A DNA stretch of 64,000 bases from Roseobacter cerasinus (GTDB lineage: Bacteria > Pseudomonadota > Alphaproteobacteria > Rhodobacterales > Rhodobacteraceae), in assembly GCF_009811755.1 (NCBI RefSeq), contig NZ_BLIV01000002.1, forward strand, positions 303,001 to 367,000, in the 5' to 3' direction. This document shows, one piece after another, positions 1 to 64,000 of the stretch (position 1 is its first letter; each line of letters opens with the position of its first letter). Both the position numbers and the translations under genes were made by a program. Below the pieces are notes generated by a model. That model did not search any database. It saw only the letters and a list, made by a program, of their open reading frames with translations, and was not told where the DNA came from.

Positions 1-767
1 AACCGCTGGCCGCGGAAGCGGTAGCCGTAAACATTGCTCTTTTTCTCGATGTCCTGAGCGATGGCATCTGTCAGTTGAATCTCACCACCAGCGCCGGACT
101 TCATCTTGTGCAGGTTCGTCAACACTGACGGCGACAGAATGTAGCGACCGATCACGGCGAGGTTTGAGGGCGCTTCGCCCGCCTTGGGCTTTTCAACCAT
201 GCCCTTCACCTTGACCATGGCACCCATGTCTTCGGACACATCCAGCACGCCGTAGGACGACGCCTTGTCGGGGGCCACTTCCATCGCGGCCACCATATTG
301 CCGCCCGTCTCTGCATAGGCTTCGACCATCTGCTCAAGGCAGGGCTTATCGGCGGCGATGACATCATCAGGCAGGATGACAGCGAAGGGCTCATCCGCGA
401 TCAGACGGCGCGCGCACCAGACAGCATGACCAAGGCCCAGCGCCTTATGCTGACGGATGTAGGCAATTGCGCCGCTGTCCATATTGGTGGTTTCCAGGAC
501 CTCCAACAGCTCCGTCTTGCCCTTCTTGCGCAATTCCTGCTCAAGCTGTGGTGCATGGTCAAAGTAGTCTTCAAGGGCACCCTTGCCGCGCGACGTCACG
601 AAAATGAATTCTTTGATGCCAGCCGCACGCGCCTCGTCGATGGCGTATTGGATCAACGGCCGGTCGACCAACGTCATGATTTCTTTCGGGACAGATTTGG
701 TGGCGGGTAGAAAGCGCGTTCCCATCCCGGCTACGGGAAAGATCGCCTTGGTCACTTTACGTTTCAT
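1..767 (-). CDS. galU: UTP-glucose-1-phosphate uridylyltransferase (3' end off window)
   Basis: Makes UDP-glucose from UTP and glucose-1-phosphate in the cytoplasm, feeding surface polysaccharide synthesis. I read the frame directly from the reverse strand: it opens MKRKVTKAIFPVAGMGTRFL, the nucleotidyltransferase loop GxGTRxLPxTK with K and R in place, followed by PKEIMTLVDRPLIQYAIDEA, GLGHAVWCAR (nucleotide site) and GMVEKPK (sugar site). 255 codons are present of the usual 290-300, so the C-terminus lies left of base 1. The start is the ATG at 767; no in-frame ATG lies further upstream. Neighbouring kdsB supports a role in the cell surface. Family assignment is firm. Confidence 0.93.
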   Translation of the reverse strand, partial: MKRKVTKAIFPVAGMGTRFLPATKSVPKEIMTLVDRPLIQYAIDEARAAGIKEFIFVTSRGKGALEDYFDHAPQLEQELRKKGKTELLEVLETTNMDSGAIAYIRQHKALGLGHAVWCARRLIADEPFAVILPDDVIAADKPCLEQMVEAYAETGGNMVAAMEVAPDKASSYGVLDVSEDMGAMVKVKGMVEKPKAGEAPSNLAVIGRYILSPSVLTNLHKMKSGAGGEIQLTDAIAQDIEKKSNVYGYRFRGQR

Positions 768-1022
768 ACTGATGCCCTCACACATGAATTTCGAAATCGT
801 ACCCCGTCAGCGCCCAACTAACGCCCAATTGCGTCAAAAACACGACCTGCACGTCAATAAAAGCGATTTCTGCGACAAACTGTTCCCATAATACGAAAAA
901 CGGCGAAGTCCCGCCAGTGCCATCGCCGCGAAGGAAAATTCCAGCGCCTCCTGCAAGGTCGGGTGATTCACGCTGCTCTAGATTTCAGATATTTCTTTTT
1001 ATTTCATGAATTTACTCTATCC

Positions 1023-1076
1023 CGCGATACACCGATTCTATGCCCTTGGCCCAACACAACCATACGGTGTATCGCG
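1023..1076. repeat. 12-bp perfect inverted repeat with 30-bp spacer
   Basis: CGCGATACACCG at 1023-1034 is the exact reverse complement of CGGTGTATCGCG at 1065-1076. No transposase or integrase lies nearby, so an insertion-sequence end is unlikely. Candidates are a paired binding site for a regulator of galU or a structured RNA. Function unknown. Confidence 0.6.
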
Positions 1077-1103
1077 AGGTCCGTAGCACAACGCGACTCT
1101 CAA

Positions 1104-1132
1104 ACGCCTCACGGCTGACAGCCGTCAGGCGT
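1104..1132. repeat. 13-bp hairpin, one mismatch, 3-base loop
   Basis: ACGCCTCACGGCT (1104-1116) pairs with AGCCGTCAGGCGT (1120-1132) except for one C-C mismatch; the loop is GAC. No T-run follows on either side, so it is not a classical terminator. It lies about 120 bp beyond the end of kdsB and may stabilise that 3' end. Confidence 0.55.
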
Positions 1133-1253
1133 CGGCAACTCCCCGCTTGCAGATCAAAAAGCAGGCAACTGATGCTGATCTGCGATAGAATCAGGCGCTC
1201 TCATTGAGTGTCGCCTTCCGCAGGCCGGACCTTGCGGCGCCAAGGTGCCGCGC

Positions 1254-2054
1254 TTAGTCCAGCCCCATCCGCGCCATCATCTGTTCAAGCTTCGGCACAT
1301 CTTGCGGGTTGTTCAGCTCCCAGAACTGGCGCTCCCGGGCATCGACTTCGACGCAGAGAACGGCCCGGCCGTTCTCCATGAAGCGCAGTTGTTCCAGGCC
1401 CTCCAGCTGCTCCAGCGGGCCAATCGGCCAGCCAGGGTAGGCGGCCAATGCCTGCGGGCGATAGGCATAGACGCCGACATGATGGAAAACCGGGGTCTCC
1501 TCGGTCTCAGCATAATATGCGGAGGTAAAGGGGATCACCTCCTTGGAGAAATACAGCGCCCGATGCGTGGAATCGAAGACAGCCGTGGTGCCACCGACGC
1601 GCCCAGCCTTGCGATCGTCGAGAAACCCGGTGAGCGTCGCACCGTCACAACGCAGCACGGGCGTGGCGATTTCCGCCTCCGGCGCTGCGCGCAGCCCGGC
1701 CACGAGATCTTCGATGAACCAATGCGGGGTCAGCGGCGCGTCACCCTGCAGATTGACCACCACGTCATAACCGCCGCCAAGCGTCTCATGCGCCTCGGCG
1801 CAGCGTTCGGTGCCATTCACACAGTCGGAGGATGTCATGACAACTTCGGCCCCAAACCCCTCAGCGGCCTGCTGGATCCGGCCATCATCTGTCGCCACGA
1901 CGACACGATCGACACCGCTGACCTCTTGGGCCGCGCGCCAACTGCGCTCAATCAGACTACGCGTTTGCCCGGAAGCGCCAGTCAGCCCGACCAACGGTTT
2001 GCCTGGGTAGCGCGAGGAGGCGTAGCGCGCCGGGATGACGATCAGGACGGACAT
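1254..2054 (-). CDS. kdsB: 3-deoxy-manno-octulosonate cytidylyltransferase
   Basis: Activates KDO with CTP to CMP-KDO for lipopolysaccharide or KDO-containing capsule. 266 aa, near the usual 245-270. The N-terminal CTP loop is VIPARYASSRYPGKPL (residues 6-21); NLQGDAPL near 101 corresponds to the NVQGDEP motif of classical KdsB, with A where E is usual. HHVGVYAYR near 190 and the C-terminal E-NN-PQD segment also fit. Its ATG shares one base with the cysQ stop (TGATG at 2054), so the two are translationally coupled. KDO specificity is inferred by family. Confidence 0.85.
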   Translation of the reverse strand: MSVLIVIPARYASSRYPGKPLVGLTGASGQTRSLIERSWRAAQEVSGVDRVVVATDDGRIQQAAEGFGAEVVMTSSDCVNGTERCAEAHETLGGGYDVVVNLQGDAPLTPHWFIEDLVAGLRAAPEAEIATPVLRCDGATLTGFLDDRKAGRVGGTTAVFDSTHRALYFSKEVIPFTSAYYAETEETPVFHHVGVYAYRPQALAAYPGWPIGPLEQLEGLEQLRFMENGRAVLCVEVDARERQFWELNNPQDVPKLEQMMARMGLD

Positions 2055-2857
2055 CAGCTGTCTTTCAGATCGACTGTGGGCGCATGAGCGATGAAGAACG
2101 GGTTAGCGTAGCCGTCCTTGCCATAGGTGAGCGGGCTGAGGTCATCAAACCGCACAACCGATCCCCCGGCCCCCGAAAGCACCGCGTGGCCCGCCGCCGT
2201 GTCCCATTCCATGGTGCGACCAAGGCGCGGATAAAGATCCGCTTCGCCCGTCGCGACCAGGCAGAACTTGAGCGATGAGCCTGCGCTTTTCATGTCCTTC
2301 ACAGCATATTTGCCGATGTAGTCGTCCGTGGCCTGATCCCGATGAGATTTGGACGCGACGACCATCAGCGCGTCATTGTCCGCATTCGACACCGACATCC
2401 TGGTCGTCGGTCCGGGTGTGTCCGGGGCCAAATCACCGGTTTCCTCAACGGACTGACCTGCGGCGTCCGTATAGAACATCCGACCTTTGGCGGGCGCATA
2501 GACTACTCCGCGTGTCGGCACACCGCCCTCGACCAGCGCGATATTGACTGTGAAATCTCCCCGGCGGTGGATGAATTCCTTGGTCCCATCGAGCGGATCC
2601 ACAATCAGGAACGTGTCGCCGGATGTGCCATGGGTCGCGGATTGCTCTTCGGTCACCAGCATGATGTCGGGAAAAGACGCACGCAGCCCGGCGGAAATCA
2701 ACGCATCCGCCGCCTCATCCGCCTCGGTCACCGGGCTGTCGTCGGATTTGACCTTCACGTCGAAATCGTCCGCGTCATAGATCTGCATGATCTTTGTACC
2801 CGCTTCGATCGCCAACCGGCGCATGACCGCCACCAGTTTCTCATAATCCACAGCCAT
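2054..2857 (-). CDS. cysQ: 3'(2'),5'-bisphosphate nucleotidase CysQ
   Basis: Hydrolyses 3'-phosphoadenosine 5'-phosphate to AMP, clearing a by-product of PAPS use and sulfation. Inositol-monophosphatase fold, 267 aa. Metal site 1: TEEQS near 69-73 and DPLDGTKEF near 87-95. Metal site 2: MEWDTAAGHAVL near 217, with the WDxAA signature. VTEADEAADALI near 43 is the conserved upstream helix. It is first in a two-gene unit with kdsB. A sulfotransferase-like gene elsewhere in the window (47468-48163) is a possible source of PAP, though that link is only inference. Confidence 0.9.
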   Translation of the reverse strand: MAVDYEKLVAVMRRLAIEAGTKIMQIYDADDFDVKVKSDDSPVTEADEAADALISAGLRASFPDIMLVTEEQSATHGTSGDTFLIVDPLDGTKEFIHRRGDFTVNIALVEGGVPTRGVVYAPAKGRMFYTDAAGQSVEETGDLAPDTPGPTTRMSVSNADNDALMVVASKSHRDQATDDYIGKYAVKDMKSAGSSLKFCLVATGEADLYPRLGRTMEWDTAAGHAVLSGAGGSVVRFDDLSPLTYGKDGYANPFFIAHAPTVDLKDS

Positions 2858-2876
2858 GCCGCTTATGTCCCGATGA

Positions 2877-2905
2877 TTGATGTTGAAAACGAGGCCCCTT
2901 ATGCT
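2877..2905 (+). promoter_or_regulatory. Promoter candidate for the ABC-2 permease
   Basis: TTGATG at 2877-2882, a 17-bp spacer and TATGCT at 2900-2905 fit a housekeeping promoter reading into the permease. It lies in the short divergent gap with cysQ. Confidence 0.4.
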
Positions 2906-2969
2906 GAACCTCTAACGGAACAGCAAGAATTCCGTGCGAGGCTCCGCATCAACACAGGGCATAGCGGTC

Positions 2970-3794
2970 ATGTTTCAGGCAACAAAACGCGACGCGAGCG
3001 GGCTGGTTTCAGCCCTGACGCTGTTTCAGCTGATCTATCACGCAACGGTGCGCTCGATCCGCAAGACCCATAACAACGCCTTTGCCGCCCTGCTGATCAA
3101 TGTTCTGCAAACGGTGATTTTCGTGCTCGCCTTCTATCTGCTGTTCTCGTTGCTGGGCCTGCGGCGCGCCTCGCTGCGCGGGGATTTCCTGCTTTACATC
3201 ATGTCGGGCATTTTCCTGTTCATGACCCACACCAAGACCCTGAATGCTGTCGTGAAATCCGAAGGGCCGGCCAGCCCGATGATGCAACACGCTCCGATGA
3301 ACACGGTGATCGCCATCGCGTCCTCCGCTCTCGGGTCGCTCTACATTCAGGTGATGTCGCTCTGCCTGATCCTCGGGGCCTACCATGTGATCTTCCAGCC
3401 CGTGGTGATCGAAGACCCGGTGGGCGCCTTTGGCATGCTGATGGTCGCCTGGTTCACCGGCGTGGCGCTGGGTGTCGTTCTGCTCGCGGTCAAGCCGTGG
3501 TATCCGCAGGTGGTCAACATCTTTTCAACCATCTACCAAAGGGCGAATATGTTCGCCTCAGGCAAGATGTTTGTGGCCAACACCCTTCCAGGCTCGATGC
3601 TGGCCTTGTTTGACTGGAACCCGCTGTTCCACAGCATCGACCAGGCCCGCGGGTTCATCTTTATCAATTACAATCCGCATTACACCGACTGGCGCTATGC
3701 CGTCTGGGTTGGTGTGGTGCTGCTGATGATCGGGTTGATGGGAGAGTTCTACACCCGCCGACACGCCTCGCTCAGCTGGAGCGCGCGACGCTAA
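2970..3794 (+). CDS. ABC-2 type permease, capsule/polysaccharide export (KpsM type)
   Basis: Membrane subunit of a polysaccharide exporter. Six hydrophobic segments follow a basic N-terminus with FQLIYHATVRSIRKTHNNAF; ALFDWNPLFHSIDQARGF in the last third is a hallmark of the KpsM/TagG/Wzm family. From ATG 2970 it is 274 aa, the family norm of about 260-290; a GTG at 2934 would add 12 residues and cannot be excluded. No KpsT-type ATPase lies beside it, so its partner is encoded elsewhere. Context with galU and kdsB suggests surface glycan export; the actual cargo is unknown. Confidence 0.75.
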   Translation: MFQATKRDASGLVSALTLFQLIYHATVRSIRKTHNNAFAALLINVLQTVIFVLAFYLLFSLLGLRRASLRGDFLLYIMSGIFLFMTHTKTLNAVVKSEGPASPMMQHAPMNTVIAIASSALGSLYIQVMSLCLILGAYHVIFQPVVIEDPVGAFGMLMVAWFTGVALGVVLLAVKPWYPQVVNIFSTIYQRANMFASGKMFVANTLPGSMLALFDWNPLFHSIDQARGFIFINYNPHYTDWRYAVWVGVVLLMIGLMGEFYTRRHASLSWSARR

Positions 3795-3945
3795 TCCACG
3801 CCATACAGGTCAATTGGGCGCGCGGTGCCGCAGACGAATTCCTTAAATTTAGCGGAAAGCTTCGGATAGTTCGGCGGTTTTGGTTCACCCCTTGGAAACC
3901 GTCGATGCCTACGATCTGCCGACAGGTCTGTCGAAGGTTGGGGTC

Positions 3946-5559
3946 ATGTTCGAAAAGATGCGCCGCGCGAAGTGGACGACGAAGGTCTTTAACGTCCACA
4001 CCGCCTTCTTTCTGTCTGCGATTGTCACCTGGCCCGTATTCGCGGAACTTGAGCTTTTCGAGGCGTTCTACGAGTTTTCCCGCGCCCATGAAAACTGGGA
4101 TCTGGATGAGCTGGTGCTTCTGGTTGGCAATCTTTCAATCGCGCTGATCGTCTCGTCGATCTACCGGTCCCGGCAGTTGCGCAAAGTCGTGAGGGAGCGT
4201 GCGCAGGAATACGAACGCGCCGAACGCAATGCGCGGCACGACCCGCTGACGGGCCTCATGAACCGGCGGGCCTTTGGGGAGGTCATGCAAAAGATCGAAG
4301 CGCAGGATACCCCCGAGGGCCGCTACATGGCGATGATTGATCTCGACCGGTTCAAACCCATCAACGACCTTCAAGGGCACGCCGCTGGAGATGCCATACT
4401 GCGCCGCGTTGCCGATCGGCTTGTGGAGCACACGGGCAGCACCGATCTTGTGGCCCGGCTCGGCGGGGATGAGTTTGTCGTGATCTTCGACACCAAGCGC
4501 CCCTCTGCCGCAGTCGAACGTCTGGCGCGCCGCTTGCTGCATGCGATGGAAAAACCATTTGAGTATGAGGGCGCGCAGCTCCACATCAGTTGCAGCATCG
4601 GGCTGGCGCATTGGGCAAGCGGCGTGAGCCAGTCGACGGCGCTTGCCCAGGCGGACCGCGCGCTCTACACGGCCAAAAACATCGGACGTGCGCGATTTGC
4701 ATGGTATGATGCCGACCTTGACCGCGATGCAACCGAACGGGCCCAGATCGAGACTGACCTGCGCGAGGCCATTGTGACCGGGCAGGTGCAGCCATGGTTC
4801 CAGCCCATTGTCGAGATCAATGCACAACGCCTCACCGGGTTCGAGGTTCTGGCACGGTGGACCCACCCCGAACGTGGCGCGATCGCACCCGAGGTCTTCA
4901 TCGAAATCGCAGAGGACAGCGGCCAGATCAGCGCGCTGAGCAACAGCCTCCTGCGCCGCGCCTGTTTGGCAGCGCGGGACTGGGATGCGAGCCTGTCGAT
5001 GTCCTTCAACATCTCTCCACGGCAATTCCACCACCCTGCGCTGGTCAGTGACATCAAACTGATCATCGATGAGACGGGCTTTGATCCGACCCGCCTGACC
5101 ATCGAGGTCACGGAGCGGTCTGTCATCCGCGACTTCGAGACTGCGCGTGAAAAACTGAACGCGCTGAAAGCGATGGGGATTTCTGTGGCGCTGGATGATT
5201 TCGGAACCGGCTACTCCAGCCTGGCCAGTCTGCGCCAGCTGCCCTTCGATCGGATCAAGATCGACAGAGGCTTTATCACCAATATCGAGCAACAGCCGCA
5301 AAACCAGAAAATTGTCTCGGGCATCATGTCACTCGCACGCGGTCTGGAACTCGATGTCACGGCCGAAGGGATCGAATCGCGCGAAGATCTGGATTTCGTC
5401 AAGCAGCTGGATTGCGCGTTGGGCCAGGGGTTTCTGTTCGACAAGGCCGTCTCTCCGGATGAAGTGGCGTGGCTGTTGCAAACCAAGTGGAGCAATCTGC
5501 GCGGCTCCAGAACCCCGGGCGATGGGGAGACACCGGACCGCAGCTTTAAGGCTGGCTGA
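3946..5559 (+). CDS. Membrane GGDEF-EAL cyclic-di-GMP protein
   Basis: Bifunctional cyclic-di-GMP synthase/phosphodiesterase by domain content. From ATG 3946 (GAAGG about 10 bases upstream) it is 537 aa; a TTG at 3880 would give 559. Two membrane helices span roughly residues 20-40 and 58-78, with no long periplasmic sensor. The diguanylate cyclase domain has HDPLTGLMNRRAF and an intact LGGDEF; the inhibitory RxxD site just before it reads GSTD, so product inhibition may be missing. The EAL domain reads FEVLARW (EVL for EAL) but keeps FNISPRQ, IEVTE, DDFGTGYSSL, KIDRGFI and AEGIE, so phosphodiesterase activity looks possible. Which activity dominates cannot be read from sequence. Confidence 0.88.
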   Translation: MFEKMRRAKWTTKVFNVHTAFFLSAIVTWPVFAELELFEAFYEFSRAHENWDLDELVLLVGNLSIALIVSSIYRSRQLRKVVRERAQEYERAERNARHDPLTGLMNRRAFGEVMQKIEAQDTPEGRYMAMIDLDRFKPINDLQGHAAGDAILRRVADRLVEHTGSTDLVARLGGDEFVVIFDTKRPSAAVERLARRLLHAMEKPFEYEGAQLHISCSIGLAHWASGVSQSTALAQADRALYTAKNIGRARFAWYDADLDRDATERAQIETDLREAIVTGQVQPWFQPIVEINAQRLTGFEVLARWTHPERGAIAPEVFIEIAEDSGQISALSNSLLRRACLAARDWDASLSMSFNISPRQFHHPALVSDIKLIIDETGFDPTRLTIEVTERSVIRDFETAREKLNALKAMGISVALDDFGTGYSSLASLRQLPFDRIKIDRGFITNIEQQPQNQKIVSGIMSLARGLELDVTAEGIESREDLDFVKQLDCALGQGFLFDKAVSPDEVAWLLQTKWSNLRGSRTPGDGETPDRSFKAG

Positions 5560-5583
5560 CATGCCACGCGTCAGCCGTCCACA

Positions 5584-6186
5584 TCAGGTCACCACACGGA
5601 GGGTCAGGTTGATCCGCCCGCCCTTTGGCAACAGCGTGCTTGATCCAAAGCGGATCCGGTCCACACCATGATAGGCCAACCGCGCCGCGCCGCCCATCAC
5701 CACGACATCTCCCGACTGTAACCAGATCGACTGAGTCTTGCCGCCGCGCGCCGGGCCTCCCATGCGAAACAGCCCGTCATCGCCCAGTGAAACCGACATA
5801 ACCGGCCAGTCATAACACGCTTCATCCTTGTCCTGATGCAGCCCCAGTCGCGCACCTTCTCCGTAGAAATTTATAAGACAGCACTCCGGCTGGCGCTCCG
5901 AACCGGTGAGGTCCTCCCACATTGATAACAGCTGCTGGGGAATGGGCGGCCAGGGCATGCCGCGCGGTTGTTCTGTTGCATAGCGGTATCCTCGTCTGTC
6001 GGTGATCCACCCATAGGCACCCGCCGCTGTCATCTGCACGGACATGGGTTTCCCGCTTGGTGTCACGGGGGTCACGAATGGGGCACGGCGCACCACATCT
6101 CTTAGTGCGGCGACAAGATCCGCCTGCGCTGCACTGTCGAGGTATGATGTATGAATATCGAAGCCTGCGACCTTCAGATGCGTCAC
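5584..6186 (-). CDS. alkB: DNA/RNA alkylation repair dioxygenase AlkB
   Basis: Fe(II)/2-oxoglutarate dioxygenase that removes methyl groups from 1-methyladenine and 3-methylcytosine. 200 aa, normal for the family. Metal ligands: HxD in LGLHQDKDE near 117 and the distal H in [10 protein letters not shown] near 171; the 2-oxoglutarate arginines are in RINLTLR at the C-terminus. [12 protein letters not shown] is the conserved strand before HxD. It converges on the GGDEF-EAL gene and is transcribed away from dnaK. No adjacent ada gene. Confidence 0.92.
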
Positions 6187-6255
6187 CGCGTTTCATCCTC
6201 CCCGGGAATACCGGGTATTTGTGATAAGAATCCCGACCGACTCCGCCCCTAGAGG

Positions 6256-6284
6256 TTGCAGCGTCCCGGACCCCTCCTTATATA
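6256..6284 (+). promoter_or_regulatory. dnaK promoter
   Basis: TTGCAG (6256-6261), 17 bp, TATATA (6279-6284). The -10 neighbourhood CTTATATACG at 6277-6286 matches the alphaproteobacterial heat-shock consensus CYTATNTNNG, and TTG lies at the right distance, so both the main sigma factor and RpoH could use it. The leader to the dnaK ATG is about 107 nt. Confidence 0.6.
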
Positions 6285-6397
6285 CGCTCCGAACCGCAGG
6301 AAGCGACCCGCTTCATGTGTCATCCGGATCGGGGCAGCGGCGCCATAAAGGGCCAATCGCTCCGTGTCATCGCCTTGAGTTAAAGAGGGATCAAAAC

Positions 6398-8308
6398 ATG
6401 GCCAAAGTCATTGGTATCGACCTGGGAACCACCAACAGCTGCATTTCCATCATGGACGGCAGCCAACCCCGCGTCATCGAAAACTCCGAAGGGGCCCGGA
6501 CAACCCCGTCCATCGTTGCCTTCACGGATGACGAGCGCCTCGTGGGCCAGCCCGCGAAACGGCAAGCCGTCACCAACCCTGAAAACACCATCTTCGGCGT
6601 GAAGCGTCTGATCGGCCGTCGGTATGACGACGCGGATCTGGCCAAAGACAAGAAGAACATGCCGTTCAACGTCATCGACGGCGGCAACGGCGACGCCTGG
6701 GTTGAATCCCGCGGCGAGAAGTATTCGCCGTCACAGATTTCCGCCTTCATCCTCGGCAAGATGAAAGAGACCGCCGAGAGCTACCTCGGCGAAGATGTGA
6801 CCCAAGCGGTCATCACCGTGCCTGCCTATTTCAACGATGCCCAGCGCCAGGCCACCAAGGATGCGGGCAAGATCGCGGGCCTCGAAGTGCTGCGTATCAT
6901 CAACGAGCCGACAGCCGCCGCGCTGGCCTACGGCCTCGACAAAGAGAACACCCAGACCATCGCCGTCTATGACTTGGGCGGCGGCACCTTCGACGTGACC
7001 ATCCTCGAAATCGACGATGGCCTGTTTGAGGTGAAATCCACCAACGGTGACACCTTCCTCGGTGGTGAAGACTTCGACATGCGCATCGTGAACTACCTCG
7101 CGGATGAGTTCAAAAAAGAGCATTCCGTTGATCTGACGCAAGATAAGATGGCCCTGCAGCGCCTGAAAGAAGCCGCTGAGAAAGCCAAGATCGAGCTGTC
7201 GTCTTCATCTCAGACCGAAATCAACCAGCCGTTTATCTCCATGGGCGCCAACGGTCAGCCGCTGCACATGGTCATGAAGCTGACCCGCTCCAAGCTGGAA
7301 AGCCTCGTGAGCGACCTGATCAAGAATTCTATCAAACCCTGCCAGGCCGCTCTGAAAGACGCAGGTCTGTCGGCGGGCGACATCGACGAGGTCGTGCTGG
7401 TCGGCGGGATGACCCGGATGCCGAAGGTGGTCGAGGAAGTGACCAAATTCTTCGGCAAAGAGCCGCACAAGGGTGTAAACCCGGATGAAGTGGTCGCGAT
7501 GGGCGCCGCCATCCAGGCCGGTGTTCTGCAGGGTGATGTGAAGGACGTGGTCCTGCTCGACGTGACCCCGCTGTCGCTTGGCATCGAAACCCTGGGCGGT
7601 GTCTTCACCCGCCTGATCGACCGCAACACTACGATCCCGACCAAGAAGTCCCAGATCTTCTCCACCGCCGAAGACAATCAGAACGCGGTGACCATCCGGG
7701 TCTTCCAGGGGGAGCGTGAGATGGCCTCCGACAACAAGATCCTCGGTGCCTTCAATCTTGAAAACATCCCGCCTGCCCCGCGCGGTCTGCCGCAGATCGA
7801 GGTGACCTTTGATATTGACGCCAACGGCATCGTCTCGGTCGGCGCCATGGACAAAGGCACTGGGAAAGAACAGAAAATCACCATCCAGGCTTCGGGTGGT
7901 CTGTCCGACGAGGACATCGACAAAATGGTCAAGGACGCCGAAGAGAACGCGGAGGCCGACAAGGCGCGCCGCGAGCTCATCGAGGCGAAGAACCAGGCCG
8001 AAAGCCTCATCCATTCGACTGAAAAGTCGATGGAAGAGCATGCCGACAAGGTCGACCCGACCACCATCGAGGCCATCGAACTGGCGATTGCAGCCCTCAA
8101 GGACGAGCTGGAAACCGACAATGCCGACAAGATCAAATCAGGCATCCAGAACGTGACCGAGGCGGCCATGAAACTGGGTGAAGCCATTTACAAGGCCGCG
8201 CAGGAAGAGGGTGAAGATGTGGCCGAAGCCACAGACGAGCCCCGAGCGGATGACGATGACATCGTTGATGCCGAGTTCGAAGATCTCGACGACAACAAGC
8301 GCGCGTAA
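6398..8308 (+). CDS. dnaK: Molecular chaperone DnaK (Hsp70)
   Basis: ATP-driven folding chaperone working with DnaJ and GrpE, both in this window. 636 aa from ATG 6398, chosen because AGAGGGA lies 9 bases upstream and the product opens [15 protein letters not shown]. Phosphate loops [10 protein letters not shown] and [26 protein letters not shown], the adenosine motif [11 protein letters not shown], the substrate domain near 390-500 and an acidic C-terminal tail ending [11 protein letters not shown] are all present. A larger frame opening at 6221 runs through the promoter and is not the real start. Confidence 0.97.
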
Positions 8309-8335
8309 GCGGCACGTAACCCGGAACCACTGAAT

Positions 8336-8357
8336 AGGCCGACCCCCGGGTCGGCCT
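8336..8357 (+). terminator. Hairpin between dnaK and dnaJ
   Basis: AGGCCGACCC (8336-8345) pairs perfectly with GGGTCGGCCT (8348-8357). Only TCTC follows, so it should not stop RNA polymerase efficiently. A partial terminator or RNA-processing stop that makes dnaK exceed dnaJ is the likely job. Confidence 0.5.
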
Positions 8358-8384
8358 CTCACGTTCCAGCAAGGGGACTTTTGA

Positions 8385-9539
8385 ATGGCAAAACGTGACT
8401 ATTACGACGTGCTTGGTGTCGCCAAAGGCGCATCCGCAGATGAGATCAAGAAGGGTTATCGCCAGAAGGCGAAAGAGCTGCATCCCGACCGCAACAAAGA
8501 CAACCCAGATGCCGAATCCCAGTTTAAAGAAGCCAATGAGGCCTATGAGGTCCTGAAGGACGCGGAAAAAAAGGCGGCTTACGACCGCTTTGGCCATGCG
8601 GCGTTCGAAGGTGGCATGGGCGGCGGTGGCGGACGCGCGGGCGGTGGCTTCGGCGGCGGCCAGGGCGATTTCGGATCGGCCTTCTCTGACGTCTTCGACG
8701 ATCTTTTCGGCGACTTCATGGGTGGCGGACGCGGCGGCGGACGGCAACGCGCTGCACGGGGCTCGGACCTGCGCTACAACCTGCGTGTGACGCTGGAAGA
8801 TGCCTACCGGGGGCTGCAGAAAACCATCAATGTGCCCACCTCCGTGGCCTGTGGCAGCTGTAGCGGTTCAGGGGCGGAAGGCGGCGCCGAACCCACGCAG
8901 TGTCCCACCTGTTCAGGCATGGGCAAGGTCCGCGCACAGCAAGGTTTTTTCACCGTCGAACGCACCTGCCCCACCTGCAACGGTTTGGGTCAGATCATCA
9001 AAAACCCCTGCAAGGTCTGCCAAGGTGCTGGTCGCGTCGAGAAAGACCGTGCTCTCAGCGTCAATATTCCTGCGGGTGTCGAAACCGGCACGCGCATTCG
9101 CCTCGCTGGCGAAGGCGAGGCGGGCATGCGTGGTGGCCCATCGGGTGATCTCTATATCTTTATCGATGTCGCAGAACACGAACTGTTCTCGCGCGAGGGG
9201 ACCAACCTCTTCTGCCGCGTGCCCGTGTCCATGGCCAAGGCGGCGTTGGGTGGATCCATCGAAGTTCCCACCATTGATGGTGGGCGCGGACGAGTACAGA
9301 TCCCCAGCGGCAGCCAATCAGGGCGCCAAATGCGGTTGCGCGGCAAGGGCATGCCCGCGCTGCGCGGTGCGGGGTCCGGCGATATGTTCATCGAACTTGC
9401 GGTGGAGACACCGGTCAATCTGACAGCACGGCAAAAAGAGCTCCTGGCAGAATTCGAAGAGCTTGCCGAGAACAACAATCCCGAAACATCGAGCTTCTTC
9501 TCTTCGGTCAAGAACTTCTGGGACTCCATGAAGGGGTGA
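8385..9539 (+). CDS. dnaJ: Chaperone DnaJ (Hsp40)
   Basis: Co-chaperone that delivers substrates to DnaK and triggers ATP hydrolysis. 384 aa, full length. J domain with HPD in LHPDRN near 33-38; a glycine-rich linker near 76-120; four zinc repeats [24 protein letters not shown] and CKVCQGAG near 146-210; the C-terminal peptide-binding domains follow. It lies 76 bp after dnaK with a hairpin between, so it is probably co-transcribed with reduced dose. Start ATG has AAGGGGAC upstream. Confidence 0.96.
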
Positions 9540-9545
9540 GGCGGC

Positions 9546-9598
9546 GGCCTGAAAGCCCGCCGTACCTGTCAGTTGGCAGGTTGGGTGGGCTTTAGGCC
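9546..9598 (+). terminator. Branched hairpin after dnaJ
   Basis: GGCCTGAAAGCCC (9546-9558) pairs with GGGCTTTAGGCC (9587-9598) with one bulged C; ACCTG (9564-9568) and CAGGT (9577-9581) form an inner stem. No U-run follows. Likely the 3' end of dnaKJ mRNA or a transcript-stabilising structure. Confidence 0.45.
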
Positions 9599-9675
9599 AC
9601 CCTTGGCACGGTATTTGCCGGGTTTGCGGGCTGCAGTTAACCAATCGGAAACCAAGACTGAGCACAGTCGGGCGC

Positions 9676-10437
9676 ATGAGTCGTGATGCTGCCAATTTTG
9701 CCGAATCCTCGCTTCCTTTTCTGCTGGATGAAGCTGAGCCTGTGCCGCTGCCCAACGGCACCACCCCCTCCTACATTGCCGATCATCGCAAACGCCTGCG
9801 ATCCCGCTTCATGCAAGGTGGGGCTGCGGCGATGCCCGACTACGAACTTCTTGAGCTGGTTCTGTTCCGCGCAATACCGCGCCGCGATGTAAAACCACTC
9901 GCACATACGCTGATGGATCGGTTTGGCGACTTCAACAGAGTCATCACCGCCTCAGCGGAACGGCTACGGGATATCACAGGCATGGGCGAGGCTGTCATCA
10001 CCGAGCTCAAGATCGTCGAAGCCGCTGCGCATCGTATGGCACGCGCCCGCGTGATCCAACAAGATGTGGTCAGCAGCTGGGACGCGCTGCTCGACTATTG
10101 CCACACAACCATGGCGCACCGGGAGACGGAGCAGTTTCGCGTCCTCTACCTTGACCGCAAGAACATGGTGATCGCCGATGAAGAGCAGGCGAAGGGCACC
10201 GTGGATCATGTGCCGGTCTACCCCCGTGAAGTGGCCAAACGTGCGCTTGAGCTGAACGCAAGTGCCCTGATCCTCGTCCACAATCACCCTTCAGGCGATC
10301 CAACACCATCGCAGTCCGATATCTCCATGACCGATCAGATCAACAACGCCTGCCTCGCCCTGGGGCTCACATTGCACGATCATCTGATCATCGGGAAATC
10401 ACGCGAACTGAGCTTTCGCAGTGAAGGTTATATTTGA
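9676..10437 (+). CDS. radC: RadC/JAB-domain protein
   Basis: Member of the RadC (UPF0758) family; the historical DNA repair role is doubtful and no activity is assured. 253 aa. N-terminal helix-hairpin-helix DITGMGEAVITELKIVEAA near 97-115; the C-terminal JAMM metalloprotease-like motif is complete, with HNHPSGDPTPSQSD near 209-222 and an upstream glutamate. It stands alone between dnaJ and a convergent gene whose end is 3 bp away. Confidence 0.88.
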   Translation: MSRDAANFAESSLPFLLDEAEPVPLPNGTTPSYIADHRKRLRSRFMQGGAAAMPDYELLELVLFRAIPRRDVKPLAHTLMDRFGDFNRVITASAERLRDITGMGEAVITELKIVEAAAHRMARARVIQQDVVSSWDALLDYCHTTMAHRETEQFRVLYLDRKNMVIADEEQAKGTVDHVPVYPREVAKRALELNASALILVHNHPSGDPTPSQSDISMTDQINNACLALGLTLHDHLIIGKSRELSFRSEGYI

Positions 10438-10440
10438 CCG

Positions 10441-12000
10441 TCATCGCACCCAGACCTCAACGCGACGGTTGATCAGACGCCCCCAGGCTGTGCCGTCGCA
10501 GGCCATGGGCATGGCCTCACCAAACGCTTCCACCTCTAATGTAAGCTGCTCCAGGTCTGCGGTCTCCGCGGCTGAGACAACGGCACGCCTCACCGTCTCC
10601 GCACGTTGCAAGGCGATGGACCGATTGGGCCCCGGCGGACCCTCCCCATCGCTGAAGCCGACAAACATCACCGTCCAACCGTCGTAGCGACCTTGCTCAA
10701 ACGCTTGGGCCAGCTTGTGCACATTTGAGCGTGATTGCGCATCAAGACGTACCGACCCCGGTTCAAACCGGAACGAAATCGTCAGCCGCCGCAACGGCGA
10801 CAGCACGTCAACCATGCGCTGCAACTCGGACAGTGGCACCCCTGTGCCCGCCGCCGCAATGGCATTCGCAAACCGGTTGCCCTGGTCATCCAATGGCACC
10901 TCTTCTTCCGCCTGGTCCACAAACCCAGCACGTCTAATCACAATTTGCGCGGAGGGCTCATCCATATAGGCCAGAAATTCCCGGGCAATCTTTGGCAAGC
11001 GTCGGGCAGGACGATACAGAAACATCGGGGCGGTCAACGGGTAGTCTTCTGTCTTGATGGTCCGGCGGGTCGCGCGCAACGCCCGCCCGCAGGCTCCGGT
11101 GAGCGTCAAGGCCTGCGCCGATCCGACCTCTGCAAAGCTGACCACCCCCAGAGCAAAGGCATCCTGCGCCACTTGCCGGGCGAGAGCCTGCGTCCGCGCG
11201 TGGCGGGTGATATCCGGCGACATGCGCAATCCCACCGGGCGGATGATCTTGTCTTCAACGGCCTGCCCCAAACCGGTGCGCGGCGCCGGTGCGTGCAGGC
11301 TGATAAGCGCATCAGGCCCGCCAAGATCGGCCCAGTTGGTGATTTGACCCGCATAGGCGCGCGCCAGATCGAGCAGGGAGATCTCGCGCACCGGGTTGCC
11401 TGGCGCCACGATCGGCACAATCCCATCCAATGCGATCACGCGACTACGCCGGGCGTCTGTCAAATTGCCCAGACCCGCCTCTTGCGCGCGCGCCTGTTCC
11501 TGATGGCGGATCTCACGCAAGGCCATGACCACATCTGCCTCATTGGCGAGCAGATCGGCAAAGCCCTCGTCGGTGTTTGTCACCCGAAACCGGAATACGG
11601 CGCGCAGCTTGCCGGTTTGGGCATCGCTCAGGTGGTAGTCAAAATGTGTCTCGTCCTGAACCTGCCGCGTGGCTACGTAGCTGTCGCGCAGGGCGAATCC
11701 CTGCACCAGGGCCGGCAGCAGAACCGCGCCCATGGTTGCGGAGCCGGACAGCTTCAGCTCAGCGACAAAGTCGTGCAGATTAGGACACCCAGGCCCGTCG
11801 CATAAGACGCCGGAACCCTCGACCGTCAACTCCCCATAGATGGTATCAAGGCGGTAGAATTCCCCGTCATAGCCCAGCAATATGCCAGACAGGGCAATGC
11901 TTCCGTCGCGCGACGTCAGCGTGACATCCTGCGCCAGAAGCGGTTGCCACAGCACAGAGAAAAGAAACGCAGCGCCAAGGGCCAGCCGTTTCAGTCGCAT
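10441..12000 (-). CDS. PstS-like phosphate-binding/OmpA hybrid protein
   Basis: 519 aa with a signal peptide (cleavage after WQPLLA, about residue 23). Residues about 90-360 resemble PstS-type solute-binding proteins: VPIVAPGNP, DLARAYAGQITNWADLGG and PLTAPMFLYRP. Residues about 395-519 form an OmpA-type peptidoglycan-binding domain, from SFRFEPGSVRLDAQSR through GFSDGEG to INRRVEVWVR at the C-terminus. The usual phosphate-contacting SGT is replaced by RTGLG, so phosphate binding is uncertain. No pstCAB genes adjoin. It lies 97 bp downstream of secA on the same strand. A wall-anchored periplasmic binding or sensing protein is inferred. Confidence 0.75.
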   Translation of the reverse strand: MRLKRLALGAAFLFSVLWQPLLAQDVTLTSRDGSIALSGILLGYDGEFYRLDTIYGELTVEGSGVLCDGPGCPNLHDFVAELKLSGSATMGAVLLPALVQGFALRDSYVATRQVQDETHFDYHLSDAQTGKLRAVFRFRVTNTDEGFADLLANEADVVMALREIRHQEQARAQEAGLGNLTDARRSRVIALDGIVPIVAPGNPVREISLLDLARAYAGQITNWADLGGPDALISLHAPAPRTGLGQAVEDKIIRPVGLRMSPDITRHARTQALARQVAQDAFALGVVSFAEVGSAQALTLTGACGRALRATRRTIKTEDYPLTAPMFLYRPARRLPKIAREFLAYMDEPSAQIVIRRAGFVDQAEEEVPLDDQGNRFANAIAAAGTGVPLSELQRMVDVLSPLRRLTISFRFEPGSVRLDAQSRSNVHKLAQAFEQGRYDGWTVMFVGFSDGEGPPGPNRSIALQRAETVRRAVVSAAETADLEQLTLEVEAFGEAMPMACDGTAWGRLINRRVEVWVR

Positions 12001-12097
12001 TGAAAGGGGCTTTGTTCAGGGTCCATCGCAGCCGATTGTCAGGCTTTGGAGCGAAACTTTCAACACATCAGCGGGGCACAAGGCCCGCAGATGGGCT

Positions 12098-14806
12098 TTA
12101 GGCCAGACGCCCGTGGCAATGCTTGAACTTCTTGCCGGATCCGCAGGGACATAGATCGTTTCGGCCGGGATTCCCCCATGTCGAGGGATCATCCTCAACA
12201 AAGCCGGGCGCTGCATCTCCGGTTGTCTCGGCCGAAGCCGCACCACCGGAGGCGGCCGCAGCCGCCGCGACCTGGGCTGCTTGCTGCGCGCGGATCTGTT
12301 CCAGCATCTCGCGCTGCTCTTCCTCAGACAGCGGGCGAATCTGCGCCAGTTTTTGCGTCACATCCGCGCGTAGACTGTCCAGCATGCCCTCGAAGAGCTG
12401 AAACGACTCGTTCTTGTATTCGTTCAGCGGGTCGCGTTGCGCGTAACCCCGGAACCCCACAACCGAGCGCAGATGCTCCAGCGTCAGAAGATGCTCGCGC
12501 CATTTCGCATCGATCACCTGCAAGAGCAGCTGTTTTTCGATGTTGCGCATGTTTTCAGAGCCGAACTGCTCCGCCTTTTCGGCCATGAACTGATCGGTCG
12601 CCTGCACCAGACGCTCTCGAATGGCGTCGTCATCGACGCCTTCTTCCTCGACCCAGTCCATGACGGCGAGGTCCAGCCCCAACTGCTCCTGCACCGATGT
12701 GTGCAACCCTTCGGCATCCCACTGATCGGCATAGGTGTTGGGCGGCAGATATTGGTCGATCATGTCGTCAATGACCTGATGCCGCATGTCGGTGGTGATC
12801 TCACTGAGATCCGCCGCTTCCATGATGTCGCGGCGTTGGGTGAAGACCACCTTGCGCTGCTCGTTCATTACATCGTCGAATTTCAGCAGCTGTTTGCGGA
12901 TGTCGAAGTTGCGCCCTTCGACCTTGGCCTGCGCGCGTTCCAGCGATTTGTTAACCCAGGGGTGCACAATCGCCTCGCCCTCTTTCAGGCCCAGCGTGGT
13001 CAGCACCTTCTCCAACCGTTCGGAGCCGAAGATCCGCATCAGATCGTCTTCGAGGCTGAGGTAGAAGGACGAGCGCCCCGGGTCCCCCTGACGTCCCGAG
13101 CGACCCCGCAGCTGGTTGTCGATGCGACGGCTTTCGTGGCGCTCGGAAGCCAGAACATAGAGGCCACCGGCCTCCAGCACCTTGGCTTTTTCATCGGCAT
13201 GCTGTGCCTCAACCCGGGCGCGGATGGCTTCGGGGTCGGCCTCAGGGTCTTCGGAGATGGCGGTCATCACCTGCATATCCACGTTGCCGCCAAGTTGAAT
13301 GTCTGTGCCGCGACCGGCCATGTTGGTCGCGATGGTGACCGCGCCCAGCTTGCCCGCATCGGCCACGATCTGCGCTTCCTGCTCGTGCTGGCGCGCGTTC
13401 AGGACGTTATGTTTGATGCCCGCGTCGGTGAGCATTTTGCTGAGCACTTCGGATTTCTCAATCGACGTGGTGCCAACCAGCGCGGGCTGGCCCTTGGCGT
13501 GGCTCTTCTGAATCTGCTCCAGCATGGCCGCGTATTTCTCGCGCACGGTGCGATAGACCTGATCGTCCTCATCAACGCGCGCGATGGGTTTGTTGGTCGG
13601 CACCTCAACCACGCCGAGGCCGTAGATTTCCTGAAACTCTTCCGCTTCGGTCAGCGCTGTTCCGGTCATGCCCGCGAGTTTGTCGTAGAGGCGGAAGTAG
13701 TTCTGGAAGGTCACCGAGGCGAGCGTCACGTTCTCCGGCTTGATAGAGACATCTTCCTTGGCCTCGATCGCCTGATGCAACCCGTCCGACAAACGGCGGC
13801 CCGCCATCATGCGGCCGGTGAATTCATCGATCAGCACGACATCATCATCGCGGACGATGTAATCCTTATCGCGCTGGAAGAGCTTGTGCGCCCGCAGGCC
13901 CTGGTTGATGTGGTGCACGATGGTCGTGCTTTCCGGGTCATAGAGGGTCTGACCCTCTTCCAGCATCCCACGTTCGCGCAGCAGGTTTTCGAGGAACTCA
14001 TTGCCCTCGTCGGTGAAGGTCACATTGCGAGTCTTCTCGTCGAGCTCGAAGTGCTCGTCCGACAGCTCGGGGATGACCGTGTCGATCACCTTGTACATGT
14101 CCGAGCGGTCCTGCGCCGGGCCGGAGATAATGAGCGGCGTGCGCGCCTCGTCGATCAGAATCGAGTCGACCTCATCCACAATCGCGAAGTTGTGATACTT
14201 CTGGAAAATCTGGCTCAGTTCAGATTTCATGTTGTCGCGCAGGTAGTCGAACCCAAGCTCATTGTTGGTGGCATAGGTGATGTCACTGGCGTAGGCATCA
14301 CGCTTGGCATCCTCGGGCATATCCGCATGCGCCACGCCTGTGGTCAGACCCAAAGCGCCAAACACCTGCCCCATCCACGCGGCGTCCCGCTTGGCGAGGT
14401 ATTCGTTCACCGTCACGATGTGCACGCCCTTGCCGGTCAGCGCATTAAGATAAGCCGCAAATGTCGCGGTCAGCGTCTTGCCTTCACCGGTCTTTTGTTC
14501 AGCAATATTACCCTGATGCAGGAAAATCGCACCGATCAGCTGGGTGTCGAAGGCGCGCAGGCCCAAGGCGCGCCGCGCCGCTTCGCGACAGTTGGCAAAA
14601 GCCTCCGGCAATAGGGCGTCCAGGCTTTCCCCGTCCAGCGCACGTTTGCGCAGCTCTTCGGTCTTGGCCTTGATATCCTCATCGCTCAGCGTCTCAAAAT
14701 CCGGCTCAAGCGCGTTGATCTTGTCTACGAGGGGGCGGGTCGCTTTGATCTTGCGGTCGTTGGGTGTACCAAAGACCTTCTTTGCGAGTGTTCCGATGCC
14801 CAGCAT
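12098..14806 (-). CDS. secA: Preprotein translocase ATPase SecA
   Basis: Motor that pushes unfolded precursors through SecYEG. 902 aa. Walker [13 protein letters not shown] near 103, Walker [15 protein letters not shown] near 209, second nucleotide domain with [13 protein letters not shown] near 495 and [17 protein letters not shown] near 560, and a C-terminal zinc tail [14 protein letters not shown] that binds SecB and phospholipid. Divergent from a parvulin-type isomerase gene, a pairing that suits exported-protein folding. A short GCGGG/CCCGC hairpin at 12071-12088 follows the stop. Confidence 0.97.
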
Positions 14807-14911
14807 GCGTTCTCCAGCCGAAGTTCAAGTATTGGTGCCGATCTGCTTGCTCGTCTGCGAGACAGCCCATAGATAAGGTGAAACGCAACACCCTGGCCGC
14901 GCCCATAGGGC

Positions 14912-14940
14912 GATGTAAGGGTCACGCCAAACCGTGTCAA
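14912..14940 (-). promoter_or_regulatory. secA promoter
   Basis: On the minus strand TTGACA (14940-14935), 17 bp, TACATC (14917-14912). The -35 is a perfect consensus hexamer. The predicted leader before the secA ATG is about 100 nt, room for translational control, though none was identified. Confidence 0.6.
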
Positions 14941-14978
14941 TGTCGCGCGCGGGCGCGACCCAGCCCAAGGACCAGCCC

Positions 14979-15842
14979 ATGCAGACCCCCTTCAGACTTC
15001 TGGTGAGCGCCGCACTTGCAGCAGGCCTCGCCACCGCGTCCCTGGCGCAGGATGAAACCCCGACTGAAGAACCAAATGCTGAAACGGTTGTGGCGACAGT
15101 GAATGGCGTTGAGATCACCCTGGGCCATATGATTGCAGCCCGGTCCAGCCTGCCGGAACAGTATCAGCAGCTAGACGACAAGGTGCTGTTTGACGGCATT
15201 CTTGAGCAGTTGGTCCAGCAAAGCGCCCTGGCCCAGACGTTCGAGGGTGGCACGCCGCTGCGGATCACGAAGTCTCTGGAAAATGAAGAGCGGTCGCTGC
15301 TGGCGGGTGAGGTCGTGGAAGGGGTGCTGCAGGAGGCGATTACAGACGAAGCGCTGCAGGAACTTTATGATCGTCAGTTCGGCAACATTGATCCCGAAGA
15401 AGAGTACAACGCCTCACATATTCTCGTTGAAACCGAGGAACAGGCCAAGGCGGTCAAGCAAACCATTGATGATGGTGCAGATTTTGGCGCGACCGCGCGG
15501 GACAAGTCTATTGGGCCATCCGGGCCGAACGGCGGCGATCTGGGATGGTTCAGCTCCGGTATGATGGTCCCAAGCTTCGAAGCCGCAACCATTGCCTTGG
15601 GTGTTGGCGAAGTCTCTGACCCCGTTCAAACGCAGTTTGGCTGGCACATCATCAAGCTGAATGACAGCCGGCAGGCAGAAATCCCGACGCTGGAAGATGT
15701 GCGCGCCGACCTGACGCAAGAGCTGAGCCAGATCAAGGCGCAGGAGGCGATCAAGTCCACCACCGAAGCCGCAGATGTGCAAGTGCGGGCTGATCTCGGC
15801 ATTGATCCGGCCATCCTGAAGCAGACCGATCTTCTGGACTGA
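14979..15842 (+). CDS. Exported parvulin-type peptidyl-prolyl isomerase
   Basis: Periplasmic foldase of the SurA/PrsA type. Start at ATG 14979 because AAGGACC precedes it and a signal peptide follows directly (MQTPFRLLVSAALAAGLA, cleavage near SLAQ). 287 aa. An N-terminal chaperone-like region precedes a single rotamase domain: ASHILVETEEQA near 145, GPNGGDLGWFSSGMMVPSFE near 187 and TQFGWHIIKL near 221. argJ starts 5 bp after the stop, so the two are probably co-transcribed. Confidence 0.88.
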   Translation: MQTPFRLLVSAALAAGLATASLAQDETPTEEPNAETVVATVNGVEITLGHMIAARSSLPEQYQQLDDKVLFDGILEQLVQQSALAQTFEGGTPLRITKSLENEERSLLAGEVVEGVLQEAITDEALQELYDRQFGNIDPEEEYNASHILVETEEQAKAVKQTIDDGADFGATARDKSIGPSGPNGGDLGWFSSGMMVPSFEAATIALGVGEVSDPVQTQFGWHIIKLNDSRQAEIPTLEDVRADLTQELSQIKAQEAIKSTTEAADVQVRADLGIDPAILKQTDLLD

Positions 15843-15847
15843 GGGAT

Positions 15848-17074
15848 ATGGGGACGACAACGGCTGTCTCGCCGCTCGCGCCAGCGGCATTTCCCGATCT
15901 GCCCCGGGTGGACGGCGTGCGATTTTCGACCATCGCCGCTGGTGTGCGCTACCGGGGTCGCGATGACGTGATGCTGGCCCGGCTCGCCCCGGGCAGTGCA
16001 GTGGCGGGCGTTTTCACCACATCCGCCACACGCTCCGCCCCGGTTCTGGATTGTCAGGACAAGCTGGGCAAGCCCACGAGTGATGCAGCGGCGATCCTCG
16101 TCAACTCCGGGAACGCCAATGCCTTCACTGGCCGGAATGGCCGTGACGCGACCGCTGCCATCGTAAAGGCCACGGCTGCGGCCTGCGGCGTGCCGGAGGA
16201 GCGGGTATTCACCTCCGCGACCGGCGTGATCGGGGAGCCATTGCCGTTTGAAAAGATCACGGCCGCGCTGCAACAGCTGGCAGAGACGGCGGATCCGGGC
16301 GGCATCGACCGCGCAGCCCGCGCCATCATGACAACGGACACCTTCGCAAAGGGCGCCAGCGTGGTTGTCGACACCGAAAACGGCCCGGTGACCATTGCCG
16401 GGATCGCGAAAGGCTCCGGCATGATTGCGCCGGACATGGCGACCATGCTGGTCTATATCTTCACCGATGCAGTCATTCCGCAATCGGAACTGCAGGACCT
16501 CGTGTCGACCCACAATGCACAGACCTTCAACTGCATCACGGTCGATGGCGATACGTCTACTTCTGACACGCTTCTGGTCGCAGCAACGGGTGTCTCGGGC
16601 ATTGACGTGAGCGGCGATGCGGCTTTTTCGGACGGGTTGCACGAAGTCATGCAAGAACTGGCGCATCTGGTTGTGCGCGATGGCGAAGGTGCAACCAAAT
16701 TCGTTGAAATCGCCGTGACAGGCGCTGCGAACGATTCTGATGCGCGGACGCATGGGTTGTCGATCGCCAATTCACCGCTCGTCAAAACCGCCATTGCCGG
16801 AGAAGACCCGAACTGGGGCCGTGTGGTCATGGCCGTGGGAAAATCGGGTGCTGCGGCAGATCGCGACAGACTGTCGATTCGGTTTGGCGATGTGGTCGTG
16901 GCCGAGCATGGGTGGGTCAGTGATGATTACGACGAGGCCACCGCTGCGGCCTGTATGAAGAATCAGAATTTGACGATTGGTGTCGATCTGGGGATCGGCC
17001 CGGGCAAGGCGACGGTGTGGACCTGCGATCTGACCCATGGGTACATCGACATCAATGCCGATTACCGGTCCTGA
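15848..17074 (+). CDS. argJ: Glutamate N-acetyltransferase ArgJ
   Basis: Transfers acetyl from N-acetylornithine to glutamate in the cyclic arginine pathway, and may also use acetyl-CoA. 408 aa. The self-cleavage site KGSGMIAPDMATML near residues 185-198 is present, with threonine as the nucleophile that starts the beta chain; D replaces the more common N before MATML. NSGNANAFTG near 85 and EDPNWGRVVMAVG near 319 are family motifs. It sits between the parvulin gene and mutT. argG in this window serves the same pathway. Confidence 0.93.
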   Translation: MGTTTAVSPLAPAAFPDLPRVDGVRFSTIAAGVRYRGRDDVMLARLAPGSAVAGVFTTSATRSAPVLDCQDKLGKPTSDAAAILVNSGNANAFTGRNGRDATAAIVKATAAACGVPEERVFTSATGVIGEPLPFEKITAALQQLAETADPGGIDRAARAIMTTDTFAKGASVVVDTENGPVTIAGIAKGSGMIAPDMATMLVYIFTDAVIPQSELQDLVSTHNAQTFNCITVDGDTSTSDTLLVAATGVSGIDVSGDAAFSDGLHEVMQELAHLVVRDGEGATKFVEIAVTGAANDSDARTHGLSIANSPLVKTAIAGEDPNWGRVVMAVGKSGAAADRDRLSIRFGDVVVAEHGWVSDDYDEATAAACMKNQNLTIGVDLGIGPGKATVWTCDLTHGYIDINADYRS

Positions 17075-17077
17075 AAC

Positions 17078-17476
17078 ATGAAAACGATACTCGTTTCTGC
17101 CGTTGCACTGATTGATATTGACGGGCGAGTGCTGCTGGCACAACGCCCGGAAGGGAAATCAATGGCCGGGCTGTGGGAGTTTCCCGGCGGGAAGGTGGAA
17201 TCAGGAGAGACGCCCGAAGCGGCCCTGATCCGCGAATTGCGTGAAGAACTTGGAATCAACACCTGGGATTCCTGCCTCGCACCGTTGACATTTGCCAGCC
17301 ACAGCTATGAGGATTTCCACCTTCTTATGCCACTCTTTGCCTGCCGAAAGTGGGAAGGCACGCCAATAGCGAAAGAAAATCAAATACTTAAGTGGGTTCA
17401 ACCCTCAGCGCTCAAGACCTATCCGATGCCGGACGCAGATATTCCATTGATCCCGATCTTGCGCGACTGGCTATAA
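17078..17476 (+). CDS. mutT: 8-oxo-dGTP diphosphatase MutT
   Basis: Cleans oxidised guanine nucleotides from the pool. 132 aa with a complete Nudix box, GGKVESGETPEAALIRELREELGI in length near residues 33-56, preceded by MAGLWEFP, which is typical of MutT. Starts 3 bp after argJ stops, so it is the last gene of the parvulin-argJ-mutT unit, which ends in the terminator at 17485-17509. Confidence 0.9.
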   Translation: MKTILVSAVALIDIDGRVLLAQRPEGKSMAGLWEFPGGKVESGETPEAALIRELREELGINTWDSCLAPLTFASHSYEDFHLLMPLFACRKWEGTPIAKENQILKWVQPSALKTYPMPDADIPLIPILRDWL

Positions 17477-17484
17477 AATTTTGC

Positions 17485-17509
17485 AAAAAAATCGCTATTC
17501 GCGGTTTTT
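17485..17509 (+). terminator. Terminator after mutT
   Basis: AAAAATCGC and GCGGTTTTT pair around a TATTC loop (one T-G pair), ending in a T-run at 17505-17509. It lies 9 bp after mutT and closes that operon. Confidence 0.7.
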
Positions 17510-17602
17510 CGCCTATGGCCAATACACGTAAAAATTGTTTATGGTATTTTAATAAAATGGAGATAATTCTGTCATAGTCACGATCCTGGGGAGGAGAACG
17601 AC

Positions 17603-17737
17603 ATGTTACGCACGATCACTCTGGGGAGTGCTGTGTCAATTCAAGGCTGGTTTGTTCGGGCATTGCCTGACGGACGTATAGTCGTGAAGGTGGATGACAC
17701 AAGCTACACAGGCGCGCCGGTTACTGCGGCAGCTTAA
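17603..17737 (+). CDS. 44-aa conserved-looking miniprotein
   Basis: ATG 17603 to TAA 17737, 44 codons, with an excellent ribosome binding site GGGGAGGAGA 6 bases upstream. The product begins MLRTITLGSAVSIQGWFVRA and ends with VTAAA: basic N-terminus, then alternating hydrophobic residues that suggest a small beta-barrel or strand-rich fold, with no membrane helix. It has its own unit: the mutT terminator lies upstream and a strong terminator follows within 23 bp. The upstream 90 bp is very AT-rich. I do not recognise a named family; function unknown. Confidence 0.72.
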   Translation: MLRTITLGSAVSIQGWFVRALPDGRIVVKVDDTSYTGAPVTAAA

Positions 17738-17756
17738 GCAGGCACTCAATCACATT

Positions 17757-17791
17757 AAAGGGCGCGGCAATTTCGGCCGCACCCTTTTTTT
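17757..17791 (+). terminator. Strong terminator after the miniprotein
   Basis: GGGCGCGGC (17760-17768) pairs with GCCGCACCC (17776-17784) with one mismatch and a 7-base loop, followed by seven T. Three A precede the stem, so it may also act for infB coming from the other side. Confidence 0.85.
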
Positions 17792-17808
17792 ATCTAAAAA
17801 TCTGATAT

Positions 17809-20283
17809 TTAGCTCAGAGTACGCGTGACTTCTTCGCGCTCAAAGATTTCGATCACATCATCGGCGCGGATATCGTCATAGTTCTCAAACGCCATACCGC
17901 ATTCCTGACCTGACTGAACTTCGGCCACTTCATCCTTGAAGCGCTTGAGCGTTTTGAGAGTGCCTTCGTGAATCACGACGTTGTCGCGCAGCAGGCGCAC
18001 ACCGGCAGAGCGGCGCGCCACCCCTTCGGTCACCAGACAGCCAGCCACCTTGCCAACGCCTGTGACCTTGAAGACCTCTTTGATGGTCGCGTAACCGATA
18101 AAGTTCTCGCGAATCTCTGCGCTCAACAGGCCGGAGGCCGCCGCTTTCACATCGTCCACAAGGTCGTAGATCACTGAGTAATAGCGGATCTCAACACTTT
18201 TCTGATTCGCCGTGTTCCGGGCGGAGGCGTTGGCACGGACATTAAAGCCCATGATCGGCGCACCGCTGGCTTCGGCCAGACCGACATCCGTTTCGGTGAT
18301 CGCGCCCACTCCCGAGTGCAGCACGCGCACACGCACCTCATCGTTGCCGATCTTCTCCATCGCCTGAACGATGGCCTCGGCAGAGCCCTGCACGTCCGCT
18401 TTCACGAGAATCGGCAGCTCGCTGACATTCTCGTCCGCCTTGGCGTTGGCCATGAGCTGTTCGAGCGTGGTCGCAGCCCCCGCAGCGGCACGCTTGTCTT
18501 TCGCCGCCTGCTCGCGGTACTCGGCAATTTCCCGCGCTTGTGCTTCGGTCTCGGTCACGTTGAGAACATCGCCCGCTTCGGGCGTGCCGTTCAGACCCAG
18601 CACCTCAACTGGCACCGATGGCCCTGCTTTTTTGACGCGATCGCCCTTGTCGTTGATCAGCGCACGGACCTTGCCGTATTGCTCACCCACAACAAAGATA
18701 TCGCCCTGCTGCAACGTACCGTTTTGCACAAGAACGGTCGCTACCGGGCCACGACCGACGTCAAGTTGCGCTTCGATTACGGCACCCACGGCAGCCCGAT
18801 CCGGGTTCGCTTTAAGCTCCAGTATCTCCGCTTGCAACGCAATGGCTTCCAGCAGCTCGTCAAGGCCCTGACCGGAGATGGCAGAGACTTCGACGTCTTG
18901 CACATCACCTGACATCTTCTCAACGATCACCTCATGCTGAAGCAGATCAGTGCGCACCTTGTCCGGGTTCGCTTCGGGCTTGTCGATCTTGTTGATCGCC
19001 ACGATCATCGGCACTTCGGCCGCCTTGGCGTGGTTGATCGCCTCGATGGTCTGCGGCATCACGGCGTCATCCGCAGCGACCACAAGCACAACGATATCCG
19101 TGACCTGCGCGCCCCGCGACCGCATCGACGTGAAGGCCGCGTGGCCCGGTGTATCGAGGAAGCTGAGCACCTGCCCGCCATCGGTTGTCACCTGATAGGC
19201 ACCAATGTGCTGGGTGATGCCACCCGCTTCGCCCGCCACGACCTTCGCGTTGCGGATCGCGTCCAGCAGCGAGGTTTTGCCGTGGTCGACGTGACCCATG
19301 ATGGTGATGACCGGCGGGCGCGACTTGAGGTCATCTTCGGAGTCTTCGACCTCCTTGATCACGTCCTCGACGTCTGCGTCGGAGACCCGCACCACTTTAT
19401 GGCCGAATTCTTCGACAATCAGCTCGGCGGTGTCCTGATCAATGGTCTGGTTCTGCGTGACCATCATGCCATTCTGCATCAGCGCCTTCACAACGGCACC
19501 AACTTTTTCCGACATGCGGTTGGCCAGCTCCGAGACGACAATCGCCTCGGGCACCTGCACGTCGCGCATCACCTTCTCGCGCTCAACCGGGCCGCCCATT
19601 GCTTTTTGCCGGGCGCGCTCCTGCTTGCGCTTCATCGCCGCCATGGACCGTTGACGCCCACCGTCCCCACCGGCCAGCGCCTGGTTCAAGGTCAGCTTGC
19701 CCGAACGGCGATTGTCGTCACCACCCTTGCCGCCGCGGCGGTTGTTGTCGCGATCACGGTCCTGCTGCTTGCGCGGCGCAGCATCAGGCGCCTTTGTGTT
19801 CGGTTGGCGCGCAACGACGGGCTCTGCCGCCGGTGCAGCAGCGGCCTTGGCAGCGGCTTCGGCCTCCTGCTTGCGGCGCGCATCTTCCTCCGCCTTGGCT
19901 TTCAGGCTTTCCTCGCGCTCGCGCTCGGCTTGTTCCTTGGCTTCCTGCTCGGCCCGACGGCGTTCGCGCTCTTCCGCGCGCGCCTTCTCTTCCGCAGCCC
20001 GCGCCGCAGCTTCTTCGACCTCGCGGGCTTTGGCCGCCTGAACCGCCTTCAAGCGGCGTTCCATCTCCGCATCGGAGATCCCGGCAGGTCGCTTTGACGG
20101 ATCCCCAACAGTCGCCCCGCCCGAGCCAGACTTCGATGCACCCGGTTTGGGCACCACAACGCGCTTGCGCTTGGTTTCGACCACGACGTTCTTGGTCCGT
20201 CCGTGGCTAAAGCTTTGCTTTACGTTGCCCGGACGTGCGCTTCCGCGCAGACCCAATGTTTTTTTGCCGTCAGTATCGCTCAT
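17809..20283 (-). CDS. infB: Translation initiation factor IF-2
   Basis: GTPase that places initiator tRNA on the ribosome. 824 aa. The N-terminal 1-230 is a long charged, low-complexity region rich in K, E, R and A, predicted helical; then the short IF2_N-like region, the G domain with [15 protein letters not shown] near 331, [12 protein letters not shown] near 376 and NKID near 432, and the C-terminal fMet-tRNA-binding C2 domain. Last gene of rimP-nusA-ylxR-infB. Confidence 0.97.
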
Positions 20284-20292
20284 GAAGCTCGT

Positions 20293-20922
20293 CTATCCTT
20301 TCGAGTGGCCGATGCCACCCTCGTTTTCGCGCACGCCTTTTAATCGGTTGGCTTCCTCTACAACACGTTGCGTGAGTCCACCAGAGGCGAGCGCCCCATG
20401 TATCACAGTTTGACGTCCGAATGCCAAACCCAATTCATCTGCCGTCAACCAGCCAATATAGTGGCCGAAGTGCGGCGTGCTCAGTTTCGATTTGCCACGC
20501 CCCGATCCATCCACCGCCTGGATCAGAACCTCGGCTTCTTCCATCTGCAGCCAGCTTTTGACCTTCTCATAGCCCGCGACCGCCTTGCCTGCCTTGCGCT
20601 GCAGCGAGATCAGATCGACCACGCGCCGCGCCAGCTGTGTCTCGACCTCGGCAATCAGCCCCTCCGGCGCCTGAACGGGTTTCTTCGCACCCCGAGCAAA
20701 CAGCTTCTTGTCCACGGCCTTTTGCAGCGCCGCCCGATCCGCCGCCACGTAAAAGCCCCGCCCGGGCAGTTTGCCCAGAATATCAGGCACCACGCGATCA
20801 TCCGGCCCGGCCACAAAGCGGATCAGCCCGTATTTCGGCTGCAACTCACCTGTGGCAATGCACTTGCGACCAGGACCGTCACCACGATCTTTTGGAGCGC
20901 CACCGCGACCCATCAGGCTCAT
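20293..20922 (-). CDS. YlxR-L7Ae RNA-binding fusion
   Basis: 209 aa. Residues about 15-95 are a YlxR/DUF448 domain (RKCIATGE, IRFVAGPDDRVVPD, LPGRGFYV); residues about 100-190 resemble the L7Ae/YlxQ ribosomal fold (LISLQRKAGKAVAGYEKV, then EVLIQAVDGSGRGKSK). In Bacillus the two are separate genes at this locus. It sits 13 bp after nusA and 9 bp before infB, consistent with a role in transcript or ribosome assembly. Biochemical function unproven. Confidence 0.85.
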   Translation of the reverse strand: MSLMGRGGAPKDRGDGPGRKCIATGELQPKYGLIRFVAGPDDRVVPDILGKLPGRGFYVAADRAALQKAVDKKLFARGAKKPVQAPEGLIAEVETQLARRVVDLISLQRKAGKAVAGYEKVKSWLQMEEAEVLIQAVDGSGRGKSKLSTPHFGHYIGWLTADELGLAFGRQTVIHGALASGGLTQRVVEEANRLKGVRENEGGIGHSKG

Positions 20923-20935
20923 CCGAGGCCTGAAA

Positions 20936-22558
<1,623 letters not shown>

Positions 22559-23137
22559 TTACAGGTCTCCCTCAGCAGACTGATCCGTCTGGATCTCGTC
22601 AAATTTTGTCTCATCGATGGCGCCCGACGCTTTGCGCTGGCGCAGCATCTCCTTGATCAGGTCATCGGTCAGAACGAGTTTCGCATCCGACAACCAATCA
22701 AACTTCAGACCAATCGTGCCTTCCGCCACATTGATCAGCACCTCGTCATCCTCAATGCCCGCCAACTCGCCCTTGAAGCGCCGGCGCCCGTCGATCATCT
22801 CGCCCGTCTCGATCTTGGCCTCGTAGCCTTCGAACATCTCGAAGTCCTTGAGCCGCGTCAGCGGGCGGTCGATGCCCGGACTAGACACCTCTAGCGTGTA
22901 TTCATCGAGAATCGGGTCTTCGACATCAAGGATTGCACTGACCGCCTGGCTGATCTCGGCGCAGTCATCGACCTCGATGCCCCCCTCGGGCTTGTCGGCC
23001 ATGATCTGCAGTGTCGTACTCTTGCCCGACATCAGCCGCACACGCACAAGTTCAAACCCCATATCCTCGATCACCGGGGTGATGATCTCGGCCATGCGGC
23101 GGTCGATGGCGGCTTTGGCAATCAGGTCGTTGGTCAT
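22559..23137 (-). CDS. rimP: Ribosome maturation factor RimP
   Basis: Assists 30S subunit assembly. From ATG 23137 it is 192 aa, [18 protein letters not shown] onward; a GTG at 23152 is an alternative that would begin exactly at the end of the terminator T-run. The conserved region [21 protein letters not shown] is near residues 85-105 of the product, together with the N-terminal GFELVRVRL strand. First gene of the nusA operon. The extra C-terminal tail from about 165 is variable in the family. Confidence 0.92.
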
Positions 23138-23152
23138 CGGTCTTTCAGGCAC

Positions 23153-23175
23153 AAAAAAACGGGCGCGCGGCCCGT
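23153..23175 (-). terminator. Intrinsic terminator in the rimP leader
   Basis: On the minus strand ACGGGC pairs with GCCCGT around CGCGC, followed by a run of six to seven T that ends at 23153. It sits between a good promoter (23230-23258) and rimP, only 15 bases before ATG 23137, so rimP transcription must read through it. An attenuator is the simplest reading. Confidence 0.75.
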
Positions 23176-23229
23176 GTCGTGTTTCGGTGGAGCGTTTGGT
23201 GTGGACCCGAACGCGCCGCTGTTGTGACG

Positions 23230-23258
23230 GATATACGTGCGGGGCGGTGAGTCTGCAA
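23230..23258 (-). promoter_or_regulatory. rimP-nusA-infB promoter
   Basis: Minus-strand TTGCAG (23258-23253), 17 bp, TATATC (23235-23230). The hexamers are almost identical to those of dnaK. The RNA should start near 23223, giving a leader of about 50 nt before the terminator stem. Confidence 0.6.
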
Positions 23259-23270
23259 CCCCTGATCGCG

Positions 23271-24167
23271 TCAGCCCATCCACCACCGCTCTGCCGCGCG
23301 TAGGTTGTCGAGCGGCGCGCGGGTTCCGATCATCGTTGGGATCTGCACGTCTCGCACCGCAACCGAGCTGAGCCGCCGTGTGTCGGGCAGCAGCGCCAAT
23401 TGGTCCAATCCGGCCACAAGGCCTGGGTCCGCGAGGTCCGCCACATCAACAAACCCCTCGCGCAGCGCCTCGACTCGCACCTGATCAGACGGAATCGAGA
23501 CCAGCTCCACGCTGTCGAACCAGCCCGCGTCATCGTCCTTGTAATGCGTCTCGACCCGCTGGCCGATGACCTGTCGCCCGGGCAGGAAACGGTGCAAGCG
23601 ATAAAGCCCGGTGCCGATGCCCTCGGCCATCGCCTGCGCGATAGTGCCCGCCGGGTAGATCACCAATTGTGGCGCCGAGAGGCGATAGGGAAAATCTGCA
23701 TCAGGTGCAGTCAGCGTGATCCGCACCCGGTTTGGGGCAATGGAGTCAATCGCCGCGACATCAGCCAAAAGCGTCTCGCGGTGCAGCGCGAGCGAGGCCA
23801 CCACATCCTCCGCTGTGAACCCCGCGTCATTGTGGAACTGCACATCACGCCGCAGCTCCAGCTCCCAGATGCGGGCATCTGCGCTGCCGTGCCAAGCTGT
23901 GGCAAGCTCACCGCGCAGGGTGCCATCAGCGCTCACTTCGGTCAGCGTGTCAAAGATGAGACCAGACATAGCGACCTGCATGAACAGCCCTTGGGTCGCG
24001 CGCCCATCAAAACTGTCATCGCGCGCAGCACCCGACAGCGCCATACGTAATCGTCCACCCCGCTTTGGCTGAGGCCCGGCCGAAACACCCGTTGCGGCCA
24101 GCAACGCCGCCGCCGCACCCGAGGCAAAGAGCCCCCGTCGGTCGATATGCCGCCGCGCGCGGCTCAT
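23271..24167 (-). CDS. Shortened oligopeptide-type substrate-binding protein
   Basis: 298 aa with a twin-arginine-like signal ([18 protein letters not shown]). Residues 35-260 match the N-terminal part of family 5 solute-binding proteins (peptide/nickel type): [54 protein letters not shown] and [14 protein letters not shown]. About 200 residues of the second lobe are absent, yet the end [11 protein letters not shown] resembles the normal family end. No stop or frameshift is visible. Its ATG overlaps the pip stop (ATGA), so translation is coupled. No permease or ATPase adjoins. A natural miniature form is more likely than decay, but this is inference. Confidence 0.72.
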
Positions 24168-25135
24168 TTGCCCGCGATCCGATCCATGCTGCGCACCAGC
24201 TCCGCACTGATCCCCGGCTCGGACAGCGCGTGGCCAGCATTGCGCACCATCTTCAGCTCCGCATTGTCCCAGCGCTGCGCCAGCGCATAGGCGCTGTCGG
24301 GCGGGCAGATCATGTCATAGCGGCCCTGCACAATCACGCCCGGGATATGCGCAATGCGTCCCATATGCGCGAGGATCTGGCCATCAAACTCCAGAAATCC
24401 GCCGTTAGAAAAATAGTGATTCTCCAGCCGGGCAAAGGCCCGCGCATAGTCCCCCGGGCTTTCGCCAGTCGACCCGGACGAATGGATCGACGCCAGTGCA
24501 TTCTCCCAGGATGACCAGGCGCGGGCATAGCGCGTCTCAATATTCATATCGCCGGAAAAGAGCCGGCGACGGTAGGCCTCGATCAGGTCGCCGCGCTCAT
24601 CCTCGGGGATCAGCGCCGTGAACCGCGCCCAGACCTCGGGCCAGAACTTGCCCGCGCCACCGCCATAGAACCAGTCCAGCTCTCCCTTCGTCATCAGGAA
24701 GACACCACGCAGAACGATATGCCGCACATGATCGGGATGCGCCTGCGCATAGATCAGCGCCAGCGTGGCCCCCCAGCTGCCACCAAAGACGATCCAGTCG
24801 TCGATCTCCAGATCGCGGCGGATGAACTCGATATCATCCACCAAATGCCAGGTGGTGTTGTGCGTCACGCTTGCATGCGGGCGCGACCGGCCACAGCCAC
24901 GCTGATCGAACAGGATCACGCGATAAATCTCAGGGTCGAAATACCGCCGCATCGCCGGGCTGCACCCGCCACCCGGGCCCCCGTGCAGCACGATCACGGG
25001 CACGCCACGCGGGTTGCCGCACTGCTCCACATAGATCTTGTGGCCCTGCCCCACGTCCAGCATCCGCTGATCGAACGGGTCGATCGGCGGATACAGGTAT
25101 TGGACTGCGCGCTTTTGGTCCGAGAATTTATCCAT
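24164..25135 (-). CDS. pip: Proline iminopeptidase
   Basis: Alpha/beta-hydrolase that removes N-terminal proline from peptides in the cytoplasm. 323 aa from ATG 25135, typical of the family; upstream in-frame codons to 25189 run over the ubiG start and are unlikely. Oxyanion motif LHGGPGGGCSP near 52, DQRGCGRS near 78, nucleophile GGSWGATLAL near 113 and histidine in NAGHALSEPG near the end. Divergent from ubiG and coupled to the mini binding protein, which hints at joint peptide use. Confidence 0.93.
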   Translation of the reverse strand: MDKFSDQKRAVQYLYPPIDPFDQRMLDVGQGHKIYVEQCGNPRGVPVIVLHGGPGGGCSPAMRRYFDPEIYRVILFDQRGCGRSRPHASVTHNTTWHLVDDIEFIRRDLEIDDWIVFGGSWGATLALIYAQAHPDHVRHIVLRGVFLMTKGELDWFYGGGAGKFWPEVWARFTALIPEDERGDLIEAYRRRLFSGDMNIETRYARAWSSWENALASIHSSGSTGESPGDYARAFARLENHYFSNGGFLEFDGQILAHMGRIAHIPGVIVQGRYDMICPPDSAYALAQRWDNAELKMVRNAGHALSEPGISAELVRSMDRIAGK

Positions 25136-25183
25136 TACGGGCCTATATAATACGAAATCGCACTTGAGCACATGGAGATCAGA

Positions 25184-25930
25184 ATGCAAGCGCCACAGAC
25201 CACTGTTGACCCCTCAGAGATCGCTAAATTTGAGGCGATGGCGGCGGAGTGGTGGGATGAAAACGGCAAGTTCAAACCGCTGCACATGCTGAACCCCTGC
25301 CGGTTGGACTATATCACCGCTCAAATCGCAGCGGAATATGACCGAGATCTGAAGGCCGACGCGCCGTTCAACGGGCTGCGTATCCTCGACATCGGCTGTG
25401 GCGGCGGGCTTTTGTCAGAGCCCATGGCGCGTCTGGGCGCCGAAGTGGTGGGCGCCGATGCCGCTGAGCGCAACATCCCCGTGGCGCAGATCCATGCGGA
25501 GCAGTCCGGGCTGACCATCGACTATCGCCACACGACGGCAGAGGACATGGCAGAAGCGGGCGAGCAATTCGACGTGGTACTGAACATGGAGGTGGTTGAG
25601 CACGTCGCCTCACCCATCGACTACCTGACCGCCTGCCGAAAGCTACTGAAACCCGGCGGGCTGCACATCTGCTCGACGCTGAACCGCAATCCGAAATCCT
25701 ACATGATGGCGATCATCGGGGCGGAGCACGTGATGCGCTGGCTGCCCAAAGGAACGCATGAGTGGTCGAAGTTCATCACACCCGATGAGCTTTACGACCT
25801 GCTGCGGGATGCCGGGCTCGACCCGGTGGATCGCAAAGGGTTTGTCTTCAACCCGCTGTCATGGTCCTGGCGCCTGTCAGACCGGGATTTGAGCGTGAAC
25901 TACGTGACGGCAAGTGTGAAACCCACCTGA
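25184..25930 (+). CDS. ubiG: Ubiquinone O-methyltransferase
   Basis: Performs both O-methylations in ubiquinone synthesis with S-adenosylmethionine. 248 aa. Start ATG 25184 is chosen because GGAGATCAG lies just upstream; an ATG at 25172 overlaps that binding site. Motifs: [17 protein letters not shown] (family N-terminus), [20 protein letters not shown] (SAM site, near 65-84), [14 protein letters not shown] and the C-terminal YVTASVK. TATAAT at 25146-25151 could be its -10; I see no matching -35. Confidence 0.95.
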
Positions 25931-25975
25931 CCCGCAGGCCATTGCAAGCACCAAACCTCTGATCCGGTGCGCCCA

Positions 25976-26017
25976 GCCAGCATCGCTGGCCAGCGCCCGC
26001 CCCCCTTCGATGGGGGG
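25976..26017. repeat. Two hairpins between convergent ubiG and marR
   Basis: GCCAGC/GCTGGC (25976-25981 with 25985-25990) is followed by a six-C and six-G stem (26000-26005 with 26012-26017) around TTCGAT. There is no T-run on the plus side. They probably mark the 3' ends of both transcripts. Confidence 0.45.
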
Positions 26018-26060
26018 AAGGGTGCTTCCCCCGCCGCCAGCACATCATGACAGACGGAGA

Positions 26061-26504
26061 CTAAGCGTCCTCACCCAGCTGACGGCGCATCTCTCGCAGG
26101 ATCGGCAGCGCCTCGCGCACCTGGGCATCGCCCAGTTTCTCGACCACCTGATTGATCAACGGTGTGATCGACCCCACCGCATGATCGCGCGCCTGCCGCC
26201 CCGCCGGGCTGATCGCCACCATCTTGCGCCGTGCATCATCCCAGTCGGGCCGGATATGCACATAGCCCGCCCACTCCAGCTTGCTCAACGTGTTGGTCAT
26301 CGCGCCGCGCGTCACATGAAAGGTCTCGGCCAACTGCGCCGGGGTGCGCTCGTCCATCGTATGCGCCAGATGGTTCAGCACCGAAAAATGAGAGATTTCC
26401 ATGCCCTTCGGCAGCACCTTGCTCAGCCGGGCGCGCACCATCTGGTCCGCCGCGAGCACCTCGCTAAAGAGGGCAATCGCCAATGCATTTCGGTCGTCGC
26501 TCAT
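26061..26504 (-). CDS. MarR-family transcriptional regulator
   Basis: Winged-helix repressor of 147 aa. ATG 26504 shares a base with the TGA of the upstream nitrilase gene (TGATG), so they are coupled. The DNA-binding helices lie near 45-90 (HFSVLNHLAHTMDERTPAQL and MTNTLSKLEWAGYVHIRPD), with the wing DARRKMVAISPAG. It is last in grxC-nitrilase-marR. The ligand and targets are unknown; autoregulation of its own operon would be usual. Confidence 0.85.
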   Translation of the reverse strand: MSDDRNALAIALFSEVLAADQMVRARLSKVLPKGMEISHFSVLNHLAHTMDERTPAQLAETFHVTRGAMTNTLSKLEWAGYVHIRPDWDDARRKMVAISPAGRQARDHAVGSITPLINQVVEKLGDAQVREALPILREMRRQLGEDA

Positions 26505-27334
26505 CAAGGCCCATCGAATGGTCGCGCATTTGCAAGGCTCGGCACACGGCCGCGCGCCTTCGCTACTTCTCCCATATCGATGTCCGTCATGTAAACGCCT
26601 GGGGCCTCATCTGCGTCCATTTGGACCTCGCCCCAGGGGGTGACGACCAGTGAATGCCCGTAGGTTCGGCGTGTCTTGTGCCGCTTGCTTGCATGTTCGC
26701 CGGTCTGCGCGGGCGCCAGCACGAAACACCCCGTCTCAATGGCTCGCGCGCGCAACAGCGTATGCCAATGTGTGGCACCGGTGACGGGCGAAAAAGCCGC
26801 CGGAACCGTCAAGATCTGCGCGCCTGCATTGGCCAAGGCTGCATACAACTTGGGAAAGCGGATATCGTAACAGATCGACAGACCGACCGGCGCGAACTCG
26901 GTCTGGGCGATCACCGCTTGCGCCCCAGGCCGGTAGCCTTCGGATTCGCGCCAGGTCTCTTCCGGCGTCACATCCACGTCGAACATGTGGATCTTATCAT
27001 ATCGCGCAACGATCTCGCCCTGCGGATCAATCATAAAAGACCGGTTGGCAAAGCGCCCGTCAGCGTCCTGCGTCTTCAGCGCCAAAGACCCGATCAACAG
27101 CCAGATGCCATGCGATTTCGCTTCGGCCCGCAGCGCCGCCAGCGTCATGTCATCCTCTTCAGGCTGCAGCACAGCATTCTGATGTGACCGGCTGGTCGAG
27201 ATGCAGTTGCTGACCTCAGGTGTCAGGACAAACCGCGCACCCCGCGTTGCTGCCTCCCGAACGAACCTGAGTGTCACGGCCAGATTGGCCGTCGGCTCAT
27301 CCGAGACATTCAGCTGCAGCAGCGCGGTGCGCAT
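26504..27334 (-). CDS. Carbon-nitrogen hydrolase (Nit1 type)
   Basis: Nitrilase-superfamily amidase, 276 aa. Catalytic triad: E in VLTPEVSN near 40, K in RYDKIHMFD near 114 and C in GLSICYDIRFPKLY near 155. The sequence pattern is closest to Nit1/NIT family enzymes, which deaminate damaged glutathione in other organisms; the adjoining glutaredoxin gene fits that theme, but substrate assignment is inference. TAATG joins the grxC stop to this start at 27334. Confidence 0.85.
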   Translation of the reverse strand: MRTALLQLNVSDEPTANLAVTLRFVREAATRGARFVLTPEVSNCISTSRSHQNAVLQPEEDDMTLAALRAEAKSHGIWLLIGSLALKTQDADGRFANRSFMIDPQGEIVARYDKIHMFDVDVTPEETWRESEGYRPGAQAVIAQTEFAPVGLSICYDIRFPKLYAALANAGAQILTVPAAFSPVTGATHWHTLLRARAIETGCFVLAPAQTGEHASKRHKTRRTYGHSLVVTPWGEVQMDADEAPGVYMTDIDMGEVAKARGRVPSLANARPFDGP

Positions 27335-27591
27335 TACGCCGCAAGCAGTGCGTCAAGCTTGCCTGCACGTTCCAGCGCATAGAGATCATCGCACCCACCC
27401 ACATGGGTTTCACCTACAAAGATCTGTGGCACCGTCCGCCCACCGTTTGCACGTTGGATCATCTCGGGCTTGCGGTTGGGGTTCGCCAGAACATCAACTT
27501 CAGAAAAGCTGACACCTTTCTGTGTCAGAAGCCGTTTCGCGGCGTGGCAGAAACCGCAGAGCGGGGAGATGTAGATTTCAACAGGTTGCAT
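27334..27591 (-). CDS. grxC: Glutaredoxin 3
   Basis: 85-aa glutathione-dependent thiol reductase. Active site PLCGFCHAAKRLL with CGFC where CPYC is the classical form; GGRTVPQIFVGETHVGGCDDLYALE contains the cis-proline and glutathione-binding GG. First gene of the small operon with the nitrilase and MarR genes. It lies 36 bp from comF, same direction, so comF may feed into it. Confidence 0.93.
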   Translation of the reverse strand: MQPVEIYISPLCGFCHAAKRLLTQKGVSFSEVDVLANPNRKPEMIQRANGGRTVPQIFVGETHVGGCDDLYALERAGKLDALLAA

Positions 27592-27627
27592 GATCGTTCC
27601 CTAAAACACAAAGCGTCGATGCGGAAC

Positions 27628-28356
27628 TTAGGCATCCCGCACCGTTCGCGCCAGTGTTACGACGTATACCGGCCCTGATCCTGCCGCAAGACAAGCATCT
27701 GCGGCAACGGCAAGGGTGGCCCCTGACGTCAAGACGTCATCAACAAGCAGAACCGGCCGCGCGACCAACCGATGACGGCGACGCGGATGCACCGAAATGG
27801 CGCCCTTGACGGAAGAAAACCGCACTTCGCGCGTCATGCCCTCCATCGGTGGTGTGCGCTTCGGACGCTGCAACAGATCAGGACAGATCGGCAGGCCCGT
27901 TTGCTTTGCCAAAGCCTGCGCCAAAAGGGCAGATTGGTTGTAGCGCCGCTTGACCATGCGCGTCCAATGCAGGGGAACGGGCGCGATGATCATGTTCTCT
28001 TTCGGAAAATCCGCGATCGCCTGCGCCATCCACTTGGCTGCGGGTGTCGCAATCTCCTGCCGGTCCCCGTGTTTGAGGCCCAGCACCAGCCGCCGACCAT
28101 TGTCCTTGTAGATCAGCGCAGAACGCCCGCGATGCCAGGGGCGGGGCCTGCGCATGCAGTCATCACATTTCAGTGCATCACTACGATCATCCCCCGGAAG
28201 CGGCGCGCCGCAGCCGTCGCAGATGGCGCCGCCGATAAACTGCGTGTCCCGCCAGCAGGTGCCGCAGAGTCCAAAATCGCTGAGCACCTTGTCACCACAG
28301 CCCAGGCAGCGTGGCGGATAAATCGTCGATACTGCGGTTTGAAAACTGAACGCCAC
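27628..28356 (-). CDS. comF: ComF-family phosphoribosyltransferase-like protein
   Basis: Double-zinc-finger plus phosphoribosyltransferase fold, linked to DNA uptake in competent bacteria; its role here is unknown. About 242 aa from GTG 28356, chosen because GAGGGAAA precedes it and the longer frame to 28452 would run over the divergent methyltransferase gene. Cysteine pairs CLGCG, LCGTC, CDGCG and a later CDDC bind zinc; VLLVDDVLTSGATL near 205 is the PRPP loop. The 18-bp divergent gap with the methyltransferase gene must hold both starts. Confidence 0.85.
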   Translation of the reverse strand: MAFSFQTAVSTIYPPRCLGCGDKVLSDFGLCGTCWRDTQFIGGAICDGCGAPLPGDDRSDALKCDDCMRRPRPWHRGRSALIYKDNGRRLVLGLKHGDRQEIATPAAKWMAQAIADFPKENMIIAPVPLHWTRMVKRRYNQSALLAQALAKQTGLPICPDLLQRPKRTPPMEGMTREVRFSSVKGAISVHPRRRHRLVARPVLLVDDVLTSGATLAVAADACLAAGSGPVYVVTLARTVRDA

Positions 28357-28374
28357 CGGCTTACTTTCCCTCTC

Positions 28375-29187
28375 ATGACTGATCCGAACGTCCTCACCGA
28401 CCTCACGGCGTTGCAGCGGCACCGCGCGCGGGCCACTGCCCACTTCCTGCAAGAATCTGCGGCGGACGAGATCGAGGATCGGCTTTCCATGGTTAACAGG
28501 TCGTTTAAATCACCCGCTATTGTGACCCCATTTGCCGATGTTTGGGCAAACCGGCTGAATGGAGCGGTCATCTGCGCCGACACGGACCATCTGGACCTGT
28601 CGGAAGGCGCCCACGATCTGGTGGTGCACGCAATGAGCCTGCATTGGTCCAATGATCCAGTGGGCCAGTTGATCCAGTGTCGGCGCGCCCTCAAACCCGA
28701 CGGCCTGCTGATCGTCGCGACGCTGGGTGGGCAAACCTTGCAGGAGCTGCGCAGCTGTCTGTCGGAGGCAGAGATTGCCCTCTCGGGCGGGTTGTCACCG
28801 CGGGTTGCACCCATGGGCGAAATTCGGGATCTCGGCGCACTTTTGCAGCGGGCGGGGCTGGCCATGCCCGTGGCAGATAGCCTCACCCTACCGGTCGACT
28901 ACCGCGATGCCTTCAGCCTGATGCGCGATCTGCGCGCCATGGGAGAGAGCAACGCGCTGGCCACGCGGCGGCGCAAACCCGACAACCGGCGGCTTTTTGA
29001 AGAGACATCAAACCTCTATGCCACCCATTTCGCCACGGGCGAAAGCCGGGTCCGTGCCACCTTCGAGATGGTTTTTCTCACCGGCTGGGCGCCGGATGCC
29101 TCACAGCCCAAACCGCTGCGCCCAGGGTCCGCCAACCAGCGTCTGGCGGACGCGTTGGCCGTGACAGAAACACCCCTGCCTGATTGA
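28375..29187 (+). CDS. BioC/NDUFAF5-like methyltransferase lacking the SAM glycine loop
   Basis: 270 aa. N-terminus ALQRHRARATAHFLQESAADEIEDRL and mid-region HDLVVHAMSLHWSNDPVGQL, then RRALKPDGLLIVATLGGQTLQEL, resemble BioC and the complex I assembly factor NDUFAF5. Where those proteins have a DxGxGxG motif, this one reads SPAIVTPFADVWANRL, so binding of S-adenosylmethionine in the usual way is doubtful. ATG 28375 has only a weak ribosome site. Divergent from comF, 55 bp before hemH. Confidence 0.7.
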   Translation: MTDPNVLTDLTALQRHRARATAHFLQESAADEIEDRLSMVNRSFKSPAIVTPFADVWANRLNGAVICADTDHLDLSEGAHDLVVHAMSLHWSNDPVGQLIQCRRALKPDGLLIVATLGGQTLQELRSCLSEAEIALSGGLSPRVAPMGEIRDLGALLQRAGLAMPVADSLTLPVDYRDAFSLMRDLRAMGESNALATRRRKPDNRRLFEETSNLYATHFATGESRVRATFEMVFLTGWAPDASQPKPLRPGSANQRLADALAVTETPLPD

Positions 29188-29242
29188 CGCGCGCGCAAAA
29201 GCGTCTATCTCAGGCTCAATCTATGTTTGAAGGACGATCAAG

Positions 29243-30322
29243 ATGCTGGACAGCCGCGCATCGGCGCCCGTGAAGGTCCGCCCCACGCATGCACAGGACG
29301 ACCATCCGGAGATTGCGACCGCCAAGGTTGGCATCCTGCTGGCCAATCTGGGCACGCCGGACAATTATGACTACTGGTCCATGCGCCGCTACCTGAACGA
29401 GTTCCTGTCCGACCGCCGCGTGATCGACTACAGCCCGTGGATCTGGCAGCCGCTGTTGCAGCTGATCATCCTGTCGAAACGGCCCTTCTCCAGCGGAGCG
29501 GCGTACAAGTCGATCTGGAATGAGGAAGCGGGGGAAAGCCCGCTGATGACCATCACCAAGGCGCAGACAGAAAAGGTCAGGATCGAGATGGCCAAACGGC
29601 ACGGCAGCCAGGTCCTGGTCGATTTCTGCATGCGCTACGGCAACCCGTCGACCCGGTCGAAAGTGGCGGAGATGACGGCTGCGGGATGCCGCAAGATATT
29701 GTTTTTCCCGCTTTATCCGCATTATGCAGGGGCCACGTCAGCCACCGCCAATGACGAGTTCTTTCGCGCGTTGACCTATGAAAAATGGCAGCCGGTGACC
29801 CGCACGGTTGACCCTTATTACGCGCGCGCCGACTACATCGACGCTTTGGCGCAATCAATCGAACGCGCCTATGCACATATGGAGAGAAAACCGGACATCC
29901 TGGTCTGCTCCTACCATGGCGTGCCGATCCGGTACTTGATGGAGGGGGATCCCTACCACTGCCAGTGCCAGAAAACGACGCGCCTATTGAAAGAGCGGCT
30001 GGGGTGGGAAGACACCGAGATCACCACAACCTTCCAATCCAGATTTGGCCCCGAGGAGTGGCTGCAGCCCTATACGGTGGAGGAGGTGGCGCGCCTCGCT
30101 GAAGCGGGCAAGAAAAACATTGCCGTCTGCGCGCCTGCATTCTCTGCCGATTGCATCGAAACGCTTGAAGAGATCAATGAAGAGATCAAGGAAAGTTTCG
30201 AGGAAGCTGGGGGTGAGACCTTCACATACATCCCTTGCCTGAACGACGATGACGCGCATATCACCGCATTGTCCAATGTGATCGACGACAATCTCTCGGG
30301 CTGGATCGAGCACCCTGCCTGA
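29243..30322 (+). CDS. hemH: Ferrochelatase
   Basis: Inserts Fe(II) into protoporphyrin IX, the last step of haem synthesis. 359 aa. KVGILLANLGTPDNYDYWSMRRYLNEFL is the family N-terminus; the catalytic histidine lies in VCSYHGVPIRYL near 218 and an acidic face in APAFSADCIETLEEI near 290. ATG 29243 has AAGGACG upstream. Transcription ends at the perfect hairpin 30367-30398. Confidence 0.95.
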   Translation: MLDSRASAPVKVRPTHAQDDHPEIATAKVGILLANLGTPDNYDYWSMRRYLNEFLSDRRVIDYSPWIWQPLLQLIILSKRPFSSGAAYKSIWNEEAGESPLMTITKAQTEKVRIEMAKRHGSQVLVDFCMRYGNPSTRSKVAEMTAAGCRKILFFPLYPHYAGATSATANDEFFRALTYEKWQPVTRTVDPYYARADYIDALAQSIERAYAHMERKPDILVCSYHGVPIRYLMEGDPYHCQCQKTTRLLKERLGWEDTEITTTFQSRFGPEEWLQPYTVEEVARLAEAGKKNIAVCAPAFSADCIETLEEINEEIKESFEEAGGETFTYIPCLNDDDAHITALSNVIDDNLSGWIEHPA

Positions 30323-30366
30323 CGTTTCTAAGTGACAGAAGCGCCAGATGCTTGGGCTGCGCACAA

Positions 30367-30398
30367 AAAAAGGCGGTGCTGAACAGCACCGCCTTTTT
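30367..30398. terminator. Perfect bidirectional terminator
   Basis: Fourteen paired bases, AAAAAGGCGGTGCT against AGCACCGCCTTTTT, with a GAAC loop. The A-run and T-run make it work for hemH on the plus strand and for the 58-aa membrane protein on the minus strand. Confidence 0.92.
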
Positions 30399-30417
30399 AA
30401 AATGAATAGCGCTTCGC

Positions 30418-30594
30418 TTAGGCGACAGCAGCAGCAACGATCAGCAGCAGCAGGATCGGCAGCAGGACGCCTGTGGACGAACCTTCTGCTTCTTCAACCA
30501 CAACCGGTGCTTCCACAACCGGCTCGGCCAGCGAACCGGCGTAGGCTGTCGATGCGGCAGCTGTCAGAGCAGCAGCAAGAACGAGTTTCTTCAT
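30418..30594 (-). CDS. 58-aa exported miniprotein with a membrane helix
   Basis: ATG 30594 to TAA at 30418, too short for most gene finders. Product: a clear signal peptide (MKKLVLAAALTAAAS, cleavage near YAG), a short acidic and proline/valine-rich middle, then a hydrophobic stretch LLPILLLLIVAAAVA at the very end. GGAGG lies upstream of the start, a promoter at 30664-30692 and a perfect terminator follow, so the gene is almost certainly expressed. Similar miniproteins beside hemH are, as far as I recall, common in this group. Function unknown. Confidence 0.8.
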   Translation of the reverse strand: MKKLVLAAALTAAASTAYAGSLAEPVVEAPVVVEEAEGSSTGVLLPILLLLIVAAAVA

Positions 30595-30663
30595 ATCATA
30601 ACCTCCAGAATCGGCGAACCACGCATGGCGAGAGAACGCACTAAGACTTACCTCGTGGCTTTC

Positions 30664-30692
30664 GGTAAAGCATCATAAGGTGATGTATGCAA
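30664..30692 (-). promoter_or_regulatory. Promoter of the 58-aa protein, with palindrome in the spacer
   Basis: Minus-strand TTGCAT (30692-30687), 17 bp, TTTACC (30669-30664). The spacer contains CATCA-N5-TGATG, a perfect inverted repeat and possible operator. Confidence 0.45.
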
Positions 30693-30733
30693 ACCCGATT
30701 CCCGCCTACCGAGACAGATCAAAGCCGATGTCG

Positions 30734-31345
30734 TCAAATTAGCAACACTTGCGTTCCAACCTTGGTCAGCTCGTAAAGCTCAGCGATATGCTCGTTGTAG
30801 AGCCCGATGCATCCATTGGAGGATTGGCGGCCAATCTTGCGCGTATCATGCGTGCCGTGAATGCGATAATACGTCCAGCTGAGGTAAAGCGCGTGTGTTC
30901 CCATGGGGTTATCCGGGCCGGGGCCAATGAACTCTGGCCACTCGGGATTGCGCTTCAACATCGATGGGGTCGGGCGCCAGCTTGGGCCTTCGACCTTGCG
31001 CACGATTTTGGTACGACCCCGCCGGGTCAGCTCCTCGGTCAGCGGAACGCTTGAGGGATAGAGCTTGTAGAAGCTTTCATCCTCAGCCCAGTAGTGCAGC
31101 GCGCGGCTGTCGATATCGACCAGCACAGCGCCGTTTTTCAGGTCAGAGAAGTAGGGCCGCCAATCCAGCGTGCGAAAGCTGGAGATATTGCGACGAACAG
31201 CTTCGCTGAGATCGCGTTCGCCTTGCGTGGTCTCAGCCGCGTTCACCGAAGACGTGTCTTGTGCGATGGCGGGCGCTGCGAACATGGCAGCACCACCAGC
31301 CAGAAAAGACCGGCGGCTTGGAAAGTTGAAACGTTTAACAGACAT
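30734..31345 (-). CDS. Exported L,D-transpeptidase (YkuD)
   Basis: Cross-links peptidoglycan or attaches proteins to it in the periplasm. 203 aa from ATG 31345 (GGAGGCATCCG before it). Signal with twin arginines, FPSRRSFLAGGAAMFAA. YkuD domain from about 70: VLVDIDSRALHYW, then IHGTHDTRKIGRQSSNGCIGLYN, with H and catalytic C; N replaces the second His of the usual SHGC. Its neighbour is a CAP lipoprotein in the opposite direction. Confidence 0.88.
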   Translation of the reverse strand: MSVKRFNFPSRRSFLAGGAAMFAAPAIAQDTSSVNAAETTQGERDLSEAVRRNISSFRTLDWRPYFSDLKNGAVLVDIDSRALHYWAEDESFYKLYPSSVPLTEELTRRGRTKIVRKVEGPSWRPTPSMLKRNPEWPEFIGPGPDNPMGTHALYLSWTYYRIHGTHDTRKIGRQSSNGCIGLYNEHIAELYELTKVGTQVLLI

Positions 31346-31385
31346 CGGATGCCTCCATAAGCGCGTGTTGGGAGCTTTGACGCGC

Positions 31386-31414
31386 AGTTTATTGCGTGAA
31401 TGCCGCAGTCGCAA
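31386..31414 (-). promoter_or_regulatory. Promoter of the L,D-transpeptidase at 30734-31345
   Basis: Minus-strand TTGCGA (31414-31409), 17 bp, TAAACT (31391-31386), about 40 bases before ATG 31345. Confidence 0.45.
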
Positions 31415-31455
31415 ATCAAAGGGTTGTCATTGAACCAGATCACGCCGAAGTGCGT

Positions 31456-31484
31456 TTGAATTGCGACATGCTGCAAGATATGCG
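31456..31484 (+). promoter_or_regulatory. Promoter of the CAP lipoprotein gene
   Basis: TTGAAT (31456-31461), 17 bp, TATGCG (31479-31484), about 26 bases before ATG 31511, which has TAAGGAG as its ribosome site. Confidence 0.45.
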
Positions 31485-31510
31485 GTAAGACAACGCTTAA
31501 GGAGTGCAAG

Positions 31511-32041
31511 ATGATCCGGATTTTATCGATTTTTGTTGCGCTGGGGCTCACCCTGGCGGCCTGTGGTACAACCGGCCCGGTCGTCACCGATGGCACAAAT
31601 GCGGGTAAAGTCTATCGCATCGGGCGCGGCGACACCGGGAAAATCCAGTTCCGCATGTTGGATTCGGTTAACGCTCTGCGCAGTGCGTCCGGCCAGCCAC
31701 CGCTTGAGTTGGAGGCCAAACTGAACGCCGCCGCCGCCACGCACGCCCGGGACATGTCGGTGCAGAATCGCCCATGGCACTTCGGGTCCGATGGGTCCTC
31801 CCCGATCGATCGGGTGCAGCGCGTGGGCTACACGGGCACATTGGTTGGAGAGAACATCTCTGAAACCTATGAGTCAGAGTTGGAGACGCTGGCGGCTTGG
31901 ATGGAAAAGCCAGACACCCGCCGGGTGATCCTGTCGCCCGATGCGACACAGATGGGATTTTCCTGGTTTCAGGAGAACAACGGCAAGATCTGGTGGACGC
32001 TGGTGACCGGTAGCGGTGCAAGCTTCCCCGGCTCGGTCTGA
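31511..32041 (+). CDS. CAP-domain (SCP-like) lipoprotein
   Basis: 176 aa. Lipobox LTLAACGT (cysteine near residue 18), then a CAP/SCP domain: MLDSVNALRSASGQPPLELEAKLNAAAATHARDM, RPWHFGSDGSSPIDRVQRVGYTG, VGENISE and the C-terminal MGFSW. The two conserved histidines of metal-binding CAP proteins are present (THARDM and WHFG). Role in bacteria is unclear; placement between two L,D-transpeptidases suggests the cell wall. Confidence 0.88.
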   Translation: MIRILSIFVALGLTLAACGTTGPVVTDGTNAGKVYRIGRGDTGKIQFRMLDSVNALRSASGQPPLELEAKLNAAAATHARDMSVQNRPWHFGSDGSSPIDRVQRVGYTGTLVGENISETYESELETLAAWMEKPDTRRVILSPDATQMGFSWFQENNGKIWWTLVTGSGASFPGSV

Positions 32042-32044
32042 TCC

Positions 32045-32545
32045 TCAGGCATTGAGCGCGATGAGCGTGTCGTCGCGCACCATCGCGTAGATCTCTTCCA
32101 TCTCGTCATTGGTCACGGCGATGCAGCCCCAGGTCCAATCCCCCTTGGCGCGTCGAAACGCGCTTTTCTGACCATGAATGAAGATGTCACCACCCGGCGA
32201 TTTCCCCAGCGCCTTGGCAGCGGCCACGTCGTTCACATTGGGGTAGGAAATCCCCAAAGACAGGTGAAATTCGGAATTCGGGTTGCGCCGGTCAATCCGG
32301 TAGACCCCTTCCGGTGTTTTCCCGTCGCCCTCAATCTGCTTATGCCCGATGGGCGCAAACCCAAGCTGGATATCGTAGCTTTTAAGCAAAGACGCGTTGT
32401 GGAGAAGGTGCATGCGCCGCTGCCCCTTGTTCACAACCACATAGGTGACCTCCGGCCCATCGTATCGCCGGAATTTCGAACTGCCCGCACAACCACCCAG
32501 CGCCACCGCTGCGGTCGTCGTGAGAATTAAATCTCTTCGACGCAT
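32045..32545 (-). CDS. L,D-transpeptidase-family lipoprotein
   Basis: 166 aa with lipobox VALGGCAG (cysteine near 19). YkuD domain: TYVVVNKGQRRMHLLHN, DGKTPEGVYRIDRRNPNSEF, GDIFIHGQKS and catalytic DWTWGCIAVTN. W stands where many family members have H before GC; the DWTxGCIAV form is seen in the YafK/DpaA-like branch, some of which cut lipoprotein from peptidoglycan, so hydrolysis rather than cross-linking is possible. Convergent with the CAP gene, 3 bp apart. Confidence 0.85.
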   Translation of the reverse strand: MRRRDLILTTTAAVALGGCAGSSKFRRYDGPEVTYVVVNKGQRRMHLLHNASLLKSYDIQLGFAPIGHKQIEGDGKTPEGVYRIDRRNPNSEFHLSLGISYPNVNDVAAAKALGKSPGGDIFIHGQKSAFRRAKGDWTWGCIAVTNDEMEEIYAMVRDDTLIALNA

Positions 32546-32632
32546 TTTGCTGCCCCGTATCTGTCTTTTTGACGTCTGCTCTTTTTCTAGACAGGTACCA
32601 TGGATAATCAGTTAAACAACCTCACAAATTTG

Positions 32633-33412
32633 TCACTTATCCGCTTTTTCGCCAAGCCGTTTCTCAATGGCGATCAGCCGTGTCAGCACCTCGTCGCGGT
32701 AGGCATCGGTCACGGCACCGGCCTCTTCCTGATGCGCGTCCTGCATCGAATTCACGATCAGACCCACCAAAAGGTTCACCACCGCGAAGGTGGTGATCAT
32801 GATGAAGGGCACGAAAAAGGCCCAGGCGTAGGGGTAGACCTCCATCACCGGGCGCACGATGCCCATCGACCAGCTTTCCAGCGTCATGATCTGGAACAGC
32901 GTATAGCCGCTTAAGGGAAGCGACCCGAACCAGTCCGGAAAGCTTGCCGCAAAAAGCTTCGTTGCGATCACGGCACCGATGTAGAAGATGATCGCCATCA
33001 GCAGGAAAACACTGGCCATGCCAGGCAGGGCGGTGACAAACCCCTCGACCACACGCCGCAAGCGCGGTGCCACCGATATCACACGCAAGACCCGCAGGAT
33101 GCGCAGCGCCCGCAAGACCGACATGGTCTGCGACCCAGGGATCAACGCCGCCGTCACAATGGCAAAATCAAAGAGATTCCAGCCGCTTTTGAAGAACCGC
33201 CCACCCCGCGCAAAGATCTTGAGCAAAAGCTCTGCAATGAAAAAGCCAAGGCAAACCGTGTCGAGCGTCACGATCAGCGGTCCGGCTGTGGCCATAATCT
33301 CGGGCGACGTCTCAAGCCCCAGGATCACGGCGTTGAAGACAATCACCGCCATGACCATATTGGTCACCCAGGTCTGATCCAGCCAGACATCCAGTTTCTG
33401 CCGCAGTGTCAT
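32633..33412 (-). CDS. NaChBac-type voltage-gated sodium channel
   Basis: 259 aa from ATG 33412 (GAGAGGCAG upstream). Six helices: S1 WVTNMVMAVIVFNAVILGLE, S2 LDTVCLGFFIAELLLKIF, S3 GWNLFDFAIVTAALIP, S4 with spaced arginines MSVLRALRILRVLRVISV, S5 near 140-165 and S6 WAFFVPFIMITTFAVVNLLV. The selectivity filter TLESWS is the bacterial sodium signature. The end DEVLTRLIAIEKRLGEK is a short coiled coil for tetramer assembly. It starts 10 bp after the rRNA methyltransferase gene. Confidence 0.92.
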   Translation of the reverse strand: MTLRQKLDVWLDQTWVTNMVMAVIVFNAVILGLETSPEIMATAGPLIVTLDTVCLGFFIAELLLKIFARGGRFFKSGWNLFDFAIVTAALIPGSQTMSVLRALRILRVLRVISVAPRLRRVVEGFVTALPGMASVFLLMAIIFYIGAVIATKLFAASFPDWFGSLPLSGYTLFQIMTLESWSMGIVRPVMEVYPYAWAFFVPFIMITTFAVVNLLVGLIVNSMQDAHQEEAGAVTDAYRDEVLTRLIAIEKRLGEKADK

Positions 33413-33422
33413 CTGCCTCTCC

Positions 33423-34658
33423 TCACGCGTTTTTGCGCATATGGGGCGATGTGAAGCGCGCCACAAGCTCCACATGCGCGGACCAACGGAATTGGTCGAC
33501 GACTTGTATCCAGTCGAGGGTAAAGCCCGCGTTTACCAGCACCTTTGCATCCCGCGCAAATGTCACCGGATTGCAGGAGACATAGGCGATGCGCGGCACA
33601 TCCGATTGGGTCAGTTCAGCCACCTGCGCCTCGGCGCCCGCGCGCGGCGGATCTAGTACAACGGCGTCCGACTTCCGCAGCTCATCCGGCAAAAGCGGCC
33701 TGCGAAAGAGATCGCGCGCTTCGGTTGTGACGTGTTTCAGCCCATCCGCCTTGCGCCAGCCCTGATCGAGCGCGGCGATCATATCCGGCGCGCCCTCGAC
33801 CGCATGCACCTCTGACTTGCGAGCCAGCGGCAAGGCAAAGGTGCCGCATCCGGCAAAAAGATCGGTGATCCGAGAGGCGCCTTGCGCGATCTCCTGCACC
33901 GCGCGCCGCAAGGCGGCCTCGCCATGGGTCGTGGCCTGCAGGAATGCCCCCGGCGGCGGGGTAACGGCGATGCCATCGAAGCGGTGCACAGGCGGCGACT
34001 GCATGGCAATCAGCTCTCCGTCCCATGACAGGCGCGCCAGATCCAACTGGGCGCAGGCATTGGCCAGCTGTTGGCGCAACGGCCCGTCCAGAGGTTTGCC
34101 ATGGCTGACCGCCACGTCCAGCCCCGTGTCGCTCGCAGTGACCATGACCGACAGCGCGGTCTTTCGACTGGCCCCAATCATCGCAAAGGTCTCAGCGATC
34201 TCGGGCCCGCGGCGCAGAGCAGAGTCGATCAATATGCACTCGGGAATGGCGACAACTGTATCGGATGCCCGCCCGTGAAACCCGGCCAAGGCACCCTTCT
34301 TCGTCCGCCGCGCCGCAAACCCGGCCCGCCGCCGTGACGCGGGCGGAGACGTCTGGATCGGGCAGAAGATGGTCTCCAGCCCCTGCGCTGCCAGCGCGCG
34401 GCGCACCACATCGACCTTCCACTCCACCACAAAGGCATCATCAGCGTGTTGCAGCTGGCAGCCGCCGCAGGCTTTGAAATGGCGGCAAGGGGCTGTGACG
34501 CGCCGGTCGGAGGGCTGGTGCACCTTCACATCCCTGAGGCGGCTGCCCTCAAGCGTGCCGGTGATCACCTCACCGGGCAGGGTCAGCGGGGCAAACACCG
34601 GGCCATCACCTACGCCGTCGCCCTGCACACCAAGATATCTGATCGTGTAGTCCGTCAT
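33423..34658 (-). CDS. 23S rRNA (uracil-5-)-methyltransferase, RlmD/RumA type
   Basis: 411 aa. N-terminal TRAM-like RNA-binding strand region 1-60; iron-sulfur cysteines in CRHFKACGGCQLQH near 58-71 plus a later C; SAM site ITDLFAGCGTFALPLA near 264; catalytic cysteine in YVSCNPVTFARD near 362 after VLDPPRAGA. The target uridine (1939 or 747) cannot be chosen from sequence. It forms a unit with the sodium channel gene, 10 bp downstream. Confidence 0.88.
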   Translation of the reverse strand: MTDYTIRYLGVQGDGVGDGPVFAPLTLPGEVITGTLEGSRLRDVKVHQPSDRRVTAPCRHFKACGGCQLQHADDAFVVEWKVDVVRRALAAQGLETIFCPIQTSPPASRRRAGFAARRTKKGALAGFHGRASDTVVAIPECILIDSALRRGPEIAETFAMIGASRKTALSVMVTASDTGLDVAVSHGKPLDGPLRQQLANACAQLDLARLSWDGELIAMQSPPVHRFDGIAVTPPPGAFLQATTHGEAALRRAVQEIAQGASRITDLFAGCGTFALPLARKSEVHAVEGAPDMIAALDQGWRKADGLKHVTTEARDLFRRPLLPDELRKSDAVVLDPPRAGAEAQVAELTQSDVPRIAYVSCNPVTFARDAKVLVNAGFTLDWIQVVDQFRWSAHVELVARFTSPHMRKNA

Positions 34659-34698
34659 GGCCTAGCCATTACGGCAGGGCAGCGCGCAGAAAAAGCCC

Positions 34699-36531
34699 CT
34701 ATTCCGCCGCCTGCGTGCGGATGAACCCGCCGGATTGCCGCTCCCAATAGCGGGCATAAAGCCCGCCCTTTGCCAAAAGCGCCTCATGACTGCCGTCTTC
34801 GACGATCTGGCCATCGTCCATCACGACGATGCGGTCCATCTCGGTTAGCGTCGAGAGCCGGTGCGCGATGGCCAGAACGGTTTTGCCCTGCATCACCCGC
34901 TCCAACGCGGATTGAATGGCGGCCTCGACCTCACTGTCGAGCGCACTTGTCGCTTCGTCCAACACAAGGATCGGCGCGTCTTTCAGGATCGCACGGGCCA
35001 GCGCGATGCGCTGCCGCTGCCCGCCAGAGAGTTTCACGCCGCGCTCGCCGAGATGGGCGTCATAGCCGGTCCGTCCCTCATGATCGACCAGCCCTTCGAT
35101 GAACTCATGCGCCTCGGCCTTGCGCGCGGCGGCGATGACCTCAGCCTCGCTGGCGTCTGGCTTGCCGTAAAGGATGTTATCGCGGGCCGAGCGGTTGAAC
35201 ATCGCCGTTTCCTGCGTGACCATCCCGATATTATGGCGCAGGCTGTCCTGCCGGACGGTGGCGATGTCCTGACCGTCGATTTCAATCACACCCTCTTCGG
35301 CGTCATAGAGGCGGAGCAGCAGAGCAACGAGCGTCGACTTGCCCACGCCGGAGGCGCCCACGATACCCAGCTTTTCGCCCGGATGCACGGTGAGATCGAT
35401 GCCCCGAACGCCGCCAGTGTCGCGTCCATAGGCAAACCCCACACTCTTCAAGTCGATCTGCCCAGTGGGCACCTGCAACGCCTGCGCGCCCGGCGCATCC
35501 TCAACCCGCTTGCGCGGGGTCAGCGTGCGGATGCCGTCTTCGATCTCACCAATGTTGGCGTAAACCACCATCAGCGTGAAACTGACCCAGCCGGTCATCT
35601 GCGCAATGCGGATCGCGACAGCCCCCGCTGCCACGATATTGCCCTGGGTGGCCTGCCCGGATTGCCACAGCAGGATCGTCCCGCCCAAAAGCAACACCGG
35701 CAGAATGCCCGCCATGGACATCAGCGCAAAGCGAAACCCGGCCGCGAGATAGCCATAGTCCAGCGACCGCTGCCGAAAGCTGCGCATGGCGCCCAGGGCT
35801 GCCTGATCCTCGTGATCCGCATGGGCGAAAAGCTTGACGGTCTTGATATTGGTGATCGTGTCGACCACCTGACCGGTCACCATGGCCCGCGCCCCCGCGC
35901 GCTTGGCCGAGCGCTTGCGGATCCGTGGCAGGAACCAGCTGATCATGGCAAAATATCCGATCAACCAAACTGCAAAACACAGGGCAATGCGCAGATCAAT
36001 CGTGAGCAACAGCAACACCGACCCAATCAGCGAGGCCAGCGCAAAGGCGACAACGTTGATGAGTTCCGAGACCACATCCGTCACGGCTCGCGCGGCCTGC
36101 ATCTGTTTCTGCGCGATGCGGCCTGCGAAATCATCATCGAAGAATCCGACCCGTTGGCCGAGCGTCCAGCGATGCAACCGCGACAGCACCAAAGGATTGA
36201 GATTCGGTTGAACGATGATCGCATTGGCTGCCGCAGAAAAGCCAAAGAACACAGGCCGTGTCAGAAGAAAGAAAGCAATCGCCCCCAGGATCAGCCCCAT
36301 ATTTGCGGGGGCGAAGAACGCCTCCGGCCCCGAGCTGGCGGTCGCATCGATCACCAGGCCCAAGATCAGCGCGGTGCCAGCCTCCATCGCGCCGGCCGCC
36401 GCCGACAGGAAGGCGGCCAGCCACAAGGCGGGCCAGGCGCCGGAGAGGCACCAGCGCATGAAGGCCCCCAGCGTTTGCGGCGGCGGGCCGTCCGCTGGGC
36501 GGAAGGCGTTGATCCAGTTTCCGATGTTCAA
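34699..36531 (-). CDS. ABC exporter half, second of a pair
   Basis: 610 aa, membrane domain 1-330 with about six helices, then an ATPase: Walker A GIVGASGVGKSTL near 390, Q-loop VTQETAMF, signature LSGGQRQRIALA, Walker B ILVLDEATSALD and H-loop AHRLST, all intact. MsbA/ATM-like family. Its ATG overlaps the stop of the partner gene by four bases (ATGA at 36528-36531), which strongly suggests a heterodimer. Substrate unknown; lipid or drug export is common. Confidence 0.9.
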   Translation of the reverse strand: MNIGNWINAFRPADGPPPQTLGAFMRWCLSGAWPALWLAAFLSAAAGAMEAGTALILGLVIDATASSGPEAFFAPANMGLILGAIAFFLLTRPVFFGFSAAANAIIVQPNLNPLVLSRLHRWTLGQRVGFFDDDFAGRIAQKQMQAARAVTDVVSELINVVAFALASLIGSVLLLLTIDLRIALCFAVWLIGYFAMISWFLPRIRKRSAKRAGARAMVTGQVVDTITNIKTVKLFAHADHEDQAALGAMRSFRQRSLDYGYLAAGFRFALMSMAGILPVLLLGGTILLWQSGQATQGNIVAAGAVAIRIAQMTGWVSFTLMVVYANIGEIEDGIRTLTPRKRVEDAPGAQALQVPTGQIDLKSVGFAYGRDTGGVRGIDLTVHPGEKLGIVGASGVGKSTLVALLLRLYDAEEGVIEIDGQDIATVRQDSLRHNIGMVTQETAMFNRSARDNILYGKPDASEAEVIAAARKAEAHEFIEGLVDHEGRTGYDAHLGERGVKLSGGQRQRIALARAILKDAPILVLDEATSALDSEVEAAIQSALERVMQGKTVLAIAHRLSTLTEMDRIVVMDDGQIVEDGSHEALLAKGGLYARYWERQSGGFIRTQAAE

Positions 36532-38372
36532 GAGGCCTCCTCGATATCTGCGGCCAGAAATCCGCCCGACTGCCGGGCCCAGAAATCTGCATATAGTCCG
36601 CCTCGCGCCAAAAGCGCGTCATGGGTGCCATCTTCGACAATCCGCCCCTGATCAAGCACCAGAATGCGGTCCATCTGGGCAATGGTCGACAGGCGGTGGG
36701 CAATCGCGATCACTGTCTTGCCCTCCATCATGCCGTATAGCGTGTCCTGAATGGCAGCCTCCACCTCACTGTCCAAGGCGCTGGTCGCTTCGTCGAGCAG
36801 CAGGATCGGCGCGTCCTTCAGGATCACCCGCGCCAGCGTGATCCGCTGCCGTTGCCCGCCCGACAGTTTCACCCCACGCTCGCCCACTTGCGCCTCATAT
36901 CCCTGACGGCCTTCGGGGTCTTGCAGATCGAGGATGAACTCATGCGCCTGCGCCTGCCGCGCGGCGGAAAACACATCCTCCTCGGTCGCATCAGCCCGAC
37001 CATAGAGGATATTGTCCCGCACGGAGCGATGCAAGAGCGAGCTGTCCTGCTGCACCATGCCGATGGCCAGACGAAGACTGTCCTGCTGCACTTCTGTGAT
37101 ATCCTGACCGTCGATCAGGATCTGCCCCCGTTCCGGATCGTAAAATCGCAACAGCAGCTTCACGAGCGTGGATTTGCCCGCGCCGGACCGGCCCACCAGA
37201 CCGATCTTCTCACCCCGGCGGATCGTCAGATCAATCCCGTCCAGACCGCCGGAGCCACGCCCGTAGTGATGCGACAGACCTTTAATCTGGATGGTCCCAT
37301 CGGTGAGCTGCAGCGGCTTAGCGCCAGTTTGGTCAATCAGGGTGATGGGCTGGGCAATCGTCTCCATACCTTCGGAGACAACACCAAGCTCCTGAAAGAA
37401 AGTGGTCAGAGCCCACATGATCCAGCCTGTCATCGCATTCAGCCGCAGGGTCAGCGCCGTGGCCGCCGCCACCACGCCCACGCTTGCCTGGCCTTGCATC
37501 CACAGCACAATCGCCCAACCGACAACACCAATGATCAGCACACCATTGAGCGCCACAAGCAGCACATCCATGATGGTGAAGATGCGCATCTCCGCCTGGA
37601 AGGTGCGCCGCGTGTCTTCGATAGCCTCCTTGGCATAGTCGAGCTCCTTCTCATGATGCGCAAACATCTTGACGGAGTGAATGTTGGTGTAAGCATCGAC
37701 CACGCGGCCCGTGACCACAGACCGCGCGTTGGAGGCCGCTTTGGATGCCGGACCAATGCGCGTGATTGTCCAGCGCAACAGCAGCCCGTAGAGGACAAAC
37801 CACCCCAATAGCGGGATCAAAAGCCGCGGGTCTGAGGTCGACAGCAGGATCGCAGCCCCGATCAGATAGGCCAGCGAAAAGGAGATCGCATCGAAAACCT
37901 GAAACACCACCTCGCCCGCTGCCGGTGGTGTCTGCATGATCCGGTTGGCCACCCGGCCCGCAAAATCATTCTCGAACCAGCCAACCGACTGACGCAGCAC
38001 CTGCCGGTGCGCCCGCCACCGGATCATCGTGGCGAAATTCGGCAGGATGGCATTGTTCAGCAGCGCAACGTCAATGGCCTGCAGCAAAGGCCTGGCGGTC
38101 AGGATGAACAGCGCCACGAGGATCAACTCGGTGCCATAGCGGTCCCAGACGGTGGCGGGCTCTCCATCGAGCAGGTCAACAACCCGGCCCATATAGAAGA
38201 TCAGCCAGATCTCGATCGCGGCCACAACCACCGACATGATCCCGGCGAGCACAAAGACCCGTTTGAAGGGCTTTGAGTATTGCAGAAAGAACGGCCAGAG
38301 CCGCTGAGGCGGAGTGTTGGTCTCGGTATAGTCGCAATAGGGATCAACAAGACGTTCGAAAAAACGGAACAT
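36528..38372 (-). CDS. ABC exporter half, first of a pair
   Basis: 614 aa from ATG 38372 (AAGGCCC 8 bases upstream; ATG 38402 is an alternative). Membrane domain with helices from about 40 to 310 followed by an ATPase with GLVGRSGAGKSTL, VQQDSSLLHRS, LSGGQRQRITLA, LLLDEATSALD and AHRLST. All catalytic motifs are normal, so both sites of the presumed heterodimer should be active. It lies 166 bp after the CCA-adding enzyme gene. Confidence 0.9.
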   Translation of the reverse strand: MFRFFERLVDPYCDYTETNTPPQRLWPFFLQYSKPFKRVFVLAGIMSVVVAAIEIWLIFYMGRVVDLLDGEPATVWDRYGTELILVALFILTARPLLQAIDVALLNNAILPNFATMIRWRAHRQVLRQSVGWFENDFAGRVANRIMQTPPAAGEVVFQVFDAISFSLAYLIGAAILLSTSDPRLLIPLLGWFVLYGLLLRWTITRIGPASKAASNARSVVTGRVVDAYTNIHSVKMFAHHEKELDYAKEAIEDTRRTFQAEMRIFTIMDVLLVALNGVLIIGVVGWAIVLWMQGQASVGVVAAATALTLRLNAMTGWIMWALTTFFQELGVVSEGMETIAQPITLIDQTGAKPLQLTDGTIQIKGLSHHYGRGSGGLDGIDLTIRRGEKIGLVGRSGAGKSTLVKLLLRFYDPERGQILIDGQDITEVQQDSLRLAIGMVQQDSSLLHRSVRDNILYGRADATEEDVFSAARQAQAHEFILDLQDPEGRQGYEAQVGERGVKLSGGQRQRITLARVILKDAPILLLDEATSALDSEVEAAIQDTLYGMMEGKTVIAIAHRLSTIAQMDRILVLDQGRIVEDGTHDALLARGGLYADFWARQSGGFLAADIEEAS

Positions 38373-38538
38373 GGGATGGGCCTTCGGTAGAATATACAAC
38401 ATGATCAGGCACTGGTGATCAGGCCTGACGGTATCGGGTTATGACAGGGTCAGGTGAACCAGATCCCGCGATACATGTCGTATTCCTCCGTCTTGGTGCT
38501 TTGCTACTTACAAGAGAAGTCTGCCTTTGTCGACCACC

Positions 38539-39696
38539 TCAATCAGGTGTCATCAACTCTTCACGTGTGAGCGTGAAATCAGAGGCGATCCAGCGCTCTT
38601 CGAGGGCCGCCAGACGGGCACCCAGTGCCTTACCACTCAAGCCGGGCATGAAGTCCTTGGCGCGGATGGGGAATTGCGCCTGCGCCGCTGTTTTCAAGGG
38701 GCCCAAGGCACTTGGGTCCGGCAGATGATTAGCAAGGGCAGAGCGCAAGACCAAGGTTTGCGCCGCCAGATCATAGCCGGACCTGTAGGCAATCTCGGAC
38801 ACCGGCGGGCCCTCGCTCATGGCCTCTCGCAGCACCGTGAGATGCTGGGCGTCCTTACTGCTGAGGCGCAGCCGCTCCGCCACATCCAACCCGCCCAGCG
38901 CGGCCAGCCGCATCCGCCAGTCCTGTGTCATCGCCAGATGCGCCTCGATATGCAGCGCCGGGCCAAGGAGCGTGATGTCACTGCCGGGCAGAAGCCGCTG
39001 CAAGACGCCCGTTCGCTGCATCGTCGCCAAAGCCGGAGCGGGGTCGGGTGCGGCAAGAAGACGGCGCATTTCCTGACCCACGCGCTCGGCTGAGAGCGTC
39101 TCCAACCCTTCCGCGTGCGCAGCGATGGCGTCCAACGCATCTTCGTCGAACCCTCTGGACGAGTCCGCATACCAGGCGTGAAAGCGAAAGAACCGCAAGA
39201 TCCGCAGATAGTCCTCGCGGATGCGATCCCGTGCCGTCCCGACAAACCGAATGCGCCGAGACAGGCAATCCTCCAACCCGCCAAGCGGGTCGAGGATACG
39301 ACCTTCCGGCGTCGCGTAAAGCGCGTTCAGCGTGAAATCCCTGCGGCGTGCATCCTCGGCCATGTCGGTGGAGAACGCGACCACGGCGCGACGGCCATCG
39401 GTGGCGACATCTTTCCGGAACGTCGTCACCTCGTAGCCTGTGCCACCCGCCACCACCGTCACTGTCCCGTGCGCGATGCCGGTGGGTACCACCTTCAGCC
39501 CGGCAGCTTCCGCCAGGCGGGTCACCTCGGCGGGTGAAAGCGGTGTCGCCATATCGACATCGGACCCCGGGATGCCCAGGATCGCATCGCGGACGCAGCC
39601 GCCAACCAGATAGACATCATCCCCCGCCGCACGCAGGGCGTCGCAGACCGCGCGCAGGTTTGCGTCCGATAGCCACTCGGTCTCGGGTGGGATCAT
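38539..39696 (-). CDS. cca: CCA tRNA nucleotidyltransferase
   Basis: Adds or repairs the CCA end of tRNA. 385 aa from ATG 39696, which overlaps the TGA of the Nudix gene (ATGA). Class II polymerase-beta fold: YLVGGCVRDAILGIPGSDVDMAT near 29-52 has GG and the DxD carboxylates; RRDFTLNALYATPEGRILDPLGG near 117 and RIREDYLRILRFFRFHAWY near 157 are the next motifs. No HD domain is evident. A poly(A) polymerase role is possible but less likely. Confidence 0.88.
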   Translation of the reverse strand: MIPPETEWLSDANLRAVCDALRAAGDDVYLVGGCVRDAILGIPGSDVDMATPLSPAEVTRLAEAAGLKVVPTGIAHGTVTVVAGGTGYEVTTFRKDVATDGRRAVVAFSTDMAEDARRRDFTLNALYATPEGRILDPLGGLEDCLSRRIRFVGTARDRIREDYLRILRFFRFHAWYADSSRGFDEDALDAIAAHAEGLETLSAERVGQEMRRLLAAPDPAPALATMQRTGVLQRLLPGSDITLLGPALHIEAHLAMTQDWRMRLAALGGLDVAERLRLSSKDAQHLTVLREAMSEGPPVSEIAYRSGYDLAAQTLVLRSALANHLPDPSALGPLKTAAQAQFPIRAKDFMPGLSGKALGARLAALEERWIASDFTLTREELMTPD

Positions 39697-40289
39697 GTGT
39701 TCAGCTGATCGGTCCATGCCCGCAACATACGCGCAGTCGCACCCCAGATGTAATAGGGACCATAGGGCACGGCAAAATAGTCGCGCCGCTGGCCACGCCA
39801 CCAGCGCGACTGGACCACGAAGTTCTGCGCGGACAGCACATGGGTGAGCGGGACCGAGAACACCTCATCCACTTCACCCGGCTCCGGCCTGATATCAAAC
39901 GGCTGTTTCACATAAGCGATGACCGGCGTAACAAGAAAGCCTGTGACAGTCTCATGTGCTGGCAACGTGCCCAGAACATCCACATGCGCTTCGGGCAGGC
40001 CGATTTCCTCGTGCGCCTCGCGCAGCGCTGCGGCGATCACATCGGCATCGCCCTTGTCCTGCTTGCCCCCGGGAAAGGCGATCTGGCCCGGGTGGTGCTT
40101 GAGCGCGGAGGACCGTTTCGTCAGCAACAGGTGATAGCCATTGCCTTGCCGGAGGATCGGCGCAAGCACCCCCGCCGGGCGCAGCTTACGGCCTTCGGGT
40201 AGAACCGTGCCGGGGTTCAGGTCATAGTCCGACGAGGGCCGACCCGGGCGCGCAAGTGCTGCCCGGATCGCATCCATATCAGGCGCCAT
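39693..40289 (-). CDS. CoA pyrophosphatase, Nudix family
   Basis: 198 aa from ATG 40289, which lies inside the end of hslO (11-base overlap) with AGGGTGATC upstream; ATG 40277 is an alternative. LTKRSSALKHHPGQIAFPGGK is the CoA-pyrophosphatase signature before the Nudix box (GGKQDKGDADVIAAALREAHEEIGL). Cuts CoA into 4'-phosphopantetheine and 3',5'-ADP in the family members studied. Middle gene of hslO-nudix-cca. Confidence 0.88.
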   Translation of the reverse strand: MAPDMDAIRAALARPGRPSSDYDLNPGTVLPEGRKLRPAGVLAPILRQGNGYHLLLTKRSSALKHHPGQIAFPGGKQDKGDADVIAAALREAHEEIGLPEAHVDVLGTLPAHETVTGFLVTPVIAYVKQPFDIRPEPGEVDEVFSVPLTHVLSAQNFVVQSRWWRGQRRDYFAVPYGPYYIWGATARMLRAWTDQLNT

Positions 40290-41268
40290 GATCACCCTGT
40301 TCAGCCTCGAAGCCGACGGTGGCCGGGTCAAGGTCGTAATGCGCGCCGCAGAACTGGCAATCAGCGGTCACGCGCCCCTCATCCGTGGTCATCTTTTCGA
40401 TGTCACGCGCAGAATAAATCGACAGGCTTTGGCGCACACGGTCTTCCGAGCAGGTACAGCCGAACCGCACGGTCTGCGTGTCGAAGACCCGGGGCTGCTC
40501 TTCATGGAACAACCGCAAGAGCAGATCGTTTGGCGCCAGTGACGGGCCGATCAGCTCCAAATCCTCGACGGTATCGAGCAGGATGTTTACCCGGTTCCAG
40601 TTCTCCGCCTCGTCGTCCTTGAGCAGATCAGAGGCCGACAGCGTCTCGCCATTGCCGTCCGCCTCAGCCACAAAGGGCGACGCCTTTGGCATATGCTGAA
40701 GCATCACCCCGCCAGCACGCCAATGCTCAACAACGCTCGGTTCCGTCGACTGGCCGAAGCTCAGCGAAAACCGCGTGGGCAGCTGTTCAGACTGGGCGAA
40801 ATAGGTTTCAGCACAGGCGGCCAGCGAACCACCCTCCAACGGTGTGATCCCCTGATAGGGCGTCATGCCCTTGCCCTGGTCGATCATGATCGCGAAATAC
40901 CCTTCGCCCACCTGATCGAAAGGTGCCGCATCGGTCAACCGATCTGCATCATAGCTGGCATAGGCGCGGATGCGCGCGGGCTCACCCTCGGCCTCGGGGC
41001 CGTAGTAATCCGTCGCAATCATGCGCACAGCACCTTTGGACTGGACCTGCAATTGCAGCTTCCAGCGCAGCTTGATGGTCTGCCCGATCAGCGCGGTCAG
41101 CAGGGCCATCTCAGCCACCAGCGCCTCGACCTGCGGAGGATAGTCATGTTGCTGCAGGATACCGTTCAATGCGCCATCCAGCCGCGCAACACGGCCGCGC
41201 ATATCGCTCGCATCCAGCTGAAAAGGCAGGACCGTATCGTCCCACGCGATCTGGTGTCCAGGTTTCAT
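40279..41268 (-). CDS. hslO: Redox-regulated chaperone Hsp33
   Basis: Holdase switched on by oxidation. 329 aa from ATG 41268 (AAGGAAACCCC upstream); the frame extends to 41388 but without a good start. The C-terminal zinc switch has CTCSEDR followed by CQFCGAHYD, i.e. CxC and CxxC. GGVMLQHMP near 196 and the PYQGITPL segment are typical. Oxidised, it protects unfolding proteins and complements the DnaK system in this window. Confidence 0.93.
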   Translation of the reverse strand: MKPGHQIAWDDTVLPFQLDASDMRGRVARLDGALNGILQQHDYPPQVEALVAEMALLTALIGQTIKLRWKLQLQVQSKGAVRMIATDYYGPEAEGEPARIRAYASYDADRLTDAAPFDQVGEGYFAIMIDQGKGMTPYQGITPLEGGSLAACAETYFAQSEQLPTRFSLSFGQSTEPSVVEHWRAGGVMLQHMPKASPFVAEADGNGETLSASDLLKDDEAENWNRVNILLDTVEDLELIGPSLAPNDLLLRLFHEEQPRVFDTQTVRFGCTCSEDRVRQSLSIYSARDIEKMTTDEGRVTADCQFCGAHYDLDPATVGFEAEQGDHGA

Positions 41269-41349
41269 TGGGGTTTCCTTATCGCCATCGGGTTGGCATA
41301 CCGGGTCCATATAACCGTCCTGCCTGCGTTGAAAAGAGGGCAAGCCAGA

Positions 41350-41787
41350 ATGATCAGACGCATCGGCCATGCACCTCGTGCAGATCAACGCTATGTGCTG
41401 CGGCCCGGCGCCTATGCGATTTTGCCCCTGAAACGGCGTGTTCTGCTAACAGCGCAGATCGCGGAGAAGGTTGATATTCAACTGCCCGGCGGCGGGATCG
41501 ACCCCGGTGAAAGCGCCATTCATGCCCTGCACCGCGAGGTCATGGAGGAAACCGGCTGGCGCATTGCTGCGCCGCGCAAGCTGGGCAGCTTCCGGCGATT
41601 TGTCTTCATGCCGGAATATGACATCTGGGCTGAGAAGCTGTGTCATGTGTATCGTGCGCGCCCGGTCCGGCAGGTGGCAGTGCCGTCCGAGCCGGATCAC
41701 GAGACGCTTGTTCTCTCGCCCGCTGACGCACTGGAGTGTCTCGGCAATGATGGCGACCGGCTGTTTCTGGCCCGCTATTTTTCCTGA
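41350..41787 (+). CDS. Nudix hydrolase
   Basis: 145 aa from ATG 41350. Nudix box GGGIDPGESAIHALHREVMEETGW near 40-63 is complete. No specificity motif stands out; the length and the YILRPGAYAILPL-like start (here YVLRPGAYAILPLKRRVLL) suggest a general nucleotide-derivative hydrolase. Divergent from hslO and its last 13 bases overlap the end of the receiver-phosphatase gene on the other strand. Confidence 0.82.
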   Translation: MIRRIGHAPRADQRYVLRPGAYAILPLKRRVLLTAQIAEKVDIQLPGGGIDPGESAIHALHREVMEETGWRIAAPRKLGSFRRFVFMPEYDIWAEKLCHVYRARPVRQVAVPSEPDHETLVLSPADALECLGNDGDRLFLARYFS

Positions 41788-43055
41788 TTGGTGCCGGTGA
41801 ATTCGAACAAAAGCCCGGAGACATCATCGGGAAACTCGGTCAGCCCTGATATCTCCGTCATCCTGTGGATGAGCGCTTCGAAAAATGCCTCTCCCGTTAC
41901 CTGTTCAAGATCGGGCAACAGTTGCTCAAGCCCGTCTTCCCCCAAAAACTCACCCTCGCTGGCCGGGCATTCCGTCACCCCATCCGACAGGATCAGCAAC
42001 CGGTCGCCAGGCGACAGCTGCATCTCGAACTGTGAAAATGTAACGCCGGCCATCAGGCCCACCGGAAAGCCCCCCGTCCCGTCCTGCTCCAACGTGCCAT
42101 CGGCCCGTTGAATCACCGGGTGCGGATGCCCGGCCTGCCCGATCACAACCCGCCCGGTCGCGAGATCGATATCGGCGAGGATCATGGTGAAGTAATGCTC
42201 GGTCTCCATCTCATCGAGCACCATCTCATTCAGCGTCCTGATCGCCTCAGCCGGCGGGCGGGAGCGATATCCCGTCTCCGTCTTTTCGAGCGCGATGTTC
42301 TGATCCAGCGCGGTGGCGGACAAATACCCAGCCAGGCGCGCGGTCATCAGCGCCGAGCTGATGCCATGGCCAGATACATCAATGGAAAACAGCCCAAGGT
42401 GCCCCTCTGCGGCAGGAAAGAAGCCCACCAGATCGCCCCCGACATGACCGCTGGAGCGCAGCATGAGCGCCAGATCACCGCCATCGAACGCCTTTGCACG
42501 CTCCCGTACAAGAGATTGCTGCAGTTGTTTGGCTTCGATCAGGTCACTGTCTAGGGAGTCGTAGAGGCGTTGCAACTCGTCGAGAGTCTCTGTGATGACC
42601 TGGTTCTTCAGCGTCAGCTCCCGCTGCATTTCAAGAATGCGCTGCCCGGCCGTCAAGCGCGCGCGCAGCTCGTGCCCATCAACCGGTTTGGTCAGAAAGT
42701 CATCCGCACCGGCGTCCAGCCCTTCAGCCACGTCATTCTTTTCACTCTTTGAGGTCAGAAGGATGAAATAGCTGTAGCTGTCCGCCGACAGACCACGAAA
42801 GGCCTTGCAGAATTCAATGCCGGACATGCCAGGCATCATCCAGTCACTGAGGATCAACTCAGGCAGGCGCTGTTCGCAAAGCTCCAGCGCGGCCTCACCC
42901 GACTCTGCCTCCATCACCTCATATCCCCAGCGTTTGAGAGAGCTGGACAGGATCTTGCGCTGGAGGCGGCTGTCATCCACAACGAGCACGAATTTTGCCC
43001 GCTCTGATGGTTCAGAAAGGCTCGATTCAGCAGGCGCGGACGAAAATGTACTCAT
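41775..43055 (-). CDS. Response regulator with PP2C phosphatase output
   Basis: 426 aa. Receiver domain 20-145: VLVVDDSRLQRK, phosphoacceptor D in LILSDWMMPGMSG, T/S in ILLTSKSE and K in FLTKPVDG. A coiled-coil linker near 145-185 leads to a SpoIIE/RsbU-type PP2C domain with GGDLVGFFP, SIDVSGHGISSALMTARLAG and LSDGVTECP carrying the metal aspartates. In related systems such proteins dephosphorylate an anti-sigma-antagonist; none is in the window. Divergent from the Hpt gene. Confidence 0.9.
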   Translation of the reverse strand: MSTFSSAPAESSLSEPSERAKFVLVVDDSRLQRKILSSSLKRWGYEVMEAESGEAALELCEQRLPELILSDWMMPGMSGIEFCKAFRGLSADSYSYFILLTSKSEKNDVAEGLDAGADDFLTKPVDGHELRARLTAGQRILEMQRELTLKNQVITETLDELQRLYDSLDSDLIEAKQLQQSLVRERAKAFDGGDLALMLRSSGHVGGDLVGFFPAAEGHLGLFSIDVSGHGISSALMTARLAGYLSATALDQNIALEKTETGYRSRPPAEAIRTLNEMVLDEMETEHYFTMILADIDLATGRVVIGQAGHPHPVIQRADGTLEQDGTGGFPVGLMAGVTFSQFEMQLSPGDRLLILSDGVTECPASEGEFLGEDGLEQLLPDLEQVTGEAFFEALIHRMTEISGLTEFPDDVSGLLFEFTGTNQEK

Positions 43056-43204
43056 GTAAAGCCCAGTGTCTTCTCACGCAGCCCTACTCTTGAATGCTTA
43101 AAGTGAGGTGAACCCTAAAATTTGTGTGAAAAAGCCAATGGTGCACACGAAGCGTTAGGTTCTGTCTGGAATACTTATTACGGTGCACGAGCAGGGTTTG
43201 TAGC

Positions 43205-43537
43205 ATGATAGATTGGGATAGAGTCGCGACACTGAAGGAAGAAGTGGGCGCAGAAGACTTTGAGGAGGTGGTGGAGCTCTTTCTTGAAGAGGTCGATGCA
43301 GCCATTGACACACTGGCCACCCAGCCAAATCCGCAGGATCTGGAGGAGCAGTTGCATTTCCTGAAGGGAAGCGCACTCAGTCTCGGGTTTCGGTCATTCT
43401 CAGATCTGTGCCAGACCGGCGAGACCGCAGCGGCACAATCGGCAGACGCGGCCATTGACGTCGATGAAATCATGACATGCTACAAACAATCCCGCGATGC
43501 CTTCCTGACCCAACTCCAGGCCAAAATCGCAAGCTGA
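43205..43537 (+). CDS. Histidine phosphotransfer (Hpt) protein
   Basis: 110 aa, one four-helix domain. The phosphoryl-accepting histidine is in QLHFLKGSALSLGFRSF near residue 51, followed by KGS as usual. It has no kinase part. Located 149 bp from the divergent receiver-PP2C gene, it is a natural candidate partner for that receiver. The cognate hybrid kinase is not in the window. Confidence 0.88.
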   Translation: MIDWDRVATLKEEVGAEDFEEVVELFLEEVDAAIDTLATQPNPQDLEEQLHFLKGSALSLGFRSFSDLCQTGETAAAQSADAAIDVDEIMTCYKQSRDAFLTQLQAKIAS

Positions 43538-43573
43538 AGCCCCGGAATCCGTGCTGGCCGGGCGCAGACCGCT

Positions 43574-44386
43574 CTACTCCAGCCGGTACAAATGCGCGAT
43601 ACTATCTGGCCCCAGCTTATCCAGCGCGTGCGCCTGCAACCGTTGCATACCTTTGAGCCAACGCCCATGATCCGCGGCGCGGCGCCGTGCGTGACCTGCC
43701 ACGTCAGGGTGTGGCAGAATAAGGAACGCACCCATCTCTGCCCCTGCAATGATACTCTCGGCGACTTCATCTGCTGTCAAAAGCATGTCTGAGCCTCGCG
43801 ACAGATCACGCTCCAACCCGATCAGCGGTGTGGCTACATATTGCGGGCACACCACCGAAACGCCGATCCCGGCTGCTCCATGGGTGATGGCCAGTGACTC
43901 CGCAAAGCTGACTGCGGCGTGTTTTGACGCCGAATAGGCTGCATCGCCGATCTGGTTCAGCAGACCAGCCGCCGAGGCGACGTTCACAAAATATCCCGCC
44001 CCCCGCGCCAGCATCCCGGGCAGCAATGCCCGCGCCGCATAAACATGCGCCATAACATGCAGTTGCCAGTTCAGCATCCACACCGCATCCGGCGCAGAGG
44101 CCGCATGATCCGGCTGCCCCTGAAACACACCGGCGTTAGACACAAACACATCTATCGGGCCATATGCTGCCTCGACCTGCCGGATGCACGACTGAATGGC
44201 CGCTTCCCGGGTCACATCGCAAACCACGCCCAAGCACCCGATCTGCTCTGCCGCCTGATCGACTGCTTGCGCCGACCGGTCAGCAATCGCGACGCGCGCA
44301 CCTTTGGCCTGCACAGCTTGGGCGAGCGCCGCACCGATCCCGCTTGCGCCGCCGGTGATCACAACTGTCTTGTTAGAAAAATCCAT
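43574..44386 (-). CDS. Short-chain dehydrogenase/reductase
   Basis: 270 aa classical SDR. NAD(P) loop TGGASGIGAALAQA near 11, DVT near 59, NAG in VFVSNAGVFQG, catalytic S in VNVASAAG and Y-xxx-K in AAYSASKHAAVSF. IADRS after the second strand suggests NAD(H) rather than NADP(H). The C-terminal tail is typical of SDRs in this family. Substrate unknown. It lies 8 bp after ilvA and may be co-transcribed. Confidence 0.88.
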   Translation of the reverse strand: MDFSNKTVVITGGASGIGAALAQAVQAKGARVAIADRSAQAVDQAAEQIGCLGVVCDVTREAAIQSCIRQVEAAYGPIDVFVSNAGVFQGQPDHAASAPDAVWMLNWQLHVMAHVYAARALLPGMLARGAGYFVNVASAAGLLNQIGDAAYSASKHAAVSFAESLAITHGAAGIGVSVVCPQYVATPLIGLERDLSRGSDMLLTADEVAESIIAGAEMGAFLILPHPDVAGHARRRAADHGRWLKGMQRLQAHALDKLGPDSIAHLYRLE

Positions 44387-44394
44387 GCGCCGTC

Positions 44395-45630
44395 TCAGAT
44401 CACAAACTGAGCGAGCGTTTCGTCATTGGTGATATCGGTATAGGTGAACCCCGCCGCATCAAGCTTGCTCAGAAAGCGGACAAAGTTCTCCGGCTGCGTC
44501 GTCTCGATCCCGATAAGCACAGAACCGAAGTTCCGAGCCGATTTCTTGAGGTATTCGAACCGCGCGATGTCATCTTCGGGGCCAAGGATGCCCAGGAACT
44601 CCTTCAACGCGCCCGGGCGCTGCGGCATGCGCAGAATAAAGTATTTCTTCACTCCCGAATAGCGCTGGGCCCGTTCCTTGACCTCGGGCAGCCGCTCAAA
44701 ATCAAAGTTCCCGCCGGAGGCGACACAGACCACCGTCTTACCTTCGATCTGATCACGAAGGTCCGACAAGACTTCGATCGCCAGGGCACCCGCCGGTTCC
44801 AGAACGATGCCTTCGACGTTCAACATCTCGATAATGGTGGTGCAAATCCGGTCTTCGGCGATATGCACCGCATCCGCCCGGTCCACATCGCTGAGCCGTG
44901 CAAAGGTCCGGGCCCCGATCTTGGCCACGGCCGCACCGTCGACAAAACTATCAATCGGCGAGACATCCACCGGCGCCTGCGCTTCGAGCGCAATCCCGAG
45001 GCTTTGCGCCCCGCTTGGTTCAACAAATGTGTAGCTCACCGATCTGCCAAAGTAACTTCGCACACCGGAAGAAAGGCCCCCGCCACCCACTGGCAAAACC
45101 ACGCGGTCGGGCAACCGCCCCAGCTGCGTCTCGATCTCCACCGCGACGGAGGCCTGACCCTCGATCACATCCTCATCGTCAAAAGGCGACAGGAAATGCG
45201 CGCCTTTCTGGGCGCAAAAGGTCTGCGCTGCGGCCAGTGTTTCGTCGAAGTAGTCGCCCACAAGACGCACTTCGACATGGGTACCGCCAAACATCTGCGT
45301 TTTCTGGATCTTTTGCTGGGGGGTCGTGACCGGCATGAACACAACACCGCGCACCCCGAAATGCCGACACATAAAGGCGACGCCCTGCGCGTGGTTGCCC
45401 GCACTGGCACAGACAAAAAGGTCATGCGCGGGGATCACTTTCCGCATGGCGTTGAACGCCCCGCGCAGCTTGTAAGACCGCACCGGGCTGAGGTCTTCAC
45501 GCTTGAGCCAGATGTCCGCGCCAAACCGATCCGACAGGTGATCGTTGCGCAGCAAAGGCGTCGGTGGGAAGACCGCGCGCATCGCGCGTTCCGCCGCTTG
45601 CGCACCTGTCACAAATGCTGATGCCGTCAT
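44395..45630 (-). CDS. ilvA: Threonine ammonia-lyase (threonine deaminase)
   Basis: Converts threonine to 2-oxobutanoate, the first step to isoleucine. 411 aa from ATG 45630. PLP lysine in SPVRSYKLRGAFN near 55, phosphate loop VGGGGLSSG near 183, and one C-terminal ACT-like domain (KYFILRMPQRPGALKEFLGIL). Classical biosynthetic enzymes from enterobacteria have two ACT-like repeats and are about 510 aa; this short form is common outside them. Divergent from argG. Confidence 0.9.
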   Translation of the reverse strand: MTASAFVTGAQAAERAMRAVFPPTPLLRNDHLSDRFGADIWLKREDLSPVRSYKLRGAFNAMRKVIPAHDLFVCASAGNHAQGVAFMCRHFGVRGVVFMPVTTPQQKIQKTQMFGGTHVEVRLVGDYFDETLAAAQTFCAQKGAHFLSPFDDEDVIEGQASVAVEIETQLGRLPDRVVLPVGGGGLSSGVRSYFGRSVSYTFVEPSGAQSLGIALEAQAPVDVSPIDSFVDGAAVAKIGARTFARLSDVDRADAVHIAEDRICTTIIEMLNVEGIVLEPAGALAIEVLSDLRDQIEGKTVVCVASGGNFDFERLPEVKERAQRYSGVKKYFILRMPQRPGALKEFLGILGPEDDIARFEYLKKSARNFGSVLIGIETTQPENFVRFLSKLDAAGFTYTDITNDETLAQFVI

Positions 45631-45702
45631 GTTGCCTGCCCTTCCGGCTCGGAATGTCCGATCAGTAGGTGCAGGGGCGCCGTCGGTCAACGCGCATCCA
45701 CC

Positions 45703-45731
45703 TTGCCGCCCCTGCCAAAACCCGCTATCGC
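45703..45731 (+). promoter_or_regulatory. argG promoter candidate
   Basis: TTGCCG (45703-45708), 17 bp, TATCGC (45726-45731), about 30 bases before the argG ATG. Confidence 0.4.
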
Positions 45732-45761
45732 AACCCGGATTTCGAGACAAAGGAACCGGTT

Positions 45762-46982
45762 ATGTCTGCGCCCAAGAAAGTCGTGCTCGCCTACTCTGGC
45801 GGCTTGGATACCTCCATCATTCTGAAGTGGCTGCAAACCGAATACAGCTGTGAAGTGGTGACCTTCACGGCGGACCTCGGCCAAGGGGAAGAGCTGGAGC
45901 CTGCGCGCAGGAAAGCCGAGATGATGGGCGCCACCGACATCTACATCGAAGACCTGCGCGAAGAGTTCGTGCGCGACTTCGTCTTCCCGATGTTCCGGGC
46001 CAATGCGGTCTACGAAGGGCTCTACCTGCTGGGCACGTCGATTGCGCGGCCGCTGATCTCCAAACGTCTCGTGGAGATCGCCGAAGAAACCGGCGCCGAT
46101 GCCGTGGCCCATGGCGCCACTGGCAAGGGCAACGATCAGGTCCGGTTTGAGCTCGCTGCCTATGCGCTGAACCCCGAGATCAAGGTGATCGCCCCCTGGC
46201 GCGAGTGGGATCTGTCGAGCCGCACCAAGCTCATCGACTTTGCCGAGAAGAACCAGATCCCCATCGCCAAGGACAAGCGCGGCGAGGCGCCGTTCAGCGT
46301 GGATGCGAACCTGCTGCACACCTCCTCCGAAGGCAAAGTGCTGGAAGACCCCGCCGTGGACGCGCCCGATTACGTCTACCAGCGTACGGTCCACCCCGAG
46401 GACGCGCCCGATACGCCGGAGTATGTTGAGATCGGGTTTGAACGCGGCGACGCGGTCAGCATCAACGGCGAGGCGATGTCGCCCGCGACGATCCTGACCA
46501 GGCTGAACGAACTCGGCGGCAAGCACGGCTGCGGGCGGCTGGATCTGGTCGAAGGCCGTTTCGTTGGCATGAAGTCACGCGGAATCTACGAAACCCCCGG
46601 CGGCACGCTGCTTCTCGAAGCCCACCGCGCCATCGAATCCATCACGCTCGACCGCGGTGCCATGCACCTCAAGGACGAGCTGATGCCGCGCTACGCCGAA
46701 CTGATCTACAACGGCTTCTGGTTCTCGCCCGAGCGCACCATGCTGCAAGCCGCCATCGACGCGAGCCAGACCCATGTGACCGGCACCGTGCGCCTGAAAC
46801 TCTACAAAGGCCACGTGCGCACGGTGGGCCGCTGGTCCGATGACAGCCTCTATTCCGAAGCGCATGTGACCTTCGAAGACGACGCAGGCGCCTACGACCA
46901 AAAAGACGCGGCAGGTTTCATTCAGCTAAACGCCCTGCGCCTGAAACTGTTGGCGGCGCGGGACCGGCGCTTGAAGATTTAG
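45762..46982 (+). CDS. argG: Argininosuccinate synthase
   Basis: Joins citrulline and aspartate with ATP. 406 aa from ATG 45762, which AAAGGAA precedes. ATP loop [14 protein letters not shown] near 8-21, [13 protein letters not shown] near 38, [11 protein letters not shown] near 119 and [20 protein letters not shown] near 265. Normal length. Its frame could extend upstream to 45669 but through the promoter. With argJ it covers two steps of arginine synthesis in this window. Confidence 0.96.
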
Positions 46983-46986
46983 AAAT

Positions 46987-47005
46987 GGGCGGCGTAAAAC
47001 CGCCC
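46987..47005. terminator. Hairpin between convergent argG and the DUF1508 gene
   Basis: GGGCGG (46987-46992) pairs with CCGCCC (47000-47005) around a seven-base loop rich in A. No long T-run on either side. Shared 3' end for both transcripts. Confidence 0.45.
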
Positions 47006-47014
47006 AAAACTTTG

Positions 47015-47194
47015 CTATGCAACTGCGCTCTCATGCACGGGAGCGGTGTAAGCTGACTTAGTAAGACGAATGTCATGCTCGGCATCGAACTTACGAACGT
47101 AGCTTTCGGAAGATACCGCAATGGGTTCGTGGTTAGACGCCTTAAGCGTCCAGCGCCAGTAACCGGAGCGATCTTTATAGATAACGAAATACAT
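47015..47194 (-). CDS. 59-aa YegP-like (DUF1508) miniprotein
   Basis: ATG 47194 to TAG at 47015, just too short for most gene callers. AAGGAGAC is an ideal ribosome site 7 bases upstream. The product begins MYFVIYKDRSGYWRWTLKAS and continues NHEPIAVSSESY: the F-x-x-Y-K-D-x-x-G-x-W-R-W-x-L-x-A-x-N pattern and a second S-SE-Y element match one DUF1508 repeat, a small beta-hairpin fold of unknown function related to E. coli YegP. The tail after residue 40 is not conserved in the motif. Confidence 0.82.
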   Translation of the reverse strand: MYFVIYKDRSGYWRWTLKASNHEPIAVSSESYVRKFDAEHDIRLTKSAYTAPVHESAVA

Positions 47195-47314
47195 TGTGCG
47201 TCTCCTTAAAGATGTGCCGCACCAACGTTATTGTCGGGACTAGCGAGGACGCCGCAGTATACTTGACGAGAAAGCCCAATTCCGCGAATAATTGCGGTGT
47301 CTGATCAGGACGGG

Positions 47315-47358
47315 CTGCCGCCTACGGCAGTCATGGGGCGCGACTGGAATCGCGCCCC
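47315..47358. repeat. Two tandem hairpins in the 273-bp gap
   Basis: CTGCCG/CGGCAG (47315-47320 with 47325-47330), then GGGGCGCGA/TCGCGCCCC (47335-47343 with 47350-47358, 6-base loop). After the second stem the plus strand reads TTATG. It could end a short plus-strand RNA or stabilise one; there is no known gene for it to terminate in the plus direction. Confidence 0.5.
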
Positions 47359-47467
47359 TTATGATTCCCGAAACAACCCGTTGAGTCGAATCTTTTCTCT
47401 AAATCTGTCCAAATTTCACTCAGCTCGATCAAGATCTTGTGGTTATCCATAGGTATTCAATGATGAC

Positions 47468-48163
47468 TCATCCCAGCGCTTGCTTAGCGAGTCTCTCGTA
47501 GTAGGGCAGCGCTGCCTCAAGCACCTTGCCCACCGCCCCTTCCAACGCTGGCAAATCCCCCTCTACCCCCGCAAACTTGGTGCTCCAATGCACAGCCCCA
47601 TACCAATGCGCCGCCCAGATGCCGTCTTCGGCGCGCGGACCAGCACGCCAGCCCAGCATAGCCGGATCGAAAGGCAAATCGATCGCCTCGCACAACAGCC
47701 GCAACATGCGCTCGGGGTTGGCGCGGATATCGGTGCTGTCGATGACAACTCCGCCCAGCGCCTCATACAGATGGACTCGCTGGGCAAACCCAATGTCCTC
47801 CAGCGTGGGGCGTTCCCGCCTGGCCGCATAACTGGCGATGACTCGAGCCGGATGGCGGATCAAATGCACGTTCACACACTCCCGCGCCCAATCGAGCGGA
47901 AAGCCATCGAGCATGTGATGCGGCATGTGTTTCATGTAAAGATGTGGCGTTTCCGGATCAGCCGCACAGGCCGCCGCAACTCGCGCTGGGTCCGTTTCAT
48001 GCGCCTCCAGGATTTCAGACCGCATCGGGTGGTCAGCGCCTGACGCCGCGAGATAGGCCGCATAGAACGGCTCATCCATCACGGAGAAATCCCCGCGCGT
48101 GCCGAAACTGTACATCATAGCGGTCGACAGATTCCGCGGGCCGGACCACATGGCGATCTTCAT
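47468..48163 (-). CDS. Sulfotransferase-like protein
   Basis: 231 aa. AMWSGPRNLSTAMMYSFG near 4-21 resembles the 5'-phosphosulfate loop, and NVHLIRHPARVIASYAARRE near 98-117 resembles the 3'-phosphate site, both of the PAPS-dependent family. The histidine- and methionine-rich HLYMKHMPHHMLDGFP segment lies between. Acceptor substrate unknown; cysQ at 2054-2857 would recycle its PAP. No partner gene adjoins. Confidence 0.72.
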   Translation of the reverse strand: MKIAMWSGPRNLSTAMMYSFGTRGDFSVMDEPFYAAYLAASGADHPMRSEILEAHETDPARVAAACAADPETPHLYMKHMPHHMLDGFPLDWARECVNVHLIRHPARVIASYAARRERPTLEDIGFAQRVHLYEALGGVVIDSTDIRANPERMLRLLCEAIDLPFDPAMLGWRAGPRAEDGIWAAHWYGAVHWSTKFAGVEGDLPALEGAVGKVLEAALPYYERLAKQALG

Positions 48164-48353
48164 CTCGTCAGACCCCGCTCGGAAATTGTTTCAGATGGCA
48201 TGAAACCGCCCCTTCCATGTTTCAGTTGAAGCTAAAAAACGCCGGTCTCAAAGCCAAGGCCGTAAACTCACCTCACCAGCCCGTGACATCGCAGGCTCGT
48301 GAGTTGTTGAAAGCCCGGAGTCGCGACAAACTTAAGGGCAAAGGAGACATGCT

Positions 48354-49016
48354 ATGTTCAAACGGGAAACACTCAAGCCCATCGTGCTGGCGGGTATGAT
48401 CGTTGTCGGCTTTATGGCGCAGAGCAAGACCGCGCACGCGGAGAACCTGCAAACGCTGACTGTTGCAGGCGGCTGTTTCTGGTGCGTGGAAGCGGATTTC
48501 GAGAAGGTGCGCGGGGTGAAAGAGGCCGTTTCCGGCTTCACCGGCGGTACCGTCGCGAACCCAACCTACAAGCAGGTGACCTCCGGTGGCACCGGGCACT
48601 ACGAGGCGGTACAGATCACCTTTGACGCGGAGATGGTTAGCCGCCATGCGCTGCTTGATCTGTTCTTCCGTTCGGTCGACCCGACGGATGCGGGCGGGCA
48701 GTTCTGTGATAGGGGTGAAAGCTATCGCACCGCGATTTTCACCGACACGGCAGCCGAGAAACGAACGGCTGAGGCTGCGAAAGCCAAGGCTGCGTCAGAT
48801 CTGGGTCAGACCGTTGTGACCCCGATCCTCGGCGCGTCAGAGTTCTACCCGGCGGATGAATACCACCAGGACTATTACAAAGGGCGCCAGCTGGTGATCA
48901 CACGCTTTGGCCCCAAACGTCAGGCTTCGGCCTATAAGGCGTATCGAGAGGCCTGCGGGCGCGACGCGCGGGTCAAGGAGCTGTGGGGCAGCGCCGCGCC
49001 GTTTGTAAACAGCTGA
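48354..49016 (+). CDS. msrA: Exported peptide-methionine (S)-S-oxide reductase MsrA
   Basis: Repairs oxidised methionine. 220 aa. Catalytic cysteine in VAGGCFWCVEADFEKVRGV near 38-56 and YHQDYYKG near 167 are diagnostic. Unlike the cytoplasmic form, a signal peptide comes first (MFKRETLKPIVLAGMIVVGFMA, cleavage near AHA at residues 27-29), so it should work in the periplasm. AAAGGAG lies upstream of ATG 48354. It ends one base before maeB on the other strand. Confidence 0.92.
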   Translation: MFKRETLKPIVLAGMIVVGFMAQSKTAHAENLQTLTVAGGCFWCVEADFEKVRGVKEAVSGFTGGTVANPTYKQVTSGGTGHYEAVQITFDAEMVSRHALLDLFFRSVDPTDAGGQFCDRGESYRTAIFTDTAAEKRTAEAAKAKAASDLGQTVVTPILGASEFYPADEYHQDYYKGRQLVITRFGPKRQASAYKAYREACGRDARVKELWGSAAPFVNS

Positions 49017-51272
49017 TTAGCCAACCTCGCAGGCGGCCAACACGGCCATGTTCAGAATGTCGTTCGCCGTCGACACCGTCGAGCAAATCTGGATCGACCG
49101 ATCCACGCCTGCGAGGATTGGCCCGATCACCGTCGCGCCCGCCATCTCCTGCATCAGCTTGACGGAAATGCTGGCCGAGTGCCGCGCAGGCACGATCAGG
49201 ATATTCGCAGGCCCGGTCAGCCGAGAGAACGGATAGGCCTCCTGCGCGAGGCTGTTCAGCGCCACATCCACGGTCATCTCGCCTTCGTACTCAAAGCTGA
49301 CCCCACGGCGGTCGAGCACATCCGCCGCCTTGGCCATCTTGTCCGCCCGCTCCGACACGGGGTAGCCGAAGGTCGAAAAGCTGACGAAGGCCACACGCGG
49401 CTCCAGCCCCATGTTCTGCGCCACGGTTGCTGCGCGTTCCGCGATGTTGGCGAGGTCTTCCTCATCCGGCCATTCGTTTACGATGGTGTCGGCGATGAAG
49501 ACGATCCGGCCTTTATGCAGCACTGCCGTGATGCCAGCCACGCCGTGGTCTTTATCCGCGTCAAACACATGGTTGATCCGGTCAAGGATATGCGCCGATT
49601 TCCGCGTCGCGCCCGTGACCAAGCCATCGCCATGCCCGTGCTGCAGCATCAGGGCTGAGAACACGTGCCTGTCCCGCGCAGCCAGCCGGTGAATGTCCTG
49701 CCGGTCAAACCCGCGCCGGTGCAGACGGTCGTAAAGGAACTGCTTGTAGGTCTCCAAATGCTGGGTGTTGGCGGCGTTCACGATCTCGATCTGGCGATGC
49801 GCGTCTTCGAGCCCTGCAGCCTCCAGCTTGGCCTTCACATCGTCTTCTCGACCTACGACCAGCGCTTTGCCGAAGCCCGCGCGCTGATACATTACGGCGG
49901 CGCGCAGCACCCGCGGATCATCCCCTTCCGCAAATATCATGCGCGCCTGATTGGCGCGCGCGCGGGCGTTGATGCCGCGCAGAATGCTCGCCGTCGGGTC
50001 CATGCGCGATTTCAGCGAGAGCTCATACGCTTCCATGTCGATGATCGGGCGACGGGCGGCCCCTGTATTCATGCCCGCCTGCGCGACGGCGGGCGGAACG
50101 CGGTGGATCAGCCGCGGATCGAACGGCGTCGGGATGATGTAATCCCGACCAAAGCTGAGGTTCTTCCCATAGGCCAGCGCCACCTCATCGGGCACGTCCT
50201 CGCGCGCGAGGTTGGCCAGTGCATGGGCGCAAGCAATCTTCATCTCGTCATTGATCGCCCGCGCGTTGATATCCAGCGCCCCCCGGAAGAGATAGGGAAA
50301 ACCCAGCACGTTGTTGACCTGGTTGGGGTAGTCGCTGCGCCCGGTCGCCACAATCGCGTCAGGCCGGACTTCATGCGCGTCTTCGGGCGTGATCTCCGGG
50401 TCCGGGTTCGCCATGGCAAAGATCACCGGATCATCGGCCATGCTGACCACCATCTCCTGCGTCACGGCGCCTTTGACTGACACGCCAAGGAACACATCCG
50501 CGCCCTTCATCGCCTCTTCGAGCGTGCGCAGCTCGGTTGAGACCGCGTGAGCCGATTTCCACTGGTTCATGCCCTCGGTGCGGCCCTGATAGATCACACC
50601 CTTGGTGTCGCACATGATGCAGTTCTGGTGCTTTGCCCCCATCGCCTTTAACAGTTCCAGACAGGCGATGCCCGCAGCCCCCGCACCGTTCAGCACGATG
50701 CGCACATCTTCGATTTTCTTGTTCGAGAGCTTGAGCGCGTTAAGCAGCCCAGCAGCACAGATCACCGCCGTGCCATGCTGGTCATCGTGGAAGACGGGAA
50801 TGTCCATCTCCTCTTTCAGGCGCTGTTCGATGATGAAGCACTCAGGCGCCTTGATGTCTTCGAGGTTGATGCCGCCAAATGTCGGCCCCATCAGCTTGAC
50901 CGCATCCACAAACGCATCCGTATCTTCTGTGTCGAGCTCGATATCGATGCTGTTCACATCCGCGAACCGTTTGAAGAGCACCGCCTTGCCCTCCATCACC
51001 GGCTTCGAGGCCAACGCGCCAAGATTGCCCAGCCCCAGCACTGCCGTGCCGTTGGAGATCACCGCGACCAGATTGCCCTTGTTGGTGTAGTCATAGGCCG
51101 TTTCCGGATCTTCCGCGATTGCCTCGCAGGGCACGGCGACACCGGGCGAATAGGCCAGGCTCAGATCGCGTTGTGTCGTCATGGGTACCGTGGCCGTGAC
51201 CTCGAACTTGCCGGGGGTCGGTTCCAGGTGGAAGGCCAGCGCCTCTTCGGGCGTCACGCGGGTTTTTGACAT
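49017..51272 (-). CDS. maeB: NADP-dependent malic enzyme with phosphotransacetylase-like domain
   Basis: Decarboxylates malate to pyruvate. 751 aa in two parts. Residues 1-430: malic enzyme with SPGVAVPCEAI, FHDDQHGTAVICAAGLLNAL near 160 and the NADP loop VLNGAGAAGIACLELL near 193. Residues 440-751: Pta-like domain, regulatory rather than catalytic in characterised MaeB. This fusion is typical of alphaproteobacteria. Divergent from mutS. Confidence 0.93.
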   Translation of the reverse strand: MSKTRVTPEEALAFHLEPTPGKFEVTATVPMTTQRDLSLAYSPGVAVPCEAIAEDPETAYDYTNKGNLVAVISNGTAVLGLGNLGALASKPVMEGKAVLFKRFADVNSIDIELDTEDTDAFVDAVKLMGPTFGGINLEDIKAPECFIIEQRLKEEMDIPVFHDDQHGTAVICAAGLLNALKLSNKKIEDVRIVLNGAGAAGIACLELLKAMGAKHQNCIMCDTKGVIYQGRTEGMNQWKSAHAVSTELRTLEEAMKGADVFLGVSVKGAVTQEMVVSMADDPVIFAMANPDPEITPEDAHEVRPDAIVATGRSDYPNQVNNVLGFPYLFRGALDINARAINDEMKIACAHALANLAREDVPDEVALAYGKNLSFGRDYIIPTPFDPRLIHRVPPAVAQAGMNTGAARRPIIDMEAYELSLKSRMDPTASILRGINARARANQARMIFAEGDDPRVLRAAVMYQRAGFGKALVVGREDDVKAKLEAAGLEDAHRQIEIVNAANTQHLETYKQFLYDRLHRRGFDRQDIHRLAARDRHVFSALMLQHGHGDGLVTGATRKSAHILDRINHVFDADKDHGVAGITAVLHKGRIVFIADTIVNEWPDEEDLANIAERAATVAQNMGLEPRVAFVSFSTFGYPVSERADKMAKAADVLDRRGVSFEYEGEMTVDVALNSLAQEAYPFSRLTGPANILIVPARHSASISVKLMQEMAGATVIGPILAGVDRSIQICSTVSTANDILNMAVLAACEVG

Positions 51273-51307
51273 CGGTTCTGGCCTCTTCTGACGGTCTGAG
51301 CGGATAA

Positions 51308-51336
51308 CCTCTAGCCCAGCGGTGACCGGGCCTCAA
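51308..51336 (-). promoter_or_regulatory. maeB promoter candidate
   Basis: Minus-strand TTGAGG (51336-51331), 17 bp, TAGAGG (51313-51308). The -10 is weak; the position, about 36 bases before the ATG, is reasonable. Confidence 0.3.
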
Positions 51337-51407
51337 GCGGTCCGCATTTGAGGCTTTTACCCGGTGGCACGCATTTGTAAGGTTTGGCGAAACCCCCGGG
51401 AGGCCCT

Positions 51408-54044
51408 ATGACCGTCACGCCCATGATGGCGCAATACCTCGACTTGAAAGCCAACTATGCGGACGCGCTGCTGTTCTACCGCATGGGCGATTTCTACGAG
51501 ATGTTCTTTGATGATGCGGTTGCGGCAGCCGAAGCACTGGATATCGCGCTGACCAAACGCGGCAAGCACGAGGGGGCTGACATCCCCATGTGCGGCGTGC
51601 CGGTGCATGCGGCGGAGGGCTACCTTCTGACGCTAATCCGCAAAGGCTTCCGCGTCGCAGTCTGCGAGCAGATGGAAAGCCCAGCGGAGGCGAAAAAACG
51701 CGGCTCGAAATCCGTCGTGAAGCGCGACGTCGTGCGGCTGGTCACACCCGGCACTCTGACCGAAGACAGCCTGCTAGAGGCGCGGCGGCATAACTACCTC
51801 GCCGCCTTCGCCGAAGTACGGGACGCCCAAGCGCTCGCCTGGGTCGACATCTCCACCGGCGCGTTTCACGTGATGCCGCTAAGCGACCTGCGGCTCGGGC
51901 CGGAGCTGGCCCGGTTAGCGCCCTCGGAACTGATCGTGTCAGAGAGCAGGGAACCCGATCTGCGTGAAACGACGCAAGATTTTGGCATCGCCCTCACCGG
52001 ACTGGCGCGGTCTGCCTTCGACAGCAGCGGGGGCGAGGCCCGGCTCTGCACCCTGTTTGGTGTCGAAACGCTCGACGCCTATGGCCATTTCTCGCGCGCC
52101 GAAGTCTCCGCCATGGGGGCGATCCTCCAGTATCTGGAGATCACACAGAAAGGCAAACTGCCCCTCCTGCAACCACCGCAAAAAGAGGCCGAAGCGCGCA
52201 CGGTTCAGATCGACGCCGCAACGCGCCGGAACCTCGAACTCACACAAGCGCTCTCCGGTGGCCGCGCAGGGTCGCTGCTGTCGGTGATTGACCGGACGGT
52301 CACGGCGGGTGGCGCCCGACTGCTGGAACGGCGCCTCTCCAGCCCCTCCCGCGTGCTGGATCAGGTGCAGAACCGCCTCGCAGGCGTCGCCTGGTGCGTT
52401 GAGCAAACTGCCCAGCGCGACGACATGCGAGACAGCCTACGCAAGGTGCCCGACCTTGACCGCGCGATGTCGCGCCTCTCGATGGAGCGCGGTGGCCCCC
52501 GCGACCTTGCCGCCATTCGCAACGGGCTGACCCAGGCCGGGCTGATCCACGAGGCGCTCAATGTCGTCAGCCCGCCAGACTTGATCGCAGACGCTTTGGG
52601 CAACATGATCGGCCACAATATCCTGATCGACCATCTGGATGCCGCTCTGGTGGCCGAACCACCGCTGCTCGCCCGCGATGGTGGGTTCATTGCCCCCAAC
52701 CATGACGAAGAGCTGGACGAAGCCCGCCAGCTGCGCGACGAAGGCCGCGCCGTGATCGCCCGCATGCAGGCGGAATATGTCTCTAACACAGGCATTTCGT
52801 CTCTAAAGATCAAGCACAACAACGTGCTCGGCTACTTCATCGAGACCCCCGCCACCCATGCGGAAAAGATGCTGTCCGCCCCGCTGTCCGAGACCTTCAT
52901 CCACCGTCAGACCACCGCCAATCAGGTGCGCTTCACCACGGTGGAGTTGTCGGAGATGGAGACCAAGATCCTCAATGCCGGGTCTCGCGCGTTGGAGATC
53001 GAGAAACGTATCTTCGAAGAATTGTGCAACGCCGTGCTCAGCACCGCCGCCGAAATTGCCCAAACCGCAAAGGCACTGGCAGAACTTGATCTTGCCAACG
53101 CCCTTGCGAAACTTGCGATCACTGAAAACTGGGTCATGCCCAAAGTGGACAGCAGCCGCGCCTTTCAAATCACGAACGGCCGCCACCCGGTCGTTGAACA
53201 CGCGCTGAAATCCGGCGCGGGTGAACCCTTCATCGCCAATGATTGTAACCTCAGCGCCGACAACACCACAGCCAATATCTGGCTCCTGACCGGCCCCAAC
53301 ATGGCAGGCAAATCCACCTTCCTGCGCCAGAACGCCATCATTGCACTGCTGGCACAAATGGGCAGCTTTGTGCCTGCGGACGCCGCGCACATCGGCCTCA
53401 TCAGCCAGCTCTTCAGCCGCGTCGGCGCCTCCGACGATCTGGCACGGGGTCGCTCGACCTTTATGGTCGAAATGGTAGAAACCGCCGCCATCCTGAACCA
53501 GGCAGACGACCGCGCTCTCGTCATCCTCGACGAAATCGGGCGCGGCACCGCCACCTACGACGGACTCTCCATCGCCTGGGCGACGCTGGAACATCTGCAC
53601 GATATGAACAAAAGCCGCGCGCTCTTTGCCACCCACTACCATGAGATGACCGCCCTCGCGGGCAAATTGCCCGGTGTCGAGAACGCAACCGTCACGGTGA
53701 AAGAATGGGAAGGCGACGTCATCTTCCTGCACGAAGTGCGCAAAGGCGCCGCCGATCGCTCTTACGGCGTTCAAGTCGCGCAACTCGCCGGCCTGCCCCC
53801 GCAGGTCATCGCCCGGGCACGCGTCGTCCTGGACGCGCTGGAGAAAGGCGAACGCGAAGGCGGCGCCACGCAGAAAACCCTGATCGACGACCTGCCGCTC
53901 TTCTCAGCGACCCCCGTTGCGCCACCGCCAAAGCAAAAAACATCCGAAGTAGAGACGCTCCTCGCCGACATCCTCCCGGACGAGCTCACCCCCCGGCAAG
54001 CGCTCGACGCCCTCTACAAACTGAAAGACGCGGCCAAATCCTGA
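51408..54044 (+). CDS. mutS: DNA mismatch repair protein MutS
   Basis: Finds base mismatches and recruits MutL. 878 aa from ATG 51408, because GGGAGGCC lies 5 bases upstream. Mismatch-contact motif RMGDFYEMFFDDA near 26; the connector and lever domains follow; ATPase with LTGPNMAGKSTFLRQNA near 627, VEMVETAAILNQ, and DEIGRGTATYDGLSIAWA near 704; helix-turn-helix dimer contact near 770; C-terminal LPDELTPRQALDALYKLK for tetramer contact. Full length. mutL is not in the window. Confidence 0.97.
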   Translation: MTVTPMMAQYLDLKANYADALLFYRMGDFYEMFFDDAVAAAEALDIALTKRGKHEGADIPMCGVPVHAAEGYLLTLIRKGFRVAVCEQMESPAEAKKRGSKSVVKRDVVRLVTPGTLTEDSLLEARRHNYLAAFAEVRDAQALAWVDISTGAFHVMPLSDLRLGPELARLAPSELIVSESREPDLRETTQDFGIALTGLARSAFDSSGGEARLCTLFGVETLDAYGHFSRAEVSAMGAILQYLEITQKGKLPLLQPPQKEAEARTVQIDAATRRNLELTQALSGGRAGSLLSVIDRTVTAGGARLLERRLSSPSRVLDQVQNRLAGVAWCVEQTAQRDDMRDSLRKVPDLDRAMSRLSMERGGPRDLAAIRNGLTQAGLIHEALNVVSPPDLIADALGNMIGHNILIDHLDAALVAEPPLLARDGGFIAPNHDEELDEARQLRDEGRAVIARMQAEYVSNTGISSLKIKHNNVLGYFIETPATHAEKMLSAPLSETFIHRQTTANQVRFTTVELSEMETKILNAGSRALEIEKRIFEELCNAVLSTAAEIAQTAKALAELDLANALAKLAITENWVMPKVDSSRAFQITNGRHPVVEHALKSGAGEPFIANDCNLSADNTTANIWLLTGPNMAGKSTFLRQNAIIALLAQMGSFVPADAAHIGLISQLFSRVGASDDLARGRSTFMVEMVETAAILNQADDRALVILDEIGRGTATYDGLSIAWATLEHLHDMNKSRALFATHYHEMTALAGKLPGVENATVTVKEWEGDVIFLHEVRKGAADRSYGVQVAQLAGLPPQVIARARVVLDALEKGEREGGATQKTLIDDLPLFSATPVAPPPKQKTSEVETLLADILPDELTPRQALDALYKLKDAAKS

Positions 54045-54101
54045 CCGCGCCTTCATTGTTCTGGAAAATATGCCCCCCGGAGGGTCGCGCTCAAAAAGCG
54101 C

Positions 54102-54665
54102 TCAACCAGCGGGTGTCGACGACACCCCAACCTGCGCCGGGCGCAGCAGCCGGTCATGCAGCATGAAGCCTTCCGCCGCGACCTGAATGATATCACCCGC
54201 CTTGGTTCCGGGCACCGGAGCCTCAAACATCGCCTGATGGTGCTGCGGGTCAAACCTATCACCAACCTCGGGCGCAATCATCTCGATCCCGTGCTTCTTG
54301 AAGACGCTCAGCAGCTCCCGCATGGTCAGCTCGATCCCCTCGATCAGGGCGGAGTTGGCTTCCTTCTGCTCATCGGTGATGGTCTCAAGTGCCCGCTTCA
54401 TATTGTCATAGACCGGCAACATATCACGAGAAAGCTTGGAGCCGCCGTAATTCTCGGCCTCGCGCCGATCCCGGTCCGAGCGTTTGCGTGCATTTTCAGC
54501 ATCTGCCAAAGCGCGCATGAAACGGTCCTTCAGCTGATCCCGCTCCGCACGCAGCTGGTCAATCTCCAACGCGTCGTCATCAATCTCTTCCATCTCATCG
54601 GCAAAAGCCTCTGCTTCCACCGCATCAATATCGTCCAGAAACTCTTCGTTCTTGGGCTCTGCCAT
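54102..54665 (-). CDS. grpE: Nucleotide exchange factor GrpE
   Basis: Releases ADP from DnaK. 187 aa: long N-terminal coiled coil near 30-90 (QLRAERDQLKDRFMRALADAENARKR) and the C-terminal beta domain with HGIEMIAPEVGDRFDPQHHQAMFE near 118. It begins 9 bp after hrcA. A small GCGCT/AGCGC hairpin at 54087-54101 sits at its stop. Acts with DnaK and DnaJ, 46 kb away in this window. Confidence 0.94.
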   Translation of the reverse strand: MAEPKNEEFLDDIDAVEAEAFADEMEEIDDDALEIDQLRAERDQLKDRFMRALADAENARKRSDRDRREAENYGGSKLSRDMLPVYDNMKRALETITDEQKEANSALIEGIELTMRELLSVFKKHGIEMIAPEVGDRFDPQHHQAMFEAPVPGTKAGDIIQVAAEGFMLHDRLLRPAQVGVSSTPAG

Positions 54666-54674
54666 AACTCACCT

Positions 54675-55739
54675 CTAGCTCCGGTCAGAGATCAATTTCC
54701 CGACCAGCTGCGCCGTATAGTTCACGATCGGCACAATGCGTCCATAGTTCAGTCGTGTGGGACCAATGACGCCAACAGCGCCAATGATCTTACGATCAGC
54801 GTTCATATATGGGGAAACCACCAGAGAGGAACCCGAAAGTGAAAAAAGTTTGTTCTCAGAACCGATAAAAATGCGCACACCGTCGCCGTCCTCGGCCAAC
54901 TCCAGGAATTCGGCGATATCGCGCTTGCGTTCAAGGTCATCAAAGAGGTGGCGGATGCGCTCCAGATCCTCCGCTTCCCCGTCTTCGCTCAGCAGATTCG
55001 ATCGCCCCCGCACAATCAGTCGCTCGATCTGGTCGCCCTCGCCCTCCCAGACAGCCAAACCACTTTCCACAAGGTCCCGGGCCAGCGAATCGATCTCCTG
55101 ACGGCGGCGGCCAATTTCGGTCTGTATGGTGGCGTGCAGCTCGCTGAGCGTTTTGCCTTCGATCAGCGCATTCAGGAAATTCGCAGCCTCGCGCATCGAA
55201 CTGGGTGTTTGCCCGGGCGGCGGCGTGAACAGACGGTTTTCCACCTGCCCATCCGCAAAGACCAGCACCACCAGCGCTCGCTCCGGCGAGAGCGACACAA
55301 ATTCGATGTGCTTGATCGGCGCTTCATGCTTCGGCGTCAGAACCAGCGAGGCGCCCTGCGTCACACCCGACAGGGCAGAGCCCACACGATCGAGCAACCC
55401 GCTTACGTCCTCGGAGTTTGACGTGGTGGAGGCGTCTATCCGGCCCCGGTCCGCATCATCCGGGTCGCCAATCTCCAGCAAACCATCCACAAACATCCGC
55501 AGGCCAAGCTGCGTCGGGATACGCCCCGCGCTGACATGCGGGCTGTCGAGCAGGCCCAGATACTCAAGATCCTGCATCACATTCCGGATGGTCGCGGCGC
55601 TGACCTTCTCGCTGAAATCCCGCGTCAGCGTGCGCGACCCAACGGGGCTGCCGTCCGACAGATACCCTTCGACGACGCGGCGAAACACCTCGCGTGAGCG
55701 CTCATTCATCTCTCCAAGGATCGTTGACGCGTCGTTCAT
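54675..55739 (-). CDS. hrcA: Heat-inducible transcription repressor HrcA
   Basis: Repressor that binds CIRCE elements of chaperone genes. 354 aa. N-terminal winged helix near 10-80 with [31 protein letters not shown] and HVSAGRIPT; the C-terminal GAF-like and dimer domains follow. It is transcribed with grpE. I saw no CIRCE (TTAGCACTC-N9-GAGTGCTAA) in its own promoter or elsewhere in the window, so its targets, probably groESL, lie outside. Confidence 0.93.
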
Positions 55740-55797
55740 GCCTTTTGCCCCCGCTGAACCCGCATAAAAGCATGAAATCAGCGGAATTCAATCGGGG

Positions 55798-55825
55798 TTG
55801 CATCTGCATACCCGGGAACGATATC
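55798..55825 (+). promoter_or_regulatory. rph promoter candidate
   Basis: TTGCAT (55798-55803), 16 bp, GATATC (55820-55825), in the divergent gap with hrcA. The short leader carries GGAGG at 55827-55831 besides the proper ribosome site AAAGGA before the ATG. Confidence 0.35.
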
Positions 55826-55852
55826 GGGAGGAACACCAGAAAAGGATATCTC

Positions 55853-56566
55853 ATGCGCCCTTCAGGTCGAGCCTTGGACGAAATGCGTGCCATCTCTATC
55901 GAGACAGGCTTCACGAAACATGCCGAAGGATCGGCGCTGATCAAGATGGGCGACACGCATGTGCTGTGCACGGCAACCATCGAAGACCGCGTGCCGCCTT
56001 TCATCAAAGGTTCTGGCCTTGGCTGGGTCACGGCGGAATACGGCATGCTGCCGCGCGCGACGAACACCCGCATGCGGCGCGAGGCGACCGCCGGCAAGCA
56101 AGGTGGGCGCACCGTTGAGATCCAACGGCTGATCGGGCGGTCCTTGCGTGCGGGCGTGGACCGGGTCGCACTGGGGGAACGTCAGATCACCGTGGATTGC
56201 GACGTGATTCAGGCGGATGGCGGCACGCGTTGTGCGTCGATCACCGGCGGGTGGGTTGCTCTGCGGCTCGCGGTGAACAAGCTGATGAAAGCCGGTGACG
56301 TGATCAGCGACCCGATGGTCGACCCCGTCGCGGCGATCAGCTGTGGCATCTACGCGGGCCAGCCGGTTCTGGATCTGGACTACCCCGAGGATTCCGAAGC
56401 AGGCGTCGACGGCAATTTCATCATGACCGCAAGCGGCCAATTGATCGAAGTGCAGATGAGCGCCGAAGGCTCCACCTACTCCCGCGATCAGATGAACGCG
56501 CTGATGGATCTGGCCGAAAAGGGCGTGGCCGAACTTGCCGCAGCACAGCGCGCCGCCACCGCATGA
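55853..56566 (+). CDS. rph: Ribonuclease PH
   Basis: Phosphorolytic 3' trimming of tRNA precursors. 237 aa, full length; [29 protein letters not shown] is the family N-terminus and opens at ATG 55853. [27 protein letters not shown] near 67 carries phosphate-binding residues, and [19 protein letters not shown] near 117 is the active site. Overlaps rdgB by four bases. Confidence 0.96.
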
Positions 56567-57174
56567 GCCGCCGTTTCGACGATAAGCGCATTCTCGTCGC
56601 GACCCACAACGCGGGCAAGCTTGACGAGATGCGGCAGCTTTTTGCGCCTTACGGGGTCGAGGTGGTTGGTGCGGCAGAAATGAACCTGGCCGAACCGGAG
56701 GAGACCGAGACAACATTCGTCGGCAACGCCCGCATCAAGGCGCGCGCGGCGGTGGAGGTCACCGGCTTGCCCGCGCTGGCGGATGATTCCGGTATCGAGG
56801 TGGAAGCGCTGGACAATGCGCCCGGCGTCTACACGGCGGATTGGGCCGAGACGCCGAACGGGCGCGACTTTTTCATGGCCATGACCAAAACACACAGGCT
56901 GCTGGAGGAAAAATCCGCCCCGCACCCGCGCAAGGCCCGCTTCTGCGCGACCTTCGTCTTGGCCTGGCCGGACGGACACGAGGAAATCTTTGCAGGGCGC
57001 GCGACAGGCACTTTGGTCTGGCCGATGCGCGGCGCGACGGGCCATGGTTATGACCCGATGTTCCAGCCGGACGGCCATGACCGCACCTATGCCGAAATGG
57101 ACCCGGCTGAGAAGAACAGGATCAGCCACCGCGCCGACGCCTTTGCCCAGTTGATCGCGGGTTGCTTTGGCTGA
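56563..57174 (+). CDS. rdgB: XTP/dITP diphosphatase
   Basis: Removes deaminated purine nucleotides such as ITP and XTP. 203 aa. [14 protein letters not shown] near 10, [32 protein letters not shown] near 50 and [12 protein letters not shown] near 160 are diagnostic. Start overlaps rph (ATGA); its end overlaps the next gene by eight bases, a tightly coupled trio. Confidence 0.95.
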
Positions 57175-58324
57175 GGATTGGGAAGCCGGGGGCTTTGGCC
57201 TCTACCTGCATTGGCCATATTGTGAGGCCAAGTGCCCCTATTGCGACTTCAACAGCCACGTCAGCCGCCAGATCGATCAGAGCGCTTGGTGCACAGCCTA
57301 CCTTACTGAGCTCGATCGCGCGGCCGCAGAAACCCGAGGCCGTATCCTGCACTCGGTGTTTTTCGGCGGCGGCACCCCGAGCCTGATGGACCCGGACACC
57401 GTGGCGCAAGTGATAGCGCGTATCCGGCATCATTGGCCCTGTGCCAATGATCTCGAAGTCACGCTGGAAGCAAACCCCAGCTCTGTCGAAGCTGGTCGCT
57501 TTCGCGCCTTTCGCGACGCCGGTGTCAATCGCATCTCCATGGGCATTCAGGCCTTGAATGACGCGGATCTGCGGCAGTTGGGTCGCCTGCACACGGCGCA
57601 AGAGGCCATGGCCGCCTTTGACATTGCGCGCAGTTGCTTTGACCGCGTGAGCTTTGACCTAATCTATGCCCGGCAAGGCCAGTCTTTGGCCGATTGGCGG
57701 ACGGAACTGCAGCTCGCCCTGTCCATGGCCGTCGATCACCTGTCGCTCTACCAGCTGACCATCGAACAAGGCACCGCCTTTGGTGACCGCTACAACGCGG
57801 GCAAGCTGCGCGGCCTGCCTGACGATGACCTCAGCGCGGATCTCTATGCCCTGACGCAGGATATCTGCGGAGCCCACGGCATGCCTGCCTATGAGGTGTC
57901 GAACCACGCGCGGGATGGTGCCCAGTCACGGCACAATCTGATTTACTGGCGCTATGGCGACTACGTCGGGATCGGCCCCGGTGCGCACGGGCGGCTGACG
58001 TTGAACGGGCAGAGATGGGCGACCGAATGCTTATCGAATCCCGACCGCTGGAAAGCAGGCGTGCCAGACCGCATGGCAGAGAAGCCGAGGCAGCTGTTGT
58101 CGCTTGAAGATCAGGGGCAAGAGATGCTGCTGATGGGCCTGCGGCTCAAGGAGGGGATCGACATGCACCGTTACGAACAGCTGTCCGGCCGCGCACTGTC
58201 GCCCGCAACCCTCGATCACTTGAGCAGCATAGGCATGATCAAAACAGACAAAAACATATTATCTGTTTTAAATCAAGGGGTTATGGTGCTAAATCAGGTA
58301 ATCTCTGCCCTAGCCGCTTCCTAG
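57167..58324 (+). CDS. hemW: Radical SAM haem chaperone HemW
   Basis: Radical SAM protein that hands haem to target enzymes; often misnamed coproporphyrinogen oxidase. 385 aa from a TTG at 57167, which overlaps the rdgB stop. Cluster motif CEAKCPYCDF (CX3CX2C) near residue 19, GGGTPSLMD near 68, and SMGIQALND near 126; the CX3CX2C lacks the extra cysteine of true HemN (CxxxCxxCxC). Its last 15 bases overlap the end of parB. The end is AT-rich (see 58241-58269). Confidence 0.92.
   Translation: MAEDWEAGGFGLYLHWPYCEAKCPYCDFNSHVSRQIDQSAWCTAYLTELDRAAAETRGRILHSVFFGGGTPSLMDPDTVAQVIARIRHHWPCANDLEVTLEANPSSVEAGRFRAFRDAGVNRISMGIQALNDADLRQLGRLHTAQEAMAAFDIARSCFDRVSFDLIYARQGQSLADWRTELQLALSMAVDHLSLYQLTIEQGTAFGDRYNAGKLRGLPDDDLSADLYALTQDICGAHGMPAYEVSNHARDGAQSRHNLIYWRYGDYVGIGPGAHGRLTLNGQRWATECLSNPDRWKAGVPDRMAEKPRQLLSLEDQGQEMLLMGLRLKEGIDMHRYEQLSGRALSPATLDHLSSIGMIKTDKNILSVLNQGVMVLNQVISALAAS
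58241..58269 (-). terminator. Possible parB terminator inside hemW
   Basis: AAAACAGA (58241-58248) pairs with TCTGTTTT (58262-58269) across 13 bases in an AT-rich patch, 41 bp beyond the parB stop on the minus strand. The same bases encode the C-terminal part of HemW. Confidence 0.35.
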
Positions 58325-59203
58325 AATGCGGCACAGCTCATCCAGGTCGTCCAGCGATTTGTAATGCAGCGTCATCTGGCCACCGTCATCCCCGGGCTTG
58401 TGCGTCAGCACAACCTTCATCCCCAAGGCAGCGGAAAGATCGCCCTCCAACGCCTTGGTGTCGGCATCCTTCGTCTCTTCCGATGACACGGGTTTTGGCC
58501 GCGCTGGGTCCCCCCCGGCGGCTTGTTTCTTGACCAGCACCTCGGTCGCGCGAACCGAAAGACCTTTGTCGACAATCATGCCCGCAAGCGACAACGGATC
58601 ATCTGCGGTGATCAGCGCCCGCGCGTGACCTGAACTCAGATCCCCCCGCCGCAGCATCTCCAGAACACCCTCCGGCAGATTGAGCAACCGCAGAAGGTTT
58701 GCGATGTGGCTGCGGCTCTTGCCCAGGGCCTCCGCCATTTTCTCCTGCGTGTGACCAAACCGGTCCATCAACTGCCGGTATCCAACAGCTTCCTCAACCG
58801 GGTTCAGATCAGCCCGCTGGATATTTTCGATGATCGCAACTTCCAGAACCTCCACATCGGTGAAGTCCCGCACGACAACCGGTAGCTCATGCTGTTTGGC
58901 CATCTGAGCAGCCCGCCAGCGCCGCTCTCCGGCGACAATTTCATATTGCGCCTCGCCGACAGCCCGCACGATCAGCGGCTGAATAACCCCCTTTTCGCGG
59001 ATGGAGGCCGCAAGATCATCAAGGTCGCCTTCGGCAAACCGTTTGCGGGGTTGATCGGGGTTGGGCGAAATCTGTTCAATCGGAACCATCTGATCGGCAC
59101 CGGCAGGGCCAGCACCGGCCGCCCGTTCCGTCTCAGCCACATCGGACATCAGGGCAGACAGACCCCGCCCCAGGCCCCGCTTACGATCCACGCCACTTGC
59201 CAT
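58310..59203 (-). CDS. parB: Chromosome partitioning protein ParB
   Basis: CTP-dependent clamp that loads at parS and recruits condensin. 297 aa. RGLGRGLSALM is the usual N-terminal ParA-binding peptide; GERRWRAA near 96 and the nearby ENIQRADLNPVEEA are the CTP motifs; the helix-turn-helix for parS is near 160-185 (MAEALGKSRSHIANLLRL). C-terminal dimer domain present. Its cognate sites lie at 60588-60603 and 62466-62481. Confidence 0.96.
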   Translation of the reverse strand: MASGVDRKRGLGRGLSALMSDVAETERAAGAGPAGADQMVPIEQISPNPDQPRKRFAEGDLDDLAASIREKGVIQPLIVRAVGEAQYEIVAGERRWRAAQMAKQHELPVVVRDFTDVEVLEVAIIENIQRADLNPVEEAVGYRQLMDRFGHTQEKMAEALGKSRSHIANLLRLLNLPEGVLEMLRRGDLSSGHARALITADDPLSLAGMIVDKGLSVRATEVLVKKQAAGGDPARPKPVSSEETKDADTKALEGDLSAALGMKVVLTHKPGDDGGQMTLHYKSLDDLDELCRILGSG

Positions 59204-59215
59204 CTTAGCCCCCTC

Positions 59216-60025
59216 TTACGCCGCTGTTTGCATATTCTTGTTGAGCACTTCCTGCGCCAATGCGCGATAAGCCTCCGCCCCTTTCGAAGTCGCGTCGTAG
59301 GTCAACACCGGCATCGCAAAGGACGGCGCCTCACTGACCCGCACATTGCGCGGAATCCGCGTCGCAAACACCAGCTCTCCCAGATTGTCCCGCGCATCCT
59401 GTTCGACCTGAAGGGACAAGTTGTTGCGTTTGTCGAACATGGTCAACACAATACCTTCGATCCTCAGGTCCTGATTGCCGCTCTGCCGAACCTCGCGCAC
59501 CGTCAGCATCAGTTGCGACAACCCCTCCAAGGCGAAGAACTCACTCTGCAGCGGCACGAGGACGGAATTGGCCGCAATCATCGCATTGACGGTCAACAAG
59601 TTAAGGGATGGCGGGCAGTCAATCAGCACATAATCCAACCCCAGATCTGCCACAGCCGGCTGCCTAAGGGCTTCATGCAGCAGAAAGCTGCGTTTTTCGT
59701 TGGAAATCAACTCAATATCTGCCGAGCTCAGATCAACCGTCGCAGGAATAATCGTCAGTCCCGGCGTCAGCGTCGGCAGAATGAGAGATTGCAGGTCTAC
59801 ATCCCCGAGCAACAGATCATAGGTGGTGTATTCCCGATCATCCAACTCGATCCCCAGCCCCGTCGATGCGTTGCCCTGAGGGTCCAGATCGACCACCAAC
59901 ACCTTCTTTCCCGTTTCAGCCAGCGCTGCAGCAAGATTGATCGTGGTTGTGGTCTTGCCAACCCCACCCTTCTGATTGGCAACGGCAATGATCTTGGGAT
60001 CTGCCGGACGCATGACATCAGACAC
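59216..60025 (-). CDS. parA: Chromosome partitioning ATPase ParA
   Basis: Walker-type ATPase that moves ParB-parS complexes over the nucleoid. 269 aa. Deviant Walker [18 protein letters not shown] near 19 with the signature lysine, [12 protein letters not shown] near 45 and [18 protein letters not shown] near 128. A GTG at 60025 (GAGGG upstream) overlaps the end of rsmG by eight bases; ATG 60013 is the alternative. It is followed 12 bp later by parB. Confidence 0.96.
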
Positions 60026-60617
60026 GTTGAATATCCCTCACTTCCAGAATGGCACCCTTTTCGTGTGTTTTACTTGTATGTGCCACCAGGTCAAAAGACC
60101 ATGATTCCCGTGCCGTCTGCACCTCTTTTGGCCAGGTCTCGCCTTTGTAGAACAGGGCTGTGCCATCCTGGCTTAAATGCCGCTCCGCAAAGGACAAAAG
60201 ACGCGACAGATCCGCCAAAGCCCGCGCAGACAAGACATCTGCCTGCTGGGGTTCCAACTCTTCGATGCGCGCGGTGGAGACAACCGCATTCAGATCAAGC
60301 TCGCGAATCACCGTTCTCAGGAAGACAGATTTGCGCGCATCGCTTTCGATGAGCGTCACCTGAGTTTCAGGGTGGTCTTCTTTGGCCAGAATGGCAACAA
60401 CCAGACCGGGAAGGCCGCCACCGCTGCCCATATCCACCCAATGGTTAACATGGGGGCTGAGCCGATAGACTTGTGTTGAGTCCGATATATGGCGGTTCCA
60501 AAGGTCAAGGATACTAGATTTCGACACCAGATTTATCTTCGGGGACCACTTTTGTATCAAATCATGATAAGTCGTTAATCGATCAAGTGTTTCACGTGAA
60601 ACATTGAGGTCTATCAC
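60018..60617 (-). CDS. rsmG: 16S rRNA (guanine-N7) methyltransferase RsmG
   Basis: Methylates G527 of 16S rRNA; loss gives low-level streptomycin resistance in other bacteria. 199 aa. SAM loop [17 protein letters not shown] near 67 and [12 protein letters not shown] near 95. GTG start overlaps the mnmG stop (GTGA). Its codons 5-10, NVSRET, are formed by a perfect parS site, so this N-terminus is set by DNA needs as well as protein needs. Confidence 0.93.
60588..60603. other. parS site 1
   Basis: Perfect 16-bp palindrome TGTTTCACGTGAAACA, identical to the widely conserved ParB recognition sequence, inside the start of rsmG and 0.6 kb upstream of parA. Confidence 0.93.
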
Positions 60618-62482
60618 GCCGACCTCTTCTGCGTCTGTCGTAGCTTCCCGAGAACCAATGTCAGCGCGGCCGGCGTCATGCCATCGATACGGCCCATCTG
60701 TGCAATGGTCGCAGGCCGTGTAGAGATCAGTTTCTCTTTCAATTCACTCGATAGGCCGTCGAGATCCGAATATTCGAAGTCTGCTGGCACCTCTAAGGCT
60801 TCGTCGCGGCGTAAAAGCTCCAGATCTTTCTGCTGGCGCTTGATATAGTTCGCATAGAGCGCCTCACGCTCCATCTGCCCCCGGATTTCATCATCGATTT
60901 GCTCAAAATCCGGATCCAGCGTCAAGATATCCGGAAAAGTAACATCTGGAAACGCGAGCAGCTGCATCGCTGTACGCTTTGACCCGTCTTGATTAATACG
61001 AATCCCAGCAGAAGCAGCCTGCGACGGCGTAAAAACCTGATCGTTCAAAGCTCTACGCGCGTTTTCGAGGCGGTCAGCTTTGTTTTGATAGATCTTCGCG
61101 CGATGAGATCCGACGCATCCCAATTCAATCCCAAGCGGAGTCAACCGCTGATCGGCGTTGTCGGCCCGCAGTGACAGCCTGAACTCCGCGCGAGACGTGA
61201 ACATGCGGTATGGCTCTGTGATCCCTCGCGTCGTGAGATCGTCAATCATCACTCCAATATAGCTTTCGGACCGGGAAAACAGCGCGGGCGAGCGATTTTG
61301 CACGCTCAGCGCGGCATTTAGGCCAGCCACAAGACCTTGGGCCGCCGCTTCTTCATATCCGGTGGTCCCATTGATCTGGCCCGCCAGATACAACCCTTGC
61401 ACATCACGAAGCGCAAGAGTGTTGTCCAGCGACCTTGGATCAACATAGTCGTACTCAATCGCATATCCCGGCTGCAGGACAACCGCTTCTTCCAACCCAA
61501 ATATGGATCTCACATAGTCTTCTTGCACCGATTCAGGCAGCGACGTCGAAATGCCGTTCGGATAGATCGTGTTCGTCCCCAACCCTTCGGGCTCAAGAAA
61601 TATCTGATGAGAGGTTTTGTCTGCAAAACGAACAATCTTATCTTCAATCGATGGACAGTAGCGTGGGCCTATCCCGTCGATATGACCACCATACATCGCT
61701 GATTTATCGAGATTTTTCCGAATGATCTCGTGCGTTTGGTCGTTGGTGTGCGTAATCCCGCAGGAGACTTGCCGCGCAGAAACACTCCTGGACAGGAAGG
61801 AAAACAAGACCGGATCATCGTCCCCCGGCTGCGCTTCCAAATCATTCCAACGAATGGTTTTCCCATCCAAGCGCGGTGGCGTTCCAGTTTTTAGCCGGCC
61901 CAACCGCAAGCCAAAGGAGTCGATTCTTTCCGCCAGGCGAACAGAAGCTTTCTCTCCCATGCGCCCGCCTGATCGAGACACGTCACCAATATGGATGACA
62001 CCCCGAAGGAAAGTTCCGGTCGTCAAAATCAGCCGTTCCGCTGAAATCTCTGTGCCGTTGTGAAGAGCAACGCCCTCAACCCGATCTCCGGCCATCCGGA
62101 AATCGACAACCTCACCCATGACAATGGTCAAATTCTCGCAACTTGTCATTTCTGCGAGCATTTCCGACTGGTAGATTTTCCGATCTGACTGCGCGCGCGG
62201 ACCCTGAACGGCTGGTCCCTTGCGGCGATTAAGCAATCGGAACTGAATACCAGCCTTATCCGCAACACGACCCATGACACCATCCAAGGCATCGATCTCA
62301 CGAACAAGATGCCCCTTTCCCAAACCGCCAATCGCCGGATTGCAGGACATCGCCCCGATTCCATTCTCGTTCAAGGTAATCAAACCAGTCCGGGCGCCCA
62401 TGCGTGCAGCCGCATGCGCGGCCTCGCACCCAGCATGCCCACCCCCAATCACCAATACATCAAAATGTTTCACGTGAAACAC
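60614..62482 (-). CDS. mnmG: tRNA uridine-5-carboxymethylaminomethyl modification enzyme MnmG
   Basis: With MnmE it modifies the wobble uridine of certain tRNAs using FAD. 622 aa. FAD loop [22 protein letters not shown] near 8-29, LTLNENGIG-like [16 protein letters not shown] near 41, [11 protein letters not shown] near 153 and the GidA C-terminal helical domain. The GTG start at 62482 is fixed by codon overlap with a parS site: its first residues VFHVKH are that palindrome. Starts 4 bp after mnmE stops. Confidence 0.95.
62466..62481. other. parS site 2
   Basis: A second perfect TGTTTCACGTGAAACA, lying immediately inside the start codon of mnmG, 1.9 kb from the first. It is read in a different frame from site 1 (FHVK here, VSRET there). 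Confidence 0.93.
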
Positions 62483-62486
62483 TCCG

Positions 62487-63773
62487 CTATTTACCCAAGC
62501 AAAAGCTCGAGAAGATTTCATCCAGCAAGGATTCTACGTCTATGCGCCCGACCACAGTTTCCAACGCTCGAATCGCACTTCGTAGCTCCTCCGCCGCTAT
62601 ATCATAGCTTGCAGGACCTTGCTTAATGACCAGCCGGGCCTGACCCAGGATGTCAGATGCCGTCTGCATCGCAACTCGATGCCGTTCCCGCGTCGCCAGG
62701 CCAATCCCACTTGCTCGTTTTTGCAAAATACCGTGCACCCGATTAACTAGTGTTGATACACCATATCCTGTCTTCCCAGATATACCGCCTACCACATCTT
62801 CTTCCAAATCTGACTTTGGACGCAGGGTAATATCTGTAGGTCCCGGATTAATCAGCAGTTTCTCATCTGGCCGAGACAGGAAAACACGCAGGTCCGCAGC
62901 TGCAGCCCTGTCTAGCCCGCGGGTGATGCCAATGCTCTCTATTTCATCCGCGCTCTCACGCAGACCAGCGGTATCAAGAAATGTGACGGGCAGACCTTTC
63001 AGATCCATGCTCACCTCGATCACATCGCGCGTGGTGCCCGCAATCTCAGATGTGATCGCCGCTTCCCGCCCGGCCAATCGATTCAGCAACGTCGACTTGC
63101 CGACGTTCGGTGGGCCAACTATGGCAACCTCAAACCCAGACCGGATACGTTCGGCCACAAAGGTCCCCGCGATTTCCTGCGTCAACTCGTCCTGCACAGC
63201 GCTCAGCAGGTCAAGCACTTCCCCGCTGACATCTTCCGGCACCTCCTCATCAGCGAAGTCAATTGTCGCCTCAATCAACGCAGCACAACGGATCAAGCGG
63301 CTGCGCCAGCCTTCAACGCGCGCACCGAAGTCACCGGAAAATACCCGCAAGGCCTGTTTGCGCTGCGCCTCAGTCTCCGCATCAATCAGATCCGCGAGAC
63401 CTTCGACCTGCGATAGATCCAGCTTACCGTTTTCCAAAGCCCGCCGGGTAAATTCGCCCGGCTCAGCCAGGCGAGCGCCGTCTTGCTTCCCCAAAGAGCT
63501 CAGCATTGCCTGCACGATGGACACGCTGCCGTGCAGATGAAACTCCACCACATCTTCGCCGGTAAAACTGCGCGGTGCGGCAAAACACAAGACCAGCGCC
63601 CGGTCGAGTATCTCACCATCAGCATCACGCAGAATCCGGGTTGCAGCCTCTCTGACCGGGGGCAGAGACCCGATCAGGCTAAGCGCAATGGTAAAGGCAT
63701 CCGGTCCGGACAGCCGGACAACCGACACCCCGGCCCGCCCTTGGGCAGTGGCAAGCGCAAAGACTGTATCCAT
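62487..63773 (-). CDS. mnmE: tRNA modification GTPase MnmE
   Basis: GTPase partner of MnmG. 428 aa. N-terminal folate-binding domain 1-115 ([22 protein letters not shown], then [19 protein letters not shown]), G domain with [23 protein letters not shown] near 219, DTAGLRES near 265 (the usual NKxD is not obvious), and the C-terminal FCLGK zinc-type motif with catalytic cysteine. The family end CIGK reads CLGK here. Confidence 0.93.
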
Positions 63774-63802
63774 ATCTTAACTCACTGTATTTAAACAATA
63801 AG

Positions 63803-64000
63803 TCAGGTATTCATCGAATCGAAGAAGTCCGAATTTGTCTTGGTCTGTTTCAACTTGGAAATCAGGAATTCGATGGCGTCGGTGGTGCCCATCGGATTCA
63901 GAATCCGGCGCAGTACAAAGGTTTTCTGAAGATCGACCTTGTCGACCAACAGGTCTTCCTTGCGGGTACCGGATTTGAGAATGTCCATGGCCGGGAACAC
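63803..64000 (-). CDS. rho: Transcription termination factor Rho (N-terminal part off window)
   Basis: The last 65 or so residues of Rho, a ring helicase that ends transcription. [18 protein letters not shown]-like sequence (here the visible part opens [18 protein letters not shown]), [35 protein letters not shown] are all standard C-terminal Rho. The frame is open to the right edge, so the M at the edge is internal. It ends 29 bp before mnmE, same strand. Confidence 0.95.

Follow-up and report, generated by a model that had tools for sequence, protein, structure and literature searches.

The leader of the rimP operon and the question it raises

In Roseobacter cerasinus, a hairpin followed by a run of T lies between a promoter-like sequence and rimP, the first gene of the rimP-nusA-ylxR-infB operon. 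This raises the question of whether transcription of the operon is decided before the polymerase reaches rimP and, if so, what sets the decision. The DNA analysed here, called the window, is a stretch of 64,000 nucleotides in which rimP is read from the minus strand, in the order upstream gene, promoter, leader, terminator, rimP, nusA, ylxR-like open reading frame and infB. A first-pass annotation had pointed out the promoter, the terminator and a T run that ends 15 bases before the rimP ATG (23137); all three were found as described, and all of its coordinates proved correct. The features are as follows.

23230 to 23258, minus strand: promoter-like sequence, TTGCAG (23258-23253), 17-nt spacer and TATATC (23235-23230) (sequence and conservation)
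23153 to 23223, minus strand: leader RNA of about 71 nt, from the probable start to the end of the T run (models R1 and R2; the start is presumed)
23215 to 23219, minus strand: 5′ element GCGGC, proposed antiterminator strand (fold, permutation and leader comparison)
23192 to 23214, minus strand: hairpin H1, GCGUU ... AACGC (covariation)
23185 to 23187, minus strand: CCG within the conserved CCACCG stretch, predicted partner of CGG (23174-23172) in the nascent fold (fold)
23159 to 23175, minus strand: terminator hairpin, ACGGGC-CGCGC-GCCCGT (sequence; covariation in the divergent set)
23167 to 23171, minus strand: GCCGC in the terminator 5′ arm and loop, proposed partner of the 5′ element (fold and comparison)
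23153 to 23159, minus strand: terminator T run, 7 T (sequence and relatives)
22559 to 23137, minus strand: rimP, first gene of the operon (relatives; RimP_N family match at the same place)
20936 to 22558, minus strand: presumably nusA (each of the 80 named loci has a relative of its product)
20293 to 20922, minus strand: presumably a ylxR-like open reading frame (position between nusA and infB)
17809 to 20283, minus strand: presumably infB, encoding IF2 (translation)

The names nusA, ylxR-like and infB are our own assignments, and the gene upstream of the promoter, which ends at 23271 on the minus strand, we take to encode a solute-binding protein. The nearest named RimP relative of the window, from Roseobacter sp. 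WL0113, is 99% identical.

Taken alone and without comparison, the sequence of the window is not striking and would be unconvincing. A terminator scan of 2.5 kb returned 3 sites where 1.4 (s.d. 1.2) were expected, two of them being the rimP hairpin, one on each strand. A promoter scan of the same region found nothing above the scan threshold, and folding z-scores of the leader region were unremarkable (−1.25 to +0.39). That the leader stands far above chance follows from the conservation of the whole unit among relatives, not from single-sequence scores.

The leader is conserved as a unit in the family

Throughout this work "family" means the window's own, taken as Rhodobacteraceae from the named RimP loci. 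The near-relative set comprised 80 named loci and the window (81 sequences), and in 78 of these a script located both the 5′ motif and the terminator. In L075 and L077 the terminator is present and the 5′ motif carries G in place of its first A, while the contig of L057 begins 16 nt before rimP, so that its leader is absent from the sequence. Across 70 of the 78 near relatives not one letter of the terminator or its T run differs; the T run itself is the same in 76 of the 78 leaders, and the remaining two differ by one T more or fewer. The stretch that opens with the 5′ motif and closes with the T run is 69-72 nt long in 77 of the 78, the exception (L062) being a misplacement by the script. 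The gap separating the T run from the RimP match is 12 to 73 nt across the 78 leaders. An in-frame GTG at 23152, directly after the T run, would lengthen rimP by five codons (23152-23138, minus strand). Relatives differ in the spacing between the T run and the RimP start, and we therefore prefer the ATG at 23137.

Two models extended the search. Model R1 was built from alignment A1, which holds 63 of the 81 sequences (near copies and L057 were left out), and it matches 109 of 120 family genomes. Model R2, built on an alignment (A2) of 41 chosen divergent members, matches 379 of 394 family genomes, and 340 of the 347 that are of good quality; the coordinates of the matches were read for part of the 379. 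Second, weaker matches occur in some genomes (5 of 120 with R1, more with R2). RimP starts 3-77 nt past the leader in 106 of the 110 places examined; among these 110, L227 and L232 contain RimP with a misplaced leader, their loci being cut short, and no RimP was found in the stretch examined at L266 and L317 (a second weak hit). The final leader table contains 148 distinct leaders out of 160, made up of the 106 earlier ones and the 54 of the 80 loci L335-L414 that have a RimP match. The loci L335-L414 are the best-scoring R2 matches plus loci picked for an unusual terminator loop, whatever their 5′ end; searches around the divergent genomes returned genomes already sampled. A RimP tree of 146 of the 148 rows (50 columns) leaves most forks unresolved, so related rows may count more than once in the comparisons below. 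The leader is compact and of nearly fixed length, and it occurs in almost all sampled genera of the family.

The conservation extends to the promoter. TTG-17-TATA precedes the leader in 77 of the 78 near relatives, and a looser pattern (TTG and, after 16-18 nt, a hexamer whose first letter is C or T and whose second is A or T) fits all 106 of the family leaders tested, with a 17-nt spacer in 105 and with 5-8 nt separating the −10 hexamer from the 5′ motif. The 106 exclude L317, L227, L232 and one leader whose upstream sequence was unreadable. Judged by the distance to the −10 hexamer, the transcript very probably starts at the conserved AACAGCGG, the A at 23223 being the probable first nucleotide. 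That there is no room for a second promoter between the T run and rimP is a reasonable supposition rather than a proven one.

The terminator recurs across the class and matches the published rimP-leader

RimP was found in 100 of 115 alphaproteobacterial genomes chosen at nearly one per family, and the upstream DNA was read in 90 of the 100, the ten weakest being left out; two of the 90 come from the window's family. A GGGC/GCCC-type terminator, defined as GGG[CT]...[AG]CCC with a T run and lying no more than 330 nt from the RimP domain, stands before rimP in 51 of these 90 genomes, and 50 rounds of shuffling gave a mean of 1.84 and a highest count of 5. The class-wide terminator reads roughly GGUGGGCC-loop-GGCCCGCC-UUUUUU. 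Across the class, model R1 matches 7 of the 115 genomes, two of them from the window's family and five, weakly, from outside it.

A leader of this type was described in 2010 by Naville and Gautheret, who presented the rimP-leader as the most ubiquitous transcription attenuator (PMC2965389). According to their account it consists of a GGGc...gCCC stem and a U run, lies 4-130 nt before rimP at the head of rimP-nusA-infB, and has NusA as its best candidate regulator; in the general rimP-leader the authors saw no antiterminator, and a tandem form in some Gammaproteobacteria had one (PMC2965389). The Roseobacter leader likewise places a terminator in the 5′ leader of rimP-nusA-infB, with a GGGc(...)gCCC stem followed by a U run and with 15 nt between terminator and gene, inside the range of 4-130 nt. 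Because the motif equals that of the published rimP-leader, the Roseobacter leader is of a known kind, and judged by its sequence it is the attenuator of Naville and Gautheret, whose species list may have included relatives (PMC2965389). Unlike the general rimP-leader, the leader of this family has a near-fixed length, the hairpin H1 and a complementary 5′ end. A literature search, with most subscription journals outside its reach, yielded no paper that we recognised among the matches listed as describing the leader in Rhodobacteraceae.

The nusA (ylxS) leader of Bacillus subtilis is similar in that an intrinsic terminator heads the same operon. A review states that NusA of B. subtilis is autoregulated through NusA-stimulated termination in its own leader. 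That leader is 180 nt long (PMC2965389). In B. subtilis the dependence on NusA was measured, whereas for the Roseobacter leader, of about 71 nt, it is presumed, the intrinsic terminator between the promoter and the first gene of the nusA operon being recognised here by sequence and conservation only.

Rfam also holds a rimP family at the same position in the operon (RF01770, 102 positions, gathering cut-off 47 bits). This model gave no match in the leader even at E 10; in 19 genomes (the organism's own and relatives) it gave no match above the cut-off and one below it, and among 14 control genomes it found E. coli alone. With no match at the gathering cut-off, the leader is not filed under RF01770, and annotation relying on this model would miss the leader, since the model does not find it.

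In Rfam searches at the gathering cut-offs and at E 10, just two sub-threshold matches were returned around the leader. The SorX model (RF02784) matched over exactly the leader with 12.3 bits (E 4.5), under its gathering cut-off of 46.6 bits. Because the genome has a strong SorX match elsewhere (C2:189208-189281, minus strand, 90.4 bits), the weak match is taken as chance and the leader was rejected as a SorX RNA; at E 1 the model gave matches in 8 of the 14 control genomes, none over the cut-off. Outside the window the organism's own genome carries two SorX matches above the cut-off, the one just given and C7:74446-74527 (minus strand). SorX lies above the cut-off in 45 of 61 family genomes, with up to 16 matches per genome at E 1; the SorX family may be multi-copy, or the model lax. 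Elsewhere in the window, positions 3537-3689 (minus strand) match RF02645, the Ruegeria cis2 sRNA, above the cut-off at 90.2 bits.

Hairpin H1 covaries

The first-pass annotation had suggested a further stem at 23192-23214, here called H1, and the comparison bears it out. In the near relatives both partners have changed in 7 of its 8 pairs, with 87.6% of cells still paired. None of 500 shuffles reached the observed values for four of five measures, 4 reached the number of two-sided pairs, and every slid version of H1 scored lower. In the divergent set two-sided changes affect all 7 inner pairs; the outer stem CGG/CCG shows none, with 93.5% of its cells paired, and the loop varies. The six pairs of the terminator are invariant in the near set and covary in the divergent 41, where A-U became G-C in nine, C-G became G-C in two and G-C became A-U in one. 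The letters of the terminator stem and loop are conserved beyond the needs of pairing.

The 5′ end of the leader could capture the terminator arm

CAGCGGC at the 5′ end of family leaders can base-pair with the terminator's 5′ arm and loop, which read GCCGCUG if the loop is GCU and GCCGC in the window. Leaders were folded as nascent RNA, that is, up to the loop and before the 3′ arm exists, and a helix was counted when it had at least 4 pairs. Under these conditions the 5′-end helix was predicted in 139 of the 148 distinct leaders, compared with 18-43 (mean 28.1) in 20 rounds of shuffling; the full-length fold retains it in 17 of the 148. The predicted nascent fold of the window is a three-way junction, in which GCGGC (23219-23215) pairs with GCCGC (23171-23167), H1 forms, and CCG (23187-23185) pairs with CGG (23174-23172). 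The junction has a calculated energy of −19.7 kcal/mol, versus −22.4 kcal/mol for H1 together with the terminator after the 3′ arm has emerged. By the cut-offs chosen, the full junction is present in 101 of the 148 leaders; a CCG-like stretch is found in 145 and CGG at the terminator arm in 145. Such a junction could explain the conserved CCACCGG and the GC of the loop.

A permutation test was performed on 106 of the 110 leaders, with L317 (a second weak hit), L232 (not located) and L224 and L312 (no terminator found by the script) left out. Matched 5′ ends and terminators formed longer helices than all 1000 permutations (67 distinct pairs; 15 variants), and for energy 0 and 1 of 1000 permutations were as good, results that are inflated by the relatedness of the rows. 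Individual leaders show matched changes: both sides are altered in L302 with seven pairs kept (CAGAGGC/GCCUCUG) and in L310 in a shifted register (UCGCGGC/GCCGCGA), and compensation is partial in L306 and L398. On the RimP tree L302 and L398 fall among standard rows, away from the group with CUGU loops described below, and L310 sits at an unresolved fork. The 5′ GCGG is missing in 10 of the 20 leaders that lack CCGC in the terminator, versus 1 of the 128 that have it. In the divergent set the pairing holds in 93.2% of cells, and neither this value nor the covariation score was reached by any of 500 shuffles; one of the five pairs changed on both sides (2 cells, L302 and L309), a number that 172 of the 500 shuffles reach, and in L309 two of the other four pairs are broken.

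Because the 5′-end pairing is mostly invariant, it is tested by few changes, and most of its variation is one-sided. Where the 5′ element departs from the consensus (35 leaders), its pairing is poorer than the consensus element would give in 23, equal in 8 and better in 4. The consensus 5′ end reaches −12 to −15 kcal/mol with most standard loops, and the twelve leaders with a CUGU loop pair weakly, at −3.8 to −7.2 kcal/mol in 11 and −8.3 kcal/mol in L303. The outer stem of H1 (CGG/CCG) is a rival partner for the 5′ element. The terminator arm is occupied by some partner in 145 of the 148 leaders, versus an average of 118 of 148 in shuffles. In the rest of the class, no excess of upstream pairing was detected with 50 nt (33 of 48 versus 36.9) or 70 nt (37 of 47 versus 37.8) of upstream sequence, and a slight one appeared with 100 nt (43 of 47, versus 35-42 in shuffles). 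On these folds and comparisons, we put the operation of a 5′-end antiterminator in the cell at somewhat below an even chance.

Some leaders depart further from the standard sequence. The twelve with the CUGU loop carry UGU in place of GC after GGGCC (L303, L305, L308, L309, L314, L383, L387, L388, L395, L399, L400 and L401), and in five of them the 5′ GCGG is lost and AACAG kept, which could pair with CUGU or CUGUU. The 5′ ends of L080 and L272, GCGCGG and GCGCG, are still complementary to CCGCGC or CGCGC of the terminator.

Other readings of the leader

The attenuator may also work without any antiterminator. NusA (or NusG) alone would then set the strength of the terminator, with the conserved stem recognised by that factor or by the polymerase, as was proposed by Naville and Gautheret for the general rimP-leader (PMC2965389). 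The conservation of stem and loop letters beyond pairing fits this explanation, as do the B. subtilis precedent reported in the review and the finding that the terminator is class-wide while R1 has just five weak matches outside the family. However, it leaves unexplained the conserved 5′ AACAGCGG, the CCACCGG and the loop GC in the family, and the matched changes in L302 and L310. We regard it as not far short of an even prospect, a terminator set by NusA without an antiterminator being about as likely as the use of the 5′-end pairing in the cell.

Another reading, which we consider unlikely, takes read-through to be incidental: the leader would chiefly yield a stable small RNA of about 71 nt that acts in trans, in the manner of UpsM before mraZ in Rhodobacter. 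The parallel comes from the same family: UpsM is the leader of the dcw cluster in Rhodobacteraceae, is likewise family-wide, and has an intrinsic terminator with read-through into a conserved operon; it is reported to arise by termination in the 5′ leader, with read-through estimated at about 1 in 100 (PMC5089854). A rimP leader has, moreover, been named among ProQ-associated RNAs derived from attenuators. UpsM differs in that it heads another operon and has a longer leader of 268 nt, the likeness being one of description (PMC5089854). Against a function in trans, the H1 loop is variable among divergent members and so offers no obvious conserved seed there, and the main text of a Ruegeria sRNA study names neither nusA, infB nor rimP.

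The hairpin might instead be the 3′ terminator of the upstream gene, with rimP expressed from elsewhere or by read-through. The upstream gene does lie on the same strand, ending about 100 nt before the hairpin, and 67 of 79 testable loci contain a relative of it, 63 of them within 250 nt of rimP. However, in the window a promoter-like sequence separates this gene from the hairpin, and all 106 leaders tested have one equally far ahead of the leader. In 12 of the 79 loci a search at E 1e-5 found no relative of the gene and the leader is kept all the same, and in three of those 12 the longest nearby open reading frame runs the opposite way. Because the promoter stands between the upstream gene and the hairpin, we assign the hairpin to rimP and hold the contrary assignment to be very improbable. 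At L032, L065 and L076 the longest open reading frame upstream of rimP points in the opposite direction, and the leader is present.

Finally, the first-pass annotation had proposed an antiterminator formed by GGCGCG (23217-23212) with CGCGCC (23167-23162) of the terminator 3′ arm, and had called for the covariation of this stem and of 23192-23214 to be examined. Both segments are located where it placed them, and 92.3% of cells pair in near relatives because both sides hardly change. Whereas the second stem covaries, this one has no pair with two-sided changes, and every one of 500 shuffles was as good. Single pairs are broken (18/66 in 17 sequences and 16/68 in 8, out of 61), the CGCGCC segment is absent in relatives whose 3′ arm reads GGCCC, and the pairing competes with the well supported H1, so that we give it almost no credence. 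A better fit is obtained when almost this same 5′ segment is paired with the 5′ arm and loop instead.

A proposed mechanism and its meaning

The attenuator reading of the first-pass annotation gains support from the conserved unit before rimP, from its independence of the upstream gene and from the published rimP-leader family. We consider it highly likely that the leader acts as a transcription attenuator of the rimP-nusA-ylxR-infB operon; that the attenuator senses NusA is probable, by analogy with the related systems. Transcription would start at about 23223, and the polymerase would meet the intrinsic terminator after 71 nt, where it would either stop and leave a short RNA or read through into rimP. 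Higher NusA would give more stopping and hence less NusA made, as the behaviour of B. subtilis and E. coli suggests. The stop fold is predicted to consist of H1 and the terminator, and the read-through fold of a junction around H1 in which GCGGC holds GCCGC and CCG holds CGG. RNA polymerase covers about 12-14 nt of RNA; because this length would still be inside the enzyme as the 5′ arm exits, the choice between stopping and read-through would be made with the polymerase on the U run.

An attenuator with NusA as its signal and two mutually exclusive folds is, taken whole, the explanation that we judge best, and we hold it with moderate confidence. A more specific version is doubtful: a bistable attenuator whose transcript uses its own 5′ end to seize the 5′ arm of the terminator within a three-way junction, in a kinetic race tipped by NusA. 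If this version were true, termination itself would be the point where the cell senses NusA activity.

What is new here is a candidate antiterminator for a published attenuator that was described, in its general form, without one. NusA, IF2 and RimP link transcription, the start of translation and ribosome assembly, and the compact, family-wide leader offers a small and easily mutated system for asking how bacteria measure NusA.
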